Shown: positions 1-64,000 of the stretch, piece by piece
How positions within the stretch are numbered: position 1 is the first letter of the stretch
Layout of the letters: every line of letters starts with the position of its first letter
Source: Gammaproteobacteria bacterium
Lineage (GTDB): Bacteria; Pseudomonadota; Gammaproteobacteria; Burkholderiales; Sulfuricellaceae
DNA: 64,000 nt
Assembly: GCA_018824405.1 (NCBI GenBank)
Contig: JAHJGO010000013.1
Span: forward strand, 1-64,000
Reading direction: 5' to 3'
Made by a program: the position numbers and the translations under genes
Notes under the pieces: model-generated
What the model was told of the DNA's origin: nothing
Database searches by the model: none
Seen by the model: only the letters and a program-made list of their open reading frames with translations

Positions 1-20
1 AAATTTGGTATCGTTCGTCT

Positions 21-97
21 TGGGTCAGATGTGTGTAGTTCATTGGGCAACTTCGACTTGGCGGTTGATGAGCAAAATGCTTCCGTATTCTGACCCA
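21..97. repeat. 9-bp inverted repeat near window edge
   Basis: TGGGTCAGA at 21-29 is the exact reverse complement of TCTGACCCA at 89-97. Reading frame 1 is open from the window edge to a TGA at 91-93, so the end of an unseen gene is possible, but I recognise nothing in its 30 codons. It could be a remnant of an insertion-sequence end or a weak hairpin. Confidence 0.25.
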
Positions 98-184
98 TCT
101 CCTCGTTAATCAAAATTGCACTTCAAACTTGAATCCGCGGGGGATAATGCTTGATCAGGAAGCACCTTAATGAGGAGCCCCGCC

Positions 185-460
185 ATGAGCCATAAGCATA
201 GCAGCCTGCTGCGCGCCATTTTTCACGATCCGGTCAGCGGCAACATCCACTGGCGCGAAATCGAGTCCCTGTTGCGTCATCTGGGCGCCAGCATCACCCC
301 CGCGCACGGCGCGCGTTTTCACGTGACACTCAACGGTTGCGAGGAATTCGTGCATCACCCCCACCAAAGCAATGTCTGCGACAGAACGATGATCAAGCAT
401 CTGCGCGAATTTCTCTCCCGCGCCGGAGTTTCGCCGTCCAGCTACGAAAACGCCGAATAG
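185..460 (+). CDS. HicA-family toxin-like protein (solo)
   Basis: The 91-residue product resembles small HicA-family mRNA interferase proteins of type II toxin-antitoxin systems: a conserved N-terminal stretch (IHWREIESLLRHLGA), a His-rich centre (HGARFH, then HHPH) and an amphipathic tail (IKHLREFLSRAG). The ATG at 185 is preferred over upstream in-frame starts because GAGGAG lies 7-8 bases before it. In HicA toxins the double-stranded-RNA-binding-like fold carries one catalytic His; I cannot say which His serves here. No HicB antitoxin follows, as the next gene encodes archease, and only 184 bases are visible upstream. Toxin activity is therefore inferred from family resemblance, and a domesticated housekeeping role is possible. 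Confidence 0.6.
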   Translation: MSHKHSSLLRAIFHDPVSGNIHWREIESLLRHLGASITPAHGARFHVTLNGCEEFVHHPHQSNVCDRTMIKHLREFLSRAGVSPSSYENAE

Positions 461-545
461 GTCTGACGGTCATGGCAAATGTCGCCCATGACCAGAGTTG
501 CGAAGATTTTAACAGTCTGACCTTCGGCATTGCACCGGTGTGGTG

Positions 546-959
546 ATGAACTGGGAAACCTTCTCCCATGAGGCTGACATCGGCGTGCGCGGTTTGGGCG
601 CCACCCTGGCGGAGGCCTTCGCTGGCGCGGCCATGGCCATGACGGCTGCGATCTGCGATCCGGAGCGGGTTGCGGCGCAACAGTCAGTGAGCATCGAATG
701 TGCAGCACCAGATGAGGAGCTGCTGCTGGTGGATTGGCTCAATGCACTGGTCTATGAAATGGCCACGCGACATATGCTGTTTTCCCGCTTCGAGGTGAGC
801 ATCGAGAACCAGCACTTGCGTGCCACCGTCTGGGGCGAGCCGGTGGATGTCGTCCGGCACCAGCCCGCAGCCGAGGTCAAGGGCGCAACTTACTGCGAAC
901 TGGCGGTGCGTCAGCGCCCAGACGGCCAATGGCTCGCGCAGTGCATCGTGGACGTGTGA
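546..959 (+). CDS. Archease, RtcB activator
   Basis: Archease is a small protein that speeds guanylylation and multiple turnover of the RNA ligase RtcB. The 137-residue product has the family pattern: an N-terminal [11 protein letters not shown] segment holding His and Asp metal ligands, a central [10 protein letters not shown] helix and a C-terminal strand rich in hydrophobics ending IVDV. A GTG at 540 could also start it, but ATG 546 gives the usual N-terminus ([13 protein letters not shown]). It ends 8 bases before the rtcB start, the usual archease-rtcB pair. It looks intact although its partner gene is truncated, so its present role is doubtful unless another rtcB exists elsewhere. Confidence 0.85.
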
Positions 960-967
960 GGCGGCTT

Positions 968-1369
968 ATGGATATTCGTCAATTGAAGCAGCAGAGCGAG
1001 TTCGAGTGGATGCTGCCAGCCACTGACCGCATGCGCGTGCCGGGCGTGATCTTTGCCTCGCGACAACTGGTCGAGGCCATGGACGAGAAGGTGCGCGAGC
1101 AGATCAGCAATGTCGCCAGCCTGCCGGGCATCGTGGCGGCCTCGTACGCCATGCCGGATGCCCACTGGGGCTATGGTTTTCCCATCGGCGGCGTGGTATC
1201 GGCCGGCGGTGTCGGCTTCGATATTTCGTGTGGCGTGCGTACCCTGCATACAGGTCTCAAGCTGGCCGATATCGAAGCGCACAAGGCGCGGCTCGCTGAC
1301 GTGCTGTTTGCGCGTATTCCTGCCGGTGTCGGCAGCACCGGGGCCAGTTATGCACTCGTCAAAGGGTGA
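968..1369 (+). pseudogene. rtcB: Truncated RtcB RNA-splicing ligase (N-terminal 133 residues)
   Basis: RtcB joins RNA 2',3'-cyclic phosphate or 3'-phosphate ends to 5'-OH ends using GTP and Mn2+. The ORF starts like the long (about 480-residue) bacterial RtcB type: [14 protein letters not shown] then [14 protein letters not shown], the segment with the metal-binding Asp and Cys. Similarity stops near IPAGVGSTG (about residue 125) and a TGA follows at 1367-1369. The guanylylated His and most metal-binding His residues lie in the missing two thirds, so the product cannot be an active ligase. Downstream sequence belongs to a pilin-like gene on the opposite strand, whose stop codon is only 12 bases away. 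Insertion, deletion or a misassembly at about 1340-1380 would explain it. Confidence 0.8.
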
Positions 1370-1381
1370 CATAACTTGGCT

Positions 1382-2110
1382 TCAAAAAATACTGGCCCCA
1401 CCACAGTTGCTTGCATTTTCGGCTATGTTCCAGCTATGTGGGGTAGTCGTAGTATTGATGCAATCTGCCTCGGTCGGCGCGATGCCGCCGCCGGCATAGG
1501 TCGAGAAGCGGAACGCGCCGCTCTGGGGATAACCGTCATCAATTTTGCGGTCTACCTCGGCTAGGACCCTGACCGGAATCTGGTTGCCAGTTTTTAGATT
1601 GAGTTGAACGGTGGCAGTGACAGGATCGCTGTAGACGTCATCGTAAATAAGCTGCAAGTAGCGCGCGTATGAATTTTTTGGAGTGGTCGTATCATTGACC
1701 ATGGAAGGAGAATAAACGTAGCTGCCGTTAATGAAACCCGCATGGCTTAGATGATCCCACACCATAATTGCCTCCTCGGCGTGTATTCGACCGTCGTTAT
1801 TGCCATTGGCGTTGGGTGCAACGCCCTGGATGTTGACCGATGCTGAGGCATAGTCTCCCGGCAACTTCCGGTAGCGGTCCAGGAAGCCGAGGTAGGCAAC
1901 CTTGATGCCCTCCTGCTGAGAAATTAAGTTCTTTACTTGCGCAGTGGTGATCAGTTCCTGTCCTTTTAGCGCGCCACCCAGCAGCAAACCAATAATCACC
2001 AGCACAATAGATGTTTCGAGCAGTGAAAAGCCTTGTTGTGTGCTTTTTAATTTGAATGGGTATAAAACCACTTGAGGTTCAGACTCGCATATTACTGGGG
2101 CAACCCCCAT
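1382..2110 (-). CDS. Type IV pilin-like protein, copy 1
   Basis: This is a class III-signal prepilin-like protein. A basic leader ends in Gly and is followed by FSLLE (with the conserved Glu at +5) and a 20-residue hydrophobic stretch (IVLVIIGLLLGG); the rest is a globular domain ending NCGGASIF with a Cys pair. It is a clear paralogue of the gene at 41919-42593, sharing LKGQELIT, ISQQ-GIK, GFLDRYR-LPGDY, AGFINGSY and AEVDRKIDDG, and I judge about two thirds of aligned positions identical. The start is uncertain: at the position of the paralogue's ATG this copy has TTA, so translation would need GTG at 2071 or ATG at 2110, neither with a good ribosome site. It may be weakly or not expressed. 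It abuts truncated rtcB. Confidence 0.75.
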   Translation of the reverse strand: MGVAPVICESEPQVVLYPFKLKSTQQGFSLLETSIVLVIIGLLLGGALKGQELITTAQVKNLISQQEGIKVAYLGFLDRYRKLPGDYASASVNIQGVAPNANGNNDGRIHAEEAIMVWDHLSHAGFINGSYVYSPSMVNDTTTPKNSYARYLQLIYDDVYSDPVTATVQLNLKTGNQIPVRVLAEVDRKIDDGYPQSGAFRFSTYAGGGIAPTEADCINTTTTPHSWNIAENASNCGGASIF

Positions 2111-2402
2111 TAGGCAGCTTGTTCGCGATAGTGTTTCTTAAGATTTCTTTCTGTAAAAAGATACGTGAAATTGCACGTAATTATATCCCGTTATTTTTTT
2201 GCCATGGGCAGCTTTTGTTACACAGCAGATGCTTCACCCCATTATCAGTTTGATTTATTATTTATGCGGGCACCACTTTTTCCAAGAAATCTTGTTTCCC
2301 ATCGACGATGCGTCAGGAAATCGGCAATATGCTGGTCAAAAAATGAACCTTGATGGAACTTGCTAATCAAAAAATGCAATCGAATGATGGGGTAACAAGC
2401 AA

Positions 2403-2885
2403 ATGTATCTCGACAGGGTTTGCACCTTTCACACCGGCGTCAGCCTCGAAGTCTCCACTGAGTCGATTCGGGCCATGATTGAGGACGCGACTGAGAGGGA
2501 ACGTTTTTTTGAACTTGTTCAGATTAAACGGCCCGAGGATCTTTATCCTCATTTATCCGTGATCGTTCTCCACGGTGCGGATGGGCTAATGGTGAGGCGA
2601 AGCCGCTGGGCGCGCGAAATCAGGCAGGATGTTCTTGCGGGCACGCCGGTTTCCTATGAATGTTTCAGGAAATTGTTCTGGCGCGACATCGATGAAGTGG
2701 ATTCCGACGGCGACGAGTGGCATCGTTATTTTGGCGGAGAAGGTTTCTCTGACGAGATTGCAGGCTTGCTCGACAAGGTGCGGGCAGCTCAAAGAGCTTT
2801 GCAACGAAGCAATGACGTCCTGATCCGCATGAACTGGGATTTTTTGAGCCGAGCAATTTTTCCCAAAGATAAACCGGCTTTCTAG
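2403..2885 (+). CDS. Hypothetical protein, unrecognised
   Basis: An open frame for 160 residues with a balanced, charged composition and no signal peptide or membrane segment. I do not recognise a family. Visible features are an acidic N-terminal third (ESIRAMIEDATERERFFELV), a central WAREIRQDVLAGTPVSYECF segment and a C-terminal helix rich in Ala, Arg and Leu. The ATG at 2403 is preceded by GGGGTAACAAGCAA, a poor ribosome site. The nearest neighbours are a pilin-like gene on the opposite strand and yciH, also opposite, so no operon informs its role. The frame's length and amino-acid balance support a real gene. Confidence 0.5.
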   Translation: MYLDRVCTFHTGVSLEVSTESIRAMIEDATERERFFELVQIKRPEDLYPHLSVIVLHGADGLMVRRSRWAREIRQDVLAGTPVSYECFRKLFWRDIDEVDSDGDEWHRYFGGEGFSDEIAGLLDKVRAAQRALQRSNDVLIRMNWDFLSRAIFPKDKPAF

Positions 2886-2971
2886 CCCTGCCCCCATGTT
2901 CTGAGCTGCCCGCTTGCGACGACATATTGTTGGCGGCCGCTGAAACGCTGCAATGCGGATTGTGTAGCGGG

Positions 2972-3337
2972 CTAACCTCCGGCCCGTTTGGCAACCCAGC
3001 CTTGTTGTTTGAGCGTTTCCATTACCCGCTCACAATGGTCGCCCTGTATCTCGATTGTCCCATCCTTGACTGTTCCGCCGGAACCGCATGCTGCTTTGAT
3101 CTGTTTGCCAAGTTGCGCAAGGGCGGTTGCGTCCAGTGCCAGCCCCTTGATCAGGGTTACACCTTTGCCTTTGCGGCCTTTGGTTTCTCGGGAGACGCGT
3201 ACGATGCCGTCAGACACGGGCGTCGATGATTTTGGGCTGCAAATACACGCGGCAACGGGTTTCCTGCATGCGGGGCACATTCTGCCGTGCTCGGTGGAAT
3301 AGACCAGTCCGCCGCTTGCCTGGATTTTTTTTATCAC
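2972..3337 (-). CDS. yciH: SUI1/eIF1-like translation factor YciH
   Basis: The 121-residue product belongs to the bacterial SUI1 family related to eukaryotic eIF1. The N-terminal third carries four Cys (CPACRKP then ACIC), perhaps a small metal site. The SUI1 core follows from about residue 45: VRVSRETKGRKGKGVTLIKGL, GSGGTVKDGTIEIQGDH, then the C-terminal helix ending QQGWVAKRAGG. In bacteria it can affect start-site fidelity in vitro, but its cellular role is poorly known. Its start overlaps the end of rbgA by 4 bases, so the two are probably co-translated, linking it to ribosome function. Confidence 0.88.
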   Translation of the reverse strand: MIKKIQASGGLVYSTEHGRMCPACRKPVAACICSPKSSTPVSDGIVRVSRETKGRKGKGVTLIKGLALDATALAQLGKQIKAACGSGGTVKDGTIEIQGDHCERVMETLKQQGWVAKRAGG

Positions 3338-4266
3338 GCTTCGCTGTCTTCTTGACGACTGGAAGATGGCTCCTTGCTGGATGCCTGTTTTATTTCTTTG
3401 GCGAATTGGTGTTCGCTGAGCATGGCGCTGCGGGTTTCCGGTGTTTCCAGACTGATATGACCCAGTGCGCCGGTACGGTAGTCGGTGAGCAGGGCGAGCG
3501 AGGCTTTTTCCAGATCCGGGTATCCACCCTTGAGTCGGTAGCCGCGCCGTTTGGCAACGGCTTCAATCACGCTTATGCCATCCATGCCTTCCACGTCGCA
3601 GCCGTAGCGGGCGGTGAGCAGGGCGGGGTAACGCGCGAGCAGGATGCTGGCGAGAAATTCGGCAACTTCCTCGTCGATCACAGCATTGCGGCCGATGGCA
3701 TGGCTGGCGGCCAGCATGTAGCCGTCGCTGTCGTGTTCGATCCGCGGCCACATCAGGCCAGGCGTGTCAGTGATCGTCATCCGGTCGTTCAGGTCGAAGC
3801 ACTGCTGGCTTTTGGTGACGGCTGGTTCATCCCCGACCGCAGCTACCCGCCGCTTCAGCAGCGCATTCATCAGGGTGGACTTGCCGACGTTGGGGATGCC
3901 CATGATCATCATGCGCAGGGGTTTGATTCTGGAGTCGCGATGCGGGGCGAGCACCTGGCATATTCCGGGCACTTTGGTAACATCGGATGGTTTCTTGCAG
4001 GACAGGGCGACGGCCTTGACGCCTTTCTGCTGGTTGTAGAAATTGATCCAGGCCTGAGTGACGACAGGGTCGGCCAGGTCGGCCTTGTTGAGGATTTTCA
4101 GGCAGGGGCGCTGGCGGTGCAGGCGCAGTTCCTTGATCATCGGGTTGCAACTCGCCTCGGGCAGGCGGGCATCCAGTACCTCGATAATGAGGTCGGTTGA
4201 CTCCATTGTTTCAGCGGCTTTTTTGCGCGCTGAAACCATGTGGCCGGGAAACCAGTTAATGGACAT
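3334..4266 (-). CDS. rbgA: Ribosome biogenesis GTPase YlqF/RbgA
   Basis: A circularly permuted GTPase that assists a late step of large-subunit ribosome assembly. It opens with MSINWFPGHM, the YlqF signature. The permuted order is G4 (NKAD, about residue 60), then G1 (GIPNVGKSTLMN, about 125), then G3 (DTPGLMWP, about 170), followed by the helical C-terminal ANTAR-like domain. At 310 residues its length is normal. The last 36 residues are Ser/Glu/Gln rich and probably disordered. It overlaps yciH by 4 bases and is the first gene of this two-gene operon. Confidence 0.92.
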   Translation of the reverse strand: MSINWFPGHMVSARKKAAETMESTDLIIEVLDARLPEASCNPMIKELRLHRQRPCLKILNKADLADPVVTQAWINFYNQQKGVKAVALSCKKPSDVTKVPGICQVLAPHRDSRIKPLRMMIMGIPNVGKSTLMNALLKRRVAAVGDEPAVTKSQQCFDLNDRMTITDTPGLMWPRIEHDSDGYMLAASHAIGRNAVIDEEVAEFLASILLARYPALLTARYGCDVEGMDGISVIEAVAKRRGYRLKGGYPDLEKASLALLTDYRTGALGHISLETPETRSAMLSEHQFAKEIKQASSKEPSSSRQEDSEA

Positions 4267-4394
4267 TCTTAATCTGCTATTTAATCAAACGCTTATTCTA
4301 CCCTTCTGCGCCTGCGGCGTCATGTTCGCTTTGTGTCGAAGACAGGAGCTGGCCAGAATGGATGAATTATCTGTATCAGGCCTGGCTGCTTTGT

Positions 4395-5489
4395 TCATTC
4401 CTCATTCCCCTGCAGGGCCATATTTTCCAGATGTTGCAGTACGTTGGAACTTGCTTGTTCCATTTTCCCGGCCTGGATCAGGGCTTCTTCAAGATTCCCG
4501 CTCAGGAAGTTTTCAACTGCAGCTTTGCCGTAAGCATGGACATCCTTGTGAGGAGATTCGACGTCTTTATAAGATGGCAGGCTGGAAAAATTCCCTTTCC
4601 CATCACCTTCGTAGTACCACTTTCCAAGCCTGCACGCCGTATGACTGGCAAAGTCATCCACAGTCTTTTGGGATAAACCCATGAGTACTTTGTAAATTTC
4701 CATCTTGTATATCAGGTGGTCAACCTTGGCCACTTCGATAAATGTACGCAGGGCGCTACTGCGGATGGTGGAGCGTGTACGGTTGGAAATGTCCAGCAGG
4801 CTTTGCATGCTTGAGCGCGAGTCGTGCGAGTCCTGTGCGTATCTGGCTACGGTTTCGGGTGTGATTTCGATCTTCGACTGGGCGCTGGTGGTTTCCTGCT
4901 GGATTGCATTGACCAGTGTGGATATCTCGGCAGTGGCATTGGTGGTGCGTTCTGCCAGTTTGCGCACCTCGTCTGCCACTACCGCGAAGCCGCGTCCTTG
5001 TTCTCCGGCGCGCGCCGCCTCGATGGCGGCATTGAGCGCCAGCAGATTGGTCTGGTCGGCAATTTCCTTGATCAGTTTGACGATGCCGCCGATTTGGTCG
5101 GCACTCGCGCTAAGGTTGTCAACCGTGCTGGCTACATCCTTTGTTTTATTCGCCATGTCGTCAACATTGGCGGATATTTTCTGGACAGAAGACAAGTTGG
5201 TACTCGTTGCCTGTGCCGTCTGGTCGGATGATTCGGCTTCCTCTTTCATGGAAACAGAAAGATGGGCCATGGATTTCTGGGATTCGGCCAGACTCTGGCT
5301 GAATGCCAGAAAATTCTGGAACAGCCCGTTGTAAAACATTGACTCGTTGCTTTGTACCCTCAATGAGGCCTCCAGTGCGTTCTTTTCCTCTTTTAATTGT
5401 TGAACCTCGTTTTGGCGAGATGAGATTTCAGACTGAAGCTTTGCCTTGAGTTCGCTCACTTCATTTTTTAACTGACTGTTACCAAACAT
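4395..5489 (-). CDS. Cytoplasmic methyl-accepting chemotaxis protein with CZB domain
   Basis: A chemoreceptor without membrane segments or a periplasmic domain. Residues 1-60 are a heptad-rich coiled coil. The signalling domain occupies about 80-245, with the hairpin tip [22 protein letters not shown] and [18 protein letters not shown], which binds CheA and CheW. The C-terminal 100 residues form a chemoreceptor zinc-binding (CZB) domain with the expected His/Cys set: His in [25 protein letters not shown], and later His residues in the [10 protein letters not shown] stretch. CZB domains bind zinc with high affinity and in known cases sense hypochlorous acid or zinc through the Cys. No che genes are nearby, so it must work with a remote array. 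Confidence 0.9.
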
Positions 5490-5570
5490 GGTTTCCCCCC
5501 TTGTTTACGCTTGCCCAGCCCGGTTCGATATTCGGGATTGCATTATCTGCAGACCTGAGTTTCGGGCGGC

Positions 5571-6419
5571 CTATTTTTTTCCCAGCAAGCTCTGCACGGT
5601 CTGCATGATATCTGCCGGCAGCACCACGGTTTTGCTGTTGGGGGACGAAGCCAGTTCACGCATGGCCTGAATGTATTTTTCACCGAGCAGGTAATAAGCA
5701 GGAAATTCCCGGTCCGGGATCGATTCGGTCACCCGCTTGATGGCTTCCGCCGCGCCTTGCGCCAACACGATCTGCGCCTGGGCGTCGCGTTTGGCGGATT
5801 CCAGGCGGGCTTCGGCCTCCAGGATGGCGGCCTGCTTGTCTCCCTCTGCCTTGGTGACGGTAGCTTTGCGCTCTCTTTCTGCTGCGGCCTGACGCTCCAT
5901 GGAGTCCTGCATGGAGCGAGAGGGTTTGACGTCCTGTATTTCCACCGATTTCAGCGTCAACCCCCAGTCCGATACGTCATCTGAAATGGATTCCTTGAGG
6001 CGAACCTTGATTTGCTCGCGCGATGACAGCGCCTGGTCCAGTTCCATTTCACCAACGATGGAGCGCAAGGTGGTCTGAATCATGTTGACGATTGCCATCT
6101 CGAAGCTGGTAACGCCGTATACGGCGTTCTGGGTATCCGTCACCTTGACGAAAGCGATGGCATTGACGACCAGCACCGCGTTGTCCTTGGTGATGACTTC
6201 CTGCTGGGGAATGTCGAGAATCAGGTCCTTGGTGGGCACCTTGTACCCGACGCGGTCGATGTAGGGAATGATGATGTGCAGGCCGGGCAGCATGGTGGTG
6301 TGGTACTTGCCGAGGCGCTCCACCACCCATTCCTCGCCCTGCGGCACGATGCGTACGCCCTTGGCCACGGTGACTGCGACAAAGATAAAAAATACAAATG
6401 CCAGAAAGGTGAGTTCCAT
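5571..6419 (-). CDS. SPFH/Band 7 (stomatin-like) membrane protein, QmcA type
   Basis: The 282-residue protein has one N-terminal membrane anchor (residues 3-20) followed by the SPFH domain. Motifs include VPQGEEWVVERLGKYHTTMLPGLHIIIP and LDIPQQEVITKDNAVLVV. An Ala/Glu-rich coiled coil (about 170-240, ERQAAAERERKATVTKAEGDKQAA) and a C-terminal ADIMQTVQSLLG follow. Such proteins oligomerise in lipid microdomains and often act with an NfeD partner or an FtsH protease. The NfeD-like gene lies just upstream on the same strand with an 11-base gap, forming the usual pair. Substrate and physiological role are unknown. Confidence 0.88.
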   Translation of the reverse strand: MELTFLAFVFFIFVAVTVAKGVRIVPQGEEWVVERLGKYHTTMLPGLHIIIPYIDRVGYKVPTKDLILDIPQQEVITKDNAVLVVNAIAFVKVTDTQNAVYGVTSFEMAIVNMIQTTLRSIVGEMELDQALSSREQIKVRLKESISDDVSDWGLTLKSVEIQDVKPSRSMQDSMERQAAAERERKATVTKAEGDKQAAILEAEARLESAKRDAQAQIVLAQGAAEAIKRVTESIPDREFPAYYLLGEKYIQAMRELASSPNSKTVVLPADIMQTVQSLLGKK

Positions 6420-6430
6420 TGCCTATGCTC

Positions 6431-6868
6431 CTATTTTTTTTCAACTTTGAGAGTTTGTCCCATGACATCGACGATGCGTGCCCGTTCCCCGGAGGAAATG
6501 GTTTCATCGGCGATGACTGGCCAGGTGTCCGAGCCAAGAATGGGTTTCTGGAAACGGATCTGGCCTTTGTTCAGTTCGGTGACTTCCTTGATGATCATGC
6601 CGGTTTCTCCCAGAAAGGCTTCCTTGGAGAGGCCGGATTTGGTGCGATCCGGATTCCTGAAGTAGCGCATCCACAGAAACACCATGGCGCCGGAAGCGAT
6701 GGACCAGACGGTGAACTGGGCCGCCAGTGGGAGTGGCATCAGCAGCACGAGAATGCCCACAAGCAGCGCGCCCAGGCCGAACCAGATGATGAAGAAGGAG
6801 GGAATGGCCAGTTCCAGCAGAATCAGCAGCAAGCCGCCCGCAATCCAGTGCCACCATGCGATTTCCAT
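6431..6868 (-). CDS. NfeD-like membrane protein
   Basis: A 145-residue short NfeD protein. Two or three membrane segments fill residues 1-75 (WWHWIAGGLLLILLELAIPS; GLGALLVGILVLLMPLPL; VWSIASGAMVFLWM). A C-terminal OB-fold-like beta domain follows (EAFLGETGMIIKEVTE, GSDTWPVIADETISSGERARIVDVMGQTLKVEK). The ATG at 6868 is chosen over upstream frames because GGAGG lies 5-8 bases before it and it begins with the typical MEIAWWHW. NfeD domains bind SPFH proteins, and the SPFH gene follows directly. It is the first gene of the pair and diverges from apaH, with 48 bases holding both start regions. Confidence 0.87.
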   Translation of the reverse strand: MEIAWWHWIAGGLLLILLELAIPSFFIIWFGLGALLVGILVLLMPLPLAAQFTVWSIASGAMVFLWMRYFRNPDRTKSGLSKEAFLGETGMIIKEVTELNKGQIRFQKPILGSDTWPVIADETISSGERARIVDVMGQTLKVEKK

Positions 6869-6916
6869 TGCATCCTCCGGTAGAATATCGCTACACATTA
6901 ACAAAAAACAGGCCTT

Positions 6917-7744
6917 ATGCCCACTTATGCTATCGGCGACCTGCAGGGTTGCCACGCCGCGCTGGAAAAGATGCTTGAATACATCGAATTCGACGCAAAA
7001 AAGGACCGTATCTGGCTGGTCGGCGACCTGATCAATCGCGGTGCCGGGTCAGCCGCCATCCTGCGCTGGGCGATGGGGCTGGGCGATGCGTTGGTCACGG
7101 TGCTGGGCAATCACGATCTGCATACCCTGGCTGTGGCGGAGGGGTTCGTGCCGCTGCACCGTAGCGATACCATTCAGGATATCTTGCAGGCGCCAGATCG
7201 AGACGAGCTGTTGCACTGGCTGCGCCAGCAGCCGCTGGCTTACCGGGAGAACGATTATTTTCTGGTGCATGCCGGTCTTTTGCCGCAATGGACACCGGAG
7301 CAGGCGCTGGCGCTGGCGGGTGAGGTCGAATCGGTGTTGCGCGGAGAAAACTACCGGGATTTCCTTGAGCACATGTACGGCAACGAGCCGCGCCGCTGGC
7401 GCAATGACTTGCGTGGCATGAAGCGCCTGCGCCTGATTACCAATGCCATGAGCCGTTTGCGTTTCTGCACTTCGGACGGAACGATCGATTTTTCGCACAA
7501 GGGGCCGCTCGGCAGCCAGCCTGCAGAACTGCTGCCATGGTTCGATGTGCCGGGGCGCGCCAGCCAGGGGGTGACAGTCCTTTTCGGACACTGGTCCGCG
7601 CTGGGGCTGATGCAGCAGCCCAATCTGGTGGCGCTCGATAGCGGATGTCTGTGGGGCGGGGAGCTCAGTGCGCTACGTCTGGAGGACCGTCAGGTGTTTC
7701 AGATTTCCTGTGCGGGTTTGCCAGATTCAAAGTGCTGGAAATAG
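6917..7744 (+). CDS. apaH: Symmetrical bis(5'-nucleosyl)-tetraphosphatase
   Basis: ApaH splits diadenosine tetraphosphate into two ADP and can remove dinucleoside-polyphosphate caps from RNA. The 275-residue product has the metallophosphatase motifs in order: GDLQGC (residues 7-12), GDLINRG (35-41) and GNHDLH (about 65), with the late FGHWSALG and LDSGCLWGG (family form GHWAxLxG, DTGCVWGG). Length matches the enterobacterial enzyme. Its 3' end overlaps the convergent plsC-like gene by 80 bases, so the two transcripts are complementary over their tails. Confidence 0.93.
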   Translation: MPTYAIGDLQGCHAALEKMLEYIEFDAKKDRIWLVGDLINRGAGSAAILRWAMGLGDALVTVLGNHDLHTLAVAEGFVPLHRSDTIQDILQAPDRDELLHWLRQQPLAYRENDYFLVHAGLLPQWTPEQALALAGEVESVLRGENYRDFLEHMYGNEPRRWRNDLRGMKRLRLITNAMSRLRFCTSDGTIDFSHKGPLGSQPAELLPWFDVPGRASQGVTVLFGHWSALGLMQQPNLVALDSGCLWGGELSALRLEDRQVFQISCAGLPDSKCWK

Positions 7745-8471
7745 CGGCTTCCGAGCGTCGTGCCAGCTCCCGGCGGGTTTTTCCGGTACAGGAAATAGGT
7801 TCGAGAAACTGTAACTCGGCCCGAATTTCGTGCTGGGCCAGGATGTTGCGCATGGAATCCATCATTGTCATATCGTCGAAGTAGGCGGCCCGGGTGTTGA
7901 TGCTGCCGTCGCTGTTGAGATAGCGGAGCGCTGCCGGGCGCAATTCCGCGCCCGCATCGATTGCCGGTTGCAGCAGGGATGCGAGGAAAGGCCTGAGGTG
8001 GGTGCCATCTGAGGTGGTGCCTTCCGGGAAAAATGCCACGCAGTCGCCCTGGCTCAGGGCTGTCGTGATGGCATGGTTGATGCGTGCGGTATCTCGCCGT
8101 TTTCCCCGCTCCAGAAAAAGCGTGCCGGTTTTTGCCGCGAACCACCCTAAGACAGGCCAGTTGCGCACTTCGGCTTTGGACACGAAACGCACCGGCCTCG
8201 CTGCATTGAGGAGGTAAATATCGAGCCATGAGACGTGATTGGCAACCACCATTACGTTGTGGCTGGTTTCGTTCAGTGGTGTGCCATGGATTGTAAGGCG
8301 AATTCCCAGCAAGGCCAGAAGGCTGCGCGACCATTCCCGTGCGAGCACCAGGCGCAGGTGGGGCGAACTCCACGGCAGCACGATGGCGGCGGTCAGCAGT
8401 CCGCGCAGAATGTGCATCACGAGCCGGGCAGTGCGCCACACGCGCACCAGACGGGAGGTGGGTCTGATCAC
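7665..8471 (-). CDS. 1-acyl-sn-glycerol-3-phosphate acyltransferase (PlsC-like)
   Basis: Transfers an acyl chain to lysophosphatidate or a similar lysolipid at the inner membrane. The 268-residue protein has an N-terminal hydrophobic segment (residues 14-35), motif I NHVSWLD (the HX4D catalytic pair), motif II around LFLERGKR and motif III FPEGTTSDG, spaced as in PlsC. Other family members (ornithine lipid OlsA type) share these motifs, so the substrate is not fixed by sequence. It starts 4 bases inside the end of the PfkB kinase gene upstream and its tail overlaps apaH. Confidence 0.87.
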   Translation of the reverse strand: MIRPTSRLVRVWRTARLVMHILRGLLTAAIVLPWSSPHLRLVLAREWSRSLLALLGIRLTIHGTPLNETSHNVMVVANHVSWLDIYLLNAARPVRFVSKAEVRNWPVLGWFAAKTGTLFLERGKRRDTARINHAITTALSQGDCVAFFPEGTTSDGTHLRPFLASLLQPAIDAGAELRPAALRYLNSDGSINTRAAYFDDMTMMDSMRNILAQHEIRAELQFLEPISCTGKTRRELARRSEAAISSTLNLANPHRKSETPDGPPDVAH

Positions 8472-9403
8472 TCCAGCTGGGTGCCGAACTGCTCGCGGAA
8501 GAGGCTGGCAATTTCATCGCGAGAGTGAACGTGGTTCTGTCCGCCGCGGCTGGCAATCTTGAGCGCGCCCATGAGCGCTGCCAGACGTCCGGTGGTTTCC
8601 CAGTCCATGCCGTTGACGATGCCGTAGAGCAGGCCCGCGCGGAAGGCGTCGCCGCAGCCGGTCGGGTCGATTACCTGTTCGGCCTGCACGCAGGGGATGT
8701 TTAGCAGTTTGCCGGCGCTGTAGATCATCGAGCCTTTGGCGCCCAGGGTTACGATCAGGGCGCGCACGTTCTGGGCCAGTTGCTCCAGGCTCTTGCCGGT
8801 GCGCTCCTGCAGCAGCTTGGCTTCGTAGTCGTTGAGGGCGACGTAATCCGCCAGGGCGACGAAATTCATCAGTTCGTCGCCATTGAACATGGGCAAGCCC
8901 TGGCCCGGATCAAAGACAAAAGGCACGCCTTTTTCATGGAATTCGCGCGCATGCTGCAGCATGCCATCGCGACCGTCCGGGGCGACGATGCCGAGCGCGA
9001 CGTTGCTGGCATCATGCACGTGGTTTTGGTGCGAAAAGCTCATCGCGCCAGGGTGGAAAGCAGTGATCTGGTTGTCGTCCAGATCGGTGGTGATGAAGGC
9101 TTGTGCAGTATAGGAGCCGGGGGCGCGGCGCACGTGGGTCTGTGTCAGTCCCAGACCTTCCAGGCGCTGGGCATAAGGTTCGAAATCGTCGCCTACGGTG
9201 GCCATGATGAGCGGTTTGCCGTTCAGCAGTTTGAGGTTGTAGGCGATGTTGCCGGCGCAGCCGCCGAATTCGCGCCGCATTTCCGGTACCAGGAAGGCGA
9301 CGTTGAGGATGTGGATCTGCTCCGGCAGGATATGGTTCTTGAACTGGTCGGGAAACACCATGATGCTGTCGTAGGCAAGCGAGCCGCAAATCAATGTGTT
9401 CAT
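8468..9403 (-). CDS. PfkB-family carbohydrate/nucleoside kinase (adenosine-kinase-like)
   Basis: A ribokinase-family kinase of 311 residues. Motifs: N-terminal GGCAGNIAYNL (substrate site, about 45), DPGQGLP, ALNDYEAKLL (the N-x-x-E Mg site) and IDPTGCGDAFRAG (about 250, the DTxGxGD anion hole and catalytic Asp). Homologues in beta- and gammaproteobacteria are often annotated as adenosine kinase or sugar kinase; the substrate is not proven by sequence. I start it at ATG 9403 (MNTLICGSLAYDS) rather than a TTG six codons earlier, because AAAGAAG then serves as ribosome site. It follows coaX by 14 bases and overlaps plsC by 4. Confidence 0.88.
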   Translation of the reverse strand: MNTLICGSLAYDSIMVFPDQFKNHILPEQIHILNVAFLVPEMRREFGGCAGNIAYNLKLLNGKPLIMATVGDDFEPYAQRLEGLGLTQTHVRRAPGSYTAQAFITTDLDDNQITAFHPGAMSFSHQNHVHDASNVALGIVAPDGRDGMLQHAREFHEKGVPFVFDPGQGLPMFNGDELMNFVALADYVALNDYEAKLLQERTGKSLEQLAQNVRALIVTLGAKGSMIYSAGKLLNIPCVQAEQVIDPTGCGDAFRAGLLYGIVNGMDWETTGRLAALMGALKIASRGGQNHVHSRDEIASLFREQFGTQLE

Positions 9404-9417
9404 TTTTTTGTCTTCTT

Positions 9418-10134
9418 TCAAGTTTCAAGGGCAATTCGGAGCAAGCCTTCCAGCACCAGCTGATCGGCTTTCTGAACGGGAATATTGAGTAAAGGCAGCA
9501 GGATATCTGCATCCCCACCGCTGATCAAACACAGGGAACGCGTAGCAAGTTGCCTGAACCCGCGTTCAACCGCGCCGGCAATGGCATTTGCCGCGCCACT
9601 CATCATGGCATCAGCAGTGCTACAGGGGAAGGGGCAGATTTTGCCATCCAGGCGTTCCAGCCCGGCAGTGCTTTGTGCCAGGGCATCCTGCATCAGGCCG
9701 AGTCCGGGCACGATCATGCCGCCGCGAAATTGACCCTGGCCAGAAAGGGTGTCAATCGTCACCGCGGTTCCAGCCTGGACTACCAGCAGATCCCGGCCGG
9801 GATGCAGGTGATGTGCCGCAATCAGTGCCGCCCAGCGGTCGCTGCCGAGGCGTTCCGCTTCGTTGTAACCGTTGCTGATACCGCACTGGGACGGTTGCGC
9901 CCGGACGTATAGAGGCTGAATGCCCCAGTGCTGGATGGCGCTGGCGATGGCCTGCTCGATTGAAGTGCCGGCGACGTTCGAGACCACGATTTTGTTCGGG
10001 GCACTTAACTCTGCCCATTGCGCTTGCAACTGCGGATTCGCCGTCGGCGTCCAGCCCTGCTCCTGCCACGCACCGCGCGCATGGCAAGCCCATTTGATGC
10101 GGGTGTTGCCGGCATCCACGGCGAGAATGCTCAT
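9418..10134 (-). CDS. coaX: Type III pantothenate kinase
   Basis: Catalyses the first committed step of coenzyme A synthesis, phosphorylating pantothenate without CoA feedback. The 238-residue product shows the ASKHA phosphate-binding start AVDAGNTRIKWA (residues 5-16), LGSDRWAALIAAH (about 96-108), VQAGTAVTIDTL with the catalytic Asp, and FRGGMIVPGLGL. Its ATG overlaps the end of birA by 4 bases, the common betaproteobacterial birA-coaX arrangement. No coaA gene is seen in this window. Confidence 0.93.
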   Translation of the reverse strand: MSILAVDAGNTRIKWACHARGAWQEQGWTPTANPQLQAQWAELSAPNKIVVSNVAGTSIEQAIASAIQHWGIQPLYVRAQPSQCGISNGYNEAERLGSDRWAALIAAHHLHPGRDLLVVQAGTAVTIDTLSGQGQFRGGMIVPGLGLMQDALAQSTAGLERLDGKICPFPCSTADAMMSGAANAIAGAVERGFRQLATRSLCLISGGDADILLPLLNIPVQKADQLVLEGLLRIALET

Positions 10135-11108
10135 GCATCGCTCCGCATGCTGATTTCACCAGAGGTGAAGCGCCGCTCTCCATCCGCGCCGCGCACCAGC
10201 AGGGCGCCGTCTTCCGCCACGCCCGTTACTATGCCGTGATGTGTGCTGCCATCGGGTAGCAGCATGCACACCGGCTTGTCCTGATAAAAATGATGGCGGC
10301 GCCATTCCTCGCGCAGCTTGCCGAATCCTTCTGCCTCGAATTGCAATAGCACATCACCAAGATGCTTCAGGATCAGCGCCAGCAGATGGTTACGGTTGGG
10401 CAGGTTGGTTTGAATCGAGGCGATGTCGGTTGCCGCCTGATCAATATTCGCTCTGGCCGGTGCGGCAAGTTTCAGGTTGAGGCCGATGCCGATCACAGCC
10501 GCGCTGGGGCCGAGCATGTCGCCTTGCAGTTCGATCAGGATGCCGGCCAGTTTCTGCTGTTGATGCAGCACGTCGTTCGGCCACTTTAGGTAGGTGTCGC
10601 GAATGCCGGCCTGTTCCAGTGCGCGCATCAGTGCAACCCCCACGGCAAGGCTGAGGCCGGACAGAAAGCTTGCGCCTTGGCTGAAGCGCCACAGCAGGGA
10701 AAAAGTCAGGCTGCCGCCCAGGCTGGTGTGCCATGTCCGACCACGCCGACCGCGGCCATGCGTTTGCAGTTCCACCGCAAGGCAACTGCCGTGAGCCGCA
10801 CCCAGCGCGGCTTTTTGCATCAGAATGCTGTTGCTGGAGTCCGCGATGTCCACCACTTCGAGCTGGATAAGGCGGATATTGTCACCGAGTGCGGCATGGA
10901 TTTCATCGCGATTCAACCATTGGACAGTTTCGGCGAGGCGATATCCGCGCCCCGCCAGGCGAAAAATCTGGATGCCATGCTGATCCAGGTCCTGCAGAGC
11001 CTGCCAGACTGAACCACGCGAGACACCAAGCTGGCGCGCAATCGCTTCTCCCGAGCTGAATTCGTTGCTGGAAAGATGCCGCAATACGGAGAAGGTGAGT
11101 GATTTCAC
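10131..11108 (-). CDS. birA: Biotin-[acetyl-CoA-carboxylase] ligase / biotin repressor
   Basis: Attaches biotin to the carboxyl-carrier protein of acetyl-CoA carboxylase via biotinyl-AMP. The 325-residue protein has an N-terminal winged helix (residues 1-60, GEAIARQLGVSRGSVWQALQDL), so it could also act as a transcriptional repressor. The catalytic domain contains HGRGRRGRTWHT (adenylate loop), LKWPNDVLHQQQKLAGIL and GIGLNLKL, then the small C-terminal SH3-like domain (ITGV/ALLVRG). It is the first gene of birA-coaX-pfkB-plsC, all tightly packed. Confidence 0.93.
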   Translation of the reverse strand: MKSLTFSVLRHLSSNEFSSGEAIARQLGVSRGSVWQALQDLDQHGIQIFRLAGRGYRLAETVQWLNRDEIHAALGDNIRLIQLEVVDIADSSNSILMQKAALGAAHGSCLAVELQTHGRGRRGRTWHTSLGGSLTFSLLWRFSQGASFLSGLSLAVGVALMRALEQAGIRDTYLKWPNDVLHQQQKLAGILIELQGDMLGPSAAVIGIGLNLKLAAPARANIDQAATDIASIQTNLPNRNHLLALILKHLGDVLLQFEAEGFGKLREEWRRHHFYQDKPVCMLLPDGSTHHGIVTGVAEDGALLVRGADGERRFTSGEISMRSDA

Positions 11109-11123
11109 GCGCGACCCTAAGGC

Positions 11124-11699
11124 TTACAGGGTGCCGGAGTCTTCCGCGAACAGGCCGTCAAGTCCTTTTCTGACCAGTGCCAGGGCGCTGGGCACCTCGA
11201 TTTCAACGACCTGATCTATGGTCCAGGAATGATCACGTTTGGGCATCTGTTCGAGAATCTTGCTGCCGAGAAAACGGCGGCAGGCATAGTTGGGTTCGCC
11301 GTCCTCGTAATCGAAGGTTGCATATTCGGCCAGGCGTTCCACCAGCAGGTTGATGAAGCGTTTTTGATAATTGTCCGGCGATGGGCCCATGTGGGCAATC
11401 TGATTGTCCTCGATGATTTCCGCCAGGCGCTTGACCATGATGTTAATGAGCTCGTTGCGGTACTCATCTTCCACGCGCTGGTAGACGAAGCGGTCGGTGT
11501 ACTGGACGAGGAAGGCAAGGTATTCGGAAATCATCGCGAAACCCTGCTCCTTGGAGCTGATCTCGAAATGAGCCTGTTGCATGTGGGTGGCTTTTTCTTC
11601 TGCGACCCGAAAAATCAGTGATGCAATCACAGTTGCCACCTGAAACGGGCTCTTGGGTGCGCCTTGGGTGTGCCATTTGCTTTTGACTCGAATTACCAT
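11124..11699 (-). CDS. Conserved-looking hypothetical protein, unrecognised
   Basis: A 191-residue soluble, largely helical protein with no signal peptide or membrane segment. I do not recognise a family. Notable parts: an aromatic, acidic centre (SEYLAFLVQYTDRFVYQRVEDEYRNELIN), repeated R/K-F-INLLVERLAEYATFDYEDGEPNYACRRF, and a C-terminal PSALALVRKGLDGLF. It lies 6 bases downstream of the sulfurtransferase gene and 15 bases before birA on the same strand, so it is probably transcribed with them. A link to sulfur transfer is only suggested by position. Confidence 0.6.
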   Translation of the reverse strand: MVIRVKSKWHTQGAPKSPFQVATVIASLIFRVAEEKATHMQQAHFEISSKEQGFAMISEYLAFLVQYTDRFVYQRVEDEYRNELINIMVKRLAEIIEDNQIAHMGPSPDNYQKRFINLLVERLAEYATFDYEDGEPNYACRRFLGSKILEQMPKRDHSWTIDQVVEIEVPSALALVRKGLDGLFAEDSGTL

Positions 11700-11705
11700 G
11701 CTTGA

Positions 11706-12554
11706 TTATTCTCCAGTTTCGACAGGCCTGCCGGGGTCGGTAATCCACTCGCTCCAAGAGCCGGGATAAAGCCGTGCGCCCTTGAGACCAGCATGCTCCA
11801 TGGCAATCACGCTGTGACAGGCGGTGACACCTGAGCCGCACATATGCACTACGCGCTGCGGATCGACGCCGTTCAGAAGGTCGAGATAGGCTTCCTGGAG
11901 TTCTTCTGCCGACATATAGGTGCCGCCCATGTCGAGGTTGTCTTCGAAAGGGTAATTGATGCTGCCCGGAATGTGTCCGGGTACTTTGTCCAGCACCTCA
12001 CGCTCACCGCTGAAACGTTCTTCAGCGCGTGCGTCAATGATCAGGCACTTGTCGCTGAGCAATGCCTCCTCGATGCACTGTGCATCCACCCACATGCTGT
12101 TGTCGATATTCGCATTGAATTGCGTGGGAGTGATTACGGAGGTGTCGGCAGTCATCGGGTGTCCGTCGCGAATCCAGCGTTGAATCCCGCCGTCGAGCAA
12201 GGCGATTGATTCATGCCCAAGCCAGCGCAAATCCCACCACATACGGCATGCCATGGAGCCAAAACTGTCGTCGTAAACCACGATCTGCTTGCTGTTATCC
12301 ACTCCCCACTGACCCAGTTTCTGTGCCAGCAACTGGGGGTCGGGCAAGGGATGGCGGCCGCTGGTGGCGGTCACTGCAGAGGAGAGATCGTCATTGAGGT
12401 GTGCATAACGCGCACCGGGAATATGTGCTGTCTGGTAGGCTCGACGGCCTGAATCAGGGTCGCTCAGGGTGAAGCGGCAATCGAAAATGATCCAGTCCGG
12501 ATCATCCAGATGTTGCGCCAGTTGGGCTGCACTGACGAGGGTAGTGAATTTCAT
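11706..12554 (-). CDS. sseA: Two-domain sulfurtransferase (3-mercaptopyruvate/thiosulfate type)
   Basis: A tandem rhodanese of 282 residues. The N-terminal inactive domain (about 1-140) has DCRF, AHIPGA and VYDDSFGSMACRMWW; the C-terminal domain has the active loop CGSGVTA with the persulfide-forming Cys at residue 239. The CGSGVTA form is typical of 3-mercaptopyruvate sulfurtransferases, whereas classical rhodaneses have a basic loop (CRKGVT), so mercaptopyruvate is the likelier donor; thiosulfate is possible. It sits next to the dsr region and could supply sulfane sulfur to the relay, which is inference. A hairpin separates it from the DsrC-like gene upstream. Confidence 0.85.
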   Translation of the reverse strand: MKFTTLVSAAQLAQHLDDPDWIIFDCRFTLSDPDSGRRAYQTAHIPGARYAHLNDDLSSAVTATSGRHPLPDPQLLAQKLGQWGVDNSKQIVVYDDSFGSMACRMWWDLRWLGHESIALLDGGIQRWIRDGHPMTADTSVITPTQFNANIDNSMWVDAQCIEEALLSDKCLIIDARAEERFSGEREVLDKVPGHIPGSINYPFEDNLDMGGTYMSAEELQEAYLDLLNGVDPQRVVHMCGSGVTACHSVIAMEHAGLKGARLYPGSWSEWITDPGRPVETGE

Positions 12555-12570
12555 GAAGGGGATTCCTGAT

Positions 12571-12609
12571 TCCGGATTCCGTAGTTTAATCCGAAACCCG
12601 GAATCCGGA
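12571..12609. repeat. 11-bp perfect hairpin between dsrC-like gene and sseA
   Basis: TCCGGATTCCG at 12571-12581 pairs perfectly with CGGAATCCGGA at 12599-12609 around a 17-base loop. It lies in the 71-base gap between the DsrC-like stop and the sulfurtransferase start. There is no T-run on the minus strand, so it is more likely an RNA-stability or processing element than a full terminator. Confidence 0.55.
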
Positions 12610-12625
12610 GATTTACAGCTTTATG

Positions 12626-12958
12626 TTAGTAACCGCCTTTTCCGAACGGCTTCGGCAGGCCGGCCACTTTGGCGGACTGACGGTTCGGCTGCATCGGGAA
12701 CAGGACGTACAAGTGTTTTTTCCAGTCGGTACCGGGGTGATCGGCATCAAAGTCCTTGCACATATTACGGAAATTCGGGGTCTGACCTTCTTCCTTGTAC
12801 TTGGTGCGCATGTAGTTGACCACCGTCCAGTGTTCATCAGTCAGCTTGAGGCCTTCGGCTTCCGCAATAACTTCTACCACTTCATCGCTATAATCCGGCT
12901 CCAGCAGAAAGCCGTCATCATCTACTTCCAGTTCGGTGCCATTTACGACGTAACCCAT
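12626..12958 (-). CDS. DsrC/TusE-family paralogue lacking both functional cysteines
   Basis: A 110-residue member of the DsrC/TusE family, recognised by DDDGFLLEPDYSDEV, LTDEHWTVVNYMR, HLYVLFPMQP and the C-terminal AGLPKPFG. True DsrC carries a trisulfide between a Cys near 98 and the penultimate Cys. Here the tail reads SAKVAGLPKPFGKGGY, so Ser replaces the first and the last is absent; the only Cys (NMCKDF) is internal. It cannot carry sulfur as DsrC does, so a regulatory or scaffolding role is likely; Cys-less homologues have been proposed as regulators in the literature on this family. ATG 12958 has AAGGAGAAAA just upstream. It heads away from dsrA with a Cas6-like gene 43 bases upstream. 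Confidence 0.88.
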   Translation of the reverse strand: MGYVVNGTELEVDDDGFLLEPDYSDEVVEVIAEAEGLKLTDEHWTVVNYMRTKYKEEGQTPNFRNMCKDFDADHPGTDWKKHLYVLFPMQPNRQSAKVAGLPKPFGKGGY

Positions 12959-13001
12959 GGTTTTCTCCTTGTCTAAAGGTCGTTGATTAAAACAATTGCA
13001 C

Positions 13002-13595
13002 TCAAGTGAGCGCGGTAATGGATTTGTGAGGGATAAAAATACCGCAGCCAATTTTGCGATATTTCCCCAGTCCCTGTTGTTGTACCAAGAACGAATGCTC
13101 CACCGGCAGGCCATGCAGCATCAGGCTGAAGCCGCTCACCACGCCATCCTGCGTTCTTATGGCCTGGCGCTTGCCGCAAATGAAGCGAGAATCGATTTTC
13201 ATTTCATCCAGGAGGCGGATAATATCATTTGTAAAGTCTAATTCGTCCTCGCTGCCAGTTGCAACGCAATGCGCAAACAATGGAGTATGGCGTGAAAGCG
13301 GGCGTATTTTTCCTGGACCTATTTCAAGCTTGTTGCCGCCAATTACAATAGTTTGGCCGGAAAGTTGAAGTAACTCCGGAACGCGCACCGAGGCTACGCG
13401 GATAGTCAGCTTGGTGCGCCGATTCAGTATCAGTTCACCATGGCCCGTATCCGCTCCGGGTATGGCGTGTATCCCGCCAAGTGGCTCGTCAGGAAACCAT
13501 GGTAGCAAACGAGCAAGTTCTGTGAAAAGGTAATAGCCATGATCGATTGGCAATAAAGTGCCTTTGACGTCGAACTGAACGTCAGTTACCAGCAA
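13002..13595 (-). CDS. Cas6/Cmx6-like RAMP protein (orphan, type I-MYXAN Cas6 relative)
   Basis: The 197-residue product resembles Cas6 of the MYXAN subtype (Cmx6), the endoribonuclease that cuts CRISPR transcripts at repeat hairpins. It has the N-terminal VQFDVKGTLLPIDHGYYLF (strand, then a His that may be catalytic) and LGGIHAIPGADTGHG. The C-terminal glycine-rich RAMP loop is QQQGLGKYRKIGCGIFIPHK, typical of Cas6 RNA binding. No CRISPR array or other cas gene is visible in the window. The start is uncertain: TTG 13595 is the first conventional start, but coding-like sequence runs about 17 codons further upstream into the end of the 76-residue gene, so coupling or a rare start codon is possible. 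Function outside CRISPR is unknown. Confidence 0.75.
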   Translation of the reverse strand: MLVTDVQFDVKGTLLPIDHGYYLFTELARLLPWFPDEPLGGIHAIPGADTGHGELILNRRTKLTIRVASVRVPELLQLSGQTIVIGGNKLEIGPGKIRPLSRHTPLFAHCVATGSEDELDFTNDIIRLLDEMKIDSRFICGKRQAIRTQDGVVSGFSLMLHGLPVEHSFLVQQQGLGKYRKIGCGIFIPHKSITALT

Positions 13596-13627
13596 CTCGT
13601 CAATATCTTGAGGATCCTGTTTGTAGC

Positions 13628-13858
13628 TTAGCCAGCCGATTTTGATGCTCCTTGCTCTTGTGTTTTTGCCCAGTCGGTCAGTGCCTTGCCCCAGTGCTGA
13701 GCAGTTTCGCGGTCGATTTCAAAAATGGTGAATCGTTTGATCTCGCGAATCCGCAGGCGCAATGTGCTGAAGCCAGCTTCGTGATTAATCTGTTGCAGTT
13801 CGATTTCCTGCCTGTAGGGAGTAGACAGGAATTTGTCCAAACTAATGAAATCATCCAT
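13628..13858 (-). CDS. Small protein of the divergent dsr-linked operon, unrecognised
   Basis: A 76-residue acidic-to-neutral protein with no signal or membrane segment. The pattern (EIELQQINHEAGFSTLRLRIREIKRFTIFEID, then a helix ETAQHWGKALTDWAK) suggests a beta meander followed by one helix. I do not recognise a family. It is the first gene of the minus-strand unit that continues with the Cas6-like and DsrC-like genes, and it diverges from dsrA across a 348-base regulatory gap, so a role tied to sulfur oxidation or its control is plausible. Its C-terminal codons may overlap an extended start of the Cas6-like gene. Confidence 0.65.
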   Translation of the reverse strand: MDDFISLDKFLSTPYRQEIELQQINHEAGFSTLRLRIREIKRFTIFEIDRETAQHWGKALTDWAKTQEQGASKSAG

Positions 13859-14206
13859 AATGAAATTCTTGATTCTCTAAATTTTTAAGATTGTAACGAA
13901 ATATCGGTACTGCACCCGATACTGCAAGGTGCATACTCCATATCGGTAATGTTTCTATACGCCATATGGGGTATGCGGGTACTCCCTGTTAAGCAGAAGG
14001 GTAGCCGCGAAGAATGATGGAAAATAAAAGTGTAACGGTTGTAGTATGCACGTATCTGCTGGAGGTCAAACGCACTGGTGGTGGTTGTAAGCCGCAAGTG
14101 CGTGGACGCAGTTCAAAGAATCACACAAAAGTTGTAGCATATTTGAGTTGGCTGCTGCCGGGGAAAGCCGGCATGGCTGGACGTTACTTTTTTTTGGAGA
14201 AAATCT
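13859..14206. promoter_or_regulatory. Divergent regulatory region between dsrA and the cas6-like operon
   Basis: This 348-base gap must hold the promoters for dsrA (plus) and the 76-residue gene (minus). The left part (13900-13990) is dense in short repeats: ATATCGGTA twice (13901-13909, 13940-13948), TACTGCA or TACTCC heptamers at 13908, 13920, 13934 and 13980, and a long inverted repeat listed separately. From 13990 to 14190 I see no gene; short frames there are not convincing. The dsrA ribosome site is GGAG at 14195-14198, 10 bases before its ATG. I could not fix -35/-10 boxes with confidence. Confidence 0.6.
13931..13976. promoter_or_regulatory. 13-bp inverted repeat, candidate dsr operator
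   Basis: GCATACTCCATAT at 13931-13943 and ATATGGGGTATGC at 13964-13976 are reverse complements except for one position, with 20 bases between. The spacing places the half-site centres 33 bp apart, about three helical turns, which suits a dimeric regulator binding on one face of the DNA. It lies about 75-90 bases upstream of the divergent gene and 230 bases upstream of dsrA. Identification as an operator is inference. Confidence 0.5.
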
Positions 14207-15502
14207 ATGGCTAAGAAATTGCACGATACGCCGTTGCTGGATCAGCTTGAGAGCGGCCCGTGGCCGAGTTTTGTGACTGGTCTGAAGCGCGAAGCTGCTA
14301 AGAAAGACATCATGGTTGATCTGCTGGGTCAGCTGGAAGAGTCTTACAAGACCAAAAAAGGTTTCTGGAAGGGCGGTACGGTTGGTGTGTTCGGTTATGG
14401 CGGCGGTGTGATTCCGCGTTTTACCGAATTGAAGGGTGCTGACGAGAAGCCACTGTTCCCGGACGCGGCCGAATTCCATACCCTGCGTATTCAGCCCCCG
14501 GCTGGCATGCACTACGATACCGCTACCCTGCGCAAATTTGCAGACATCTGGGACAAATACGGTTCTGGTTTGATTGGTTTGCATGGACAATCTGGCGACA
14601 TCATGTTGCAGGGCTGTTCCACTGCCAACGTCCAGCCAGCCTGGGAAGAAATCAATGCCATGGGCTTTGATATGGGTGGTGCGGGCCCTGCGCTGCGTAC
14701 CTCCATGTCCTGCGTTGGCGCTGCGCGCTGCGAAATGTCTTGCTACGACGAAGCCCGTGCCCTGCGCACCATCATTAATGCAAATATTGATGATATGCAC
14801 CGCCCTGCGCTGCCTTACAAGTTCAAGTTCAAGTTCTCTGGTTGCCCTAACGATTGCGTGAACTCTATTCAACGTTCTGACATGGCTACCATCGGCACCT
14901 GGCGTGATAACATTCAGGTTAACGAGCAGCAGGCGCGTGACTATATGAAGGGTCACGGAATGGATAAGCTGGTTAACGATGTGATCAGCAAGTGCCCGAC
15001 CCGTGCAATTACCCTGCGTAACAAGGCTGACGCTGTTTCTGGCGACAGTGTTTCCACCGTGGCGGTTGATGATCAGCACGTAATGCAGATCGAGAACCAC
15101 GACTGCGTGCGCTGCATGCACTGTCTGAACGTTATGCCCGGCGCACTGTTACCAGGCAAGGATAAGGGCGTGACTATTCTGGTTGGCGGTAAGAGCGTGC
15201 TGAAAATTGGCGCCACCATGGGTACTGTGATCATTCCATTCATGAAGCTGGAATCTGACGAAGACTTCGAAAAGATCAATGACTTGTCCCGTAATATTAT
15301 CGACTTCTTCGCTGAAAATGCGCTTGAGCATGAGCGTACTGGTGAAATGATCGATCGTATCGGCCTGGTGAATTTCCTCGAAGGTCTGGATATCGATGTA
15401 GACCCGAATATGATTAATCACCCACGTGCCAACCCATATGTACGTATGGACGATTGGGATGAGGAAGTCGAGAAAGCGAACGAGCGCAAGGCTGCAGCCT
15501 GA
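14207..15502 (+). CDS. dsrA: Reverse dissimilatory sulfite reductase, alpha subunit
   Basis: DsrA with DsrB forms the cytoplasmic sirohaem enzyme that, in sulfur oxidisers, releases sulfite from sulfur carried by DsrC. The 431-residue chain has the sirohaem/[4Fe-4S] motifs C169-x5-C175 and C213-x3-C217 (SGCPNDC), then an inserted ferredoxin domain with C300, C303 and C306 (NHDCVRCMHC) and C263. Synteny with dsrEFH and dsrL, both confined to oxidising pathways, indicates the reverse direction. GGAG precedes the ATG by 10 bases. First gene of the dsr operon; dsrB follows after 47 bases. Confidence 0.97.
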   Translation: MAKKLHDTPLLDQLESGPWPSFVTGLKREAAKKDIMVDLLGQLEESYKTKKGFWKGGTVGVFGYGGGVIPRFTELKGADEKPLFPDAAEFHTLRIQPPAGMHYDTATLRKFADIWDKYGSGLIGLHGQSGDIMLQGCSTANVQPAWEEINAMGFDMGGAGPALRTSMSCVGAARCEMSCYDEARALRTIINANIDDMHRPALPYKFKFKFSGCPNDCVNSIQRSDMATIGTWRDNIQVNEQQARDYMKGHGMDKLVNDVISKCPTRAITLRNKADAVSGDSVSTVAVDDQHVMQIENHDCVRCMHCLNVMPGALLPGKDKGVTILVGGKSVLKIGATMGTVIIPFMKLESDEDFEKINDLSRNIIDFFAENALEHERTGEMIDRIGLVNFLEGLDIDVDPNMINHPRANPYVRMDDWDEEVEKANERKAAA

Positions 15503-15549
15503 TCCTGCGTCGAAATTTGTTAATCTAGTTAATATTTGGAGAATTAATA

Positions 15550-16620
15550 ATGGCTGAATTGCGTGCACCTGATGAGTGCGGCGTACCGGATCCGATGCCC
15601 TTCATGCATCCTGCGTTAAGGGAAAACTATGGCAAGTGGGTTTTCCATTCGCATCCAAAACCTGGTGTTCTGTATCACCGTGCAGAAAATGGTACTGAAG
15701 TTTGGACCGTGAAGTTTGGAACGGCGCGTCAACTGGATGGCTACACTATCCGCCTGATTTGCGACTTGGCTGACAAACATGCTGATGGTCACATGCGCTT
15801 CACTGCACGAAGCAACGTGGAGTTCATGCTTACAGACGAGAGCAAAATTGAACCGCTGATCAAAGAATTGAATAGTCATGGCTTCCCAGTGGGTGGTACT
15901 GCCAATTCTGTGTCCATGATTTCGCATACTCAGGGCTTCCTGCATTGCGATATTCCTGGAACAGATGCTTCAGGCGTGGTCAAGGCGCTGATGGATGAGC
16001 TGCACGAAGAGTTCATCAAGTGTGAAATGCCAAACCGTGTCAAGTTGTCCACTTCCTGCTGTGAAATCAACTGCGGCGGTCAGGCAGACATAGCAATCAT
16101 CATGCAGCATACAAAACCACCAAAGATTAACCATGATCTGGTGGCTAACGTCTGCGAGCGGCCAACCGTTGTTGCACGTTGCCCGGTAGCTGCGATTCGC
16201 CCGGCTCTGGTGAATGGCAAGCCGTCTCTGGAAGTGGATGAAAAGAAGTGCATTTGCTGCGGCGCCTGCTTCCCGCCTTGCCCTCCTATGCAGATCAACG
16301 ATCCGGAGCATTCCAAGATTGCGATTTGGGTGGGCGGCAAGAACTCCAATGCGCGCTCAAAGCCGACCTTCCACAAGCTGGTTGCTTCCGGACTGCCAAA
16401 TAATCTTCCGCGCTGGCCTGAAGTTGCTGCCGTTGTTAAGAAAATTCTGTCTGTCTACAAGGCCGATGCACAGCCTTGGGAGCGTATTGGTGACTGGATC
16501 GACCGCATCGGTTGGCCGCGTTTCTTTGAAAAGACTGGTCTGCCATTCACCAAGTATCACATTGATGACTGGCGCGGTGCTCGCGCTACCCTGAATGCCT
16601 CGACTCACATCAGGTTCTAA
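15550..16620 (+). CDS. dsrB: Reverse dissimilatory sulfite reductase, beta subunit
   Basis: The 356-residue partner of DsrA, holding the catalytic sirohaem-[4Fe-4S] centre. Visible Cys sets are C133 (HCDIPG), the SCCEINCGG segment (C170, C171, C175) and the ferredoxin-like KKCICCGACFPPCPP around residues 234-244. It starts after GGAGAATTAAT. A hairpin lies in the 83-base gap before dsrE. Family and synteny make the assignment secure. Confidence 0.97.
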   Translation: MAELRAPDECGVPDPMPFMHPALRENYGKWVFHSHPKPGVLYHRAENGTEVWTVKFGTARQLDGYTIRLICDLADKHADGHMRFTARSNVEFMLTDESKIEPLIKELNSHGFPVGGTANSVSMISHTQGFLHCDIPGTDASGVVKALMDELHEEFIKCEMPNRVKLSTSCCEINCGGQADIAIIMQHTKPPKINHDLVANVCERPTVVARCPVAAIRPALVNGKPSLEVDEKKCICCGACFPPCPPMQINDPEHSKIAIWVGGKNSNARSKPTFHKLVASGLPNNLPRWPEVAAVVKKILSVYKADAQPWERIGDWIDRIGWPRFFEKTGLPFTKYHIDDWRGARATLNASTHIRF

Positions 16621-16631
16621 TTGGGAATCCT

Positions 16632-16661
16632 CCTCGTTGCTGCCTTCTGGTGACGACGAGG
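16632..16661 (+). repeat. Hairpin between dsrB and dsrE
   Basis: CCTCGTTG at 16632-16639 pairs with CGACGAGG at 16654-16661 (one G-U pair), loop of 14 bases, followed by a T-rich but interrupted stretch. It could stabilise the 3' end of dsrAB mRNA, act as a weak terminator or be an RNA-processing site. Position in the middle of an operon argues against full termination. Confidence 0.5.
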
Positions 16662-16703
16662 TTTGTTCCTATTTTATTATTTATTGATACAGGATATTCA
16701 GGG

Positions 16704-17063
16704 ATGAAATTCGGAATTCTGATAAATGAGGGACCCTACAATCACCAGGCCGCAGACACTGCATATCAGTTTTGCAAGGCTGCGCTGGATAAGGGTCATG
16801 AGATCGACCGCGTGTTTTTTTACCACGATGGTGTAAATAACGCGACCAAACTCACTGAGCCGCCTCAGGATGATCGCCACATTGTAAATCGCTGGAGCAA
16901 GCTTGCTGAAGAGCATGGCGTTGACTTGGTGGTTTGTGTTGCAGCTGGTCTGCGTCGCGGTATTGTCGACGACAATCTTGCTGCTGGATTCAGGATATCG
17001 GGTTTGGGGCAGCTGGTTGAATCCGGCATTCGTTCGGACCGTGTCGTGACATTTGGCGACTAA
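16704..17063 (+). CDS. dsrE: Sulfur-relay protein DsrE
   Basis: Subunit of the cytoplasmic DsrE2F2H2 hexamer that takes sulfur from TusA and passes it to DsrC. The 119-residue product begins MKFGILINEGPYNHQ and carries the active Cys at residue 78 in LVVCVAAGLRRG, the same number as in Allochromatium vinosum DsrE. ATG 16704 is preferred to an upstream in-frame ATG at 16650, which would add an unrelated hydrophobic leader; AGGATATTCAGGG precedes it. dsrF begins 15 bases after the stop. Confidence 0.95.
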   Translation: MKFGILINEGPYNHQAADTAYQFCKAALDKGHEIDRVFFYHDGVNNATKLTEPPQDDRHIVNRWSKLAEEHGVDLVVCVAAGLRRGIVDDNLAAGFRISGLGQLVESGIRSDRVVTFGD

Positions 17064-17078
17064 AAGAGGGAGTGATTC

Positions 17079-17486
17079 ATGACTGAAAGTACGGGAGGTA
17101 TCGAAATGGAAGAAGACATGTCCGGTACCGTAAAGAAATTTGCCTTCATCAATCGCAAGGCTCCCTACGGCACGATTTATGCGCTGGAATCCCTTGAGGT
17201 GGTGTTGATCAGTGCCGCATTTGATCAGGACGTCAGCCTGGTGTTTGCTGATGACGGCGTGTACCAGCTCAAAAAAGGACAAGCAACCAAGGCAGTGGGT
17301 ATGAAAAACTTTTCTCCCACTTATCGTGCGCTTGAGGGTTACGATATTGAAAAGCTTTACGTCGAGAAATCCTCTCTGGACGAGCGGGGGCTGACACCGG
17401 ACGATTTGATCGTTGATGTGGAAGTCCTGGATTCGGCCGAAATGGCCGCATTGCTCGAAGAGCAAGATGTTGTTATGAGTTTCTAA
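17079..17486 (+). CDS. dsrF: Sulfur-relay protein DsrF
   Basis: Non-catalytic structural subunit of DsrEFH, related to TusC. The 135-residue product contains KKFAFINRKAPYGTIYALESLEVVL and ends with the usual EEQDVVMSF tail (compare TusC). The ATG at 17079 is supported by GAGGGAG 7 bases upstream; ATGs at 17106 and 17118 would give a length nearer to other DsrF proteins, so the first nine to thirteen residues are uncertain. No conserved catalytic Cys, as expected. Confidence 0.93.
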   Translation: MTESTGGIEMEEDMSGTVKKFAFINRKAPYGTIYALESLEVVLISAAFDQDVSLVFADDGVYQLKKGQATKAVGMKNFSPTYRALEGYDIEKLYVEKSSLDERGLTPDDLIVDVEVLDSAEMAALLEEQDVVMSF

Positions 17487-17500
17487 AGAAGGGGATGCAG

Positions 17501-17800
17501 ATGTTGCATATCGTGAATAAGTCGCCGCTGGAGAGAAATGCTCTTGAAAGCGCCTTGCGTATGGTCAAGCCTGGCAGCACCATACTTCTGATTGAAGATG
17601 CAGTGTATGCCGTGACAAAAGGCAACAAGGTTGAAGGTACGGTTAAAGAGGCTATGAAAACCTGTACTGTAAGTGCCTTGTGGCCAGATCTGGAAGCGCG
17701 TGGCATGCAGGACACTGTAATCGACGGTGTAAAGCAGGTTGACTATAGTGGGTTTGTGGACCTCGTTGCGGACAACAGTTCCGTAATGTCCTGGTTGTAA
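17501..17800 (+). CDS. dsrH: Sulfur-relay protein DsrH
   Basis: Third subunit of DsrEFH, related to TusB. The 99-residue product starts MLHIVNKSPLERNALESAL, matching the family. A conserved internal Cys, thought to take part in sulfur transfer, may be that in MKTCTVSALW. The ATG at 17501 is chosen over 17495 because AAGGGG then lies 6 bases upstream rather than touching the start codon. It ends SSVMSWL, like TusB/DsrH tails. dsrC follows after 29 bases. Confidence 0.92.
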   Translation: MLHIVNKSPLERNALESALRMVKPGSTILLIEDAVYAVTKGNKVEGTVKEAMKTCTVSALWPDLEARGMQDTVIDGVKQVDYSGFVDLVADNSSVMSWL

Positions 17801-17829
17801 TTTTAGTTTTTTGATCTAAGGAGAAATAC

Positions 17830-18162
17830 ATGGGCTTCGAAATCAACGGCAAGACCTACGAGACGGACGAAGAAGGCTACCTGGTAAACCTGGCTGAGTG
17901 GGATGAAGAAGCAGCCAAATACCTGGCGGTTGAAGAAAAGGTAGAAATGACTGAATCGCACTGGGAGGTGATTAACTTCCTGCGCGAGTACTACAACGAT
18001 TACCAGATTGCTCCAGCTGTTCGCGTGCTGACCAAGGCAATTGGCAAGAAGTTGGGGCCTGAAAAGGGTAACAGCAAATACCTGTATGAACTGTTCCCTT
18101 ATGGTCCGGCAAAGCAAGCTTGTAAAATTGCTGGCCTGCCAAAGCCGACCGGCTGTATCTAA
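17830..18162 (+). CDS. dsrC: DsrC sulfur carrier with both active cysteines
   Basis: Small cytoplasmic carrier that presents sulfur to DsrAB and exchanges with DsrEFH and the membrane complex. The 110-residue product has the family core (TESHWEVINFLREYY, SKYLYELFPYGPAKQACKIAG) and the C-terminal arm GLPKPTGCI with the penultimate Cys at 109 and the partner Cys at 98. TAAGGAGAAATAC precedes the ATG, a strong ribosome site that suits its high abundance. A hairpin follows, so its mRNA may be maintained separately from dsrM. Contrast with the Cys-less paralogue at 12626-12958. Confidence 0.97.
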   Translation: MGFEINGKTYETDEEGYLVNLAEWDEEAAKYLAVEEKVEMTESHWEVINFLREYYNDYQIAPAVRVLTKAIGKKLGPEKGNSKYLYELFPYGPAKQACKIAGLPKPTGCI

Positions 18163-18180
18163 GTATTAAAGCAAGGCGAG

Positions 18181-18231
18181 CTTGGGAGGTGCTGTGCTGT
18201 AACTACGGCAGGCATTCCCAACGCTCCCAAG
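18181..18231 (+). repeat. Hairpin downstream of dsrC
   Basis: CTTGGGAG at 18181-18188 pairs perfectly with CTCCCAAG at 18224-18231; inner bases (TGCTGTGC against GGCAGGCA) can extend the stem imperfectly. No T-run follows. It probably protects or separates the abundant dsrC message from the membrane-complex genes downstream. Confidence 0.55.
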
Positions 18232-18239
18232 AATAATGA

Positions 18240-18258
18240 CAACAAGCGTTGCTTGTTG
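18240..18258 (+). repeat. Tight 8-bp hairpin upstream of dsrM
   Basis: CAACAAGC at 18240-18247 and GCTTGTTG at 18251-18258 are perfect reverse complements around the loop GTT, ending 24 bases before the dsrM start. It could be a translational control element, a protein-binding palindrome or an RNA-processing site. Confidence 0.5.
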
Positions 18259-18282
18259 ATTGATCTACTCCAGGGGATGTAC

Positions 18283-19035
18283 ATGTCGTTTTTGACCGTA
18301 CTGTTTGCGGGCTTATTTTACGCAGCCACCGCGATATTTGTGGTCGGGTTGACACTTAAGATACGCACCTATGCTCGCACGCCAGCGCCTTTGAAGATTC
18401 CAACTACGCCTGCGCCCACTACCAAGTCAGGAGTGGTTCTGCGTATGACGCGTGAAGTTGTCTTGTTTGAAAGTTTATTCAAGTCGAACAAATGGATTTG
18501 GATGTTCGGCTATCTCTTTCACGGGGCACTCCTGCTGGTGACACTTCGACACCTTCGCTATTTTACAGAGCCGGTATGGGCGCCGATTGAAATGATCCAG
18601 CCTTTCGGTATGTATGCAGGTTTTGCCATGGTTGCCGGTTTGGGTGGTCTTTGGGCAAGGCGTTTTCTGGTTGACCGTGTGCGTTACATTTCCACTCCAT
18701 CGGATCATTTGATTCTGATGCTCTTGATTGCGATAGGGTTAAGTGGTCTTGGAATGACCTTTGTGGCGCATACAGATATTGTCGCAGTAAAGGCATTTAT
18801 TCTGGGATTGATGGTGTTTGATCTGCAACCTCTTCCAGCTGACCCTGTATTGCTCGTGCATCTGACTTTAGTTGCCTTGCTGATGATCATTTTTCCGATC
18901 AGTAAATTGTTGCATGCGCCGGGTATTTTCTTCAGCCCGACTCGCAATCAGACGGATGACTCACGTGACCGCCGCCATATTTCACCATGGGCAGCAAAAT
19001 TGGAATCCGATGCACAAACTAAGTCAAATGCGTAA
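18283..19035 (+). CDS. dsrM: Membrane cytochrome b-type subunit DsrM
   Basis: NarI-like integral membrane subunit of DsrMKJOP, binding two haems b and exchanging electrons with quinone. The 250-residue product has five or six hydrophobic segments (for example FLTVLFAGLFYAATAIFVVG, WMFGYLFHGALLLVTL, LILMLLIAIGLSGLG, LVHLTLVALLMIIFP) with His residues in the membrane suited to haem ligation (FHGAL, LVHLT). The ATG at 18283 is favoured: AGGGG sits 6-7 bases upstream, whereas the TTG at 18253 and ATG at 18277 lack spacing. dsrK follows after 60 bases. Confidence 0.93.
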   Translation: MSFLTVLFAGLFYAATAIFVVGLTLKIRTYARTPAPLKIPTTPAPTTKSGVVLRMTREVVLFESLFKSNKWIWMFGYLFHGALLLVTLRHLRYFTEPVWAPIEMIQPFGMYAGFAMVAGLGGLWARRFLVDRVRYISTPSDHLILMLLIAIGLSGLGMTFVAHTDIVAVKAFILGLMVFDLQPLPADPVLLVHLTLVALLMIIFPISKLLHAPGIFFSPTRNQTDDSRDRRHISPWAAKLESDAQTKSNA

Positions 19036-19095
19036 TTCGCAAGTGGCGCGGTTTGCTAGAAATAAGCATTAACTAAAAAGTAAGCGGGAGGAATA

Positions 19096-20667
19096 GTGGC
19101 AGCTCCAAAATTTGATGTGCCAAAGCTGACGGGATTTATAGATGTGCCTTCTGTCAAAGAAGGTGCGTCTGCACATATCAAATCATTTCCTGCTTCTGAT
19201 GTCATTCAGGAAGGTATTGGTTTTCCTGGGCCATTGCCGGATGGGTGGCACGATATCGCAATTGCCAAAATGGGTGATCTGCTCAGCAGGTATCGTTCGC
19301 TCCAGGTTTTTATGGACGCATGTGTGCATTGTGGTGCCTGTACAGACAAATGCCATTATTTTATTGGTACCGCCGATCCGAAGAATATGCCGGTGGCGCG
19401 CCAGGAATTGATGCGTAGTGTTTACCGCCGACATTTTACTTTTGCCGGGAAATATTTTCCCTCACTGGTCGGTGCGAAGGATCTGACGGAGGAAACATTG
19501 CAGGACTGGTACAGTTATTATTACCAGTGCTCGGAATGCCGCCGTTGCTCAGTTTATTGCCCTTATGGTATTGATACCGCTGAAGTCACTATGGCTGGCC
19601 GTGAGATACTGGATGCGGTTGGTATCGGCCAGAAATACACCAATGAAATTATTGGTAAAATGCACAAAATTGGTAACAATCTGGGTTTGCCCGGGCCTGC
19701 GCTGGCAGATACGCTGGAAGGTCTGGAGGAAGATATTCTCGACGCAACAGGTGTTCCAGTTAAATTGCCGCTAGACATGGAAGGCGCCGAGATCATGCTG
19801 GTGACTCCATCAGCTGACTTTTTCGCCGAGCCTCATGTGGAAAGCCTCATTGGATATGCGAAAGTATTTCACGCCGCTGGAATCAGTTGGACGTTGAGTT
19901 CAAAAGCTTCTGAAGCAGGTAATTTTGGACTGTTCATTGGTAGTTACGAAAATATGCAACGCGGTGCGATGCGTATTCGGGATGCTGCCCTGGATCTTGG
20001 CGTGAAGCGGATTGTAGTCGGAGAGTGTGGTCACGCCTGGCGTGTGGCATACAGTTTCTGGAATACCTTGACCGGTGTTGGTCATGGTGGCGAAGATCCT
20101 TTTGCAAGGCAATTGCAGCAACAGCTTGATCCAAAATACCCAGCGCCGCAACATATTTGCGAATTTACCTATGACCTGATTCAGCAGGGCAAGTTGAAAT
20201 TCGACAAATCATTAAACGATCATCGCACTATTACGTTCCATGATTCCTGTAACGTTGCTCGCGGTTCACGTATGAGTGACATGCCCGGTGGGCAGTTTGT
20301 CATTCCACGCGAAATTATCAAGGCTGTAGCCAATAATTTTTACGACATGCAGGCTGAAACCATTCATGAAGCTACCTTCTGCTGCGGGGGTGGTGGTGGA
20401 CTGCTGACTGACGATCTGATGGAGCTTCGCGTCAAGGGTGCGCTGCCAAGAATGGAAGCTTTTAATAATGTGGTGAAGGATAAGCAGGTCAACTTCCTGG
20501 CTTTGATCTGCGCAATCTGCAAGTCGCAGTTTAGCAAGGTGATACCGTATTACGGTTTTGATATGAGCATGGTGGGTGGTGTGCACCAATTGGTAGCCAC
20601 GGCCATTTTGCTGGAAGCACCCGAAGAGACAGAACAAGAGTCTGAAGCTGAAGAGTCAGAAGCATAA
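19096..20667 (+). CDS. dsrK: Iron-sulfur subunit DsrK (HdrD-like)
   Basis: Cytoplasmic-face catalytic subunit of DsrMKJOP, thought to act on the DsrC trisulfide or disulfide through a non-cubane [4Fe-4S] centre. Two ferredoxin clusters are visible: C76-x2-C79-x2-C82-x3-C86 and C145-x2-C148-x2-C151-x3-C155. Two CCG-type segments follow: HDSCNVARGSR and TFCCGGGGGLL, with a late CAICKSQF. The start is GTG 19096 with GGGAGG 6-7 bases before it. The last 15 residues are Glu-rich. At 523 residues the length is normal. Confidence 0.95.
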   Translation: MAAPKFDVPKLTGFIDVPSVKEGASAHIKSFPASDVIQEGIGFPGPLPDGWHDIAIAKMGDLLSRYRSLQVFMDACVHCGACTDKCHYFIGTADPKNMPVARQELMRSVYRRHFTFAGKYFPSLVGAKDLTEETLQDWYSYYYQCSECRRCSVYCPYGIDTAEVTMAGREILDAVGIGQKYTNEIIGKMHKIGNNLGLPGPALADTLEGLEEDILDATGVPVKLPLDMEGAEIMLVTPSADFFAEPHVESLIGYAKVFHAAGISWTLSSKASEAGNFGLFIGSYENMQRGAMRIRDAALDLGVKRIVVGECGHAWRVAYSFWNTLTGVGHGGEDPFARQLQQQLDPKYPAPQHICEFTYDLIQQGKLKFDKSLNDHRTITFHDSCNVARGSRMSDMPGGQFVIPREIIKAVANNFYDMQAETIHEATFCCGGGGGLLTDDLMELRVKGALPRMEAFNNVVKDKQVNFLALICAICKSQFSKVIPYYGFDMSMVGGVHQLVATAILLEAPEETEQESEAEESEA

Positions 20668-20681
20668 TTTTTTAGTAAAGT

Positions 20682-20705
20682 GCTGGCGTCATTTAGAACG
20701 CCAGC
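20682..20705 (+). repeat. Perfect 8-bp hairpin between dsrK and dsrL
   Basis: GCTGGCGT at 20682-20689 pairs with ACGCCAGC at 20698-20705 around an 8-base loop. A T-run precedes it but none follows, so on the plus strand it is not a standard terminator. A processing or stability function within the dsr transcript is likely. Confidence 0.55.
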
Positions 20706-20738
20706 CATTCAATATTTGTAGATTAGGAGATTGCATAC

Positions 20739-22742
20739 ATGTCCGCCTCATCCGAAGAAATGAAAGATTCGAAACTGAACTACCGCCGTTATAAGGATGG
20801 CGATACCAACTGGCGTCAATGGCAGGACAAGATTTTTGAAGCTAGCTGGACGCACAAGTGTCCTGAATATGTGCTCTCAACTCCTCCATGCCAGGGTAGT
20901 TGCCCTGCCGGTGAAGATATTCGCGGATATCTGGATATTGTGCGTGGCATGGAAAAGCCGCCAGTCAAGGATATGCCTTGGCAGCAATATGCATTTCAGC
21001 GCATTACTTCCGCCAATCCTTTTCCTTCTGTCATGGGTCGTGTTTGCCCTGCACCTTGCGAAAGCGGTTGTAACCGCAACCAGGTCGATGATTTCGTGGG
21101 CATCAATTCGGTTGAACACTTTGTGGGTGACTACGGAATTGCAAACAAATTAGCTTTGCCACAGGCTGGAGCCAGCACTGGCAAGAAAGTTGCCTTGATT
21201 GGTGGCGGCCCCGCTTCCCTGTCAGCAGCATACCAGCTGCGCTTGAAAGGCCACGCTTGTACCATTTTTGATGACCATGCGATGCTGGGCGGCATGATGC
21301 GCTACGGCATTCCTGGCTTCCGTACTCCGCGTGATGTGCTCGATGCTGAAATTCAGCGCATTCTGGATCTGGGTGTGGACGTTAAACTCAATACCCGTAT
21401 CGGTGTTGACGTTACGCTTGAGCAACTGGAAAAAGAATATGATGCAATCTTCCTGGGCATGGGGGCTCAGTCTGGCCGTATGCTACCAGTGCCGGGCTTT
21501 GATGCCGCCAACTGTGTAAACGCAATGGCATTTCTCCGCGCGTTTAACGATGGACGTCTGCAGCACGTAGGCAAGCGTGTAGTGGTTATCGGTGGTGGTG
21601 ATACATCCATCGACGTGGCTACGGTTGCTCGTCGCCTGGGTAACATTACTGTCGCGACCGAGAAAGAGCGGCCAGAGCACATTATCGCCGGTCAGGTTGC
21701 ACATGATGTGGCTGCTGTATCGGCACGTGAGGGCGCTGAAGTAGTTCTGGTTTCCCGCGCCACTATCGACAAAATGAATGCAAACAAGCATGAAATCGAA
21801 CAGGCTCTGGCTGAAGGTATCGAAATTATCGGTGGCGTGACACCGATTTCGGTTATCAAAGGTGCTGATGGCCGTGCTACTGCCTTACGCGTAGCCGAGT
21901 TCGAAATGGTCAAAGGTGAAACAGTCATCAAGGCAGGCTCTGAGAAAGAAATTCCTGCCGACCTGATCGTTTCCGCAATTGGTCAGGCTGTTGATTTCAC
22001 CGGTTTTGATGGCTTCGACAATGGCAAGGGCCTGATCAACGCAAATAAGAGTTATGAGGTCCCCAACAAAAAAGGTTACTTTGTTGGTGGCGACGTGATC
22101 CGTCCTCACCTGCTGACAACTGCAATTGGTCATGGATCCATCGCGGCTGAAAGTATCGACGTGTACCTCAAAGGCGAAGAACAGGAAAAGCGTCCAAAAA
22201 TTGACGTTCATCACTGGGATATGGTGCGCAAGCTGATCGAAACTGAGCATGCGCCTGTTGGCTACAAGTCGCTATCCAAAGAAGAGGTGATCAAGACGGA
22301 AACATTCGCCAAGGATATTGACTTGGGTGTGCGAGGTAGTGACAGTGCAAAGTTTGCAGTTCATAACTTTGAAGACCGTTCGAGCAAGTATGTGATTCCA
22401 TCCAACGAGTTGTTCCTTGGGCACTTCCCCTACGTGGCACGCAACGTGCGTGAACACATTACGTTGAATGCTCAGCAGGCACTGGGTCACTTCGAAGAGC
22501 GCCTGATGAAGCTGGACGACAAGCAGGTGGTGGCTGAAGCCAAGCGTTGCATGAGCTGCGGTTTGTGCTTCGAGTGCGATAACTGCGTGGTTTACTGCCC
22601 GCAAACTGCAGTATTCAAGGTCAAGCGTAGCGAATCCACGACAGGTCGTTATGTGGATACTGACTACAGCAAGTGCATTGGCTGCCACATCTGTGCAGAC
22701 GTATGCCCGACTGGTTACATCAAAATGGGTATGGGTGATTAA
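20739..22742 (+). CDS. dsrL: NAD(P)H:acceptor oxidoreductase DsrL
   Basis: Iron-sulfur flavoprotein related to the small subunit of glutamate synthase; it couples DsrAB to NAD(P)H. The 667-residue chain shows an N-terminal Cys-rich cluster region (TPPCQGSCPAGEDIRGYL, VCPAPCESGCNR), FAD Rossmann motif VALIGGGPASLSAAYQL (about 150), NAD(P) Rossmann motif VVVIGGGDTSIDVATVARRLG (about 285) and two C-terminal [4Fe-4S] motifs CMSCGLCFECDNCVVYC and CIGCHICADVCP. Its presence is a marker of sulfur oxidation in dsr loci. The gene ends 3 bases before dsrJ. Confidence 0.95.
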   Translation: MSASSEEMKDSKLNYRRYKDGDTNWRQWQDKIFEASWTHKCPEYVLSTPPCQGSCPAGEDIRGYLDIVRGMEKPPVKDMPWQQYAFQRITSANPFPSVMGRVCPAPCESGCNRNQVDDFVGINSVEHFVGDYGIANKLALPQAGASTGKKVALIGGGPASLSAAYQLRLKGHACTIFDDHAMLGGMMRYGIPGFRTPRDVLDAEIQRILDLGVDVKLNTRIGVDVTLEQLEKEYDAIFLGMGAQSGRMLPVPGFDAANCVNAMAFLRAFNDGRLQHVGKRVVVIGGGDTSIDVATVARRLGNITVATEKERPEHIIAGQVAHDVAAVSAREGAEVVLVSRATIDKMNANKHEIEQALAEGIEIIGGVTPISVIKGADGRATALRVAEFEMVKGETVIKAGSEKEIPADLIVSAIGQAVDFTGFDGFDNGKGLINANKSYEVPNKKGYFVGGDVIRPHLLTTAIGHGSIAAESIDVYLKGEEQEKRPKIDVHHWDMVRKLIETEHAPVGYKSLSKEEVIKTETFAKDIDLGVRGSDSAKFAVHNFEDRSSKYVIPSNELFLGHFPYVARNVREHITLNAQQALGHFEERLMKLDDKQVVAEAKRCMSCGLCFECDNCVVYCPQTAVFKVKRSESTTGRYVDTDYSKCIGCHICADVCPTGYIKMGMGD

Positions 22743-22745
22743 TCT

Positions 22746-23279
22746 ATGTTCAGCCTGGCAAAACTGCGCGAAATGCTGACCTCCAAGCGGGGCGCCGTTC
22801 TGGCTGCTCTGCTGGCAGTCAGTGCCGTTGCCGTGGCCTCGAGTGATGCTCATGAGTCGTCATCCGAAGGCCGAGTGGCAAAGCCCGTACACGCAGAGGG
22901 CAAAGGTGATAAGTGCGTCAGAGAAGTGTCCTATATGCGGCGTCATCATATGGATGAGCTCAAGCACCAGCGCAAAGAGACCATGCGCAAGGGCGTTCGT
23001 ACCACTGAGTTCAGTCTGCAAGGCTGCGTAGACTGTCACGCCGACAAGAAAACCAGTAGCGTGGTGGGTAAGGAAGGGTTCTGTCAGAGCTGTCACACAT
23101 ATGCTGCGGTAAAGCTTGATTGCTTTGAATGCCATGCCAGTAAACCCAAAGCTGCGACGGCATTTAATTCCAAGGCTGGTCAGGGCGTAAAGGTCAGTGG
23201 CGACATGGGCATGGCGCCTAAAATGCACATTGATTTGCAGACGGATACAGTTGAACCAATTTCCACAGGTGGCAATTAA
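22746..23279 (+). CDS. dsrJ: Periplasmic trihaem cytochrome c DsrJ
   Basis: Small cytochrome subunit of the DsrMKJOP complex. The 177-residue product has an uncleaved or signal-anchor N-terminus (hydrophobic residues 17-32) and exactly three CxxCH motifs: C94-C97-H98, C113-C116-H117 and C126-C129-H130. C57 (GDKCVREV) is a candidate for the unusual Cys haem ligand known in DsrJ. The stop overlaps the dsrO start (TAAATG), so the pair is translationally coupled. Confidence 0.95.
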   Translation: MFSLAKLREMLTSKRGAVLAALLAVSAVAVASSDAHESSSEGRVAKPVHAEGKGDKCVREVSYMRRHHMDELKHQRKETMRKGVRTTEFSLQGCVDCHADKKTSSVVGKEGFCQSCHTYAAVKLDCFECHASKPKAATAFNSKAGQGVKVSGDMGMAPKMHIDLQTDTVEPISTGGN

Positions 23280-24038
23280 ATGAGTAACAACATGGACAAA
23301 ACCCCTGAAAACAAGTCGCACGACAGCAGTCGTCGACAGTTTGTCGGTTATGGTGCTGCCATGGCAGGTCTGGCAATAGCACCGGGCGTGACTTTATTTG
23401 ATCTGGCACATGGGCGTGCGCCTGAAGAGGCTGCATCCAGCAAGGTACGCTGGGGTATGCTGATCGACAGCGGCAAATGCGCCACTGGTTGTGATGATTG
23501 CGTATCCGCCTGCGGCAAAGAAAATGGTTTTTCCGGCACCCGAGAAACCGATTCACAGTGGATTCGGAAAGTCGAAATCAAGGATCTGCGTAGCGGTCAA
23601 TCGCATAGTCTGCCCATGATGTGTCAGCATTGCGAGCATCCACCTTGCGTAGATGTATGTCCAACTGGAGCATCTTTCAAGCGTGCGGATGGGATCGTCC
23701 TGGTTGACCGTCATATCTGCATCGGTTGCCGATATTGCATGATGGCATGTCCATACAAAGCTCGTTCCTTTGTTCATGAAGAGCTGCATGATCAGAATCC
23801 AGATGTCCCGCGCGGCAAGGGTTGTGTGGAATCATGTACGTTATGTGTTCATCGTGTAGATAAGGGTGGCCAGCCAGCATGTGCCGATGCTTGTTCTGAA
23901 GCAGGGCATAACGCAATCCTGTTTGGTGATCTGAACGATCCAAACAGTGAAATTTCCAAACGTGTTACGACGCTCGCGACGACCCAGGTTCGTGCTGATC
24001 TGGGACTTAATGTTGGCGTACGTTATCAGGGACTCTAA
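23280..24038 (+). CDS. dsrO: Periplasmic ferredoxin-like subunit DsrO
   Basis: Iron-sulfur subunit of DsrMKJOP on the periplasmic side. The 252-residue precursor carries a twin-arginine signal (SSRRQFVG, then a hydrophobic stretch to LAHGRA). Four ferredoxin-type Cys groups follow: CATGCDDCVSAC, MMCQHCEHPPCVDVCP, CIGCRYCMMACP and CVESCTLCVHRV with PACADACSEAG, as expected for three or four cubane clusters. It precedes dsrP by 5 bases. Confidence 0.95.
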   Translation: MSNNMDKTPENKSHDSSRRQFVGYGAAMAGLAIAPGVTLFDLAHGRAPEEAASSKVRWGMLIDSGKCATGCDDCVSACGKENGFSGTRETDSQWIRKVEIKDLRSGQSHSLPMMCQHCEHPPCVDVCPTGASFKRADGIVLVDRHICIGCRYCMMACPYKARSFVHEELHDQNPDVPRGKGCVESCTLCVHRVDKGGQPACADACSEAGHNAILFGDLNDPNSEISKRVTTLATTQVRADLGLNVGVRYQGL

Positions 24039-24043
24039 GCGAC

Positions 24044-25246
24044 ATGAATATTGAAGCTTTTCGAAAAATAGAAGAGCGTGCGTTTTATGCGCTCGCGGGG
24101 TTGCTTGGTCTGGTTGTCCTGATTGGGCTGGGTGCTGCTCATTACATGGAAACACACGGACACGTTGTGACCGGGATGAATAACCAGATCGTATGGGGCC
24201 TGCCTCATGTGTTTGCCATATTCATGATTGTGGCAGCATCTGGCGTGCTGAACGTGGCTTCGATCGGCTCTGTGTTTGGGAAGCCGATATACAAAGCACG
24301 TGCGCCACTTTCCGCCCTTCTCGCCATTGCTTTGCTGGCTGGCGGGTTGACTGTGCTGATGCTGGACTTGGGGCGCCCGGACCGTCTGATCGTGGCAATG
24401 ACTCATTTCAACTTCAAGTCGATTTTTGCGCTTAATGTGATTTTATATACCGGCTTCTTTGCCATCGTTGCAATATATATCTGGACCATGATGGAACGGA
24501 AAATGTATGCATATTCTAAATATGTGGGGTTTTCTGCCTTTATTTGGCGCCTTGCTCTAACCACGGCTACCGGTTCTATCTTTGGTTTTCTTGTGGCGCG
24601 CCAGGCTTACAACACGGCTATTCTTGCGCCGATGTTTATTATCATGTCGTTTGCTTACGGTCTGGCAGTTTTCATTCTGGTTCAGTCTTTCATGTATGCT
24701 TGGAATGGGATGAAGCTTGACCCCGCAATTCTTCGCCGTATGAAGAACTTGCTGGCAACATTTGCTGGTGCGGTACTCTATTTCACCATCGTCTATCACC
24801 TGACCAATCTTTATTTCGCCAAGCAAGCTGCATTTGAGCGCTTCATATTGATTGATGGTGGCGTATTTACTACGCTATTCTGGGTGGGGCAAATATTGGT
24901 TGGCGCTCTGATTCCGATTGGCATGCTGTTGCATCCGACCATGGGAAGCAAAAGTAAAACTGTGCTTTGGGCATCAGCGCTGATTATCCTTGGAGGATTT
25001 GCCCAGTTGTATGTCGTCGTTATTGGTGGGCAGGCGTTCCCTCTGGAAATGTTCCCCGGCATGCAGGAGTCCAGTTCTTTCTTTGATGGTGCAATTCATC
25101 ACTACAGCCCAACATTGCCCGAGTTTCTGTTGGGAGTTGGCGGTTTGGGAATCGCATTCCTGATTACAACCATTGCGGTACGTGTGTTGAATTTCTTGCC
25201 TCGGGATCACTCCCATCCTGTCGCACAGGATGCTCTGACAGACTAA
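24044..25246 (+). CDS. dsrP: NrfD-like membrane subunit DsrP
   Basis: Polytopic membrane protein of the PsrC/NrfD family that handles quinol in the DsrMKJOP complex. The 400-residue chain has about ten hydrophobic segments, beginning YALAGLLGLVVLIGLGAAHYM and ending GVGGLGIAFLITTIAVRVLNFLP. Family features include GLPHVFAIFMIVAASGV, LDLGRPDRLIVAM and a late MFPGMQESSSFFDG loop. A strong hairpin with a T-rich tail follows, probably ending or attenuating the main dsr transcript before dsrN. Confidence 0.95.
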   Translation: MNIEAFRKIEERAFYALAGLLGLVVLIGLGAAHYMETHGHVVTGMNNQIVWGLPHVFAIFMIVAASGVLNVASIGSVFGKPIYKARAPLSALLAIALLAGGLTVLMLDLGRPDRLIVAMTHFNFKSIFALNVILYTGFFAIVAIYIWTMMERKMYAYSKYVGFSAFIWRLALTTATGSIFGFLVARQAYNTAILAPMFIIMSFAYGLAVFILVQSFMYAWNGMKLDPAILRRMKNLLATFAGAVLYFTIVYHLTNLYFAKQAAFERFILIDGGVFTTLFWVGQILVGALIPIGMLLHPTMGSKSKTVLWASALIILGGFAQLYVVVIGGQAFPLEMFPGMQESSSFFDGAIHHYSPTLPEFLLGVGGLGIAFLITTIAVRVLNFLPRDHSHPVAQDALTD

Positions 25247-25264
25247 CAAGCCAGTTTTCGGTCT

Positions 25265-25340
25265 AACCCGAAGTATGCCGAAGGTAGAGTGCTATATGGA
25301 TAGCCTCGTTTTTTCCATCGGCTACTTCGGGTTTATTATT
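25265..25340 (+). terminator. Terminator-like hairpin between dsrP and dsrN
   Basis: AACCCGAAGTATGCCGA at 25265-25281 pairs with TCGGCTACTTCGGGTT at 25318-25333 with one bulged base, a stem of about 16 pairs, followed at once by TATTATTTTT. This has the form of a rho-independent terminator with a long loop. dsrN and dsrR may therefore be read at a lower level or from their own promoter. Confidence 0.65.
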
Positions 25341-25359
25341 TTTGAACCTAGTTGAATTC

Positions 25360-26760
25360 ATGCCACGTTTGCTAATTTCTGCAGCACACAAATCATCTGG
25401 CAAAACCACTGTCAGTATAGGTTTGTGCTCCGCTCTAACCCAGCGGGGCCTCAAAATACAGCCTTTTAAAAAGGGGCCTGATTATATTGATCCGATGTGG
25501 TTAGGTGCAGCTTCGGGTAGATCATGCCGCAATTTGGATTTTTACCTGATGGGCCGGGATGAAATCATCGCTTCAGTGCAACAACATGCTGCCGGTGCCG
25601 ATCTGAGTCTGATCGAAGGAAATAAGGGTCTTTATGATGGATTAGACCTGGATGGCAGCAACAGTAACGCTGCTCTGGCAGAATTGCTGCATGCGCCAGT
25701 GGTTCTGGTTATAGATGCGCGAGGCATGACTCGCGGCATTGCACCGTTGATTCTCGGCTATCAGGCATTTGACAGGAACATTCGCATTGCCGGGGTTATT
25801 CTCAACAATCTGGGTGGCGCAAGGCACGAAGGAAAATTGCGCGCAGTGATTGAGCACTATACCGATGTGTCTGTTCTTGGCGCGGTGCATCATGATCCTC
25901 GCTTACAAATTACCGAACGGCATTTGGGCTTGATGCCCAGCAATGAGTCTACCGAAGCCTTACAGCATATCTTGCAGATTGGACAAGTTGTTGGCAGTCA
26001 AGTTGATCTGGATACGCTGATCCGTATTGCAAATAGTGCGACAACAGAAGACCCGGTTGCAATTATGCCTGAAGCAACCACTAACATTGTCTTGAACAAG
26101 CCTCCAACACTGAGGATAGGCGTTGCCAGGGATCAGGCTTTTGGTTTTTATTACGAGGATGATCTGCAGGCAATGCGTGCGGAGGGAGCAGAAATCGTTA
26201 TTGTCGATACCCTTAGTGATGCAAAATTGCCGGGGCAGTTGGATGGACTGTTTATAGGGGGGGGGTTCCCCGAGCTATTCATGGATCAACTTGAACAGAA
26301 CTCCAGTTTGCGTCAGGATATCCACGATGCAATTGAATCTGGCTTGCCAACCTACGCTGAATGCGGTGGGTTAATGTATCTGGCGCGAAGTTTGTCGTGG
26401 CAAGGGAAAACTCGCAAAATGGCTGGAGTAATTCCTGGTGACGTGGTGATGCACGGAAAACCTGTGGGGCGAGGGTACGTGCGCGTGCGCTCGACAGGGC
26501 AATGCCCATGGCCAGGCGAGGAGTCAGGCAAGGAACTGCTGGCACATGAATTTCACTATTCAAGCCTGGAAAATCTTGAATCTGGCCTTAAATATGCTTT
26601 TGATGTTAAACGTGGTCATGGGATTGATGGCAAACGTGACGGCATTGTGTACAAGAATCTACTCGCGTGTTATACGCATTTCCGCTCCCTCCATGGCTAC
26701 AACTGGGCGAAACGCTTCATGGAGTTTGTCCGACAAGAAAAGAGCGCGAGACAGCAGTAA
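25360..26760 (+). CDS. dsrN: Sirohaem amidase DsrN (cobyrinate a,c-diamide synthase family)
   Basis: Glutamine-dependent amidase of the CobB/CbiA family; in dsr loci it converts sirohaem to the amide used by DsrAB. The 466-residue product has an N-terminal ATP-binding P-loop (ISAAHKSSGKTTVS, residues 6-19) and a C-terminal class I glutaminase-type domain with the nucleophile Cys in TYAECGGLMYLARS. It starts at ATG 25360; a TTG six codons earlier is less likely. It is followed by dsrR, 31 bases on. Confidence 0.93.
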   Translation: MPRLLISAAHKSSGKTTVSIGLCSALTQRGLKIQPFKKGPDYIDPMWLGAASGRSCRNLDFYLMGRDEIIASVQQHAAGADLSLIEGNKGLYDGLDLDGSNSNAALAELLHAPVVLVIDARGMTRGIAPLILGYQAFDRNIRIAGVILNNLGGARHEGKLRAVIEHYTDVSVLGAVHHDPRLQITERHLGLMPSNESTEALQHILQIGQVVGSQVDLDTLIRIANSATTEDPVAIMPEATTNIVLNKPPTLRIGVARDQAFGFYYEDDLQAMRAEGAEIVIVDTLSDAKLPGQLDGLFIGGGFPELFMDQLEQNSSLRQDIHDAIESGLPTYAECGGLMYLARSLSWQGKTRKMAGVIPGDVVMHGKPVGRGYVRVRSTGQCPWPGEESGKELLAHEFHYSSLENLESGLKYAFDVKRGHGIDGKRDGIVYKNLLACYTHFRSLHGYNWAKRFMEFVRQEKSARQQ

Positions 26761-26791
26761 GATGTGGATTGAATAATTCAAGGAGAATCGT

Positions 26792-27163
26792 ATGGTTAAG
26801 ATAACCGCTGAAGCAGCAGAGCAAATAAAAAATGCAGCAACGCAGGCCGGCGCTGAAGGTATGGCGTTGCGAATCGCAGCTAAGCGTGATTTTGATGGCT
26901 CGATCCAGTATGGAATGGGTTTCGACGAGCAGGCCGATGGCGATATGCTGGTTGAAGAGGAAGGGCTTAAATTACTTGTGGCTACGCAAAGTCAAGAGCT
27001 GCTTGGTGGCGCAGTACTCGATTTTGTCGAGATGAGTCCTGGTAATTTTCAATTTATTTTTGTAAATCCCAACGATACTGCCGGTTCCTCCTGCAGTAGT
27101 TCCAGTGGTGGTGGTAGCAGTAGCGGTGGTGGCTGCGGTGGTTGTGGTGGTGGCTGTCACTAA
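26792..27163 (+). CDS. dsrR: A-type-scaffold-like protein DsrR with Cys/Gly/Ser tail
   Basis: DsrR resembles A-type iron-sulfur carriers (IscA) but lacks their cluster Cys residues; in Allochromatium it affects dsr expression after transcription. Residues 1-95 fit: VKITAEAAEQIKNAA, LRIAAKRDFDGSIQYGMGFDEQ, GAVLDFVEMSPGNFQFIFVNPND. There is no Cys in this body. The C-terminal 27 residues are a low-complexity tail of Ser and Gly with four Cys and a final His (SSGGGCGGCGGGCH). Such a tail could bind metal and is unusual. AAGGAGAATCGT precedes the ATG. lpd follows after 12 bases. Confidence 0.88.
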   Translation: MVKITAEAAEQIKNAATQAGAEGMALRIAAKRDFDGSIQYGMGFDEQADGDMLVEEEGLKLLVATQSQELLGGAVLDFVEMSPGNFQFIFVNPNDTAGSSCSSSSGGGSSSGGGCGGCGGGCH

Positions 27164-27175
27164 TTCTGCCCTGCG

Positions 27176-28672
27176 ATGAGCAAATTCGATCTCATCGTAA
27201 TTGGCAGCGGACCAGGCGGATATAAAGCTGCGATCACTGCAGCCCACCTGGGTGCACGTGTCGCTTTGGTCGAAAAGGGTTTGTCAGGCGGCACCTGCCT
27301 TAATCAAGGGTGTATTCCAAAGAAGACCCTGATCCACCTTGCACTGCTGATCGAGGATGTACATGAGCTTCAGGGGCGTGGTCTTGTAGGCAAGATAAGT
27401 GGCGATTTTGTTAGTGCCATGGCGCATAAGAATGCTGTTGTTGCAGGTATCCGGGACAATTTTAGCGTATGGCTCAAACGTCTTGGTGTACAGGTTTTTC
27501 ATGGTGAAGCGAAAATTCTTCCCGGTCGTGAAGTGCAGCTGACAACTTGTGGTGCAGTTGCTGACGTTGCCGGAAACCAAAGCTTGGATCCTGGCGTGGT
27601 GGCTGCGGAAAAAGTCATAAAGATTACGGGTGATAAAATTATTATCGCCACAGGTGCGGTGCCACGCGAACTTGAAAGCTGCCCGACAGATGGGCGACGT
27701 GTGCTTAATTCGCGCGACTTCATGTTCAAGCTAAACCAGTTACCCGAGTCAGTGTTATGCGTGGGCGGAGGTGCAATCGGAGTGGAGCTGGGTTTCGTAT
27801 TCCATCAATTCGGTGCGCGCGTATGTATCGTCGAACAGGGTTCGCGTCTGCTTGATCAGCCACAAATTTCTGAGCGTGCGAGCAACCTGCTGGAGCGAAA
27901 ATTCAAGCGCATTGGCATTGAGGTCAGGAAGCGTATTTCTGTAATCGCCACTCAGCATGTATCGGATGGCGTTGAAGTCACTTTCAGTGATGGCCAGCGC
28001 GAAACTTATCACAAGGTGCTGGTGGCGGTAGGACGCAAGCCGGCAAGTGCCGGACTAGGGCTTGAAGAAGCCGGAGTCAAAGTTGATGCAGTAGGATTTA
28101 TTGAGGTTTCAGAATACCTCGAAACCAGTGTGCCAGGCATTTACGCAATTGGTGACGTCAAGGAAGGCCCCATGACCGCGAATGCCGCTTTGCATGACGC
28201 CAAGGTGGCTGCAACCAATGCGATTAATGGTAACGTTTTTCACCCTAACTACCACAAGGTGCCGGTAGTAATCAATTCAGCATTTGAAATTGCTGCTGTG
28301 GGTTTGACTGAGGAGCAGGCAGAAGCCGCAGGATTTACGCCTGATGTTGCTCGAGCGAGTTTTGGCGGTTCCGGCAAGGCCCGCGCGCACCATGATTTCG
28401 AAGGTTTTATCGAGGTGGTGCATGATGAGGAGTCAGGCCAGCTACTTGGGGGGTGCATCGTAGGACCAGAGGCGGGGGAGCAGATTCACATGATGACTGC
28501 AGCCTGTCAGTCCGATCGTGGTCTGTGGTTTTTCAAGGATCTGAGTTATAGCCACCCATCCTGGTGCGAGGAACTGGAAACTGCAATCGACCCCTATACC
28601 TCAGCCTATTCACGCGCTCACGGCGATGTGGTGCCAGGGATATATGCAAACTCAGGCGGGAGAAAAAAATGA
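27176..28672 (+). CDS. Dihydrolipoyl dehydrogenase-like flavoprotein in the dsr operon
   Basis: A 498-residue pyridine nucleotide-disulfide oxidoreductase. Motifs: FAD site GSGPGGYKAAITAAHLG (residues 10-26), redox Cys pair GGTCLNQGCIPKKTL (about 38-52), NAD site VGGGAIGVELGFVF (about 198-211), second FAD motif YAIGDVKEGPMTANAA and the C-terminal His-Glu dyad as HPSWCE, where classical enzymes have HPTLSE. It runs past the dyad by about 35 residues, more than usual. No lipoyl-protein or E2 gene is near. Position directly after dsrR suggests a role in sulfur oxidation, perhaps with a lipoate-binding or thiol partner; this is inference. Confidence 0.85.
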   Translation: MSKFDLIVIGSGPGGYKAAITAAHLGARVALVEKGLSGGTCLNQGCIPKKTLIHLALLIEDVHELQGRGLVGKISGDFVSAMAHKNAVVAGIRDNFSVWLKRLGVQVFHGEAKILPGREVQLTTCGAVADVAGNQSLDPGVVAAEKVIKITGDKIIIATGAVPRELESCPTDGRRVLNSRDFMFKLNQLPESVLCVGGGAIGVELGFVFHQFGARVCIVEQGSRLLDQPQISERASNLLERKFKRIGIEVRKRISVIATQHVSDGVEVTFSDGQRETYHKVLVAVGRKPASAGLGLEEAGVKVDAVGFIEVSEYLETSVPGIYAIGDVKEGPMTANAALHDAKVAATNAINGNVFHPNYHKVPVVINSAFEIAAVGLTEEQAEAAGFTPDVARASFGGSGKARAHHDFEGFIEVVHDEESGQLLGGCIVGPEAGEQIHMMTAACQSDRGLWFFKDLSYSHPSWCEELETAIDPYTSAYSRAHGDVVPGIYANSGGRKK

Positions 28673-28675
28673 TGT

Positions 28676-28882
28676 CTACTGCTCACCGGATTTTTGTTCC
28701 AGTGAGCGGGTATGTTCATCCAATGTCTGCTCCACGCGTTTAGCCTTTTCCAGAGCCTGACGTTCAGTGGGGAAAAGAACTGGGGCCGGAGTTTGTGGCA
28801 CGGGTGCCTGATAAGGCTTTTTCTCTTCACCACAGGCAGCAAGGAAAAGGCACAATAATATCAATATCCAGAATGATTTCAT
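28676..28882 (-). CDS. Small putative lipoprotein
   Basis: A 68-residue product starting MKSFWILILLCLFLAACGEEKK: a signal peptide with lipobox LAAC, so the mature protein of about 52 residues would be lipid-anchored at Cys 17. The rest is a Pro-rich linker (QAPVPQTPAPV) followed by an acidic/basic helix (ERQALEKAKRVEQTLDEHTRSLEQ). I recognise no family. ATG 28882 is chosen over an upstream start because it begins the signal peptide directly. It converges on the lpd gene, with 3 bases between the stops. Confidence 0.65.
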   Translation of the reverse strand: MKSFWILILLCLFLAACGEEKKPYQAPVPQTPAPVLFPTERQALEKAKRVEQTLDEHTRSLEQKSGEQ

Positions 28883-28957
28883 GGAAAAACTCTGTGTTGT
28901 TATGTTGAATACCATTTTCGCTTGTCATGTGTCATGAATCAAGCCTTAGGAGTCGCA

Positions 28958-29506
28958 ATGCCGCGCAACAAAAAATCCCCTGAAAAAGTAGTCCAGACAG
29001 GTCTGCGTATCAAGGGAAAAAGGAAAATTAAGCGCTTGGATCTTGCTCAGTTCATGGGGCACCAATATCTGTGTCAATCCTTGACCGTGCCAGAGATCAA
29101 GAGACTTCTTAAGTATCTGACGTTACGCCAATTCAATGAAGGCGACATCCTGGCGGATATTGGCGAAGTTGGCGAGGCGTTGTATTTGGTCGTGCAGGGT
29201 GAAATAGCGCTTGTGGTTGCAGAAAAGAAAAAGGAATATGAAATCGTACGTGAGGGTCCGGGTGAAATGCTTGGCATCATGTCATTTTTTGATCGTAAGC
29301 CACGCTCGGTGAGACTGGTTGCCCGGGCTCCGGACACTCAGGTGTTGCGTCTTTCGCGGGCCATGTACAAGCGCATGAAAGTGGAGCATCCTTTCATCGC
29401 CATCAACCTTGTGGAACATGCCCTGATCAATCTTGATTGTCTGTTCCGCAAAGTCAGTAATGATTTTGCCCAGTTTGCTCATCATTTGTATGGTACGGGT
29501 AAATAA
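28958..29506 (+). CDS. Cyclic nucleotide-binding (CRP-like) domain protein without HTH
   Basis: A 182-residue cytoplasmic protein. After a basic N-terminal stretch (PRNKKSPEKVV, IKGKRKIKRLD) comes a cNMP-binding fold: LTLRQFNEGDILADIGEVGEALYLVVQGEIALV and GPGEMLGIMSFFDRKPRSVRLVA, matching the phosphate-binding cassette region of CRP-type domains. The usual ligand Arg-Ser/Thr pair is present as PRSVR, so nucleotide binding is possible. The C-terminus is a helical segment with no helix-turn-helix. AGGAG lies 8 bases before ATG 28958. Downstream of dsr, it may be a signalling adaptor; target unknown. Confidence 0.75.
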   Translation: MPRNKKSPEKVVQTGLRIKGKRKIKRLDLAQFMGHQYLCQSLTVPEIKRLLKYLTLRQFNEGDILADIGEVGEALYLVVQGEIALVVAEKKKEYEIVREGPGEMLGIMSFFDRKPRSVRLVARAPDTQVLRLSRAMYKRMKVEHPFIAINLVEHALINLDCLFRKVSNDFAQFAHHLYGTGK

Positions 29507-29508
29507 GC

Positions 29509-30153
29509 CTAGTCTAGAAGTCCCTGTTGTGTCAGAAAGCTGTGCAGGATTTCGATTCTGACCTGGCTGTCGTTCATCTCAAGCATGTTTTGCCGAGCTG
29601 AAAGTTTCAACGGGAGCAGTTCCGCAAGACGATAGCTAACCCAGACGGCATCTTCATAGTTCAGAGTTGGGGCGAAGCGTTCCACACCAAGATGCTCGAT
29701 CAGGCGGTGTAACAATGTGGCACATGCCTGGTGATTTGGGGGCAGGGGGTGCGGGGGTTCGGGTGCAATATGTACGGCTCTGGCCATGATCAGCCCATTG
29801 GATTCGATGCGCTTATCCTCTATGTGAAAGCGTTGAATCCCAAGTGCCTGAATGTTCAGCACGCCCAGTTGCGGCATATCCCATTCTTTAATTTCCGATA
29901 AACACCCAGTTGTTACATGTTGTGCAGGTTTCCCCGTTTCTTCGCCATCGAGAATCAGGCAAATGCCAAAGGGCTTGCTATCTCTGATGCAAGCACTAAC
30001 CATATCCATGTACCGCGGTTCAAAAACCTTGAGCGGAAGCTTTCCCCCGGGGAAAAGCACGGTTTTGAGAGGAAAAACCGGGATTTCGAACGGCTCAAGG
30101 TGTTTCGCCTGGTTCAGAAAATCAAATACACGTTGTTTTATATCGAGCGACAT
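29509..30153 (-). CDS. Lon protease N-terminal (substrate-binding) domain protein
   Basis: A 214-residue stand-alone LON substrate-binding domain protein. The signature IPVFPLKTVLFPGGKLPLKVFEPRYMDM is at residues 24-51, followed by GKPAQHVTTGCLSEIKEWDMPQLGVLNIQALGIQRFHI. It has no ATPase or protease domain, so it may act as an adaptor or chaperone-like factor. ATG 30153 is chosen because the longer frame would overlap ubiX and adds an unrelated leader. It follows ubiX by 10 bases. Confidence 0.82.
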   Translation of the reverse strand: MSLDIKQRVFDFLNQAKHLEPFEIPVFPLKTVLFPGGKLPLKVFEPRYMDMVSACIRDSKPFGICLILDGEETGKPAQHVTTGCLSEIKEWDMPQLGVLNIQALGIQRFHIEDKRIESNGLIMARAVHIAPEPPHPLPPNHQACATLLHRLIEHLGVERFAPTLNYEDAVWVSYRLAELLPLKLSARQNMLEMNDSQVRIEILHSFLTQQGLLD

Positions 30154-30163
30154 GAGGCGTTGT

Positions 30164-30781
30164 TTAGTCTGTCGGTTTTCCCCATCGCGCCATGAGCTGA
30201 TGGGGTACGCCAAGATGGTCGAGGATGCGTGCCACCACGAAATCAACCAAGTCTTGCACGCTGGCGGGGTGGTGATAAAAACCCGGATTGGCAGGAAGGA
30301 TGACAACGCCGAGGCGTGCCAGTTTGAGCATGTTTTCGAGGTGAATGGCTGAAAACGGAGTTTCTCTCGGGACTAGAATCAGCTTGCGCTGCTCTTTGAG
30401 ACTGACATCAGCGGCCCGTTCAATCAGGCTGTCGCTCATGCCTGCAGCAATGGCCGCCAGGGTGCCCATGGTGCAGGGACACACCACCATGGCATCGGCC
30501 ACGCTGGTGCCGGATGCGATAGGTGCAAACCACTCCTCGCGCCCAAAAACATGGAGTTGCCCGGGCAAGTGGCGGTGCGTTTCGCGCAATTGTTGCTGAG
30601 CCTCCCGGCTGCTGGAGGGGAGGGCAATGTCCATTTCCTGCTTGGCCACGATTTGTGAGGCCTGTGAGTACAGCAGGTAGACAGTTTTGTCTGCTGCCAG
30701 CAGGGATTCCAGCAGGCGCATTGCATAGGGCATGCCTGAAGCGCCGGTGAGTGCAAGAGTGATTGTCTGTGCAGGATTCAT
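30164..30781 (-). CDS. ubiX: Flavin prenyltransferase UbiX
   Basis: Makes the prenylated FMN cofactor used by the UbiD decarboxylase in ubiquinone synthesis. The 205-residue product has TLALTGASGMPYAMRLLESL (FMN phosphate site), the central PIASGTSVADAMVVCPCTMGTLAAIAAG and the C-terminal PRETPFSAIHLENML followed by ILPANPGFYHHP, all diagnostic. No ubiD is in the window. Confidence 0.93.
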   Translation of the reverse strand: MNPAQTITLALTGASGMPYAMRLLESLLAADKTVYLLYSQASQIVAKQEMDIALPSSSREAQQQLRETHRHLPGQLHVFGREEWFAPIASGTSVADAMVVCPCTMGTLAAIAAGMSDSLIERAADVSLKEQRKLILVPRETPFSAIHLENMLKLARLGVVILPANPGFYHHPASVQDLVDFVVARILDHLGVPHQLMARWGKPTD

Positions 30782-30807
30782 AGCTTGTAATTAAAGCACG
30801 AGAGGGC

Positions 30808-31386
30808 CTAATTCACCACTGGAGGCGTTTGAGATTCGGGAATGACAGGCTCAACTTCATGACCAGATTGCTGCGTTTTTTGTGTATCGGAGCTGGGTGG
30901 GATGACCGGTACTTCCAGGGAAGTGGCAGATTTGTTTTTTCCGCTTTCGTTCTTTATAGTTTCTTCCTCTGCTTTTTTCTTTCGTGCTGCTTCCTGTTTT
31001 TGCCGCACCAGTTCGCATACCGTTTTTTCAAACACGTCCCCCACAGTGTCGGGAATAATCGGGGCTGATTCGCCTTCGTGGCTGGCGATATATTCAATTG
31101 TGCTGCCATCTGCTGCATATAGCAGATAACTGATCAGCTTCAGCGTGTGTTCGGCGCAGTGGATGCGTTCGCGATATAGGCCACTTACTGCTGCCTGATT
31201 TTTTACGGTTGCTGGCGTTCTGAAAGCCACTTTCTTCCAGTAAGTAATTTCGTCGCCGTTGATGTAAAGCTTGGAGCGGTCGTAAAAATACTGGTCGCCC
31301 TCTGCCAGCGGCCTGACTCTGATCCATTCTGCCGCAAAAGCGGGCAGGCTAAGCAGGAGCAGAATAATCAGGCCAAGCGCCTTCAT
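30808..31386 (-). CDS. Secreted protein with surface-adhesin-E-like domain
   Basis: The 192-residue precursor has a clear signal peptide (MKALGLIILLLLSLPAFA, cleavage after FAA). The mature N-terminal domain (WIRVRPL, QYFYDRSKLYINGDEITYWKKVAF, ERIHCAEHTLKLI, TVCELV) matches the pattern of small adhesin-E-like domains, with two conserved Cys. The last 70 residues are low complexity: a basic Lys/Glu helix, then Ser/Pro/Gln. It ends beyond the Gx transporter start region (4-base overlap). Function unknown; envelope location is likely. Confidence 0.65.
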   Translation of the reverse strand: MKALGLIILLLLSLPAFAAEWIRVRPLAEGDQYFYDRSKLYINGDEITYWKKVAFRTPATVKNQAAVSGLYRERIHCAEHTLKLISYLLYAADGSTIEYIASHEGESAPIIPDTVGDVFEKTVCELVRQKQEAARKKKAEEETIKNESGKNKSATSLEVPVIPPSSDTQKTQQSGHEVEPVIPESQTPPVVN

Positions 31387-31922
31387 GTGCGCACCGGCTG
31401 TGGTTCATGGAGTGGATTATCAAGGAGACGGGCAGTGACCATGCCATTGATGATGCCAAAGAAAAGTGCGGCGGCAGCAAAAACCGGAGCCAGATAAAGC
31501 ACGCCAGCATGTGGAATGAGCCAGAAATAAACGACACAAAGTTGTGCGGCAATATGAGCAAAGGCAGCCATAATACTGTGCGTGACCGGGCCAAAGACGC
31601 TGGATGGGAGCCTGCATGCGACTCCCAGCGCGATCAGGCTGATCAGTGCACCCGAAAAACTCAGGAAGAAACCGGGGCTGAGGAAAGTGCCGAGCAGCAA
31701 GCTCCCGGCCACAACGCGCAGCAGGGTAACCCAGGCTGCAGCACGCCAGCCAAAACGCTGTAAAACCAGCAGTGTGATGATGTTGGCCAGACCGGGTTTG
31801 ACGCCGGGCAGTGGTGAGGGTAGCGCGGCTTCTGCCAGCGATAGTCCAATTGCGAAGGCGGCTAGTCGCGCAAGGCGGTGATCGTCCGGACTTGCCGGGA
31901 GATTAATAACTGAGCGAGTCAT
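31383..31922 (-). CDS. Gx transporter family membrane protein (HepI-like)
   Basis: A 179-residue integral membrane protein with five or six hydrophobic segments. The family pattern includes LARLAAFAIGLSLAEAALPSPLPGVKPGLANIITLLVLQRFGWRAA and LRVVAGSLLLGTFLSPGFFLSFSGAL. It is annotated elsewhere as heptaprenyl diphosphate synthase component I or Gx transporter; a substrate-specific transport role is inferred, not known. The start is ATG 31922, 20 bases inside the NusG-II gene. The pair occurs together in many proteobacteria. Confidence 0.8.
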   Translation of the reverse strand: MTRSVINLPASPDDHRLARLAAFAIGLSLAEAALPSPLPGVKPGLANIITLLVLQRFGWRAAAWVTLLRVVAGSLLLGTFLSPGFFLSFSGALISLIALGVACRLPSSVFGPVTHSIMAAFAHIAAQLCVVYFWLIPHAGVLYLAPVFAAAALFFGIINGMVTARLLDNPLHEPQPVRT

Positions 31923-32271
31923 AAGATCTGGCTGCGCCAAGCAATTCCACGCTGACCTGGTTGGGCAGGCACAGAGCAGCCTCCCCGGCGCGTGAAAGCC
32001 AGCCCTGTTGAACACAATACTGACGTGGGCTGGGGTCTCGGGCGACACGGACACGATGATTATTAACTGTAACCAGGGTAGTGCCCAGGGGGCCGCTGAT
32101 TTCAAAATCCCGATTCCGTGTCAAATCCGTCTCAGTCACGATCTTTCCTCCGCTACGGATGATCAGGCTGGTTCCCCTGTCTCCCCCCCACAATGTCAGG
32201 AACAGGTAAATGATCAGCAGCATGCCTGCCAGCACGGTCAGCCAATCCCCAGTCTTGAAGCCCAGGTTCAT
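31903..32271 (-). CDS. NusG domain II-containing membrane-anchored protein
   Basis: A 122-residue protein with one N-terminal membrane segment ([18 protein letters not shown]) and a small beta domain of the NusG-II type ([58 protein letters not shown]). It faces the periplasm by hydropathy. It overlaps the Gx transporter gene by 20 bases and rapZ by 4. Its function is unknown; position beside the Gx transporter suggests one complex. Confidence 0.82.
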
Positions 32272-33104
32272 GACAGCTCTCGATGTCTGATCAGCACTTG
32301 ATAGTTTTTGTCAAACTGGGCTGCCAGAGTTTCTGCAAAAAACACCGAACGGTGTTGTCCGCCGGTGCATCCCAGGGCAATGGTCAGGTAGTTTCGATTA
32401 TCGCGAATGAAACAGGGCAACCAGTCAGCAACGAAGCGGCCGATGTCACCCAGCATTTTCTGCACCAAGGGGTCTTTTTGCAAAAAAGCGCAGACAGCCT
32501 GATCCTTGCCAGTCAGTGGGCGCAGAGCCGGGTCGTAATGTGGATTGGGCAGGCACCTGACATCGAACACAAAATCTGCGTCGAGTGGAATGCCATGCTT
32601 GAAGCCGAAGGACTGGAACAGCAAGGTCAGGCGGGAGCGGTCGAGTGAGATGAAATCCTTGATCCAGGCTCGCAGGGTGTTGGGTGATATTGCGCTGGTA
32701 TCCATGCGGTGGCCGAGATCGCTGACCGCTTCCAGTTGCTCCTGTTCGAGTTCGATGCATTCTGTGAGCGTGCGGCCCTGATCGCTCAGGGGGTGGCGAC
32801 GCCGGGTTTCGCTGAAGCGTTTGACCAGTTCGTCGGTTTTGGCTTCCAGGAACAGCACGCGTACGTCCAACCCTTCCTGACGTAATGTCTCGATGATCTG
32901 CGGTAGCTGATTCAGATCACTGCTGCTGCGCGAGTCGATACTGATTGCAGCCTGTGTAATGCCACGCCCGAGCAGGTAGTGAGCCGTCTGACTGAGCAGC
33001 GGCAGAGGGAGATTGTCGACACAAAAATAACTGCTGTCTTCCAGAACATTGAGGGCGATACTTTTACCCGAACCGGACAGGCCGCTGACCAGGATGAGTT
33101 GCAT
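32268..33104 (-). CDS. rapZ: RNase adapter / nucleotide-binding protein RapZ
   Basis: RapZ binds the small RNA GlmZ and guides RNase E in enterobacteria; in other bacteria it belongs to the PTS-Ntr neighbourhood. The 278-residue product has Walker [15 protein letters not shown] (residues 5-18), the central [23 protein letters not shown] and the C-terminal RNA-binding domain with [17 protein letters not shown]. The GlmZ target may not exist in betaproteobacteria, so the regulated RNA is unknown. It lies 5 bases after hprK. Confidence 0.92.
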
Positions 33105-33109
33105 GATCG

Positions 33110-34057
33110 TCAGTTGGCGTACTTGTCTTCAGCCATCATGCGATCATGGCGTTCGATGAACTGTTGGGTGCTGTTGATTCCGCGCAGTTGCAGAATATGA
33201 TTGCGTGCAGCAACTTCGACCAGCACTGCAATGTTGCGACCAGCTGCCACCGGGATGCGGACTTCCGGGATGGCGGTGTCGAGAATCTGCTGTGAGAAGG
33301 CATTGATCTGCAAGCGATCCTGGGACATGGTTTTTTCAGTCAGTTTTTCCAGATGTACAATTAGCCGGAGATTCTTTTTCAACTTGATCGAGTCTTCCCC
33401 GAACAATGCGCGGATATTGAGCACGCCGAGGCCGCGAACTTCGAGAAAGTCCTGCAGCATTTCCGGGCAGCGTCCTTCCAGTGTGTCGGGTGATATCTGG
33501 TAGAACTCCACCACATCGTCTGCCACCAGGCGGTGGCCGCGCGTTATCAGTTCAAGCGCAAGTTCGCTTTTACCCACCGCACTGTCGCCGGTAATCAGTA
33601 CGCCCATGCCCTGCACTTCCATGAATACACCATGACGCACTGTCGACTCTGCCAGTACCTGCGCCAGGTAATGGCGCAGTATGTTCATCATGTCAGGACT
33701 CTGTTCATGTGAGGTGAACAGTGGCGTCAGTGTTCGTTCGGCAGCCTCCTTGAGCAACTGGGGTACGGTTTCCCCGTTGGCGATAATGATCGCGGCCAGT
33801 TCGGTGCTGAACAGATTGTTGACGGACTGATTCAGCGCTTCTGGTGTCAGGCTGCGCAGGTAGTCCATTTCTGCGCACCCTAATACCTGTACCCGGTTTG
33901 GATGCACAAAATTAAGGTAGCCAATCAGTGCCAGTGAAAGTTTCTGTACCGTGTCGCTGGTCAGCAGTTTGGCTCCGCCACCCTTGCCTGCAACCCACGT
34001 CAGGCCGAGCTTTTCTCCCTTGTCCGAAAAAAGCTGATTAACGCTGATTTGCGGCAT
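33110..34057 (-). CDS. hprK: HPr kinase/phosphorylase
   Basis: Phosphorylates and dephosphorylates HPr on Ser46, tuning the phosphotransferase chain. The 315-residue enzyme shows Walker [16 protein letters not shown] (about 150-165), the conserved [12 protein letters not shown] and the HprK signature [15 protein letters not shown]. The N-terminal domain (1-130) is of the MurF-like HprK type. It overlaps ptsN by 20 bases. The organism has no visible sugar EII genes here, so the role is regulatory. Confidence 0.93.
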
Positions 34058-34511
34058 GGGGCGCCCAGGTGGTGAGAAGGCGGTGCAGTACCTCGCGGTC
34101 TCGGCTGGTATTCAGTTGTTCACGCAAGTGGTGGTCGCTGAACATGTGAGCCAGCTCGCCCAGAATCTGGAGGTGCATATCGGTGGCCTGTTCCGGTACC
34201 AGCAACACGAATAGCAGCGACACTGGCGCACCATCCGGCGCATCGAAGGGGATCGGCTCTTTCAGGTGTATGAATACACCCAGCGTATCCTGCAAGCCCT
34301 TGATCCGTCCGTGCGGGATGGCGATGCCATGACCGAGGCCGGTAGAGCCCAGCTTCTCTCGCGCGAACAGGCTGTCGAATATCTTGCTGCGGCCGAGATG
34401 CAGGTGTTGCTCCAGCATTTCTCCGACGTGTTCAAAAGCCCGTTTTTTGCTTCCCACATCGAGTTCCGCAATGACATTTTCGAGTGGGAGAATTTTAGCG
34501 ATGAGCTCCAT
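34038..34511 (-). CDS. ptsN: PTS-Ntr EIIA component PtsN
   Basis: Regulatory EIIA protein phosphorylated on His by NPr/HPr; it controls potassium transport and other systems in known cases. The 157-residue product carries the active-site GLGHGIAIPHGRIKG (His about 74) and the fold elements SLLFVLLVPE and LGELAHMFSDHHLREQL. It follows hpf by 31 bases, in the standard rpoN-hpf-ptsN-hprK-rapZ order. Confidence 0.93.
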   Translation of the reverse strand: MELIAKILPLENVIAELDVGSKKRAFEHVGEMLEQHLHLGRSKIFDSLFAREKLGSTGLGHGIAIPHGRIKGLQDTLGVFIHLKEPIPFDAPDGAPVSLLFVLLVPEQATDMHLQILGELAHMFSDHHLREQLNTSRDREVLHRLLTTWAPHAANQR

Positions 34512-34542
34512 GGTCTATACCTCGGACATCAAATGGCAGTTT

Positions 34543-34863
34543 CTATTCTTCGACTACCTGGTGTTTTACATCACTGTGATGGGCGCCATTCTTTTCCTTG
34601 TGCTTGAGGATCTGGCGGTCCAGCTTGTCTACCAGGGAATCAATCGCAGCATACATGTCGGCATCTTCGGACTGTACAAATACGTCGTTTCCACGCATGT
34701 GGACGCTAACTTCTGCTTTTTGAACAAGTTTTTCGACAGACAGGATAACCTTGACGTCAATGACCTGATCGAAGTGACGGGTGATTTTGTCCAGTTTGCT
34801 GGTGACGTAGTCGTGAATGGCTGGGGTTACATCTACGTGGTGGCCGGTGATAGTCAGGTTCAT
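34543..34863 (-). CDS. hpf: Ribosome hibernation-promoting factor (short form)
   Basis: Binds the decoding region of the small subunit and helps form inactive 100S ribosomes. The 106-residue product has NLTITGHHVDVTPAIHDYVTSKLDKITRHFD (residues 2-32), RGNDVFVQSEDADMYAAIDSLVDKLDRQI, the standard beta-alpha-beta pattern. It lacks the long C-terminal dimerisation domain, so it is the short gammaproteobacterial-like type. AAGGAG precedes its start. Confidence 0.93.
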   Translation of the reverse strand: MNLTITGHHVDVTPAIHDYVTSKLDKITRHFDQVIDVKVILSVEKLVQKAEVSVHMRGNDVFVQSEDADMYAAIDSLVDKLDRQILKHKEKNGAHHSDVKHQVVEE

Positions 34864-34896
34864 GATTCATACTCCTTGTTATAGTAAATCTGATGG

Positions 34897-36348
34897 TTAA
34901 AGAGACTTGCGCAGTGTTACCGCGGGGATCTGTAAGGCCTCACGATATTTGGCCACGGTACGGCGGGCGACAACGATACCCTGTTGCGACAGAATTTCGG
35001 TAATCTGGGTATCGCTGAGTGGTTTCTTGCTATTTTCCGCCGCCACCAGTTGCTTGATCAGGGCGCGGATGGCGGTGGCTGAGCAGGCACCGCCGGTTTC
35101 GGTTGCCACATGGCTGCCGAAGAAATATTTTAATTCGAAAATGCCTCTCGGTGTGAGCATGTACTTCTGTGTGGTTACACGAGAAATTGTGGACTCATGC
35201 AAGCCGACTTCGTCAGCGATTTCGCGCAGCACCAATGGCCGCATGGCGACTTCGCCGTGTTCGAAAAAGTGCTTCTGTCGGTCGACGATGGCCTGCGACA
35301 CGCGCAGAATTGTATCAAAGCGCTGTTCAATGTTCTTGACCATCCAGCGCGCCTCCTGCAACTGGCTGGCAAGCTGCTGCCCACCTTCCTCCCGGTTGCG
35401 GCTCAGAATGTCTGCATACATGCGGTTGACGCGCAACTTGGGCATGGCTTCCCGGTTCAGGCTGGCGATCCACATGCCCTTGATCTTTTTTACGATGACG
35501 TCGGCCACGACGTAACGTGTGTCAGAGGTGGCGAAATCCGACCCTGGACGGGGATTGAGGTGGGTGATGAGATGCTGCGCACCACGCAGGCCGTCATCAT
35601 CGCACTGCAGCAATTTTTTCAGCTTGTTGTAATCCCGGCTCGCCAGTTGCTCCAGATGTTGTCGTGCAATTCTCAGGGCGATATTGCGATAAGGGGTGTC
35701 TGTCGGCGTGGCTTCAAGTTGCAGTGCCAGGCATTCGCCCAGGTTGCGGGCGCCGACACCAAGCGGCTCGAAATTCTGCAGGTGTTTCAGCGCGGTGTCG
35801 ATCTCCAGCGGGTCGATCTCCAGCTCCGGTGGCAACATCTCGGCAATCTCGTCCAGACTCTGTGTCAAATAGCCATCATCGCTGAGCGCATCAATCATCA
35901 GGGAAACAATGGTTCGGTCGCGCAGCGGAAGCTGGGTGAGGTTGAGTTGCCAGTTAAGGTGGTCGCGCAAACTGATGGTGCCTGCATCCTGCTGCGGATA
36001 ATCCGGCTCGTCATTGTCATCGCGCATCCCGTGAGAGGGAGCGGCTTCGTTCCAGATGTCATGGTCATCGTTGAAGCTGTCTTCATGCTGCGACGACGTG
36101 TTGTTCTCTTCTGCTGGAGTTGCAGCGGTCTCCTGCCCAGTCGAGCCAAAAGAGCCGGGTTCTTCCGTGCTGGCGGTATTGGAATTCGGTTCCACACGCT
36201 CCAGCAGGGGGTTGTTCTCGATGAATTGCTCCAGCTCCTGGTTGAGCTCCAGTGAGGATAGCTGCAGCAATCGTATGGACTGCTGCAGCTGAGGGGTCAG
36301 GGCCAGGTGTTGGGAGAGCTTGAGCTGGAGGCTTTGTTTCATGGGCAA
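34897..36348 (-). CDS. rpoN: RNA polymerase sigma-54 factor
   Basis: Sigma-54 directs transcription from -24/-12 promoters and needs an AAA+ activator. The 483-residue chain has region I (QSLQLKLSQHLALTPQLQQSIRLLQLSS), an acidic region II, the core-binding domain, a helix-turn-helix (LREIADEVGLHESTISRVTTQKYM) and the RpoN box ARRTVAKYREAL (residues 460-471). It lies between lptB and hpf as usual. A convincing target promoter occurs in this window upstream of the pilin gene at 42593. Confidence 0.95.
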   Translation of the reverse strand: MPMKQSLQLKLSQHLALTPQLQQSIRLLQLSSLELNQELEQFIENNPLLERVEPNSNTASTEEPGSFGSTGQETAATPAEENNTSSQHEDSFNDDHDIWNEAAPSHGMRDDNDEPDYPQQDAGTISLRDHLNWQLNLTQLPLRDRTIVSLMIDALSDDGYLTQSLDEIAEMLPPELEIDPLEIDTALKHLQNFEPLGVGARNLGECLALQLEATPTDTPYRNIALRIARQHLEQLASRDYNKLKKLLQCDDDGLRGAQHLITHLNPRPGSDFATSDTRYVVADVIVKKIKGMWIASLNREAMPKLRVNRMYADILSRNREEGGQQLASQLQEARWMVKNIEQRFDTILRVSQAIVDRQKHFFEHGEVAMRPLVLREIADEVGLHESTISRVTTQKYMLTPRGIFELKYFFGSHVATETGGACSATAIRALIKQLVAAENSKKPLSDTQITEILSQQGIVVARRTVAKYREALQIPAVTLRKSL

Positions 36349-36381
36349 TTGGATTCCTGAGAGCGGAAGCTCAGGGCCGTG

Positions 36382-37104
36382 TCATAGGCGGAAGTGCTCG
36401 CCAAGATATACTTTTCTCACGGCTTCATTATAAACGATTTCCTCCGGTTTGCCGCTGGCCAGCACCAGGCCATCATTAATGATGTAGGCGTGATCGCAGA
36501 TGCCGAGTGTTTCGCGTACGTTGTGATCGGTGATGAGTACGCCGATATCGCGCTCAGAGAGAAAGCGGATGATTTTCTGGATTTCCAGCACGGCGATGGG
36601 ATCAACACCGGCAAAAGGTTCATCCAGCAAGATAAAGCGCGGGTTCGATGCCAGTGCACGGGCAATTTCCACACGCCGCCGTTCACCGCCAGACAGACTC
36701 AGGGCGGGATTGTCGCGCAGATGGTGGACATGCAATTCATGCAGCAATTCATCTGTCTGCCGCTCCACTTCCTCGCTGCTCAAGCCGCGCAATTCAAGAA
36801 TGGCCGCCACATTTTCCGCCACCGTCAGTTTGCGAAAAATCGAGGCTTCCTGAGGCAGGTAACTGAGTCCAAGGCGGGCGCGGCGGTGAATCGGCATGCG
36901 GCTCAGCTCATGACCATCCAGCTGAATGCTGCCGCCATCGAGGGGAACCAGCCCCACCATCATATAGAAGCTGGTGGTCTTGCCCGCGCCATTCGGACCC
37001 AGCAGTCCCACCACTTCGCCGCTGCGAACACCGAGGGAGACGTCCTTGACGACGACGCGGGATTTGTAGCGTTTTTTCAGGCCGCTAACCGTGAGTTCGC
37101 TCAT
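36382..37104 (-). CDS. lptB: LPS export ABC transporter ATPase LptB
   Basis: Cytoplasmic ATPase that powers extraction of lipopolysaccharide through LptFG. The 240-residue product has Walker [14 protein letters not shown]-loop PQEASIF, signature [15 protein letters not shown], Walker [14 protein letters not shown] and the switch His in [12 protein letters not shown] 37104 ([11 protein letters not shown]) is used, since a longer frame would start inside lptA. It is followed by rpoN, 33 bases away. Confidence 0.95.
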
Positions 37105-37111
37105 TGAATGC

Positions 37112-37717
37112 TTATTCTGATCTTGGATTGGCAATGTTTTCCGCACCACGTAGCGGGAGCGGGGCGGGGTTGACAGCGTCTGCGCCCGCCTTGGGCTTAG
37201 GCTGGATCACGGCGCGTACGCGACCTTTCTCCTTGCCCGGCGCTGCCGCTTCCTTGCCGCCGCCGATGACCTGGAAAAATTCTGTTTTGGCATCGTAGGA
37301 GATGTAATTGCCGCGTACTTCGTCCTGGTTGCGTTTCATCCGGGCCTGGGTGAATAGCTCAGCCTTTTCGGCACGGGAGTCATATTCGATGCGTAGCCCG
37401 TAACCTTCGATATATTCATTCGTGCCTTCGCGCTTCTGGCGGAAGCTGGCTGGATTGCCATAGGCGGTGGCAAGCTGCATGCCCGATGCGTCTTCCTTGA
37501 CCACCAGTTTGTCCGCACGGATCAGGAGAGTGCCTTGGGTCAGTTGTACATTGCCTTGATAAATACTGACCTTGTTGATGTCGTCAAGGTTGACGGTGTC
37601 CGCTTCCAGATTTATGGGTTTGTTGCGATCTGCCTGCTCAGTATGGCCTGTGGCTGGAAGAAGCAGGAAAAACAGGCAGCCATAGGCAACTGCAAGTTTA
37701 GATCTTGGGTTTTTCAT
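37112..37717 (-). CDS. lptA: LPS transport periplasmic protein LptA
   Basis: Periplasmic bridge protein carrying lipopolysaccharide from LptC to the outer membrane. The 201-residue precursor has a signal peptide (to about residue 26, ATGHTEQ) and the OstA-type beta-jellyroll: [39 protein letters not shown]. The C-terminal 40 residues are Lys/Ala/Pro rich ([21 protein letters not shown]) and probably flexible. It overlaps lptC by 20 bases and precedes lptB by 7. Confidence 0.93.
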
Positions 37718-38333
37718 AATGCCCTTTCACGCGGGAAAGCAGTTTGATCGCCTGGGTGCGGCTGTTGAATTCCATTCCCGTGGCGGTGATGAGTGCGGCC
37801 GGGGTTTTAATCGTAACCATCTTGTGGGTGCGGGCGATTTCCTGGTCCGGCGTAATATGCAGGTAGTCCGTGTTGATCGTCAACCAGCCCTTCCCTGCGC
37901 CCGCCTCCCGTTGGACTTCGACTTCACGGGTAAAGTAGACTTCTTCTCCATTGCTTGAAACCAGCCCCTGCTGTGCCTGGATGTGCACTGGTGGCTTCTG
38001 CTCGTTCATGGCAATAAAATGTGGGCGGGTCAGATGAGAAGTGTCGTCATCCGGGAAGTGCTCCAGTTTGACCGCAGCCAGGGTGTGCAGCGGCAGGCCG
38101 TCCGGCCCCAGGCTCCGGGCGAAGAAGTTTTCCACCCAATAGTCCGGGTCGTGGCGCGTGCTGCCGTCACGCTTTTCCAGTGGCTCCTGAACCGTGCTGT
38201 TGAGCCAGAAAGTGAGTAAAGCGAGTAAGGCCAGCAGCGCAAGGGGGAGCCAGAGCGAGAGGCGTTCGCTTATTTGAGATAAACGGATAGCTGAGCCTCC
38301 AGGGTGTCCTGCGCCTGCATGATCAGTTCGCAC
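37698..38333 (-). CDS. lptC: LPS export protein LptC
   Basis: Inner-membrane bitopic protein that hands lipopolysaccharide to LptA. The 211-residue frame has one membrane anchor (LSLWLPLALLALLALLTFWL, residues 25-44) and a periplasmic beta domain with HIQAQQGLVSSNGEEVYFTREVEV. No ATG is available near the anchor; GTG 38333 is the only conventional start that fits, giving a 64-base overlap with kdsC. A rare start codon nearer the kdsC stop cannot be excluded. Confidence 0.85.
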   Translation of the reverse strand: MRTDHAGAGHPGGSAIRLSQISERLSLWLPLALLALLALLTFWLNSTVQEPLEKRDGSTRHDPDYWVENFFARSLGPDGLPLHTLAAVKLEHFPDDDTSHLTRPHFIAMNEQKPPVHIQAQQGLVSSNGEEVYFTREVEVQREAGAGKGWLTINTDYLHITPDQEIARTHKMVTIKTPAALITATGMEFNSRTQAIKLLSRVKGHYEKPKI

Positions 38334-38794
38334 ACTTCACGTGCAGCGCCTCGCCCTCCCTCCTTGAGCGTGACGTAATGGGCGTGTTGCTTCACCCGCT
38401 CCGGAGCCTGGGGTACCGTAAGCGCCAATCCGCAGCGGCGCATGGCGGGCAGGTCCACCACGTCATCGCCCATGAATGCGCATTGCTCGAAGCGGATGGC
38501 CAGCTTCTCCGTGAGGTGCTGAAACGCTTCCAGCTTGTCGTGTACGCCCTGATAAAGGTGGGTAATGCCAAGATTCTGGGCACGGTGAGTCACGACTTTC
38601 GAAGTGCGTCCGGTGATGATGGCGATTTCCACCCCACTGTTTTTAAGCATCTTGATGCCATGGCCATCGAGGGAGTGGAATGCCTTGTATTCCTGGCCGT
38701 CATCGCCGAGAAAAAGACTGCCGTCGGTGAGCACGCCATCCACATCGAAAATCATTAATTTGATGTTGCGTGCCAGTTCGTAAACTGCTTGCAT
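38270..38794 (-). CDS. kdsC: 3-deoxy-D-manno-octulosonate 8-phosphate phosphatase
   Basis: HAD-family phosphatase making free Kdo for lipopolysaccharide. The 174-residue product has motif I MIFDVDGVLTDGSLFL (nucleophile Asp), motif II ITGRTSKVV, and the late MGDDVVDLPAMRRCGLALTV with the Mg-binding Asp pair; no cap domain, as expected for the tetrameric KdsC. It lies 11 bases after kdsD and overlaps lptC. Confidence 0.94.
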   Translation of the reverse strand: MQAVYELARNIKLMIFDVDGVLTDGSLFLGDDGQEYKAFHSLDGHGIKMLKNSGVEIAIITGRTSKVVTHRAQNLGITHLYQGVHDKLEAFQHLTEKLAIRFEQCAFMGDDVVDLPAMRRCGLALTVPQAPERVKQHAHYVTLKEGGRGAAREVCELIMQAQDTLEAQLSVYLK

Positions 38795-38805
38795 CGTGAT
38801 ATCCC

Positions 38806-39780
38806 TTAAACCACGCCTGCGCGCAGCAGGTCGTGCATGTTGAAGGCGCCCACCAGTCGGCCCGATTCGTCGGCGACCAGCAGGCCGTTGATTTTGCGTT
38901 GTTCCATGAATTGCACCGCTTCCGCCGCCAGCCGGTTTGGCAGGATGGTAAGCGGCTGAATGGTCATGACCTCGCGGATGGGGGTTGTGCGGATATCCAG
39001 CGGAGAATCGAGGTGGCGGCGCAGATCGCCATCCGTAAACAGGCCCAGTATGTGGTTGCTGGCATCCACTACCGCGGTCATGCCCAAGCCCTTTTTGGTC
39101 ATTTCCAGCAGTGCTTCACTCAGGCTGGCATCGGCATGCACTTTTGGCAAGGCTTCGCCCTGATGCATCACGTCCTGCACATGCACCAGCAGGCGGCGGC
39201 CGAGTGCGCCGCCGGGGTGGGAACGGGCAAAATCTTCCTTGCCGAAACCGCGCGCATCCAGCAGCGCCACCGCCAGTGCATCTCCCAGTGCCAGCGCAGC
39301 AGTGGTGCTGGCGGTCGGGGCAAGTCCCAGCGGGCAGGCTTCCTGCGTCACGCTGGCATCGAGATGGAGATCGGCTTCGCGCGCCATGGTGGACTGGGGG
39401 TTGCCGGTCATGGTGATGAGTTTGGCGCCCAGGCGCTTGATCAGCGGCACGATGGCCACCAGTTCCGGGCTTTCGCCGGAATTGGACAGGGCGATGACCA
39501 CGTCCTCGGGGGTGATCATGCCCATATCGCCGTGACTGGCTTCGCCGGGGTGTACGAAGAAGGACGGTGTGCCGGTGCTGGCGAGGGTGGAAGCGATTTT
39601 GCCCGCGACATGGCCCGATTTGCCCATGCCGCTGACGATGATGCGCCCTTTGCAGGCCAGGCAGAATTCGACCGCGTAAGTGAAGTTATGATCGAGGCGT
39701 GCGCTTAGTGCATGGATGGCATCGGCTTCTATGCTCAGAACCTGGCGTGCCAGGTCCAGAATTTTTTCGGGTGTTGTCAT
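38806..39780 (-). CDS. kdsD: D-arabinose 5-phosphate isomerase
   Basis: Converts ribulose 5-phosphate to arabinose 5-phosphate for Kdo synthesis. The 324-residue product has an N-terminal SIS domain (IIVSGMGKSGHVAGKIASTLASTGTPSFFVHPGEASHGDMGMI; ALSNSGESPELV) and two C-terminal CBS domains (VMHQGEALPKVHADASLSEALLEM and VMTIQPLTILPNRLAAEAVQFM). ATG 39780 (MTTPEKILDL) is the family start. It is the first gene of kdsD-kdsC-lptC-lptA-lptB-rpoN-hpf and diverges from the antiporter gene across 111 bases. Confidence 0.94.
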   Translation of the reverse strand: MTTPEKILDLARQVLSIEADAIHALSARLDHNFTYAVEFCLACKGRIIVSGMGKSGHVAGKIASTLASTGTPSFFVHPGEASHGDMGMITPEDVVIALSNSGESPELVAIVPLIKRLGAKLITMTGNPQSTMAREADLHLDASVTQEACPLGLAPTASTTAALALGDALAVALLDARGFGKEDFARSHPGGALGRRLLVHVQDVMHQGEALPKVHADASLSEALLEMTKKGLGMTAVVDASNHILGLFTDGDLRRHLDSPLDIRTTPIREVMTIQPLTILPNRLAAEAVQFMEQRKINGLLVADESGRLVGAFNMHDLLRAGVV

Positions 39781-39891
39781 CAGGATTGGCCGGAGAGCGT
39801 GGCTCAACCGGCATATAAATAAAGTCGTGATAGTATAAGGCCGAACGCACATGGGATAAAGCTGTGCCGCTTTTTGAGGACCGATAGTTTC

Positions 39892-41868
39892 ATGCCGCAT
39901 GACGCTCCAAATACCCTTCAGGCTGTACTGGTACTGCTCGGCGCTGCTGTCTTTGCGGTAGCCCTGTTTCGCAGCCTGCGCCTCCCGCCACTGCTGGCTT
40001 ATCTGCTGGTTGGCATGTTGGCAGGCCCTCATGCTCTCGGATGGATTTCCGATACGGAAGAAACCCGCTATCTGGCAGAATTCGGCGTGGTATTCCTGAT
40101 GTTCAGCATCGGCCTCGAGTTCAGCCTGCCGCAACTCAAAGCCATGCGCGGTGTGGTGTTTGGCCTGGGTGGCGCGCAGGTGATGGTGACCCTGGGGCTG
40201 GTGGTGGCAGCGGCCATGCTGTTCGGGCTTTCCTGGCAGGCGGGCGTGGCGCTGGGTGGCGTGCTGGCCTTGTCATCCACAGCCATCGTCAGCAAGATGA
40301 TGGCCGAGCGTCTCGAGCTCCAGTCGCGCCATGGGCGGCTGGTGATCGGCGTGCTGCTGTTCCAGGATCTGGCGGTGGTTCCCCTGATGATTCTGATTCC
40401 GGCCCTGGCCGTCAGCGGCGGAGATCTGGCTGGGGCAGTCGGCGCGGCCTTTCTCAAGGCGCTTGTGCTGCTGATCGGTCTGCTTTATTTCGGGCAGCGC
40501 CTGATGCGCCGCTGGTTCCACTGGGTGGCGCGGCACAAATCGCCTGAACTGTTTATGCTCAATGTCTTGCTGGTGACACTCGGTCTGGCTTATCTGACTG
40601 GCCTGGCCGGGCTTTCCCTCGCGCTGGGGGCGTTTCTGGCGGGGATGCTGATTTCCGAAACGGAATACCGCTACCAGGTGGAAGCGGACATTCAGCCTTT
40701 CCGAGATGTCCTGCTGGGGCTGTTCTTCGTCACGGTCGGGATGCTGCTGGATATGACGGTTGTCGTGGCGAATCTGGGATGGGTGGTGCTTGCGCTGTTG
40801 ATTCTGGTCGTGGGAAAAGGGGCAGTCGTTACCCTGCTGAGCCGTCTCTTTGGTCACGACATCAGTGTGTCGCTCAGGACCGGGCTGTTTCTGGCCCAGG
40901 CAGGAGAATTCGGCTTTGTCCTGATGACGCTTGCCAATACTGGCGGACTGGTGCCTCCGCAAGTCGCGCAGGTTATCCTGGCGGCGATGCTGCTTTCCAT
41001 GGTTACAGCGCCTTTTCTTCTGCAACATAGCGCCGCGATCGTGACGCGCCTGTGCCGCAACGACTGGAATTACCGCGCACTGGAACTGCATGAAATCGTG
41101 GTCAAGAGCGCTGGCAAAGAAGGTCATGTGATTGTTTGCGGCTACGGGCGCAGCGGCCAGAACCTGTCGCGTTTCCTTGAACTTGAAGGCATTACCTTCT
41201 TCGCACTGGATCTTGACCCGCAGCGCGTGCGAGCTGCCGCTGCCGCGGGCGAGAACGTGGTTTATGGGGATGCGTGCCGGCGAGAAGTGCTGATGGCAGC
41301 TGGCTTGCAGCGTGCGCGGGCGGTAGTGGTGTCCTACGCCGACACGGCTTCCGCTCTCAAGGTGCTGCATCAGGTGCACGAGTTGCGTCCCGATTTGCCG
41401 GTGGTGGTGCGCACCCTGGACGATTCCGATCTGGAACGGCTGCAACAGGCTGGTGCAGCGGAAGTGGTGCCGGAAGTGCTGGAAGGTTCCCTGATGCTGG
41501 CTTCTCATGCGCTGATGCTGCTTGGTGTGCCACTTGCTCACGTATTGCGGCGCATTCGTGAAGTGCGTTCGCAGCGCTATGGCCTGTTTCGCGGCGTTTT
41601 CCGCAGCGATGCCGAGGCCGGTCTGGAAGAGCATGAACAACCCCGCCTCGCCTCGGTGGCGCTGGGCGACAAGGCCGCCGCAATCGGCAAAACTCTGGCC
41701 GAACTCGATCTGGAGAGTCTGCTGGTGGAAGTCACTGCGATACGCAGAAGGGGTATCCGTGGCGTGGAGCCTTCGCCTGAAATGATGCTCATGGCGGGGG
41801 ATGTGGTGGTGCTTCTGGGTGTGGCGGAAAACCTGCTGCAGGCGGAAGAGAAGCTGTTGCAGGGTTGA
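39892..41868 (+). CDS. Monovalent cation:proton antiporter, KefB/KefC type (CPA2)
   Basis: A 658-residue inner-membrane antiporter, probably for K+. The first 400 residues hold about 12 membrane segments, with LPPLLAYLLVGMLAGPHALG and LALSSTAIVSKMMAERLE. A cytoplasmic RCK N domain follows (HVIVCGYGRSGQNLSRFLELEG with the Rossmann GxGxxG, about 410) and a C-terminal TrkA-C domain (GDKAAAIGKTLAELDLESLLVEVTAIRR to the end). ATG 39892 is used; GAGGA lies further upstream than ideal. Close to kdsD in many proteobacteria. Confidence 0.9.
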   Translation: MPHDAPNTLQAVLVLLGAAVFAVALFRSLRLPPLLAYLLVGMLAGPHALGWISDTEETRYLAEFGVVFLMFSIGLEFSLPQLKAMRGVVFGLGGAQVMVTLGLVVAAAMLFGLSWQAGVALGGVLALSSTAIVSKMMAERLELQSRHGRLVIGVLLFQDLAVVPLMILIPALAVSGGDLAGAVGAAFLKALVLLIGLLYFGQRLMRRWFHWVARHKSPELFMLNVLLVTLGLAYLTGLAGLSLALGAFLAGMLISETEYRYQVEADIQPFRDVLLGLFFVTVGMLLDMTVVVANLGWVVLALLILVVGKGAVVTLLSRLFGHDISVSLRTGLFLAQAGEFGFVLMTLANTGGLVPPQVAQVILAAMLLSMVTAPFLLQHSAAIVTRLCRNDWNYRALELHEIVVKSAGKEGHVIVCGYGRSGQNLSRFLELEGITFFALDLDPQRVRAAAAAGENVVYGDACRREVLMAAGLQRARAVVVSYADTASALKVLHQVHELRPDLPVVVRTLDDSDLERLQQAGAAEVVPEVLEGSLMLASHALMLLGVPLAHVLRRIREVRSQRYGLFRGVFRSDAEAGLEEHEQPRLASVALGDKAAAIGKTLAELDLESLLVEVTAIRRRGIRGVEPSPEMMLMAGDVVVLLGVAENLLQAEEKLLQG

Positions 41869-41873
41869 AGCGC

Positions 41874-41905
41874 AAAAAAGCCCGCGCAAGGCGGGCTTTA
41901 TTATT
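41874..41905. terminator. Bidirectional rho-independent terminator
   Basis: AGCCCGC at 41879-41885 pairs with GCGGGCT at 41891-41897 around the loop GCAAG. A run of six A precedes it and TTTATTATT follows, so it can stop both the antiporter transcript (plus) and the convergent pilin transcript (minus). Confidence 0.85.
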
Positions 41906-41918
41906 GCAATGGGGCGTA

Positions 41919-42593
41919 TTAGAAGATACTAGCGCCACCACAGTTATTTGATTCTCCGGCAATGTTCCATTGCGCCGGGGTGGCGCCTGCTGCGGCAACC
42001 ACGCAGTCAGCTGCTGTTGGCGCGGTGCCCGCAGGGCCGGCGTAGGTGGAGAACTGGAATGCGCCGGAGTAAGGCAGTCCGTCATCGATTTTACGGTCCA
42101 CTTCAGCCAGGATGTTGACCGGTACCTGATTGCCGGTTTTCAGATTGTGGCGGCTGGAGCCCGTTCCGTCCCCATAATTATTGTCATAAATCAGTTGCAG
42201 AAAGCCGGCGTAGGGATTTTTCGGGGTGGTAGCGTCATTTACTGCGCCAGCGGCATAGATATAACTGCCATTGATGAAGCCCGCTCTGCTGAGATGATCC
42301 CATGCCATGATCGCTTCGTCACCCGCTATCTGACCGTTGCCGTCACCATTAACTCCGGCTGCGACACCCTTGATATTGGGATTTGCCGCCAAATAGTCCC
42401 CCGGCAGCGCACGGTAGCGATCCAGAAAGCCAAAATAGGCCGCTTTGATTCCATCCTGCTGGGAAATCATGTTTCTTACACGCGCGCTGGTGATCAGCTC
42501 CTGACCTTTGAGTACGCCGCCCAGCAGCAGGCCGATAATGACCAGCACGATGGCGATCTCGATCAATGTGAAACCGCTTTGTTGAGTTTTCAT
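41919..42593 (-). CDS. Type IV pilin-like protein, copy 2
   Basis: The 224-residue prepilin-like protein has a short leader MKTQQSG, then FTLIE with Glu at +5 and a hydrophobic helix (IAIVLVIIGLLLGGVLKG). The C-terminal domain ends NNCGGASIF, with Cys residues suited to a disulfide loop. It is the intact counterpart of the gene at 1382-2110. A sigma-54 promoter lies 45 bases upstream and a bidirectional terminator downstream, so it is a monocistronic, regulated gene. No other pilus genes are adjacent, so major pilin, minor pilin or a pseudopilin cannot be told apart. Confidence 0.85.
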   Translation of the reverse strand: MKTQQSGFTLIEIAIVLVIIGLLLGGVLKGQELITSARVRNMISQQDGIKAAYFGFLDRYRALPGDYLAANPNIKGVAAGVNGDGNGQIAGDEAIMAWDHLSRAGFINGSYIYAAGAVNDATTPKNPYAGFLQLIYDNNYGDGTGSSRHNLKTGNQVPVNILAEVDRKIDDGLPYSGAFQFSTYAGPAGTAPTAADCVVAAAGATPAQWNIAGESNNCGGASIF

Positions 42594-42637
42594 TTTTGTG
42601 TTCCTGGCTTGACTGGATGTCTTGATGTTTTTAACAC

Positions 42638-42653
42638 TGCACTTTTCGTGCCA
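42638..42653 (-). promoter_or_regulatory. Sigma-54 (-24/-12) promoter of pilin copy 2
   Basis: On the minus strand the sequence reads CTGGCACGAAAAGTGCA, against the sigma-54 consensus YTGGCACGRNNNTTGCW; only one base differs (G for the first T of TTGC). The -24 GG and -12 GC are both present at the right spacing. The expected start of transcription is about 30-35 bases before the pilin ATG at 42593. The activator is unknown. Confidence 0.75.
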
Positions 42654-42848
42654 GCCAGATTGATGGCCGATGGCGTGATTCTAGCGGGAAAAGCAGAATT
42701 GTGGTGTTGAATCTTCGACGTCCATGTTGGCGGATCGTCAGCTCCGCTGATTTCATCATTCTTGTGCGCGATTGGAGCGGTGTTAGAATTGGCGTCGGCA
42801 TATTGATGATTCCTCCGATTCGTCGCGTTACTTCTGAAAGAGGCGCCC

Positions 42849-44564
42849 ATGAGCGGCAAATTTTCCACTACTGTGCAGCAATTCGCCGCCAGTCGCCCGC
42901 ACTGGTTGCTGGCTGGCATGCTCTTGTCCCTGCATTTTTCGCTTGCCTGGGGGGTGGGTGCGTGGTGGTCTAACGCTGCCCTGTTGGTGCATCTTGGGCT
43001 GTTTCTCCTGTGGCAACCGATGTGGCGCAGCGAACGCAGGCTTTCCCTGAGTCATGTTGTGCTGGTACTGCTGGGTGGGGGTGCATTGCTTCTGTTCTGG
43101 CATAGCTGGTGGGCGGCCACCTTGTGGCTGGGTATTCTGGTTGGACTGATCGGCGGCGATGTGGTGGGTATGACGGAGCGGCGGCAACGCTTAGGGCACT
43201 TGTTTTCCCTGCTTTACCTGCTTTCCATGCTTTTGTTATGGGTGGTCCCGCACCTGTTTGGCGAGTCTCAGATCAATGCAGCCCTGCTCCTGTTGGTTCG
43301 CTATGGTCTTGTTGTGGTACCGATTATGGTTGCTGTGTCGGGAGCACGACAGAAGGCCAAGCCATTTTATGCGGTAGATTTTTTCTATGGTCTGATGCTG
43401 TCCCTGCTGGTCGTGGTGCTGGTGCTGGGCAGTTTCGCTGTCAAGATGATCAGCCAGAGCAACTATCCCATGGCCCTGGCGCAGACGCTGCTGGCAATTG
43501 CCGGTGTATTGTTTGCCCTGAGCTGGCTTTGGAATCCGCATGGCGGGTTTGCCGGCGGCGGCCAGTTGATGTCACGATATCTTTTGAGCGTGGGTTTGCC
43601 TTTTGAGCGCTGGCTGCGCAATCTCGCGGCTCTGGCAGAACAGGAACGCGATGCGGGGGGCTTTCTGCGGCTGGCACTGGAAGATATAGCTGCCTTGCCT
43701 TGGGTAACAGGCGGGCGCTGGCAGGCTTCTGGCGGCGGGGGGGAGTTTGGCGCGGTTTCGAAGCACTCCGTGGACTTCACTTTCCATCAGGTTCACCTGG
43801 TGCTTTATACCCGCTGGGCCCTGAGTCCTGCCCTAATTCTCCACATCAAGTTATTGACTCAGTTGCTGGGGCATTTCTATGAGGCCAAGCAGCGCGAACA
43901 GGAGCAGAAATACAATGCCTATACCCAGGCAATCTACGAAACCGGGGCGCGGTTGACCCATGACGTAAAAAATCTTTTGCAATCCCTGAAAACCCTGAGT
44001 GCCGCGGTGGAAAGTAGTGACGCCGGGCAGGCTCAGGCGCTGCAAGCGCTGATGCAGCGCCAGTTGCCGCAGATCGTGCAGCGTCTGCAATTGACGCTGG
44101 ACAAGCTCAAATCGCCCAATGTCAACGTAACTCAGGCGATGGAGAGCGTTTCTGCCCGCGCGTGGTGGGAAGCGCTACAGCAACGCTACACCGGGGAAAC
44201 GCTTGAATTCGCAGAATATGGCATGACCAAGGGGTCGCATGTGCATCTTCCCGGGGAGATATTCGATAGCGTTGCGGACAATTTACTGCAGAATGCGCTG
44301 GAGAAACGCAAAGTGGAGCGCAATCTGGCGATCCGGGTCGGATTTTCCTGTGAGGGCGGTGGTCGTTTCACCGTTTGCGATGATGGTTCTGCGCTGGACG
44401 ACGACCTGGCAAGTCAAATATTCACAGCGCCTGTGAAATCTGACAATGGCCTGGGCGTCGGCCTGTATCAGGCGGAGCGCCTGGCGCGCCAGGGGGGGTG
44501 CAGGATGACCATGACCAGCAATCAGGCTGGCCGAGTGTGCTTTGAGCTCATCGGTTCGTCCTGA
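42849..44564 (+). CDS. Orphan membrane sensor histidine kinase
   Basis: A 571-residue kinase. Residues 15-225 contain six to eight membrane segments with short loops; there is no large periplasmic domain, so the signal may be membrane-borne or intracellular. A cytoplasmic linker (230-360) resembles a weak GAF-like region. The phospho-acceptor motif is THDVKNLLQSLKTLSAAV (His about 372). The ATPase domain has DNLLQNALEKRK (N box) and GLGVGLYQAERLARQGG (G2 box). The order resembles the PrsK-like kinases of exopolysaccharide systems, but nothing else supports that. No response regulator gene lies next to it. Confidence 0.82.
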   Translation: MSGKFSTTVQQFAASRPHWLLAGMLLSLHFSLAWGVGAWWSNAALLVHLGLFLLWQPMWRSERRLSLSHVVLVLLGGGALLLFWHSWWAATLWLGILVGLIGGDVVGMTERRQRLGHLFSLLYLLSMLLLWVVPHLFGESQINAALLLLVRYGLVVVPIMVAVSGARQKAKPFYAVDFFYGLMLSLLVVVLVLGSFAVKMISQSNYPMALAQTLLAIAGVLFALSWLWNPHGGFAGGGQLMSRYLLSVGLPFERWLRNLAALAEQERDAGGFLRLALEDIAALPWVTGGRWQASGGGGEFGAVSKHSVDFTFHQVHLVLYTRWALSPALILHIKLLTQLLGHFYEAKQREQEQKYNAYTQAIYETGARLTHDVKNLLQSLKTLSAAVESSDAGQAQALQALMQRQLPQIVQRLQLTLDKLKSPNVNVTQAMESVSARAWWEALQQRYTGETLEFAEYGMTKGSHVHLPGEIFDSVADNLLQNALEKRKVERNLAIRVGFSCEGGGRFTVCDDGSALDDDLASQIFTAPVKSDNGLGVGLYQAERLARQGGCRMTMTSNQAGRVCFELIGSS

Positions 44565-44596
44565 CTTGGCTTAAAAAATATCAGTCGTTTTCCCGG

Positions 44597-47500
44597 TCAG
44601 TCTTCCGCCATTCTCGGGTGGCGCATCTGCCAGCGTTCGATGCCGCCTTCAATCAGGGAATAGACTGCCGGAACGACAACCAGGGTCAGCAGCGTGGATG
44701 TGACCATGCCGCCGATCACCGCCACAGCCAGCGGGCCGTTGGTTTCCGCGCCCGCACCCAGCCCCAGCGCTGCCGGCAGCAGGGCCAGGATAACGGTGAG
44801 CGAAGTCATCAGCACCGGGCGCATGCGGATCGGGCATGCTTCGCGCAGCGCATCATCAATTTTTTTGCCTTCACTCCTTTGCTGGTTGGTCAGGTCCACC
44901 AGCAGGATGGAGTTTTTCGCCACTAATCCGATCAGCAGCACCAGCCCGATCATGGAATAGATGTTTAGAGTGTGGTTGAACAACCACAAGGCCATCACTC
45001 CGCCAATGATGGCCAGCGGCTGCGCTACCATGATGATGAAGGGCTGGATGAAGGAGTTGAACTGGCTGGCGAGCACCATGTAGAGCAGGATCAGCGCCAG
45101 GGTGAAGGCGAAAATCATGTAGCCGACGGTTTTGCCGAACTCCTCGGCCTGCCCCACCATTTTGACGCTATAGCCGATGGGCAGCAGATCCCTGGCAGCG
45201 GCTTGCACGATCCCGACGGCCTCACCCAGGGGGATGGTAGGCGTGGCGAAAAACTGGCCGGCATACTGCAAATCCATGCGCCCGATGGTGGCGGCTCCCA
45301 GGGTTTGCTTGAAACTCGCTACCGTGTCCAGCCGCACCAGTTTGCCGCCTGCACTGCGCAGGTAAACCTTGGAGAGATCCGAGGGCTGGCTGAATTCACC
45401 CGTCTTGCCCTTGAGCCGGACGTAGTAGCGTTCTCCATCGCCCGGCACGTCGTTGTAGCGCGCCACGTCGATGCCCCCGGTGAGCATGTTCACCGCTGTG
45501 GCCGCATCGCTGGCGGAAATGCCCAGGCTGGCCGCGCGGGGGCGGTCGAGTTGCATGACCAGTTGCGGCAGATCGAGCTGCAGATTCATGTCGATACGAC
45601 CCAGCGCCTGCTCGGCGGAAAGTTTTTCCAGCAGCTGCTTCGAATATCGGGCCACTTCCTGCAGATTCGGGCCGGAAACCACGAATTGCAAGGGTTCGCC
45701 CCTCTGCCCCCCGACAATCGGCACGGCAGCCGCGAAGGCCTTCACGCCGGGAATCTGCGCCAGTTCCTTGCGTAAAATGGGCATCAATTCATATTGCTTG
45801 AGCTTGCGATCTTCGCGATTGACCATGCGCACAGAGGCAAAGGCTTCATTCACCTGGCCCGCCTGGCCCAGGCCGATCGCGGCAAAATAGCTGGCAATTT
45901 CCGGGTGCTTTGCGAGCACCTTTTCCACTTCCCTGAGGCGGCTGTCGGTGTAGTCGATGCTCGAACCCAGCGGTGTTTTTACCAGCACCATGAAACGCCC
46001 CTCGTCTTCTTCCGGGACAAAAGTCTTGCCTACGTTGGCAAAGAACCAGCCGGACGAAACGACGATGATGATGGTCAACAGCACGATCTTCCAGCGATGG
46101 GCCAGGGCATGGCCGAGCATGGCGCGGTAGAAGCGATCCATGGCATTAAAGATACTATCGAGAGCGTAATACAGCTTGCCATGCTGTTTTTCCACCTTGA
46201 GATAGCGCGAGCACAGCATTGGCGTCAGCGTCAGCGAAACGAACAGCGAGACCAGTACACCGAAAGTCACCACCACCGCAAAAGATTTGAAAAACTGACC
46301 AATAATCCCGCCCAGGAACATGACCGGGGCAAAAATGGATACCAGGGCGAGGGTGGCAGCCAGTACGGCGAACACCACTTCCCGGCTGCCTGAAAGCGCT
46401 GCTGTGACCGGGTCTTTGTCGATGGTTTCGCGGTGGCGGAAGATGTTTTCCAGCACCACGATGGCGTCGTCCACCACCACGCCGATCAGCAGCAGCAAGG
46501 CGAGCATGGTGAGCGAATTGAAGGTGAAGCCAGCGAAATACATTACCGAGATTGCTCCCAGCAGAGAAACCGGAATGGCCACGGCAATGATCAGTGTCGA
46601 GCGCAGGCTCTTGAGGAAAATCAGCACGATCAGGGAAGCCAGCAGGGTACCTTCGATCAGGTGTTCCTGCAGGGACTTGACCATCTCCTTGATGAAAATG
46701 GCGTCGTTGGTTGCCAGCTTGATGGTCATGCCGGGCGGCAGCTGCGGAATGATTTCGTTGTCGAGACGTTGTTGCACTGCATCAATTACCGCCACGGTAT
46801 TGCCGTTGGCAACCTTGACGATGCCGATGCCCACAGTGGGCTTTCCGTTGAAACGGGCCATCTGGCGATAATCGGTCAGACCATCCTCGATTTCAGCTAC
46901 CTGTTTCAGGCGAATCGGCGCGCCATCGCGGTAGGCGACGACCATCTCGCCCAGCTCTGAAGGCTGGTGGTACTCCAGATCCAGTTTGAGCAGATACTCG
47001 GTTTTGGCACCGGTCACGAAACCGCCGGGCATCTGGATATGCTCGCGGCCAAAAGCCGCAACGAGATCCTGGGCGGTCACGTTCAGCGCCGCCAGCTGGG
47101 CCGGAAGGATGTTGACCCGGATGGTGCGGTCGCGGCGCCCGCCAAGGCGCACTTCACCCACCCCATCGATGGTTTCCAGGCGTTTCTTGATAATGTTGCG
47201 GGCATACTGGTTGAGTTGCTGCTGGGTGCGGTCGCCCTGCAATGCCACCCACATGATGGGACTTGTATTGGTTTCCACCTTGGCCACGACCGGCGGGTCG
47301 GCATCCTTGGGCAGATTTTTCAGTACCTGGTTGATTTTGGCCTGAACTTCGTTGAAAGCAATGTCCACGTCCTTGTTCAGGCTGAAGGTGATGGCGACGA
47401 TAGAGACGCCGGGCGAGGAGGTGGAGTTGATATGCTCGATGCCCGGAATGCTGTTGACCGCCGTTTCGATCAGATTGGTGATGGAAGCGTCGATAATTTC

Positions 47501-47668
47501 AGGATTGGCACCTTTTTGCGTGGTGGAAATCGACACGATGGGGAATTCGATATGGGGGAAACGGTCTATCCCCAGGCGCTGGTAACTGATAATGCCGAAC
47601 AGCACCAGCACCGCCGACATCATGTAGGCGAACACATGGCGCTTGATGGAAAGTTCCGGTAGCGTCAT
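44597..47668 (-). CDS. RND efflux transporter permease (HAE1-like)
   Basis: A 1023-residue inner-membrane proton-driven pump of the AcrB/MexB family. It starts MTLPELSIKRHVFAYMMSAVLVLFG and has 12 membrane segments with two large periplasmic loops. The proton relay Asp pair lies in LLLLIGVVVDDAIVVLENIFRHRE (about 405), and the last third has LVLLIGLVAKNSILLVDLTNQQR. It may export drugs, solvents or lipids; the substrate is not determined by sequence. Its start overlaps the adaptor gene by 4 bases. No outer-membrane channel gene is adjacent. Confidence 0.92.
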   Translation of the reverse strand: MTLPELSIKRHVFAYMMSAVLVLFGIISYQRLGIDRFPHIEFPIVSISTTQKGANPEIIDASITNLIETAVNSIPGIEHINSTSSPGVSIVAITFSLNKDVDIAFNEVQAKINQVLKNLPKDADPPVVAKVETNTSPIMWVALQGDRTQQQLNQYARNIIKKRLETIDGVGEVRLGGRRDRTIRVNILPAQLAALNVTAQDLVAAFGREHIQMPGGFVTGAKTEYLLKLDLEYHQPSELGEMVVAYRDGAPIRLKQVAEIEDGLTDYRQMARFNGKPTVGIGIVKVANGNTVAVIDAVQQRLDNEIIPQLPPGMTIKLATNDAIFIKEMVKSLQEHLIEGTLLASLIVLIFLKSLRSTLIIAVAIPVSLLGAISVMYFAGFTFNSLTMLALLLLIGVVVDDAIVVLENIFRHRETIDKDPVTAALSGSREVVFAVLAATLALVSIFAPVMFLGGIIGQFFKSFAVVVTFGVLVSLFVSLTLTPMLCSRYLKVEKQHGKLYYALDSIFNAMDRFYRAMLGHALAHRWKIVLLTIIIVVSSGWFFANVGKTFVPEEDEGRFMVLVKTPLGSSIDYTDSRLREVEKVLAKHPEIASYFAAIGLGQAGQVNEAFASVRMVNREDRKLKQYELMPILRKELAQIPGVKAFAAAVPIVGGQRGEPLQFVVSGPNLQEVARYSKQLLEKLSAEQALGRIDMNLQLDLPQLVMQLDRPRAASLGISASDAATAVNMLTGGIDVARYNDVPGDGERYYVRLKGKTGEFSQPSDLSKVYLRSAGGKLVRLDTVASFKQTLGAATIGRMDLQYAGQFFATPTIPLGEAVGIVQAAARDLLPIGYSVKMVGQAEEFGKTVGYMIFAFTLALILLYMVLASQFNSFIQPFIIMVAQPLAIIGGVMALWLFNHTLNIYSMIGLVLLIGLVAKNSILLVDLTNQQRSEGKKIDDALREACPIRMRPVLMTSLTVILALLPAALGLGAGAETNGPLAVAVIGGMVTSTLLTLVVVPAVYSLIEGGIERWQMRHPRMAED

Positions 47669-48744
47669 TTGGCTTGCTCCGCAGTGCCAGTGCCCTTCTG
47701 TTCGACTGGTTTGACCACTATCTTGGCCTGGTCAGTGAGGTAGCCCGCGCCATCCACAGCGATTTGTTCGCCGGCATTCAGGCCTTCGAGAATCTCGACA
47801 TAGCCTGATTGCCTGACGCCGGTCTTGACCTTGCGCTGGAGCGCCTTGCCGCTTTCGGCAATATAGACAACCGTGCCAGCCGGACGCAGAACAACGCTTT
47901 GTTCGGGAACCGTGATCGCGCCTGGATGGGTTTCGATTACCACTTCGCCGTTGACCGAGGCGCCAGGTTGCCAGTTTCCTGGATTAACGACTTCAACTAT
48001 GGCGTCGAAAGAACGGCTGCTTGCACCAACCATGGGGCGGAGTTGAGTGATGGTGCCGTTTACGTTTTGTCCCGGTGCAGTAGGGGTGGAAAGTGTCACT
48101 ACCTGACCCACCTTGATCCGTTCGGCGACGGTCTCCGGGAAGGGCAGGCGAATTCGCAGGGCTTCGCTGGTGGAGAGCTGAAACATGGGCTTGCCGAGCT
48201 CAATCCAGTCGCCGATAGAAACAAAACGGTTATCTACGCGGCCATCCAGCGGAGAGGTAACGCGGGTGCGGGATAAATTTTTGTTGGCGCGGGTCAGCTG
48301 TTCGCGGGACGAAATATTCTGTGCCTCGATTTCCTCCACTTTGCTCGGGGAGATAAATCCCTTGCCGGCCAGTTCACGATAACGCTCGGTGAGTTTCTGC
48401 TGGGAGACAGCCTGCGCTTCGAGGCGCCTGGCATCGGCAGCATAGTCGCTGGCATCGATCTCCGCCAGCAATTGGCCCTTCTTGACCGCATCGCCGATTT
48501 CCACATGCACTTTAAGAATGCGCCCGCCAACCTCAGCCCCGATTTTGGGCGCAGTGGCGCTTTCTGCTTCTCCGGTCGAGTGTTCCAGCACAGGGACGTC
48601 GCGTGCGACTGCCTGGGTGGTGGTGATGATGGCGGGCGGAGGACCGGATTTCTTCTCTTCAGGCTTTTTTGCGCAGGCCGGTAAAATGAGCGTGGCGCAC
48701 AGGCAGGCCGCAAATACATGGCGGAGATGGGCGGAATTTTTCAT
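47665..48744 (-). CDS. RND efflux periplasmic adaptor (membrane fusion protein)
   Basis: A 359-residue lipoprotein adaptor linking the RND pump to an outer-membrane channel. The signal peptide ends at the lipobox LILPAC (Cys about 19). The biotinyl-lipoyl-like halves are visible (GAEVGGRILKVHVEIGDAVKKGQLLAEIDASDY; LDGRVDNRFVSIGDWIELGKPMFQL), with a short alpha-hairpin between them (residues 100-150) and the beta-barrel later. Two adjacent ATGs (48747 and 48744) are possible. First gene of the pair with the permease. Confidence 0.9.
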   Translation of the reverse strand: MKNSAHLRHVFAACLCATLILPACAKKPEEKKSGPPPAIITTTQAVARDVPVLEHSTGEAESATAPKIGAEVGGRILKVHVEIGDAVKKGQLLAEIDASDYAADARRLEAQAVSQQKLTERYRELAGKGFISPSKVEEIEAQNISSREQLTRANKNLSRTRVTSPLDGRVDNRFVSIGDWIELGKPMFQLSTSEALRIRLPFPETVAERIKVGQVVTLSTPTAPGQNVNGTITQLRPMVGASSRSFDAIVEVVNPGNWQPGASVNGEVVIETHPGAITVPEQSVVLRPAGTVVYIAESGKALQRKVKTGVRQSGYVEILEGLNAGEQIAVDGAGYLTDQAKIVVKPVEQKGTGTAEQAK

Positions 48745-48903
48745 CATGGTTCCTGTTCGGTGTCCCTGGAGGTGTTGCAGCAAACTTGAGGAGCCAGTAT
48801 GCCATGTAGCGGGGAGGGAATGCGTCTCTCTTGTTCGGAAGCAGCGCGGCGAGACGGTTCGGGAGTCATGAGCATGGCAGGGGGCAGGGTATTGCAAGGA
48901 CAA

Positions 48904-48928
48904 AAAAACCGGCGCAAGGCCGGTTTTT
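48904..48928. terminator. Rho-independent terminator after dsrE2
   Basis: AAAAACCGGC at 48904-48913 pairs with GCCGGTTTTT at 48919-48928 around the loop GCAAG. On the minus strand it follows the dsrE2 stop by 16 bases and ends in a run of U, so it closes the rhodanese-tusA-dsrE2 transcript. The loop is the same as in the terminator at 41879. Confidence 0.85.
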
Positions 48929-48944
48929 CGGGTTCAGCCAGTTT

Positions 48945-49457
48945 TTAAATGAACAGACTGATGTCTGCTTCGCCGCCGTACTCGAAGTAGGTGGCTGCGC
49001 CAACATATTCGATACCGTCGATGAAATCGCTATGCTCAAAGCCGAACAATTCAACGGTCATCTGGCACGCCAGAAACTTGACTTCAGCTTCCTGGCACAG
49101 TTCACGCAATTCTGCGATGGAGGCCACGCCGTTGTTGGCAATGGTTTTTTTCATCAATGCAGTGGCAACGTCTTCATACCAGGGAATGCCTGCCTGAATA
49201 ATGTTCGGGATGTTCCAGCTGATATCCTGGAACCATTTCGGCCCGAACGGCATCTTCATGGGCATGCCAGGGTTGCCCAGAGGGCTGACCTTGAGGCAGG
49301 AAAGATCCTTGCGCAGGCATTGCAGGCCGTAGAAGGTGAAGAAAATCGTCGCCTCGTAGCCTAGCGCAGCCGCCGTGGAAGCGAGAATAAAGGGTGGGTA
49401 GGCCCAGTCCAGTGTTCCCTTGGTGGCGATAATCGTTAGTTTCTTTTGGTCATCCAT
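48945..49457 (-). CDS. dsrE2: DsrE2-type sulfur-transfer protein
   Basis: A 170-residue DsrE/DsrF-family protein of the DsrE2 type. It starts DDQKKLTIIATKGTLDWAYPPFILASTAAALGYEATIFFTFYGL, whose hydrophobic segments may associate with the membrane. Two Cys regions, LQCLRKDLSCLKV and VKFLACQMTVELFGF, are conserved in this group. In sulfur oxidisers DsrE2 works with a rhodanese and TusA in cytoplasmic sulfur trafficking to DsrEFH. Here it is the third gene of that trio. Its exact donor and acceptor are inferred from homologous clusters. Confidence 0.9.
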   Translation of the reverse strand: MDDQKKLTIIATKGTLDWAYPPFILASTAAALGYEATIFFTFYGLQCLRKDLSCLKVSPLGNPGMPMKMPFGPKWFQDISWNIPNIIQAGIPWYEDVATALMKKTIANNGVASIAELRELCQEAEVKFLACQMTVELFGFEHSDFIDGIEYVGAATYFEYGGEADISLFI

Positions 49458-49530
49458 CTCTTCTAAACCCCTCGTTGCTGTCTATTTTTGAGTATTAGCG
49501 GACGCATGTTTCTGTTCAATTATATTTTTA

Positions 49531-49758
49531 TTACTTCTTCTTCATGAAGAAAGTATATTCGCCGCCAGCTTCGGTAGAGGACATCAATTCATTGCCGGTC
49601 TGCTTGGCAAATGCCTGGAAGTCTTTTACGGAACCTGGATCGGTGGACAGGATTTTCAGAACTTGACCGGAACCGATTTCGGCCAGGGCTTTCTTTGCGC
49701 GCAAAATCGGCAGTGGGCAGTTCAGACCGCGAGCGTCCAGTTCTTTATCAGCATTCAT
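49531..49758 (-). CDS. tusA: Sulfur carrier protein TusA
   Basis: A 75-residue sulfur carrier with the family start KELDARGLNCPLPILRAKKAL; the Cys in NCPLP carries the persulfide. In sulfur oxidisers of the dsr type TusA donates to DsrEFH. ATG 49758 has AAGGAGATCTAC upstream; an earlier in-frame ATG would add an unrelated leader. It lies between the rhodanese gene (82 bases) and dsrE2 (73 bases). Confidence 0.94.
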   Translation of the reverse strand: MNADKELDARGLNCPLPILRAKKALAEIGSGQVLKILSTDPGSVKDFQAFAKQTGNELMSSTEAGGEYTFFMKKK

Positions 49759-49840
49759 GTAGATCTCCTTAAGCAGGTTAATTGTTGCCAACGAAAAAAG
49801 GGGATTATTTATAGTTTGCGAGATTATTGCAACCTAAAAT

Positions 49841-50164
49841 TTAGGCGGGGACGGCCAACATCTGGCCAGATCGCATCCAGGCCATGATTCCACCCTGCAG
49901 GTTCATCACGTTGCTGAAGCCTTGTTGTGACATGAATGCGGTCACCTGGCCCGAGCGTGCGCCGCTCTGACAGTAAAATACGGTCGGTGTCTGCGCGCAA
50001 AATTCGTTGGCCTTGATCGGGATGAGGTGCATCGGAATATGTTCGGCGCCTTCAATATAACCGCGCGCAACTTCGCCTTCTGAACGGACGTCGATCAGTT
50101 TGATCTTGCCTTCAGATTTCAGTTTCTCAAGACCGCTAATATCGATTTCCGGAATGCCGAACAT
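49841..50164 (-). CDS. Single-domain rhodanese
   Basis: A 107-residue rhodanese domain. Elements are LIDVRSEGEVARGYIEGAEHIP and the active loop VFYCQSGARS with the persulfide-forming Cys at 65, then QGGIMAW. No signal peptide, so it is cytoplasmic. As the first gene of the rhodanese-tusA-dsrE2 set it is the likely entry point for sulfane sulfur, probably from a low-molecular-weight persulfide. Confidence 0.92.
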   Translation of the reverse strand: MFGIPEIDISGLEKLKSEGKIKLIDVRSEGEVARGYIEGAEHIPMHLIPIKANEFCAQTPTVFYCQSGARSGQVTAFMSQQGFSNVMNLQGGIMAWMRSGQMLAVPA

Positions 50165-50266
50165 GATTTCTCCTTGCGTTAAACCAGGTTGAATTTTAGA
50201 GTCTGCTAATATACCAAATTCTGATTTTAATGCAACCTGTTAATTAAGCAGGATGTTTTTATCTGT

Positions 50267-51193
50267 TTAGCAGCGCTGTGCGCCATGATACAGATTAACC
50301 ACGTGACGAGCCTCCGCAAAAAACAGCCAGCGTTCAACCACCAGGCCGAGCAGGGCGCTGATTGTTGCTATCACCATGCCACCCTGGGTGGGGTTGCCGA
50401 TCAGAATCATCAGCGGGTAAACAAAAGCAATCAGAAAAAAGATGGCTTTAAGGATCAGGCGGTATTTGCGCGCCACCTGAAAGCCGAATTCCTGGGTCAG
50501 AAAGGTGCCGTGGGTATGCCCCTGATCAAGCAGCTTGACCTTGGCGCGGTTGAAGCCAGTCGCTGTGTTGATGGTGGATGAAATGTGCGGGGCAACGATC
50601 CAGAAATAATAGATCGCCTTGAGAAAAGCTGCGACGGCCAGCAGAGCGATTGCAAGGAACACGAACAGGCCCTGGTTTTCCTGCGGGAGAAAGGCAAGCA
50701 GCAGCAGGACGCCAGAGAAGTGCCCCAAAGCCAGGTAGTTGGCGGGTGTCAGGGGCGTATTCCATTGGCGGATGGTTTTCAGGCAGGCGTAAATCATGCC
50801 GGTACTGAAGATGGCCGCCCATGACAGCAACAGCGCCACGATGCCGAACACATAACGCACCGGCAGCCAGCTTTCAGGCGCCAGCCAGGCGAGGCCGAGG
50901 TAAATGCTGGCAAAGGGGAAAAACAGCAGCCCGAACACACCTTCGCGCGACAGCCAGGAAGTGCGGAAGCGCATCACGGCACGCCAGGAATTCTTGGGAT
51001 TGGCAAGGTGGAACACGGACGACAGAAACCCGCCCCCGACCAGAAAAATGGCCAGGATACCCGGCATGAGAAGCGCCTGTGAACTCAGGCCGCCGCCCAA
51101 TTTGAACAGATCCGCCAGTACCAGCAGGGCAAACAGACCCAAGCCGGCGCCAGAGCTGACGGTGAAGAAAATAACGCTGAATGCTGGATGCAT
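50267..51193 (-). CDS. soeC: Membrane anchor subunit SoeC
   Basis: A 308-residue membrane protein of the DmsC family with about eight hydrophobic segments (start HPAFSVIFFTVSSGAGLGLFALLVLADLF; FRTSWLSREGVFGLLFFPF is a family motif). With SoeA and SoeB it forms the quinone-reducing sulfite-oxidising complex. It follows soeB after 84 bases that contain a large imperfect inverted repeat. Confidence 0.9.
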   Translation of the reverse strand: MHPAFSVIFFTVSSGAGLGLFALLVLADLFKLGGGLSSQALLMPGILAIFLVGGGFLSSVFHLANPKNSWRAVMRFRTSWLSREGVFGLLFFPFASIYLGLAWLAPESWLPVRYVFGIVALLLSWAAIFSTGMIYACLKTIRQWNTPLTPANYLALGHFSGVLLLLAFLPQENQGLFVFLAIALLAVAAFLKAIYYFWIVAPHISSTINTATGFNRAKVKLLDQGHTHGTFLTQEFGFQVARKYRLILKAIFFLIAFVYPLMILIGNPTQGGMVIATISALLGLVVERWLFFAEARHVVNLYHGAQRC

Positions 51194-51211
51194 TTTTAAA
51201 CTCCGTGAATC

Positions 51212-51289
51212 GTGAAAAGTGAAGTGTGAAGTGGCGTGAAATGCGTATGGCGTGGCATGCGTTTCACTTTTTACACTTCACCTCTTCAC
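51212..51289. repeat. Large imperfect inverted repeat between soeB and soeC
   Basis: A left arm starting GTGAAAAGTGAAGTGTGAAG (51212 onward, to about 51248) pairs imperfectly with a right arm ending TTACACTTCACCTCTTCAC (51255-51289). The right arm overlaps the last codons of soeB. Each arm also contains small direct repeats of GTGAAGTG. It may fold in the mRNA and set the ratio of soeC to soeAB, or be a remnant of a repeat element. Confidence 0.55.
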
Positions 51290-51973
51290 TACCTTGTTGA
51301 CGAAAGTCTTCAGTTTTTCCTTGAAGCCGGGCTTGCCCAGGTTTTCAATCGGGATCGGCTTGGCCTTGCGTGGCGGCAGGTAATGGTTGGTCGGGTTGTA
51401 GCCGAGTTCGGGCATCAGCTGGTAACCGCTACGCTCGCGCACCGTGCGGCTGACTGCCGATTCGGGATCGTCAAAATCTCCGAACATGCGGGCATGGGCC
51501 GGGCAGGTCAGCACACAGGCAGGCTGGCGGTCTTCCACGGCCAGATTCTGGTCGTAAATACGGTCAGCGCACAGCGTGCACTTCTTCATCGTGCCGGTGG
51601 CGCGATCCAGTTCGCGGGCGCCATACGGGCAGGCCCAGGAGCAGAAATTGCAGCCCATGCACTTGTCCTGGTCCACCAGTACGATGCCGTCCTCCGCCCG
51701 CTTGTATGAAGCGCCGGTCGGGCAAACCGTGACGCAAGCCGCGTCCTCGCAGTGCATGCACGACATGGGGAAGTTGATGGTCTTGCTGACCGGGTATTCG
51801 CCCACTTCGTAGCTGCGGATACGGTTGAACCACACCCCGGACGGCTCCGCGCCATAGGGCTCATAGTCAGTCAGCGCACCGGTCATGCCGGAAGCGTTCC
51901 ACTGCTTGCAGGCAATGGCGCAGGCGTGACAGCCGACGCAAACGTCAAGATCAATTACTAAGCCTAATCTCAT
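51278..51973 (-). CDS. soeB: Iron-sulfur subunit SoeB
   Basis: A 231-residue ferredoxin-type subunit of the DmsB/PsrB family, carrying electrons from SoeA to SoeC. Four Cys groups are visible: CVGCHACAIACKQW (residues 11-24), MSCMHCEDAACVTVCP, CMGCNFCSWACP and CTLCADRI with a final PACVLTCPA, enough for four cubane clusters. It starts 25 bases after soeA and lacks a Tat signal, consistent with a cytoplasm-facing SoeAB. Confidence 0.93.
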   Translation of the reverse strand: MRLGLVIDLDVCVGCHACAIACKQWNASGMTGALTDYEPYGAEPSGVWFNRIRSYEVGEYPVSKTINFPMSCMHCEDAACVTVCPTGASYKRAEDGIVLVDQDKCMGCNFCSWACPYGARELDRATGTMKKCTLCADRIYDQNLAVEDRQPACVLTCPAHARMFGDFDDPESAVSRTVRERSGYQLMPELGYNPTNHYLPPRKAKPIPIENLGKPGFKEKLKTFVNKVVKR

Positions 51974-51998
51974 TGTTTCTTATCCTTTTGCGCCAAGT

Positions 51999-54872
51999 CT
52001 ATTTGCGGTCGGTTTTTGCGTCGTAGCGCAGGATGTCCGGACGCTCGCCGCTATCCCCTGGCAGCGGTTTGATCGCCGGAAATTCAGGCCAGCTGCCTTC
52101 TTCGCCGGGAGCCGCTTTCCACAGCTTGACGCGCAGGTCGAACCACGCCGCCTGGCCCGTGACCGGGTCGGAGTTGGTAAGGCGGCGCTCACCCTGTTTG
52201 GGCGGCAGCAACTCGGAAATCAGATGATTGAGCAGGAAGCCTTTCTTTGCTTCGGACGCATCCGGCTTCAGACCCCAGGCGCCGCCCTGCTTGCCGATGG
52301 CATTCCAGGTCCAGATGGTGTTTTCCTGGCAGCCTTCCATGGTCTTCATCTGGCAGCGGATCTTGCCGGTGAGCGATTCCACCCAGATCCAGTCGAAGTC
52401 CTTGAGGCCCATGCGTTCCGCTTGCCCGGCGTTCATGAACATATAGTTCTGAGCCTGGATCTGGCGCAGCCACACGTTCTGCGAATCCCACGAGTGGTAC
52501 ATGAACATGGGGCGCTGGGTGATGGCGTGGAAAGGGTACTCTTCCTTGTCGGTGCGTTCGCTTTCCAGCGGCTCGTACCACATCGGCAGCGGGTCGAAGT
52601 ATTTTGCCAGGCGCTCGCGGTCGGTCTGGTTGTGCGGCTGCGGGCCGTCGTACAGGCCTTGTCCGGCAAGGCGAAATTTCTGCAGCGGCTCGGAGTAGAT
52701 CTGCATCACGATTGGTTCGGCCTTGCCGATGAAGCCCACATCCGCGGCCACTTCCAGGTAATCCTTGTTGGCATAGCGCATGTACTTCATGTTGTCGGGC
52801 CAGTGGTGGGCGAAGAACGACTGGTTCTCGATGTACTTTTCCCACTGGTTGGGGTTGGGCTCGCCCTTCAGTGACTTGTCGCCATCCTTGCCGCGCCAGC
52901 CGGCCAGGAAGCCGATGCCGGGGGAGCGCTCGTAATTGACGATAAAGTCCTTGTAGCCGGTGAACTTGCGTGCACCGTCCGGCTTGGTAAAGGCCGGGAA
53001 TTTCAGGCGCGAGGCCAGTTCCACCAGCACTTCCTGCCACGGGCGCACATCGCGTCCGGTTTCGACCAGCGGATGACGGATGGCGTCTGCAGCCGCATCG
53101 GGCTCTGAAATCGGGCGGTCCAGCAGTGAAATCGTGTCGAAGCGCTCCAGATAGGTGGTATCCGGCAGCACCAGGTCGGCAAAATTCACCATTTCCGAGT
53201 GGAAGGCGTCCGCCACCACCAGGAACGGGATCTTGTACATCATGCCGGGTTCGTCCGGGTCCAGCTCGGTCAGCATCTGCTGCACGTTCTTGGTGTTCAT
53301 GGTCGAGTTCCATGCCATGTTGGCCATGAACAGGATCAGCGTGTCAAGCGCATAGGGGTCATGGTTGGTGGCGTTGGTGATTACCATATGCATCAGGCCG
53401 TGGCTCGACATCGGACTTTCCCACGAGTAGGCCTTGTCGATGCGCACCGGATTGCCTTCGCCGTCGATCACCAGATCTTCCGGACGCGTGGGGAAGCCCA
53501 GCGGCGGACGGGACAGCGCGGTATTCGGCGCATGGATCAGGTCGAGATTGTTTTCCGGCAGCTGGTGCGGCGGAATCGGCTTCGGATAGGGCGCACGAGC
53601 GCGGAAATTGCCGGGGCCGTCGAGCGCACCCAGCAGAATCTGGATCATGTGGATCGCGCGGCAGGTATGGAAGCCGTTGGAGTGCGCGGCAATGCCGCGC
53701 ATGGCGTACATCGCCACCGGGCGGCCGATCACCTTGTCGTGCTTGCGTCCGTAAATGTCTGTCCACTCGATGTCCAGTTCCACCGTTTCCTTGAAGGCAA
53801 CGTGCGCCATTTCCAGAGCCATGCGCTCGATGGCTTCGGCGGATACGCCGCATTCATGTGCCACGTTGGCCGGAGAATAACGTTCATCGAGGTAACGCTC
53901 CGCAGTCACAGACATGACGGTCTTGACCTGGCGGCCATCGGGCGCGGTGAACTCGCCGAACAGAGCCGGGGCGATGTCTGCATCCGCGCCGCTGACGAAG
54001 GTCTGTTTTTCCAGATCCCACACCAGCGGATTGTTGGCTGCATCGCGCAGGAACAGGCCGTCACCGACCTTGCCCGGCGTTTGCACCACCAGCCAGGGAG
54101 AGTTGGTGTAGCGGATCAGGAATTCGTAGTCGAACAGCTCGCGCGACAGCAGCACGTGCACGATGGACATGGCGAGCAGGCCGTCGGTGCCGGGGCGGAT
54201 CGGTATCCATTCGTCGGCAATGGCGGAGTAGCCGGTGCGTACCGGGTTGACCGAAACGAATTTGCCACCGTGACGCTTGAGTTTTTCCAGGCCGATCTTG
54301 ATCGGGTTGGAGGAGTGGTCTTCCGCCACGCCCCACATGATGAAATACTTGGCGTAATCCCAGTCCGGCGCGCCGAATTCCCAGAAGGAGAAGCCGATTG
54401 AATACAGCCCGGCCACCGCCATGTTGACTGAGCAGAAACCGCCGTGGGCCGCCCAGTTTGGGGTGCCGAACTGCTGCGCCCACAGGCCGGTCAATGCCTG
54501 CATCTGGTCACGACCGGTGAAGAAGGCCAGTTTGGTGGGGTCAGTTTCGCGAATCCGCTTCAGGCGGAAAGTCAGCAGGCCCAATGCCTGTTCCCACTCG
54601 ATTTCCTCGAATTCACCCGAGCCACGAGGCGAACCGGCTTTACGAATAAGCGGTTTCTTGAGCTTGGCGGCGGAGTACTGTTTCATGATGCCTGCGGAGC
54701 CCTTGGCACACAGTACCCCCTGGTTGGTGGGGTGGTTGCGGTTGCCCTGGATAAAGCGCACCTTGTTTTCTTCCAGGGTGACCTTGATGCCGCAACGGCA
54801 GGCGCACATATAACAGGTGGTGTATTTGACTTCCTGTTTGTCGTGATCCTCAAACTGCACTTGAGCGTTCAT
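51999..54872 (-). CDS. soeA: Molybdenum sulfite dehydrogenase catalytic subunit SoeA
   Basis: A 957-residue molybdopterin enzyme of the complex iron-sulfur molybdoenzyme family that oxidises cytoplasmic sulfite to sulfate, giving electrons to quinone. An N-terminal [4Fe-4S] motif YMCACRCGIKV to VLCAKG lies at residues 19-59; bis-MGD-binding stretches follow (LAFFTGRDQMQALTGLWAQQFGTPN, NPVRTGYSAIADEWIPIRPGTDGLL), and the C-terminal fifth holds the cofactor-binding domain. There is no twin-arginine signal, which agrees with Soe rather than with periplasmic paralogues such as thiosulfate or polysulfide reductase. Those share the fold, so biochemical identity rests on the dsr context. Confidence 0.9.
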   Translation of the reverse strand: MNAQVQFEDHDKQEVKYTTCYMCACRCGIKVTLEENKVRFIQGNRNHPTNQGVLCAKGSAGIMKQYSAAKLKKPLIRKAGSPRGSGEFEEIEWEQALGLLTFRLKRIRETDPTKLAFFTGRDQMQALTGLWAQQFGTPNWAAHGGFCSVNMAVAGLYSIGFSFWEFGAPDWDYAKYFIMWGVAEDHSSNPIKIGLEKLKRHGGKFVSVNPVRTGYSAIADEWIPIRPGTDGLLAMSIVHVLLSRELFDYEFLIRYTNSPWLVVQTPGKVGDGLFLRDAANNPLVWDLEKQTFVSGADADIAPALFGEFTAPDGRQVKTVMSVTAERYLDERYSPANVAHECGVSAEAIERMALEMAHVAFKETVELDIEWTDIYGRKHDKVIGRPVAMYAMRGIAAHSNGFHTCRAIHMIQILLGALDGPGNFRARAPYPKPIPPHQLPENNLDLIHAPNTALSRPPLGFPTRPEDLVIDGEGNPVRIDKAYSWESPMSSHGLMHMVITNATNHDPYALDTLILFMANMAWNSTMNTKNVQQMLTELDPDEPGMMYKIPFLVVADAFHSEMVNFADLVLPDTTYLERFDTISLLDRPISEPDAAADAIRHPLVETGRDVRPWQEVLVELASRLKFPAFTKPDGARKFTGYKDFIVNYERSPGIGFLAGWRGKDGDKSLKGEPNPNQWEKYIENQSFFAHHWPDNMKYMRYANKDYLEVAADVGFIGKAEPIVMQIYSEPLQKFRLAGQGLYDGPQPHNQTDRERLAKYFDPLPMWYEPLESERTDKEEYPFHAITQRPMFMYHSWDSQNVWLRQIQAQNYMFMNAGQAERMGLKDFDWIWVESLTGKIRCQMKTMEGCQENTIWTWNAIGKQGGAWGLKPDASEAKKGFLLNHLISELLPPKQGERRLTNSDPVTGQAAWFDLRVKLWKAAPGEEGSWPEFPAIKPLPGDSGERPDILRYDAKTDRK

Positions 54873-55220
54873 TAAGAGCCTTTTTCAGTCGTTAGCGAGC
54901 CCTAAAACGGCAGGGCCTCATAGCTTCCACAGGGTTTGGACGGCGCTTCCGTCTATTAATAAAACAGTGTTTTCTAATTTAGTGGATCAAACTCTTTCCC
55001 TCGCCGGTTATACCACCGGACGCAGTCTCTTCCATAATTTTTGGGAAACCAGGCGGGTTGAATTTGATTGTAGCCCTATGGCAGAGCCACAGAGCGGGCA
55101 GAAAGGGCATGGCACAGTCCTGCTTGATCGTTGCAATTTATCAAGAAAACCAGTATTTGCTCAACTGGAAATTTTTAATCAGCTAATAAATAGACCTGAT
55201 CTAAATCTATTCGATCTTGA
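54873..55220 (-). promoter_or_regulatory. Leader and promoter region of soeABC
   Basis: The 348-base gap between soeA and the unknown gene at 55221 has no convincing gene. Two hairpins lie close to soeA: GAGCCCT against AGGGCCTC (54897-54919, one bulge) and GACGG against CCGTC (54939-54953). Further up, CCGGTTATACCACCGG (about 55003-55018) is a third short palindrome. The arrangement suggests a structured leader, but I could not match it to a known riboswitch such as the molybdenum-cofactor motif. Confidence 0.4.
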
Positions 55221-55622
55221 TCAGCGCTTGCATACAGGCCCATCTGATGGATTTTCCACGCTTTTGGCAATCGCGTTGACCAGTTCCTGCATTTCTTCAA
55301 GAGTAAACGCGGTAAGCAGTCGATTGGCCAGGGCGGGTTCGAGTTTGATCATGCAGGGGCGTCCATCGGAAAGCGTGACGCGAACCCCGGCAGCCTGGTG
55401 GGTTGCTGTACCGTCAGCGGCATCCACCCGGTCGGCCTGTTCTTCCATCAATTCATCGTAATAGGCATCCAGTTGGTCGGAAACCACATCATCCATGTCT
55501 TCTGGCGCGGCAGCCAGCAGCCCCATCTCGTCCGCAGGCAAAGTGCAGTCGACGCCACGCTCGTGTGCATAAGCAACAAAACGCTGGCGTAGTTCCTCAT
55601 CAAAAAACATGTACTCAAACAT
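55221..55622 (-). CDS. Hypothetical protein of the signalling operon, unrecognised
   Basis: A 133-residue soluble, acidic protein. The N-terminus is FEYMFFDEELRQRFVAYAHERGVDC, with the central EDMDDVVSDQLDAYYDELMEEQADRVDAADG and a C-terminal half (GVRVTLSDGRPCMIKLEPALANRLLTAFTLEEMQELVNAIAKSVENP) that looks like a small alpha/beta domain ending in a helix. I recognise no family. It starts 12 bases after the GGDEF gene on the same strand and is the last gene of the signalling series, so it may be an output or adaptor. Confidence 0.65.
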   Translation of the reverse strand: MFEYMFFDEELRQRFVAYAHERGVDCTLPADEMGLLAAAPEDMDDVVSDQLDAYYDELMEEQADRVDAADGTATHQAAGVRVTLSDGRPCMIKLEPALANRLLTAFTLEEMQELVNAIAKSVENPSDGPVCKR

Positions 55623-55634
55623 GGCGCAGCCCTT

Positions 55635-57299
55635 CTATTTGGGTTTGCAGGCCACCAGAACCACCCGATTGCGGCCGTCATGCTTGGCGCGGTAGAGGGC
55701 TTTGTCGGCCGCGTTATTGATGGCTTCCGGCGTGGCGAAGTCAGGATACGAAGCAACGCCACAGCTGAACGTGACGGAAAATTCAGCATTCTCGCCATGC
55801 TGGCGGATTTCTGCAAGATCCTTGCGGATGCCGTCCAGAGTGCGCACTGCATCGGGTCCGCTGGTATCTGTAAGAATGACGGCGAACTCCTCTCCTCCAT
55901 AGCGGCCGATGACGTCCACTTTGCGCAGGCGCTGCTGCAATAGCCGCGCCAGGCTTTTAAGCACTTTGTCGCCAACGGGATGGCCGTAAGTGTCGTTGAC
56001 GTTTTTGAAATGGTCGAGATCGATCATGGCAAAGGACAGCGGGCGCTCCTGGCGTTTCGCGCGTTCGATTTCGATGCTCAGCTGCTCCTTGATTTTAGTG
56101 TGGTTCAGCAGGCCGGTCAGACTATCCCGAATCATGAAATTGCGTAGCACACGATAGCGTTCGATACGGCTGCCGACAGAGGAAATCAGGTGATCCGCTT
56201 GAATCGGCTTGACCAGAAAATCGTCTCCACCATGGCTCATGGCGACAAGTTGCCTGTCCTTGTCGGTTTCTCCGGAAAGAAAAACGATCGGTACGCTGTC
56301 ATGGATCTCCTGCTGCCGCAGCACCTGTGCGACTTCTTCGCCATTGGCCCCAGGCATGTTGATGTCCATCAGGATCAGTTCCGGGCTGAAATCATCAAGG
56401 GCTTCCATCACCTGCATCGGGTCGGTTACCCGGCGTGTGACCATGCCTGCCTGCCCCAGCGTTTTGGCGTAGACCTCTGCCAGAGTGGCCGAGTTCTCAA
56501 CGACAAGAACCCTGAATGGTTCTGGCTGTGCGTTTGATGTCAACAGATCGAGCTTGTCGATTAGTCCGCCGATATCGACGGGCTTGCCGAAATAGGCCAT
56601 GCCTCCTGCCCGTATGGCTTCCAGGCGTGTCAGAAAATCCTTGCGCGAAGAAATGAAAATCAGGGCTGGCAGGGCATATCCCTCCTGACGCAGGGTAAGC
56701 ATGGATTCGATGCCGGCTTTTTCACCCTCGGCAAAGGAAATGTCCGCAATGATAGCGGCAGGCATTTTTTGCTGGATATGCTCCCGCGCATTCTCCGTGT
56801 GGGAGAAAATGTGCACGGTATAACCGAAATGATTGATCTGGGTAGCCAGATGCTCGGCGAGCAGGGTGTCGTCCTCAATCAGATAAATCAGGCGGGCGTC
56901 GTCCGGCTTGAGTTGTTCCTGGGATGGCGTGTTTTCAGTGCCAAAGGTATTGATCATCTCTGCGCTGGGTGGCAACTTGGCGCTTTCATGGACCTGCTGT
57001 AGCAGTTTACTGATATGAGAATATTGCGCTTCGCCAGGGGCGGTGCCTGTATCTAGCAGAGATTGTAGTGCCTGCTCCAGCAGGCGCGCTGCGCGGCTTA
57101 ATTCGATGAAGCCGAAGGTGGCGCCCGAACCGGTAAAGCTGTGAGCTTGCCGGTGCAAGTCGGATAACAGGCTGAGGTTGCCGCCCTCGATTTTGTTCCA
57201 GGTGGTCTCGAGTTGCTTGAGTTTGTCCGGTAGCTGATGCGCAAATTCGTTCTGCAGCAACTGCAGGCCTTGAACAATGCCGGGTTCGGTGTTGGTCAT
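55635..57299 (-). CDS. Hpt-REC-REC-GGDEF phosphorelay diguanylate cyclase
   Basis: A 554-residue cytoplasmic signalling protein with four domains. Residues 5-95 form an Hpt domain (HRQAHSFTGSGATFGFIELSR with the phosphoryl His). A first receiver follows (LIYLIEDDTLLAEHL, ADISFAEG; about 125-245), then a second (VLVVENSATLAEVY, LILMDINMPGANGEE; about 265-385). A C-terminal GGDEF domain (LTGLLNHTKIKEQL, FKNVNDTYGHPVGDKVL, RYGGEEFAVIL) makes cyclic di-GMP; the GGEEF active site is intact. ATG 57299 overlaps the RpfG-like gene by 4 bases. The double receiver suggests integration of two inputs. Confidence 0.88.
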   Translation of the reverse strand: MTNTEPGIVQGLQLLQNEFAHQLPDKLKQLETTWNKIEGGNLSLLSDLHRQAHSFTGSGATFGFIELSRAARLLEQALQSLLDTGTAPGEAQYSHISKLLQQVHESAKLPPSAEMINTFGTENTPSQEQLKPDDARLIYLIEDDTLLAEHLATQINHFGYTVHIFSHTENAREHIQQKMPAAIIADISFAEGEKAGIESMLTLRQEGYALPALIFISSRKDFLTRLEAIRAGGMAYFGKPVDIGGLIDKLDLLTSNAQPEPFRVLVVENSATLAEVYAKTLGQAGMVTRRVTDPMQVMEALDDFSPELILMDINMPGANGEEVAQVLRQQEIHDSVPIVFLSGETDKDRQLVAMSHGGDDFLVKPIQADHLISSVGSRIERYRVLRNFMIRDSLTGLLNHTKIKEQLSIEIERAKRQERPLSFAMIDLDHFKNVNDTYGHPVGDKVLKSLARLLQQRLRKVDVIGRYGGEEFAVILTDTSGPDAVRTLDGIRKDLAEIRQHGENAEFSVTFSCGVASYPDFATPEAINNAADKALYRAKHDGRNRVVLVACKPK

Positions 57300-58372
57300 G
57301 GCGCGAGGGATTGGTTTGCGTCTGGTTCCGCATAACGTTCGCGGATTTCCAGGATAGTGGGAAGGATGGCCTGGCACAATTGCGTCAGCCTGGGGTCAAA
57401 ATGCCTGCCGCTGTTTTCGCTGATATAGCTGACTGCATCTTTCACTGGCCAGGCTTTCTTGTAGGGGCGGGCAGTGGTGAGTGCGTCGAATACGTCGCAT
57501 ATGGCGACCACGCGCCCTTCCAGCGGGATTTCCTCGCCCTTTAGCCCGTTAGGATAGCCAGAACCGTCCCATTTCTCGTGATGGGTAAGGGCGATTTCAC
57601 TGGCCATGCTCATGAGTTCGGATGGGTGGCCAGAGAGAATTTCCGCCCCGATCGCTGAGTGGGTTTTCATGATTGCCCATTCGTCATGGTCAAGCTTTCC
57701 CGGCTTGAGCAGGATGCTGTCGGGAATGCCGATCTTGCCGATATCGTGCATCGGGCTGGCATTGAGCAGCAGTTCGGCATGCCCCTCGCTCATGCCCGCT
57801 GCAAGCCCCAGCAGTTGAGAGTACTTGCTCATGCGTATGATGTGCAGGCCGGTTTCGTTATCCCGGTATTCCGCTGCCCGGCCGAGACGACGGATGATTT
57901 CGAAGCGCGTGTCCGCAAGTTCCTGAGTGCGCTCTCGAACTTTTTCCTCGAGAATTCTGTTCTGGTCGCGAATCTGGTTATGCATCAGGCGCACTTCCAG
58001 CATGTTGCGAATGCGGTTTAATGCTTCCAGCCGGTCAAATGGCTTGGTGATGAAGTCGCGTGCACCGGACTCCAGCGCCTGCAACCGGGTTTTCATGTCG
58101 GGTTGGGCGGTCAGTACCAGTACCGGCACATAGTTGTCGGGTTCTATTTCTTTGAGCTGTTGCATCACTTCGAAGCCGGTGAGATAGGGCATGTTGAGAT
58201 CCAGCAGGATCAGATCGAAATGATGCTCGCTATAGAGTCTGGCCACTTGGCGCGGATCAGTGGTGGAATAGACATTGTTGTAGCCATCGGCACGCAGCAT
58301 TTTTTCCATCAGGACGACGTTCGGCGTTTGGTCGTCCACGATCAGGATTTTTGCTGTTTTGAGGCTATCCAT
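57296..58372 (-). CDS. Response regulator with HD-GYP phosphodiesterase domain
   Basis: A 358-residue RpfG-type regulator that degrades cyclic di-GMP when active. The receiver (residues 5-125) has ILIVDDQTPNVVLMEKML, phospho-Asp in LILLDLNMPYLTG and TKPFDRLEAL. After a coiled-coil linker (130-170) comes the HD-GYP domain: SPMHDIGKIGIPDSILLKPGKLDHDEW, THHEKWDGSGYPNGLKGEEIPLEGR with the metal and GYP residues all present. ATG 58372 (MDSLKTAKILIVDD) is the natural start. It is followed, with overlap, by the GGDEF regulator. Confidence 0.9.
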   Translation of the reverse strand: MDSLKTAKILIVDDQTPNVVLMEKMLRADGYNNVYSTTDPRQVARLYSEHHFDLILLDLNMPYLTGFEVMQQLKEIEPDNYVPVLVLTAQPDMKTRLQALESGARDFITKPFDRLEALNRIRNMLEVRLMHNQIRDQNRILEEKVRERTQELADTRFEIIRRLGRAAEYRDNETGLHIIRMSKYSQLLGLAAGMSEGHAELLLNASPMHDIGKIGIPDSILLKPGKLDHDEWAIMKTHSAIGAEILSGHPSELMSMASEIALTHHEKWDGSGYPNGLKGEEIPLEGRVVAICDVFDALTTARPYKKAWPVKDAVSYISENSGRHFDPRLTQLCQAILPTILEIRERYAEPDANQSLAP

Positions 58373-58666
58373 AAGTGGTGTTTCACCTGCAGGATCAGGA
58401 AGAACTCTTATTCTGAATGACTTTGTTGCCTGCGGCGAGTTATTTGTCAATTTCAATTGACAGGGGTCGCAGGGTTCTGAGTGCTGCCTGCAAGGCAAGT
58501 CTGTTGCTGTCAGTACTGAGGGCTAGTCAAGGTTGCTTTCGACCTAGAAGGTGCTGCCCCGTCAGGGCTTGCTTTCCATGCCGATGGCGCCATCCCCATC
58601 AACTCGATCATGTGGCATGCGGTGACGAGGCCGATACTCGTGCCTTCTTGGATATCGGCCGGGATT

Positions 58667-59056
58667 TCAGTCATGCGCACGTGCCCACACGGCGCTGACG
58701 GAGGCAGCCAGTGTCATCGGGTCGAAAGGTTTGGGAATTACATCCAGCGCGCCCAAGGCCTTGTATTCCAGAATCTCGGCAGGTTGTACCTTGGCTGTCA
58801 TGAATATCACTGGAGTGGCACTGAGGCCGGGTATTTCGCGCAACTTCCCGAGTGTGCTCGGGCCATCCATGCCGGGCATCATCACATCCATCAGTATGAG
58901 TTGAGGTGCCCATGACGGCGCTTTGTCGAGCGCTTCCTGCCCACTGCTGCAGATTTCAACAGTAAAGCCTCCGATGGACTCCAGTGCCAGCTTGGCGACG
59001 GCCTGAATGTCGGGTTCGTCTTCAACGTATAGGATGCGTTTAAGGTCCATGCTCAT
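58667..59056 (-). CDS. Single-domain response regulator
   Basis: A receiver-only protein of about 129 residues: [20 protein letters not shown], phospho-Asp in [22 protein letters not shown] and [10 protein letters not shown]. Several ATGs are close together (59068, 59056, 59050), so the first few residues are uncertain. Lying between the hybrid kinase and the HD-GYP regulator, it is likely a phosphorelay shuttle or a motility-type output by direct binding. The 294 bases between it and the next gene hold nothing I recognise. Confidence 0.88.
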
Positions 59057-59106
59057 ATGAGATTTCACTCCCAGTGAATTTGAATTCTTTCATCTTGCCA
59101 CAAAAA

Positions 59107-62100
59107 TTATTTTTTCGGCTGCACCAGGTTACGAATGGTCTCCAGCAGCTTTTCGTTGCTGGTGCGCGATTTCACCAGAACCGCGCTGATTTTTCCTGCC
59201 TTGTTGGTACTTAATTCCTGCGCCGAAAAGATCAGTGTGGGTACGGCCGGCGTACAGGCTGACAGTTGCGGCAGTAGCTCCAGCCCGGATCCGTCCGGCA
59301 GGCCGATATCCAGGATTGCCAGGTCAAAGTGTTGGCGGGCTAGCAGGTCTCTTGCCTGAGCCAGGTTTTCGGCGGCAACGATGTGCGCCTGGCCGCTTAA
59401 CAGCGTGGCGGTGACCTGGCGGATATCCGCATCGTCCTCGACGTGCAGAATGTTCGGCAATTCGTTCTCAGTGCGCGTTGCGCTGTGCAATGCGGCCAGC
59501 AGGCGCTGTGGCTCGATCGGCTTGCTGATCCAGTCGCTCACGGCAAAGCTGACGCTATCAAGTAGGTATTTGCCTTCGCTGGCCTTGGCGGATACCACCA
59601 CGATGGGCAAGGCGCACGTGGCTTCCTGCGCGCGTAGTTCGCGGATGAGTGCGAGGCCGTCCTGTCCTGGTATGGACAGATCCAGGGTCATGGCGTCGTA
59701 CTGGTTCTGGCTGAGCATTGTTTTGGCCTCGGACGCGTCGTGTGCCTGATCACAGGCAAAGCCGCCGCTTTCCAGCATGATGCGCAGCAGGCTCGCGATA
59801 TCCTGGTCATCCTCGCAAATCAGGATGTGTGTTTTGTGATTGACAACGCCTGCGCCTGACTGGGCGTTGAGCCTCTGCTGCAAGGGAAGATCGAAAAAGA
59901 ATGTGGTTCCGGTGCCGGGTGTGCTTTCGAAATCAATGAAGCCATGCATTTTTTCTATCAAGGCCTTGCTGATGCTGAGCCCCAGACCGGTGCCCCCTTT
60001 CTGCCGTGTATCGGAGGAATCCGCCTGGGCAAATTTCTGGAAAATGCGCTCATGGAACTCGGGCGGGATGCCGGGGCCATGGTCTTGTACCGCCACCCTG
60101 ACCCATTCCGGTTGAGGCTGGCTCACTGTCACACTGACGGTTTCGCCGTGAGGGGAGAATTTTGCTGCGTTGGAAAGCAGGTTGGCCATCACCTGCAGCA
60201 GGCGGTCGCTGTCGACTTTGACCACTGCGCCTGGCAGGTTCTGAACCAGATTGAAGCGCACTCCCAGTTGTGCCCCATAAGCGTGGTTGTCGGCCAGGGA
60301 CCGTTCCAGCAGCGGCATCAATTCATGATTCTGGTTGTAAAATTCAAGCTTGCCGGATTCGATTTTCTCCACGTCGAGAATGTCGTTGATCAGCCGCACC
60401 AGGCGCTCGGAGTTGTTATAGGCGATATCCACCAGTGTTTTGGCCTGGGCAGGAATATCGCCTGCCACGCCGCCAGCAATCAGGCCTAGCGAACCGCGGA
60501 TGGAAGTCAGCGGTGTGCGCAACTCGTGGCTGACGGTGGAAACGAATTCGTTCTTCATGCGCTCGATTTGCTTGCGCTCGGTGATGTCCTGGCCGATGCC
60601 GAGAAAGCCGCTGATTCTGCCTTCCTGGTCGCGCAGGGCCGTGATCGAGAGCATGACCGGGAAGCGGCTGCCATCCTTGTGGATATAGGACCATTCATTT
60701 TCGTCAGTGCTGCCCAAGCGGGCCTTGGCAACAAATGCTTCGAAACCGGGCTCGATTTCCTTTTCCAGTTCACGCGTCAATTCATTGGCGCGCCTTTCCA
60801 CTTCCTGTGGATCATGAAGAATGGCAGGAGTCAGCTTGCCAATCATTTCCTCTGCCGAGTAACCCAGCATGCGCTCGGCAGCAGCGTTGAAGGTCAGTAT
60901 CATTCCATCGGGGTCGGTGGAGATGATGGTGTAATTGGCGCTGTTGAGAATCGCATGCTGCAGAGTGGTGGTTTCCAGCAGCGCAGCTTCGGCATGCTTG
61001 CGTTCGGTGATGTCGCGCACGATGCCGGTGAACATGCGCTGGCCATTCAGCACCATTTCGGTAACGGCCAGGTCCATGGGGAAATGGCTACCATCCTTGC
61101 GGAGCCCGGTGACTTCGCGCCCGATGCCGATAATTTTGCGTTGTCCGGTGCTGGTGTAGTTGTGAAGGTAGCCGTCATGGGCGCTGTGATAGGGTTCGGG
61201 CATCAGTATTTTGATGTTTTCCCCGATGACCTCATTTGCCGCATAGCCAAAGATGTTTTCAGCCGCGGGACTGAAACTTGCGACAATACCCAACTCATTG
61301 ATCGTTATAATGCCGTCCAGCACGCTATTCAGAATGGCGCGGGTGCGAGTGTCGCTGCTATGCAATTCCTGGGTGATGTCTTCTGCCATTTTCTGGGCGC
61401 GGGTCCGGCTGTTGGTCAGCGAGCGAATGATGCCGAAGGTCAGCAGCGTGACGCTCAGGCCGGCAAACAGAACCAGAAGAGGGAGAGATTCGCGCGCGCC
61501 AGCTTTGCTCCTGCCACCCTGATATTCCAACACCCATTGGCGGCCGCCGGTCTCAATCGTGCTGATGTACTTGAGACGCGGGTCGAGTGAGAGTTTTGTC
61601 GATTTTTCCTTGCTGTCAAAAATCGTGACGCCTGCTGTGTCAGGCTTTGCGCCTACCATGCCGCCATCAATGACTTTCAATTGGTGCTGGGCCAGCAGGT
61701 CGGTCACAAAGACTCCCTTCATCAGGTCGTTTATGACAAAGGCGGCATAGATTACGCCGGTGAATACCGCGCGGCGCTGTTCCACAGTCTGGATGGGCTG
61801 CCCGCTCTGATAAAGCGGCAACATGAGGATGAAGCCAGGGGTGCGTGTTTCATCCTGCACCAGAATGATGCGCCCGGTGGCGGCGGCTTCGCCGCTGTCT
61901 CGTGCCCTTTGCAGAGCGGCAAAACGTTCTGTTTCGCTGCCGAAGTCAAAACCGAAGGCTTTTTCATTGCCGGCCATGGGTTGCAAAAAAGTGATCGGAT
62001 AATACTCGGGGCGATCTCCAGCCGGGCGGATGGCGTAATGGGGGTGGCCATTCGGGTCAGTTGAGCGATCATTTCTGATGCTTTCTTCGTGCTGCACTTT

Positions 62101-62424
62101 GTTATATGTTGCAACGCGCGGAGCAAAGCCGATTACGCGAAAGCCATGAAAGCGCTGTTGCAGATCAAGTTTCATGATGTAGCGGCGGAACTCCGCGCGG
62201 CCTACGTCTTCAGAACCATCGAAGTATCCCTGCAGACCGCGCAGCACCTCGGTGTAAGAATCAAGGCGGTGGCGCAGACTCTGGGTGGCGGACTGCATGC
62301 GGTATTCGAAAGTGGTTCTGGTTTCCTGTGCCAGGGATTGATTGGCATAACGCCAGCCCAGTAGCGTGGCAACCAATCCCAGCAGCAGGATTCCGAATGA
62401 AATGAAGTTGACTGACCGCGTCAC
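59107..62424 (-). CDS. CHASE-PAS-PAS hybrid sensor histidine kinase with two receivers
   Basis: A 1105-residue membrane hybrid kinase. Order: membrane segment (5-25); periplasmic CHASE domain (about 75-285, [20 protein letters not shown] and [19 protein letters not shown]); second membrane segment (about 310-330); two PAS domains with PAC motifs (about 355-600); His[22 protein letters not shown]; HATPase ([32 protein letters not shown]); and two C-terminal receivers ([50 protein letters not shown]). CHASE domains bind small extracellular molecules; the ligand is unknown. The downstream REC, HD-GYP and Hpt-GGDEF genes form its probable relay. Overlaps moaC by 4 bases. Confidence 0.92.
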
Positions 62425-62903
62425 TTGTCTTCCCTGATCCAGTGCCCGGATTTGCCGCCCTCCTTTTCCAGCAGGCGAATGGCGTCAATCTGCATGCCGC
62501 GGTCTACTGCCTTGCACATGTCGTAAATGGTCAGCAGGGCGACACTCACAGCGGTCAGCGCTTCCATTTCGACCCCGGTGCGCCCCAGTGTTTCAGCGGT
62601 AATCACACATTCGATCGATGAATTGGCCTGATCAATGTTGAATTCGGCTGCCACCCGGGTGAGTGCCAGCGGATGGCAGAGGGGGATCAGGTCTGCAGTG
62701 CGTTTCGATCCCTGAATGGCGGCAATGCGTGCTATGCCGAGGACATCGCCTTTTTTTGCATTGCCGGCAAGAATGAGCTGCAGGGTTTCAGGCTGCATCC
62801 GGATATGGCCCGCAGCCCGGGCAATGCGCCGGGTTTCGTCCTTGGCGCCCACATCTACCATGTGAGCCTGGCCTTGCGCGTCGAAATGTGTCAGTGGATT
62901 CAC
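62421..62903 (-). CDS. moaC: Cyclic pyranopterin monophosphate synthase
   Basis: MoaC completes the first step of molybdenum-cofactor synthesis, forming cPMP. The 160-residue product shows [25 protein letters not shown] (residues 6-30), [16 protein letters not shown] with catalytic His/Cys surroundings, [21 protein letters not shown] and KEGGKSGHW at the end, all diagnostic. SoeA in this window needs the cofactor. It precedes the kinase gene with a 4-base overlap and diverges from the protease gene. Confidence 0.95.
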
Positions 62904-62949
62904 CGCTTTTCCTTATGAACTTATTACCGCGAACGGCTATCATAGCACC

Positions 62950-64000
62950 ATGAAATTGATTTATTTGTTGCCGTTTCTGGTGGGCTTGATGCCCCATGCA
63001 CTGGCCAGTGAATTACCCGATCTGGGCGAATCTTCTCAGGCCGTATTTTCTTCCCAGCAGGAGCGTCGCATCGGTGAATCCATCATGATGGATATCCGTC
63101 GCAGCCGCGACATGATGGGCGATGCCGAAGTGACGGATTATCTCAATGCGCTGGGTGCGCGCCTGGTCGCCAATAGTCAGGAGTCTTCTCGCAGCTTCGA
63201 GTTTTTTGTCATCCGCGACAGTACTTTGAATGCTTTCGCACTCCCCGGTGGATTCATCGGCGTTCACACCGGCCTGATCTTGTCTGCGCAGAGCGAATCC
63301 GAGCTGGCCAGCGTGCTGGCGCATGAGATTTCCCATGTTACCCAGCGCCACCTGGCGCGGGTGATCGCGGGGACGCAGAAAAACACCTTGACCTCTCTGG
63401 CCGCCCTGGCGGTCGCCATTCTGGCGGCTCGTTCCAATCCCCAGGTAGTAAATGCAGCCTTGGCGACGGCGCAGGCAACAGGTATCCAGAGTCAACTCGA
63501 TTACACGCGCGAGCATGAGCGGGAGGCGGATCGCATCGGTCTGCAGGTTCTGGGTGCATCTGGATTTGACCCGCACGGCATGGCCGATTTTTTCGGACGC
63601 ATGCAGAAATACGGCCGCCTGTATGAAAATAACGCACCGGTGTATTTGCGTACTCACCCACTGACCACCGAACGCATCGCTGATGTACAGAACCGGGTGG
63701 ATGCGCTGCCTTACCGCCAGGTGCCGGACAGTCTGGATTTCCAGCTGGTGCGGGCAAAGCTGGAAGCCGAAGAAGGCTCGGTCCAGAATGCGGTCAAAGT
63801 GTTTGAGGCCGCGCTGGCGGAAAAAAAATACACTAACAAAGCCGCGCAGCATTATGGCTTTGCCAGTGCGCTGCTGCGCAGCAAGGACTACAGCCGGGCG
63901 GAGCGAGAGTTGGCGCTGGCTCGCAAGTCGGGGGCACATCCCATGTTTGACGTGCTGGCGCTGCAGATCAAACTTGCGGCGAGGCAGCCGGGGGCCGCGC
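62950..64000 (+). CDS. M48 metalloprotease, BepA-like (3' end beyond the window)
   Basis: A periplasmic zinc metallopeptidase that runs off the window; about 350 codons are visible. The ATG at 62950 opens a signal peptide (KLIYLLPFLVGLMPHALAS). The M48 core includes FALPGGFIGVHTGLIL, the zinc motif HEISH within VLAHEISHVTQRHLARV, and the third ligand Glu in HEREADRIGLQVL. TPR-like repeats begin after about residue 260 (KVFEAALAEKKYTNKAAQHYGFASALLRSKDYSRAEREL). BepA assists outer-membrane protein assembly and degrades stalled LptD. Homology beyond the core is likely but the C-terminus is missing. Confidence 0.92.
   Translation, partial: MKLIYLLPFLVGLMPHALASELPDLGESSQAVFSSQQERRIGESIMMDIRRSRDMMGDAEVTDYLNALGARLVANSQESSRSFEFFVIRDSTLNAFALPGGFIGVHTGLILSAQSESELASVLAHEISHVTQRHLARVIAGTQKNTLTSLAALAVAILAARSNPQVVNAALATAQATGIQSQLDYTREHEREADRIGLQVLGASGFDPHGMADFFGRMQKYGRLYENNAPVYLRTHPLTTERIADVQNRVDALPYRQVPDSLDFQLVRAKLEAEEGSVQNAVKVFEAALAEKKYTNKAAQHYGFASALLRSKDYSRAERELALARKSGAHPMFDVLALQIKLAARQPGAA

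Follow-up and report, generated by a model that had tools for sequence, protein, structure and literature searches.

A Cas6-family protein free of CRISPR accompanies the oxidative Dsr system of the class Gammaproteobacteria

Comparison of genome sequences across the class Gammaproteobacteria, taken in the GTDB sense with both beta and gamma lineages and identified from the named relatives, shows that oxidative (reverse) Dsr is accompanied by a CRISPR-free subfamily of the Cas6 fold, with one copy per genome. The member described here is encoded in the window, the whole stretch of 64,000 nucleotides that was analysed, and is almost certainly a dedicated part of the reverse Dsr (rDsr) system in this class and not of CRISPR. 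Since the protein passes the NCBI cut-off for type I-MYXAN Cas6/Cmx6, the CRISPR label hides a conserved component of sulfur oxidation. The strongest new results are a near-perfect association with dsrA and a KGGY-tailed DsrC paralogue that accompanies the Cas6-like gene, neither of which was found described in the open-access literature searched; the titles, abstract openings and passages of that literature in PMC show nothing linking Cas6 to dsr. Reverse Dsr is among the main sulfur-oxidation pathways, and the association suggests that sulfur metabolism includes a step at the level of RNA, of which the same open-access passages give no description. If the protein acts on RNA, dissimilatory sulfur oxidation would gain such a step and Cas proteins a new job, and there would be a way to approach the question of how DsrC comes to be made far above the neighbouring Dsr proteins.

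The features of the window on which the argument turns are the following; the ends of both hairpins were counted by hand off the fold, and the dsrE start was taken as 16704.

12626..12958, minus strand: DsrC-family paralogue without redox cysteines, tail QSAKVAGLPKPFGKGGY, presumed partner (PF04358, 108.2 bits; TIGR03342, 87 bits)
13002..13595, minus strand: Cas6-family (RAMP) protein of the dsr type, CRISPR-free, 197 aa, TTG start (PF09559, TIGR02807, AlphaFold, VIA)
13628..13858, minus strand: DUF6967 protein (PF22295), 76 aa, predicted bbbba fold, upstream of the Cas6-like gene (Pfam, AlphaFold)
14207..15502, plus strand: dsrA, divergent from the Cas6-like gene
15550..16620, plus strand: dsrB
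16622..16671, plus strand: intergenic hairpin after dsrB (window z -2.5; stem preserved across 12 sequences of Sulfuricella type)
17830..18162, plus strand: operon dsrC, both cysteines present (ACKIAGLPKPTGCI)
18175..18228, plus strand: intergenic hairpin between dsrC and dsrM (z -3.2 here)

The window protein is a true member of the Cas6 family. A first-pass annotation, made from the letters alone, had placed it in the Cas6/Cmx6 family on the strength of a DHGY motif near the N-terminus and a Cas6-type C-terminal loop, and had described its neighbours as a 76-residue gene, a DsrC paralogue and a divergent dsrA. All of this is borne out: the motif occupies residues 18-21, the glycine-rich loop GLGKYRKIGCGIF occupies residues 175-187, the three neighbours are present as described, and profile searches place the protein well over the cut-off in both PF09559 (202.6 bits against 26.7, E 7.5e-60) and TIGR02807 cas6_cmx6 (155.2 bits against 98.85, E 2e-45). 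Six PADLOC Cas6 models match at E <= 5.2e-28 (the best at 6e-59), and a seventh only at 0.033. The AlphaFold model, built from 59 aligned sequences (mean pLDDT 95, pTM 0.89), has the double RRM-like Cas6 fold, and its best solved match is the Cas6 that belongs to a CRISPR-associated transposon of type I-B, chain 8fcj_B, on which 191 residues superpose to 1.7 A with a VIA Z of 25.6 and 28% identity (Foldseek E 6e-17); further Cas6 structures rank below this one, with VIA Z from 17.2 to 15.1. The sequence profile also retrieves chain 8fcj_B, at E 1.2e-26. That transposon protein differs in being part of a Cascade, and it reads DNGY where the window protein reads DHGY.

The association with dsrA was established in a class draw of 185 genomes, representing 177 genera and about 165 families by their labels. 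A PF09559 protein is present in 61 of these, in exactly one copy each, and dsrA in 62; both genes occur in 58 genomes, the Cas6-like gene alone in 3 (G067, G093, G127), dsrA alone in 4 (G070, G079, G110, G123) and neither in 120, giving a Fisher p of 3e-39 when genomes are treated as independent and kinship is ignored. In all seven discordant genomes the contig breaks off at the flank where the partner usually lies, 8 to 2,290 bases beyond the gene, and assembly loss may therefore account for these exceptions. In 44 of the 61 carriers (43 of 59 loci, plus G099 by coordinates) the two genes share a contig and are separated by no more than about 4 kb, the median distance being 1,605 bases among the 43 measured; usually the Cas6-like gene and dsrA diverge, and a DsrC paralogue follows the former. 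The two are apart in nine carriers for which the usual flank was read over several kb (G009, G032, G042, G057, G097, G109, G163, G177 and G180; in G109 they share a contig, about 41 kb apart), and the remaining eight are cut by contig ends. Enlarged neighbourhoods cover 58 of the 60 matches outside the window's genome, G001 and G099 being represented by coordinates and a short locus. A second set, the near loci, comprises the best 80 of at least 568 confirmed relatives in named genomes, which are close relatives by construction and include Sulfuricella, Sulfurimicrobium, Thiobacillus, Sulfuriferula and others. Here dsrA is found at 78 loci, a DsrC-like gene no more than 1.6 kb downstream at 75 and DUF6967 at 73, several of the misses being short contigs. 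The linkage of cas6-like, dsrC-like and dsrA genes is conserved.

Tight physical linkage of this kind would also suit a non-functional hitch-hiker that merely adjoins dsrA. This reading is barely credible and was rejected: the association exceeds hitch-hiking in that nine genomes carry both genes at separate places, none of the 61 Cas6-like genes has an internal stop, and invariant residues persist in proteins with only 29-41% identity to that of the window. Only slightly more credit is due to the idea that the protein processes crRNA in trans, in the service of a CRISPR system located elsewhere in the genome, although the NCBIfam model TIGR02807 carries the type I-MYXAN Cas6 name and 26 of the 61 carriers do have a Cas1 match. 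In those 26 the match is on another contig (23 genomes) or at least 248 kb from the Cas6-like gene (3 genomes); the other 35 carriers, the window's genome among them, have no Cas1 match at all, and what the Cas6-like gene tracks is dsrA. The window's genome (3.03 Mb, completeness 99.3) has a single Cas6-like copy, and profile searches of the whole of it found no match to Cas1, Cse2 or DevR/Cas7 and six matches to the Cas3 core, none over the cut-off, so that as far as tested CRISPR service in trans is rejected for this genome. No cas gene was found among the neighbours of the Cas6-like gene, and the 64-kb window contains no repeat-spacer array (repeats of at least 22 bases within 120 bases); what repeats it has amount to two weak families of two copies each. 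Nor does any Rfam family attain its gathering score there. The absence of an array in 64 kb and the term 'orphan', both from the first-pass annotation, therefore stand, the latter genome-wide for the cas genes tested, and its suggestion of recruitment away from CRISPR gains support from the co-occurrence and linkage with dsrA, the separation in the tree described below and the lack of any tested cas gene. Its other suggestion, service to a distant array, is not supported, given the 35 carriers without a Cas1 match.

The association does not extend to the Dsr system at large. A phylum draw of 398 genomes includes 53 with dsrA and five with a TIGR02807 protein, these being the window's genome and four others of its order. 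Among the 48 dsrA genomes of other classes, PF09559 was over the cut-off in none, with four matches at chance level. Twenty of the 48 were read at their dsr loci and comprise five with a full dsrABEFHCMK set (L192-L196), one with dsrABEFH and 14 with dsrAB only in the stretch, which may therefore not be oxidative. The Cas6-like protein is, on the count of 0 in 48, a trait of one class and not of Dsr chemistry itself. Viral spread was considered and rejected: the viral_contigs collection gave 78 pattern matches, none of which was confirmed, and the phage collection yielded no relative.

The nearest relatives found outside this subfamily are seven cyanobacterial plasmid records, with 24-30% identity over 94-98% of the query. 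These are type I-MYXAN Cas6/Cmx6 proteins (TIGR02807) of the same family, with the D-H motif and the glycine-rich loop; six of the seven lie with cas3 and cas8/cmx8 and, in the loci read further, also cas7 and cas5, whereas the dsr type lies without cas genes. The two are separate in a tree in which a branch supported at 100/99 sets all 75 dsr-type rows (59 from the class draw and 16 hand-picked from the 80 named loci) apart from the few CRISPR Cas6 proteins included; the bootstrap of this tree is unsettled and its root is the midpoint. Residues that mark the dsr type against the I-MYXAN proteins are R60 (75/75), W33 (70/75), E118 (74/75), G141 (74/75), H190 (70/75) and K191 (72/75), along with K/R137 (69/75), and of these R60, E118, G141 and K191 are missing or rare in the six CRISPR-linked relatives. 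Common to both groups are D/E18, R66, the glycine loop (in the dsr type G175, G177 and G183 in 74/75, G185 in 75/75) and, mostly, H19, which by its position we take to be the catalytic histidine of the first Cas6 helix.

H19 is present in the window protein, in 58 of 59 proteins of the class draw (the other has Asn) and in all six CRISPR relatives. Among the 80 nearest relatives it is found in 49, the other 31 having Asn (24), Ser (3), Tyr (3) or Asp (1). In these 31 proteins Y21 is replaced by Gln in 21 cases and H43 by Gln in 23, and 25 of them have Gly at position 137, as against 10 of the 49 with His19. All 31 nonetheless keep W33, R60, R66, E118, G141, H190, K191 and the loop glycines. 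We read this pattern of conservation as suggesting two sites, a cutting site that may be dispensed with and a binding surface that may not, and the natural His19 variants of Thiobacillus offer a built-in contrast of cleavage with binding. Overall charge also sets the subfamily apart, with a median pI of 7.1 (n 75) against 9.5 in the CRISPR relatives (n 6). Residues 3-135 of the dsr type are net negative, and residues 136-192 have a median charge of +3.4 against +1.5 in the CRISPR relatives. This positive C-terminal part, together with R66, G175, G177, G183 and G185, would represent the features of an RNA-binding Cas6 that have been retained.

A further feature of the locus is the DsrC-like gene, present within the next three same-strand genes at 43 of 59 loci of the class draw. 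The window partner matches both PF04358 and TIGR03342 (the DsrC/TusE family) but, unlike DsrC, has the tail FGKGGY, with no cysteine in the penultimate place. The same is true throughout the class draw, where all 43 partners have a KGGY tail, a penultimate glycine and no cysteine in the first-cysteine column; three of them have a cysteine elsewhere in the tail. At the near loci the nearest downstream DsrC-like copy ends in KGGY in 73 of 75 cases, with one KAGY and one that runs on to IKEE. The operon DsrC proteins, chosen by a GCV/GCI ending and so carrying the penultimate cysteine by selection, have cysteines at both places in 39 of 39. The partner is therefore DsrC-like but without the sulfur-carrying cysteine of the tail. 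Cysteine-less DsrC homologues are said to have been named RspA by Venceslau et al. in 2014. Ten of the 75 near-locus partners retain a cysteine in the first-cysteine column, and all ten are found among the 24 loci with an Asn19 Cas6-like protein (Thiobacillus-type, for example L149); the Cas6-like protein and its partner may have changed together there, or the ten may be a single lineage.

DUF6967 lies upstream of the Cas6-like gene in the window's lineage, in place of the class-draw neighbours, which include a cluster with a TauD-like dioxygenase as its tested member (44 of 59 neighbourhoods) and a small protein without a family (38 of 59); gene calling and clustering of these neighbourhoods were rough, so that small genes may escape and one tested member names each cluster. 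The DUF6967 protein is predicted to form a four-stranded sheet and a helix (AlphaFold, pLDDT 91.5). A sequence search of the PDB gave no match, and the top structures are PUR domains and one PC4 homologue, led in VIA by Borrelia Pur-alpha (Z 7.9, 2.5 A, 71 residues), with a best Foldseek match that is weak (E 0.42, prob 0.98). A resemblance to PUR/PC4 nucleic-acid-binding domains is thus suggestive only. DUF6967 was found in five of the 185 class-draw genomes and adjoins the Cas6-like gene in four. The fifth occurrence is in a genome (G106) with no match to dsrA or the Cas6-like protein, at L212 7347-7658, where an open reading frame about 1.4 kb away is DsrE-like by appearance. On the other side of the DsrC-like gene, a rhodanese sulfurtransferase (PF00581, two stretches; 11709-12554, minus strand) separates it from a gene of 191 aa without a Pfam match (11127-11699, minus strand), which recurs in 22 of 59 class-draw loci and in 76 of the 80 near loci.

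The first-pass annotation had suggested that the protein may process or bind host RNA, perhaps dsr mRNA, and the dsr operon does include hairpins. Single-sequence z-scores, computed for gaps of 30 to 250 bases, reveal strong stem-loops downstream of dsrC (93 operons, mean z -3.26), after dsrB (mean -2.44, n 71) and often after dsrA (mean -1.90, n 103), with no strong stem before dsrC (mean -0.09, n 63) or dsrK (+0.13, n 53); the dsrA-dsrB gap of the window lacks a stable hairpin (z 0.6). The dsrB-dsrE stem is preserved in 12 Sulfuricella-type sequences while its letters vary. The same 12 sequences gave no consensus fold for the dsrC-dsrM gap (z 0.3) or the dsrA-dsrB gap, and no conserved structure on either strand of the divergent leader (z -0.2 and -0.4); that leader, across 18 sequences of Thiobacillus type, scores -5.3 for the dsrA side and -1.2 for the opposite one, all these consensus z-scores being rough values from a home-made column shuffle of gappy alignments. 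The dsrA leader of Thiobacillus-type loci such as L141 is 340 bases long and possibly a leader RNA.

No RNA target of the Cas6-like protein emerged from comparison of the dsr operon hairpins. Hairpins of one genome were no more alike than chance would have it when dsrA was compared with dsrB (214 of 300 shuffles reached the same level) or dsrB with dsrC (257 of 300); likeness was weak for dsrA/dsrC, where 15 of 300 shuffles were as high in the class draw and 0 of 300 in the full set, which is prone to relatedness. A hairpin sequence shared within genomes as the substrate was accordingly set aside, save for this weak dsrA/dsrC signal. The dsrB hairpins also differ among the window, L090 and L091, though their Cas6-like proteins are 86-88% identical, and by their letters these stems appear unlike the substrate of a sequence-specific Cas6. 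Nor did hairpins single out operons with the protein in a comparison limited to five full-set operons without it: in the latter, stems scoring at least 25 follow dsrA in 4 of 5, dsrB in 0 of 2 and dsrC in 2 of 5.

There is some indication from expression data that dsr transcripts are present in unequal amounts. In the clam symbiont Ca. Thiodiazotropha endolucinida, dsrC transcripts greatly outnumber those of adjoining operon genes: the dsrC/tusE gene peg.3241 has a TPM 6.8 to 9.8 times that of the next gene, tusB peg.3242, and three DsrC/TusE genes are in the shared top 100, peg.3252 among them (PMC13137333, Table 1). Gene order suggests that peg.3252 may be the Cas6 partner. The stems could help to set these unequal levels. 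That said, an internal promoter, stated for dsrC of A. vinosum in a passage of PMC3368242, accounts equally for the excess of dsrC transcript. Nothing ties the stems to the Cas6-like protein, and RNA-level control of dsr expression by it is therefore put a little short of an even chance.

We infer that the Cas6-like protein most likely binds and, in many lineages, cuts RNA, and so tunes dsr expression together with its DsrC-like partner. As an RNA-binding accessory of the rDsr system it would grip structured RNA through its two RRM-like halves and the glycine-rich loop, and lineages that keep the His19/Tyr21/His43 cluster would probably cut that RNA without metal in the fashion of Cas6. The most likely RNA would be dsr mRNA, or a small RNA that acts on it. 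DsrAB, DsrEFH and the abundant DsrC would then owe their unequal yields to control after transcription, and the DsrC paralogue might mimic DsrC with a tail that carries no sulfur and in this way report the state of the sulfur relay. Taken whole, as an RNA-binding rDsr accessory that acts on dsr RNA with the DsrC paralogue, this explanation is the best we have and comes close to an even chance of being right. The evidence against it includes the fruitless search for a target, the replacement of His19 by N, S, Y or D in the 31 near relatives, the near-neutral overall charge with its net negative residues 3-135, and the hairpins, whose likeness within genomes is mostly at chance and which occur in operons without the protein. 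The rDsr operons of other classes, moreover, manage without it, and a first-column cysteine survives in 10 of 75 near-locus partners. A more elaborate version, in which a captured CRISPR Cas6 RNase and a DsrC paralogue that senses the sulfur relay, joined by a PUR-like protein in the lineage of the window, would form a sulfur-responsive ribonucleoprotein that sets rDsr stoichiometry across beta- and gammaproteobacteria by binding or cutting dsr RNAs, is speculative and rather unlikely.

Several of the points just listed would be explained if RNA cleavage had been lost as the main task and the protein served as a scaffold that binds the DsrC paralogue (or DsrC, DsrEFH or DsrAB) and so acts in the sulfur relay as a factor for assembly or docking. 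The 31 near relatives without His19, with their Gln replacements at Y21 and H43 and the full retention of W33, R60, R66, E118, G141, H190 and K191, fit such a scaffold, as do the near-neutral pI, the dsr-type residues that CRISPR relatives lack and the frequency of the DsrC-like partner. Retention of the glycine-rich loop and positive C-terminal part with which Cas6 grips RNA tells against it, as do His19 in 58 of 59 proteins of the class draw and the DUF6967 protein of the window's lineage, which looks nucleic-acid-binding on its modelled fold; we consider a scaffold unlikely, a shade more so than the elaborate ribonucleoprotein. Much less probable is a role as an RNA modification accessory that, with DsrC/TusE-like proteins, would deliver tRNA or another RNA for thiolation and link a Tus-type relay to rDsr. 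DsrEFH and DsrC do resemble TusBCD and TusE of tRNA 2-thiolation, as a passage of PMC3397948 notes, and the TauD-like dioxygenase cluster of the class-draw neighbourhoods counts in favour of this role, but none of the 43 class-draw partners has the penultimate cysteine and none of ten neighbour proteins searched in Pfam matches a tRNA-modifying family.

Solo Cas6 proteins exist outside complete CRISPR loci. The dsr-type protein resembles these in having no array of its own nearby, and differs in being bound to a metabolic system across a bacterial class. The seventh of the cyanobacterial plasmid records, L187 3974-4765 on a plasmid of Gloeobacter morelensis, is a Cas6/Cmx6 gene without annotated cas neighbours within 4 kb. 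It lies near genes for a phosphoadenosine-phosphosulfate reductase family protein and a cupin, and is possibly another non-CRISPR use of Cas6.
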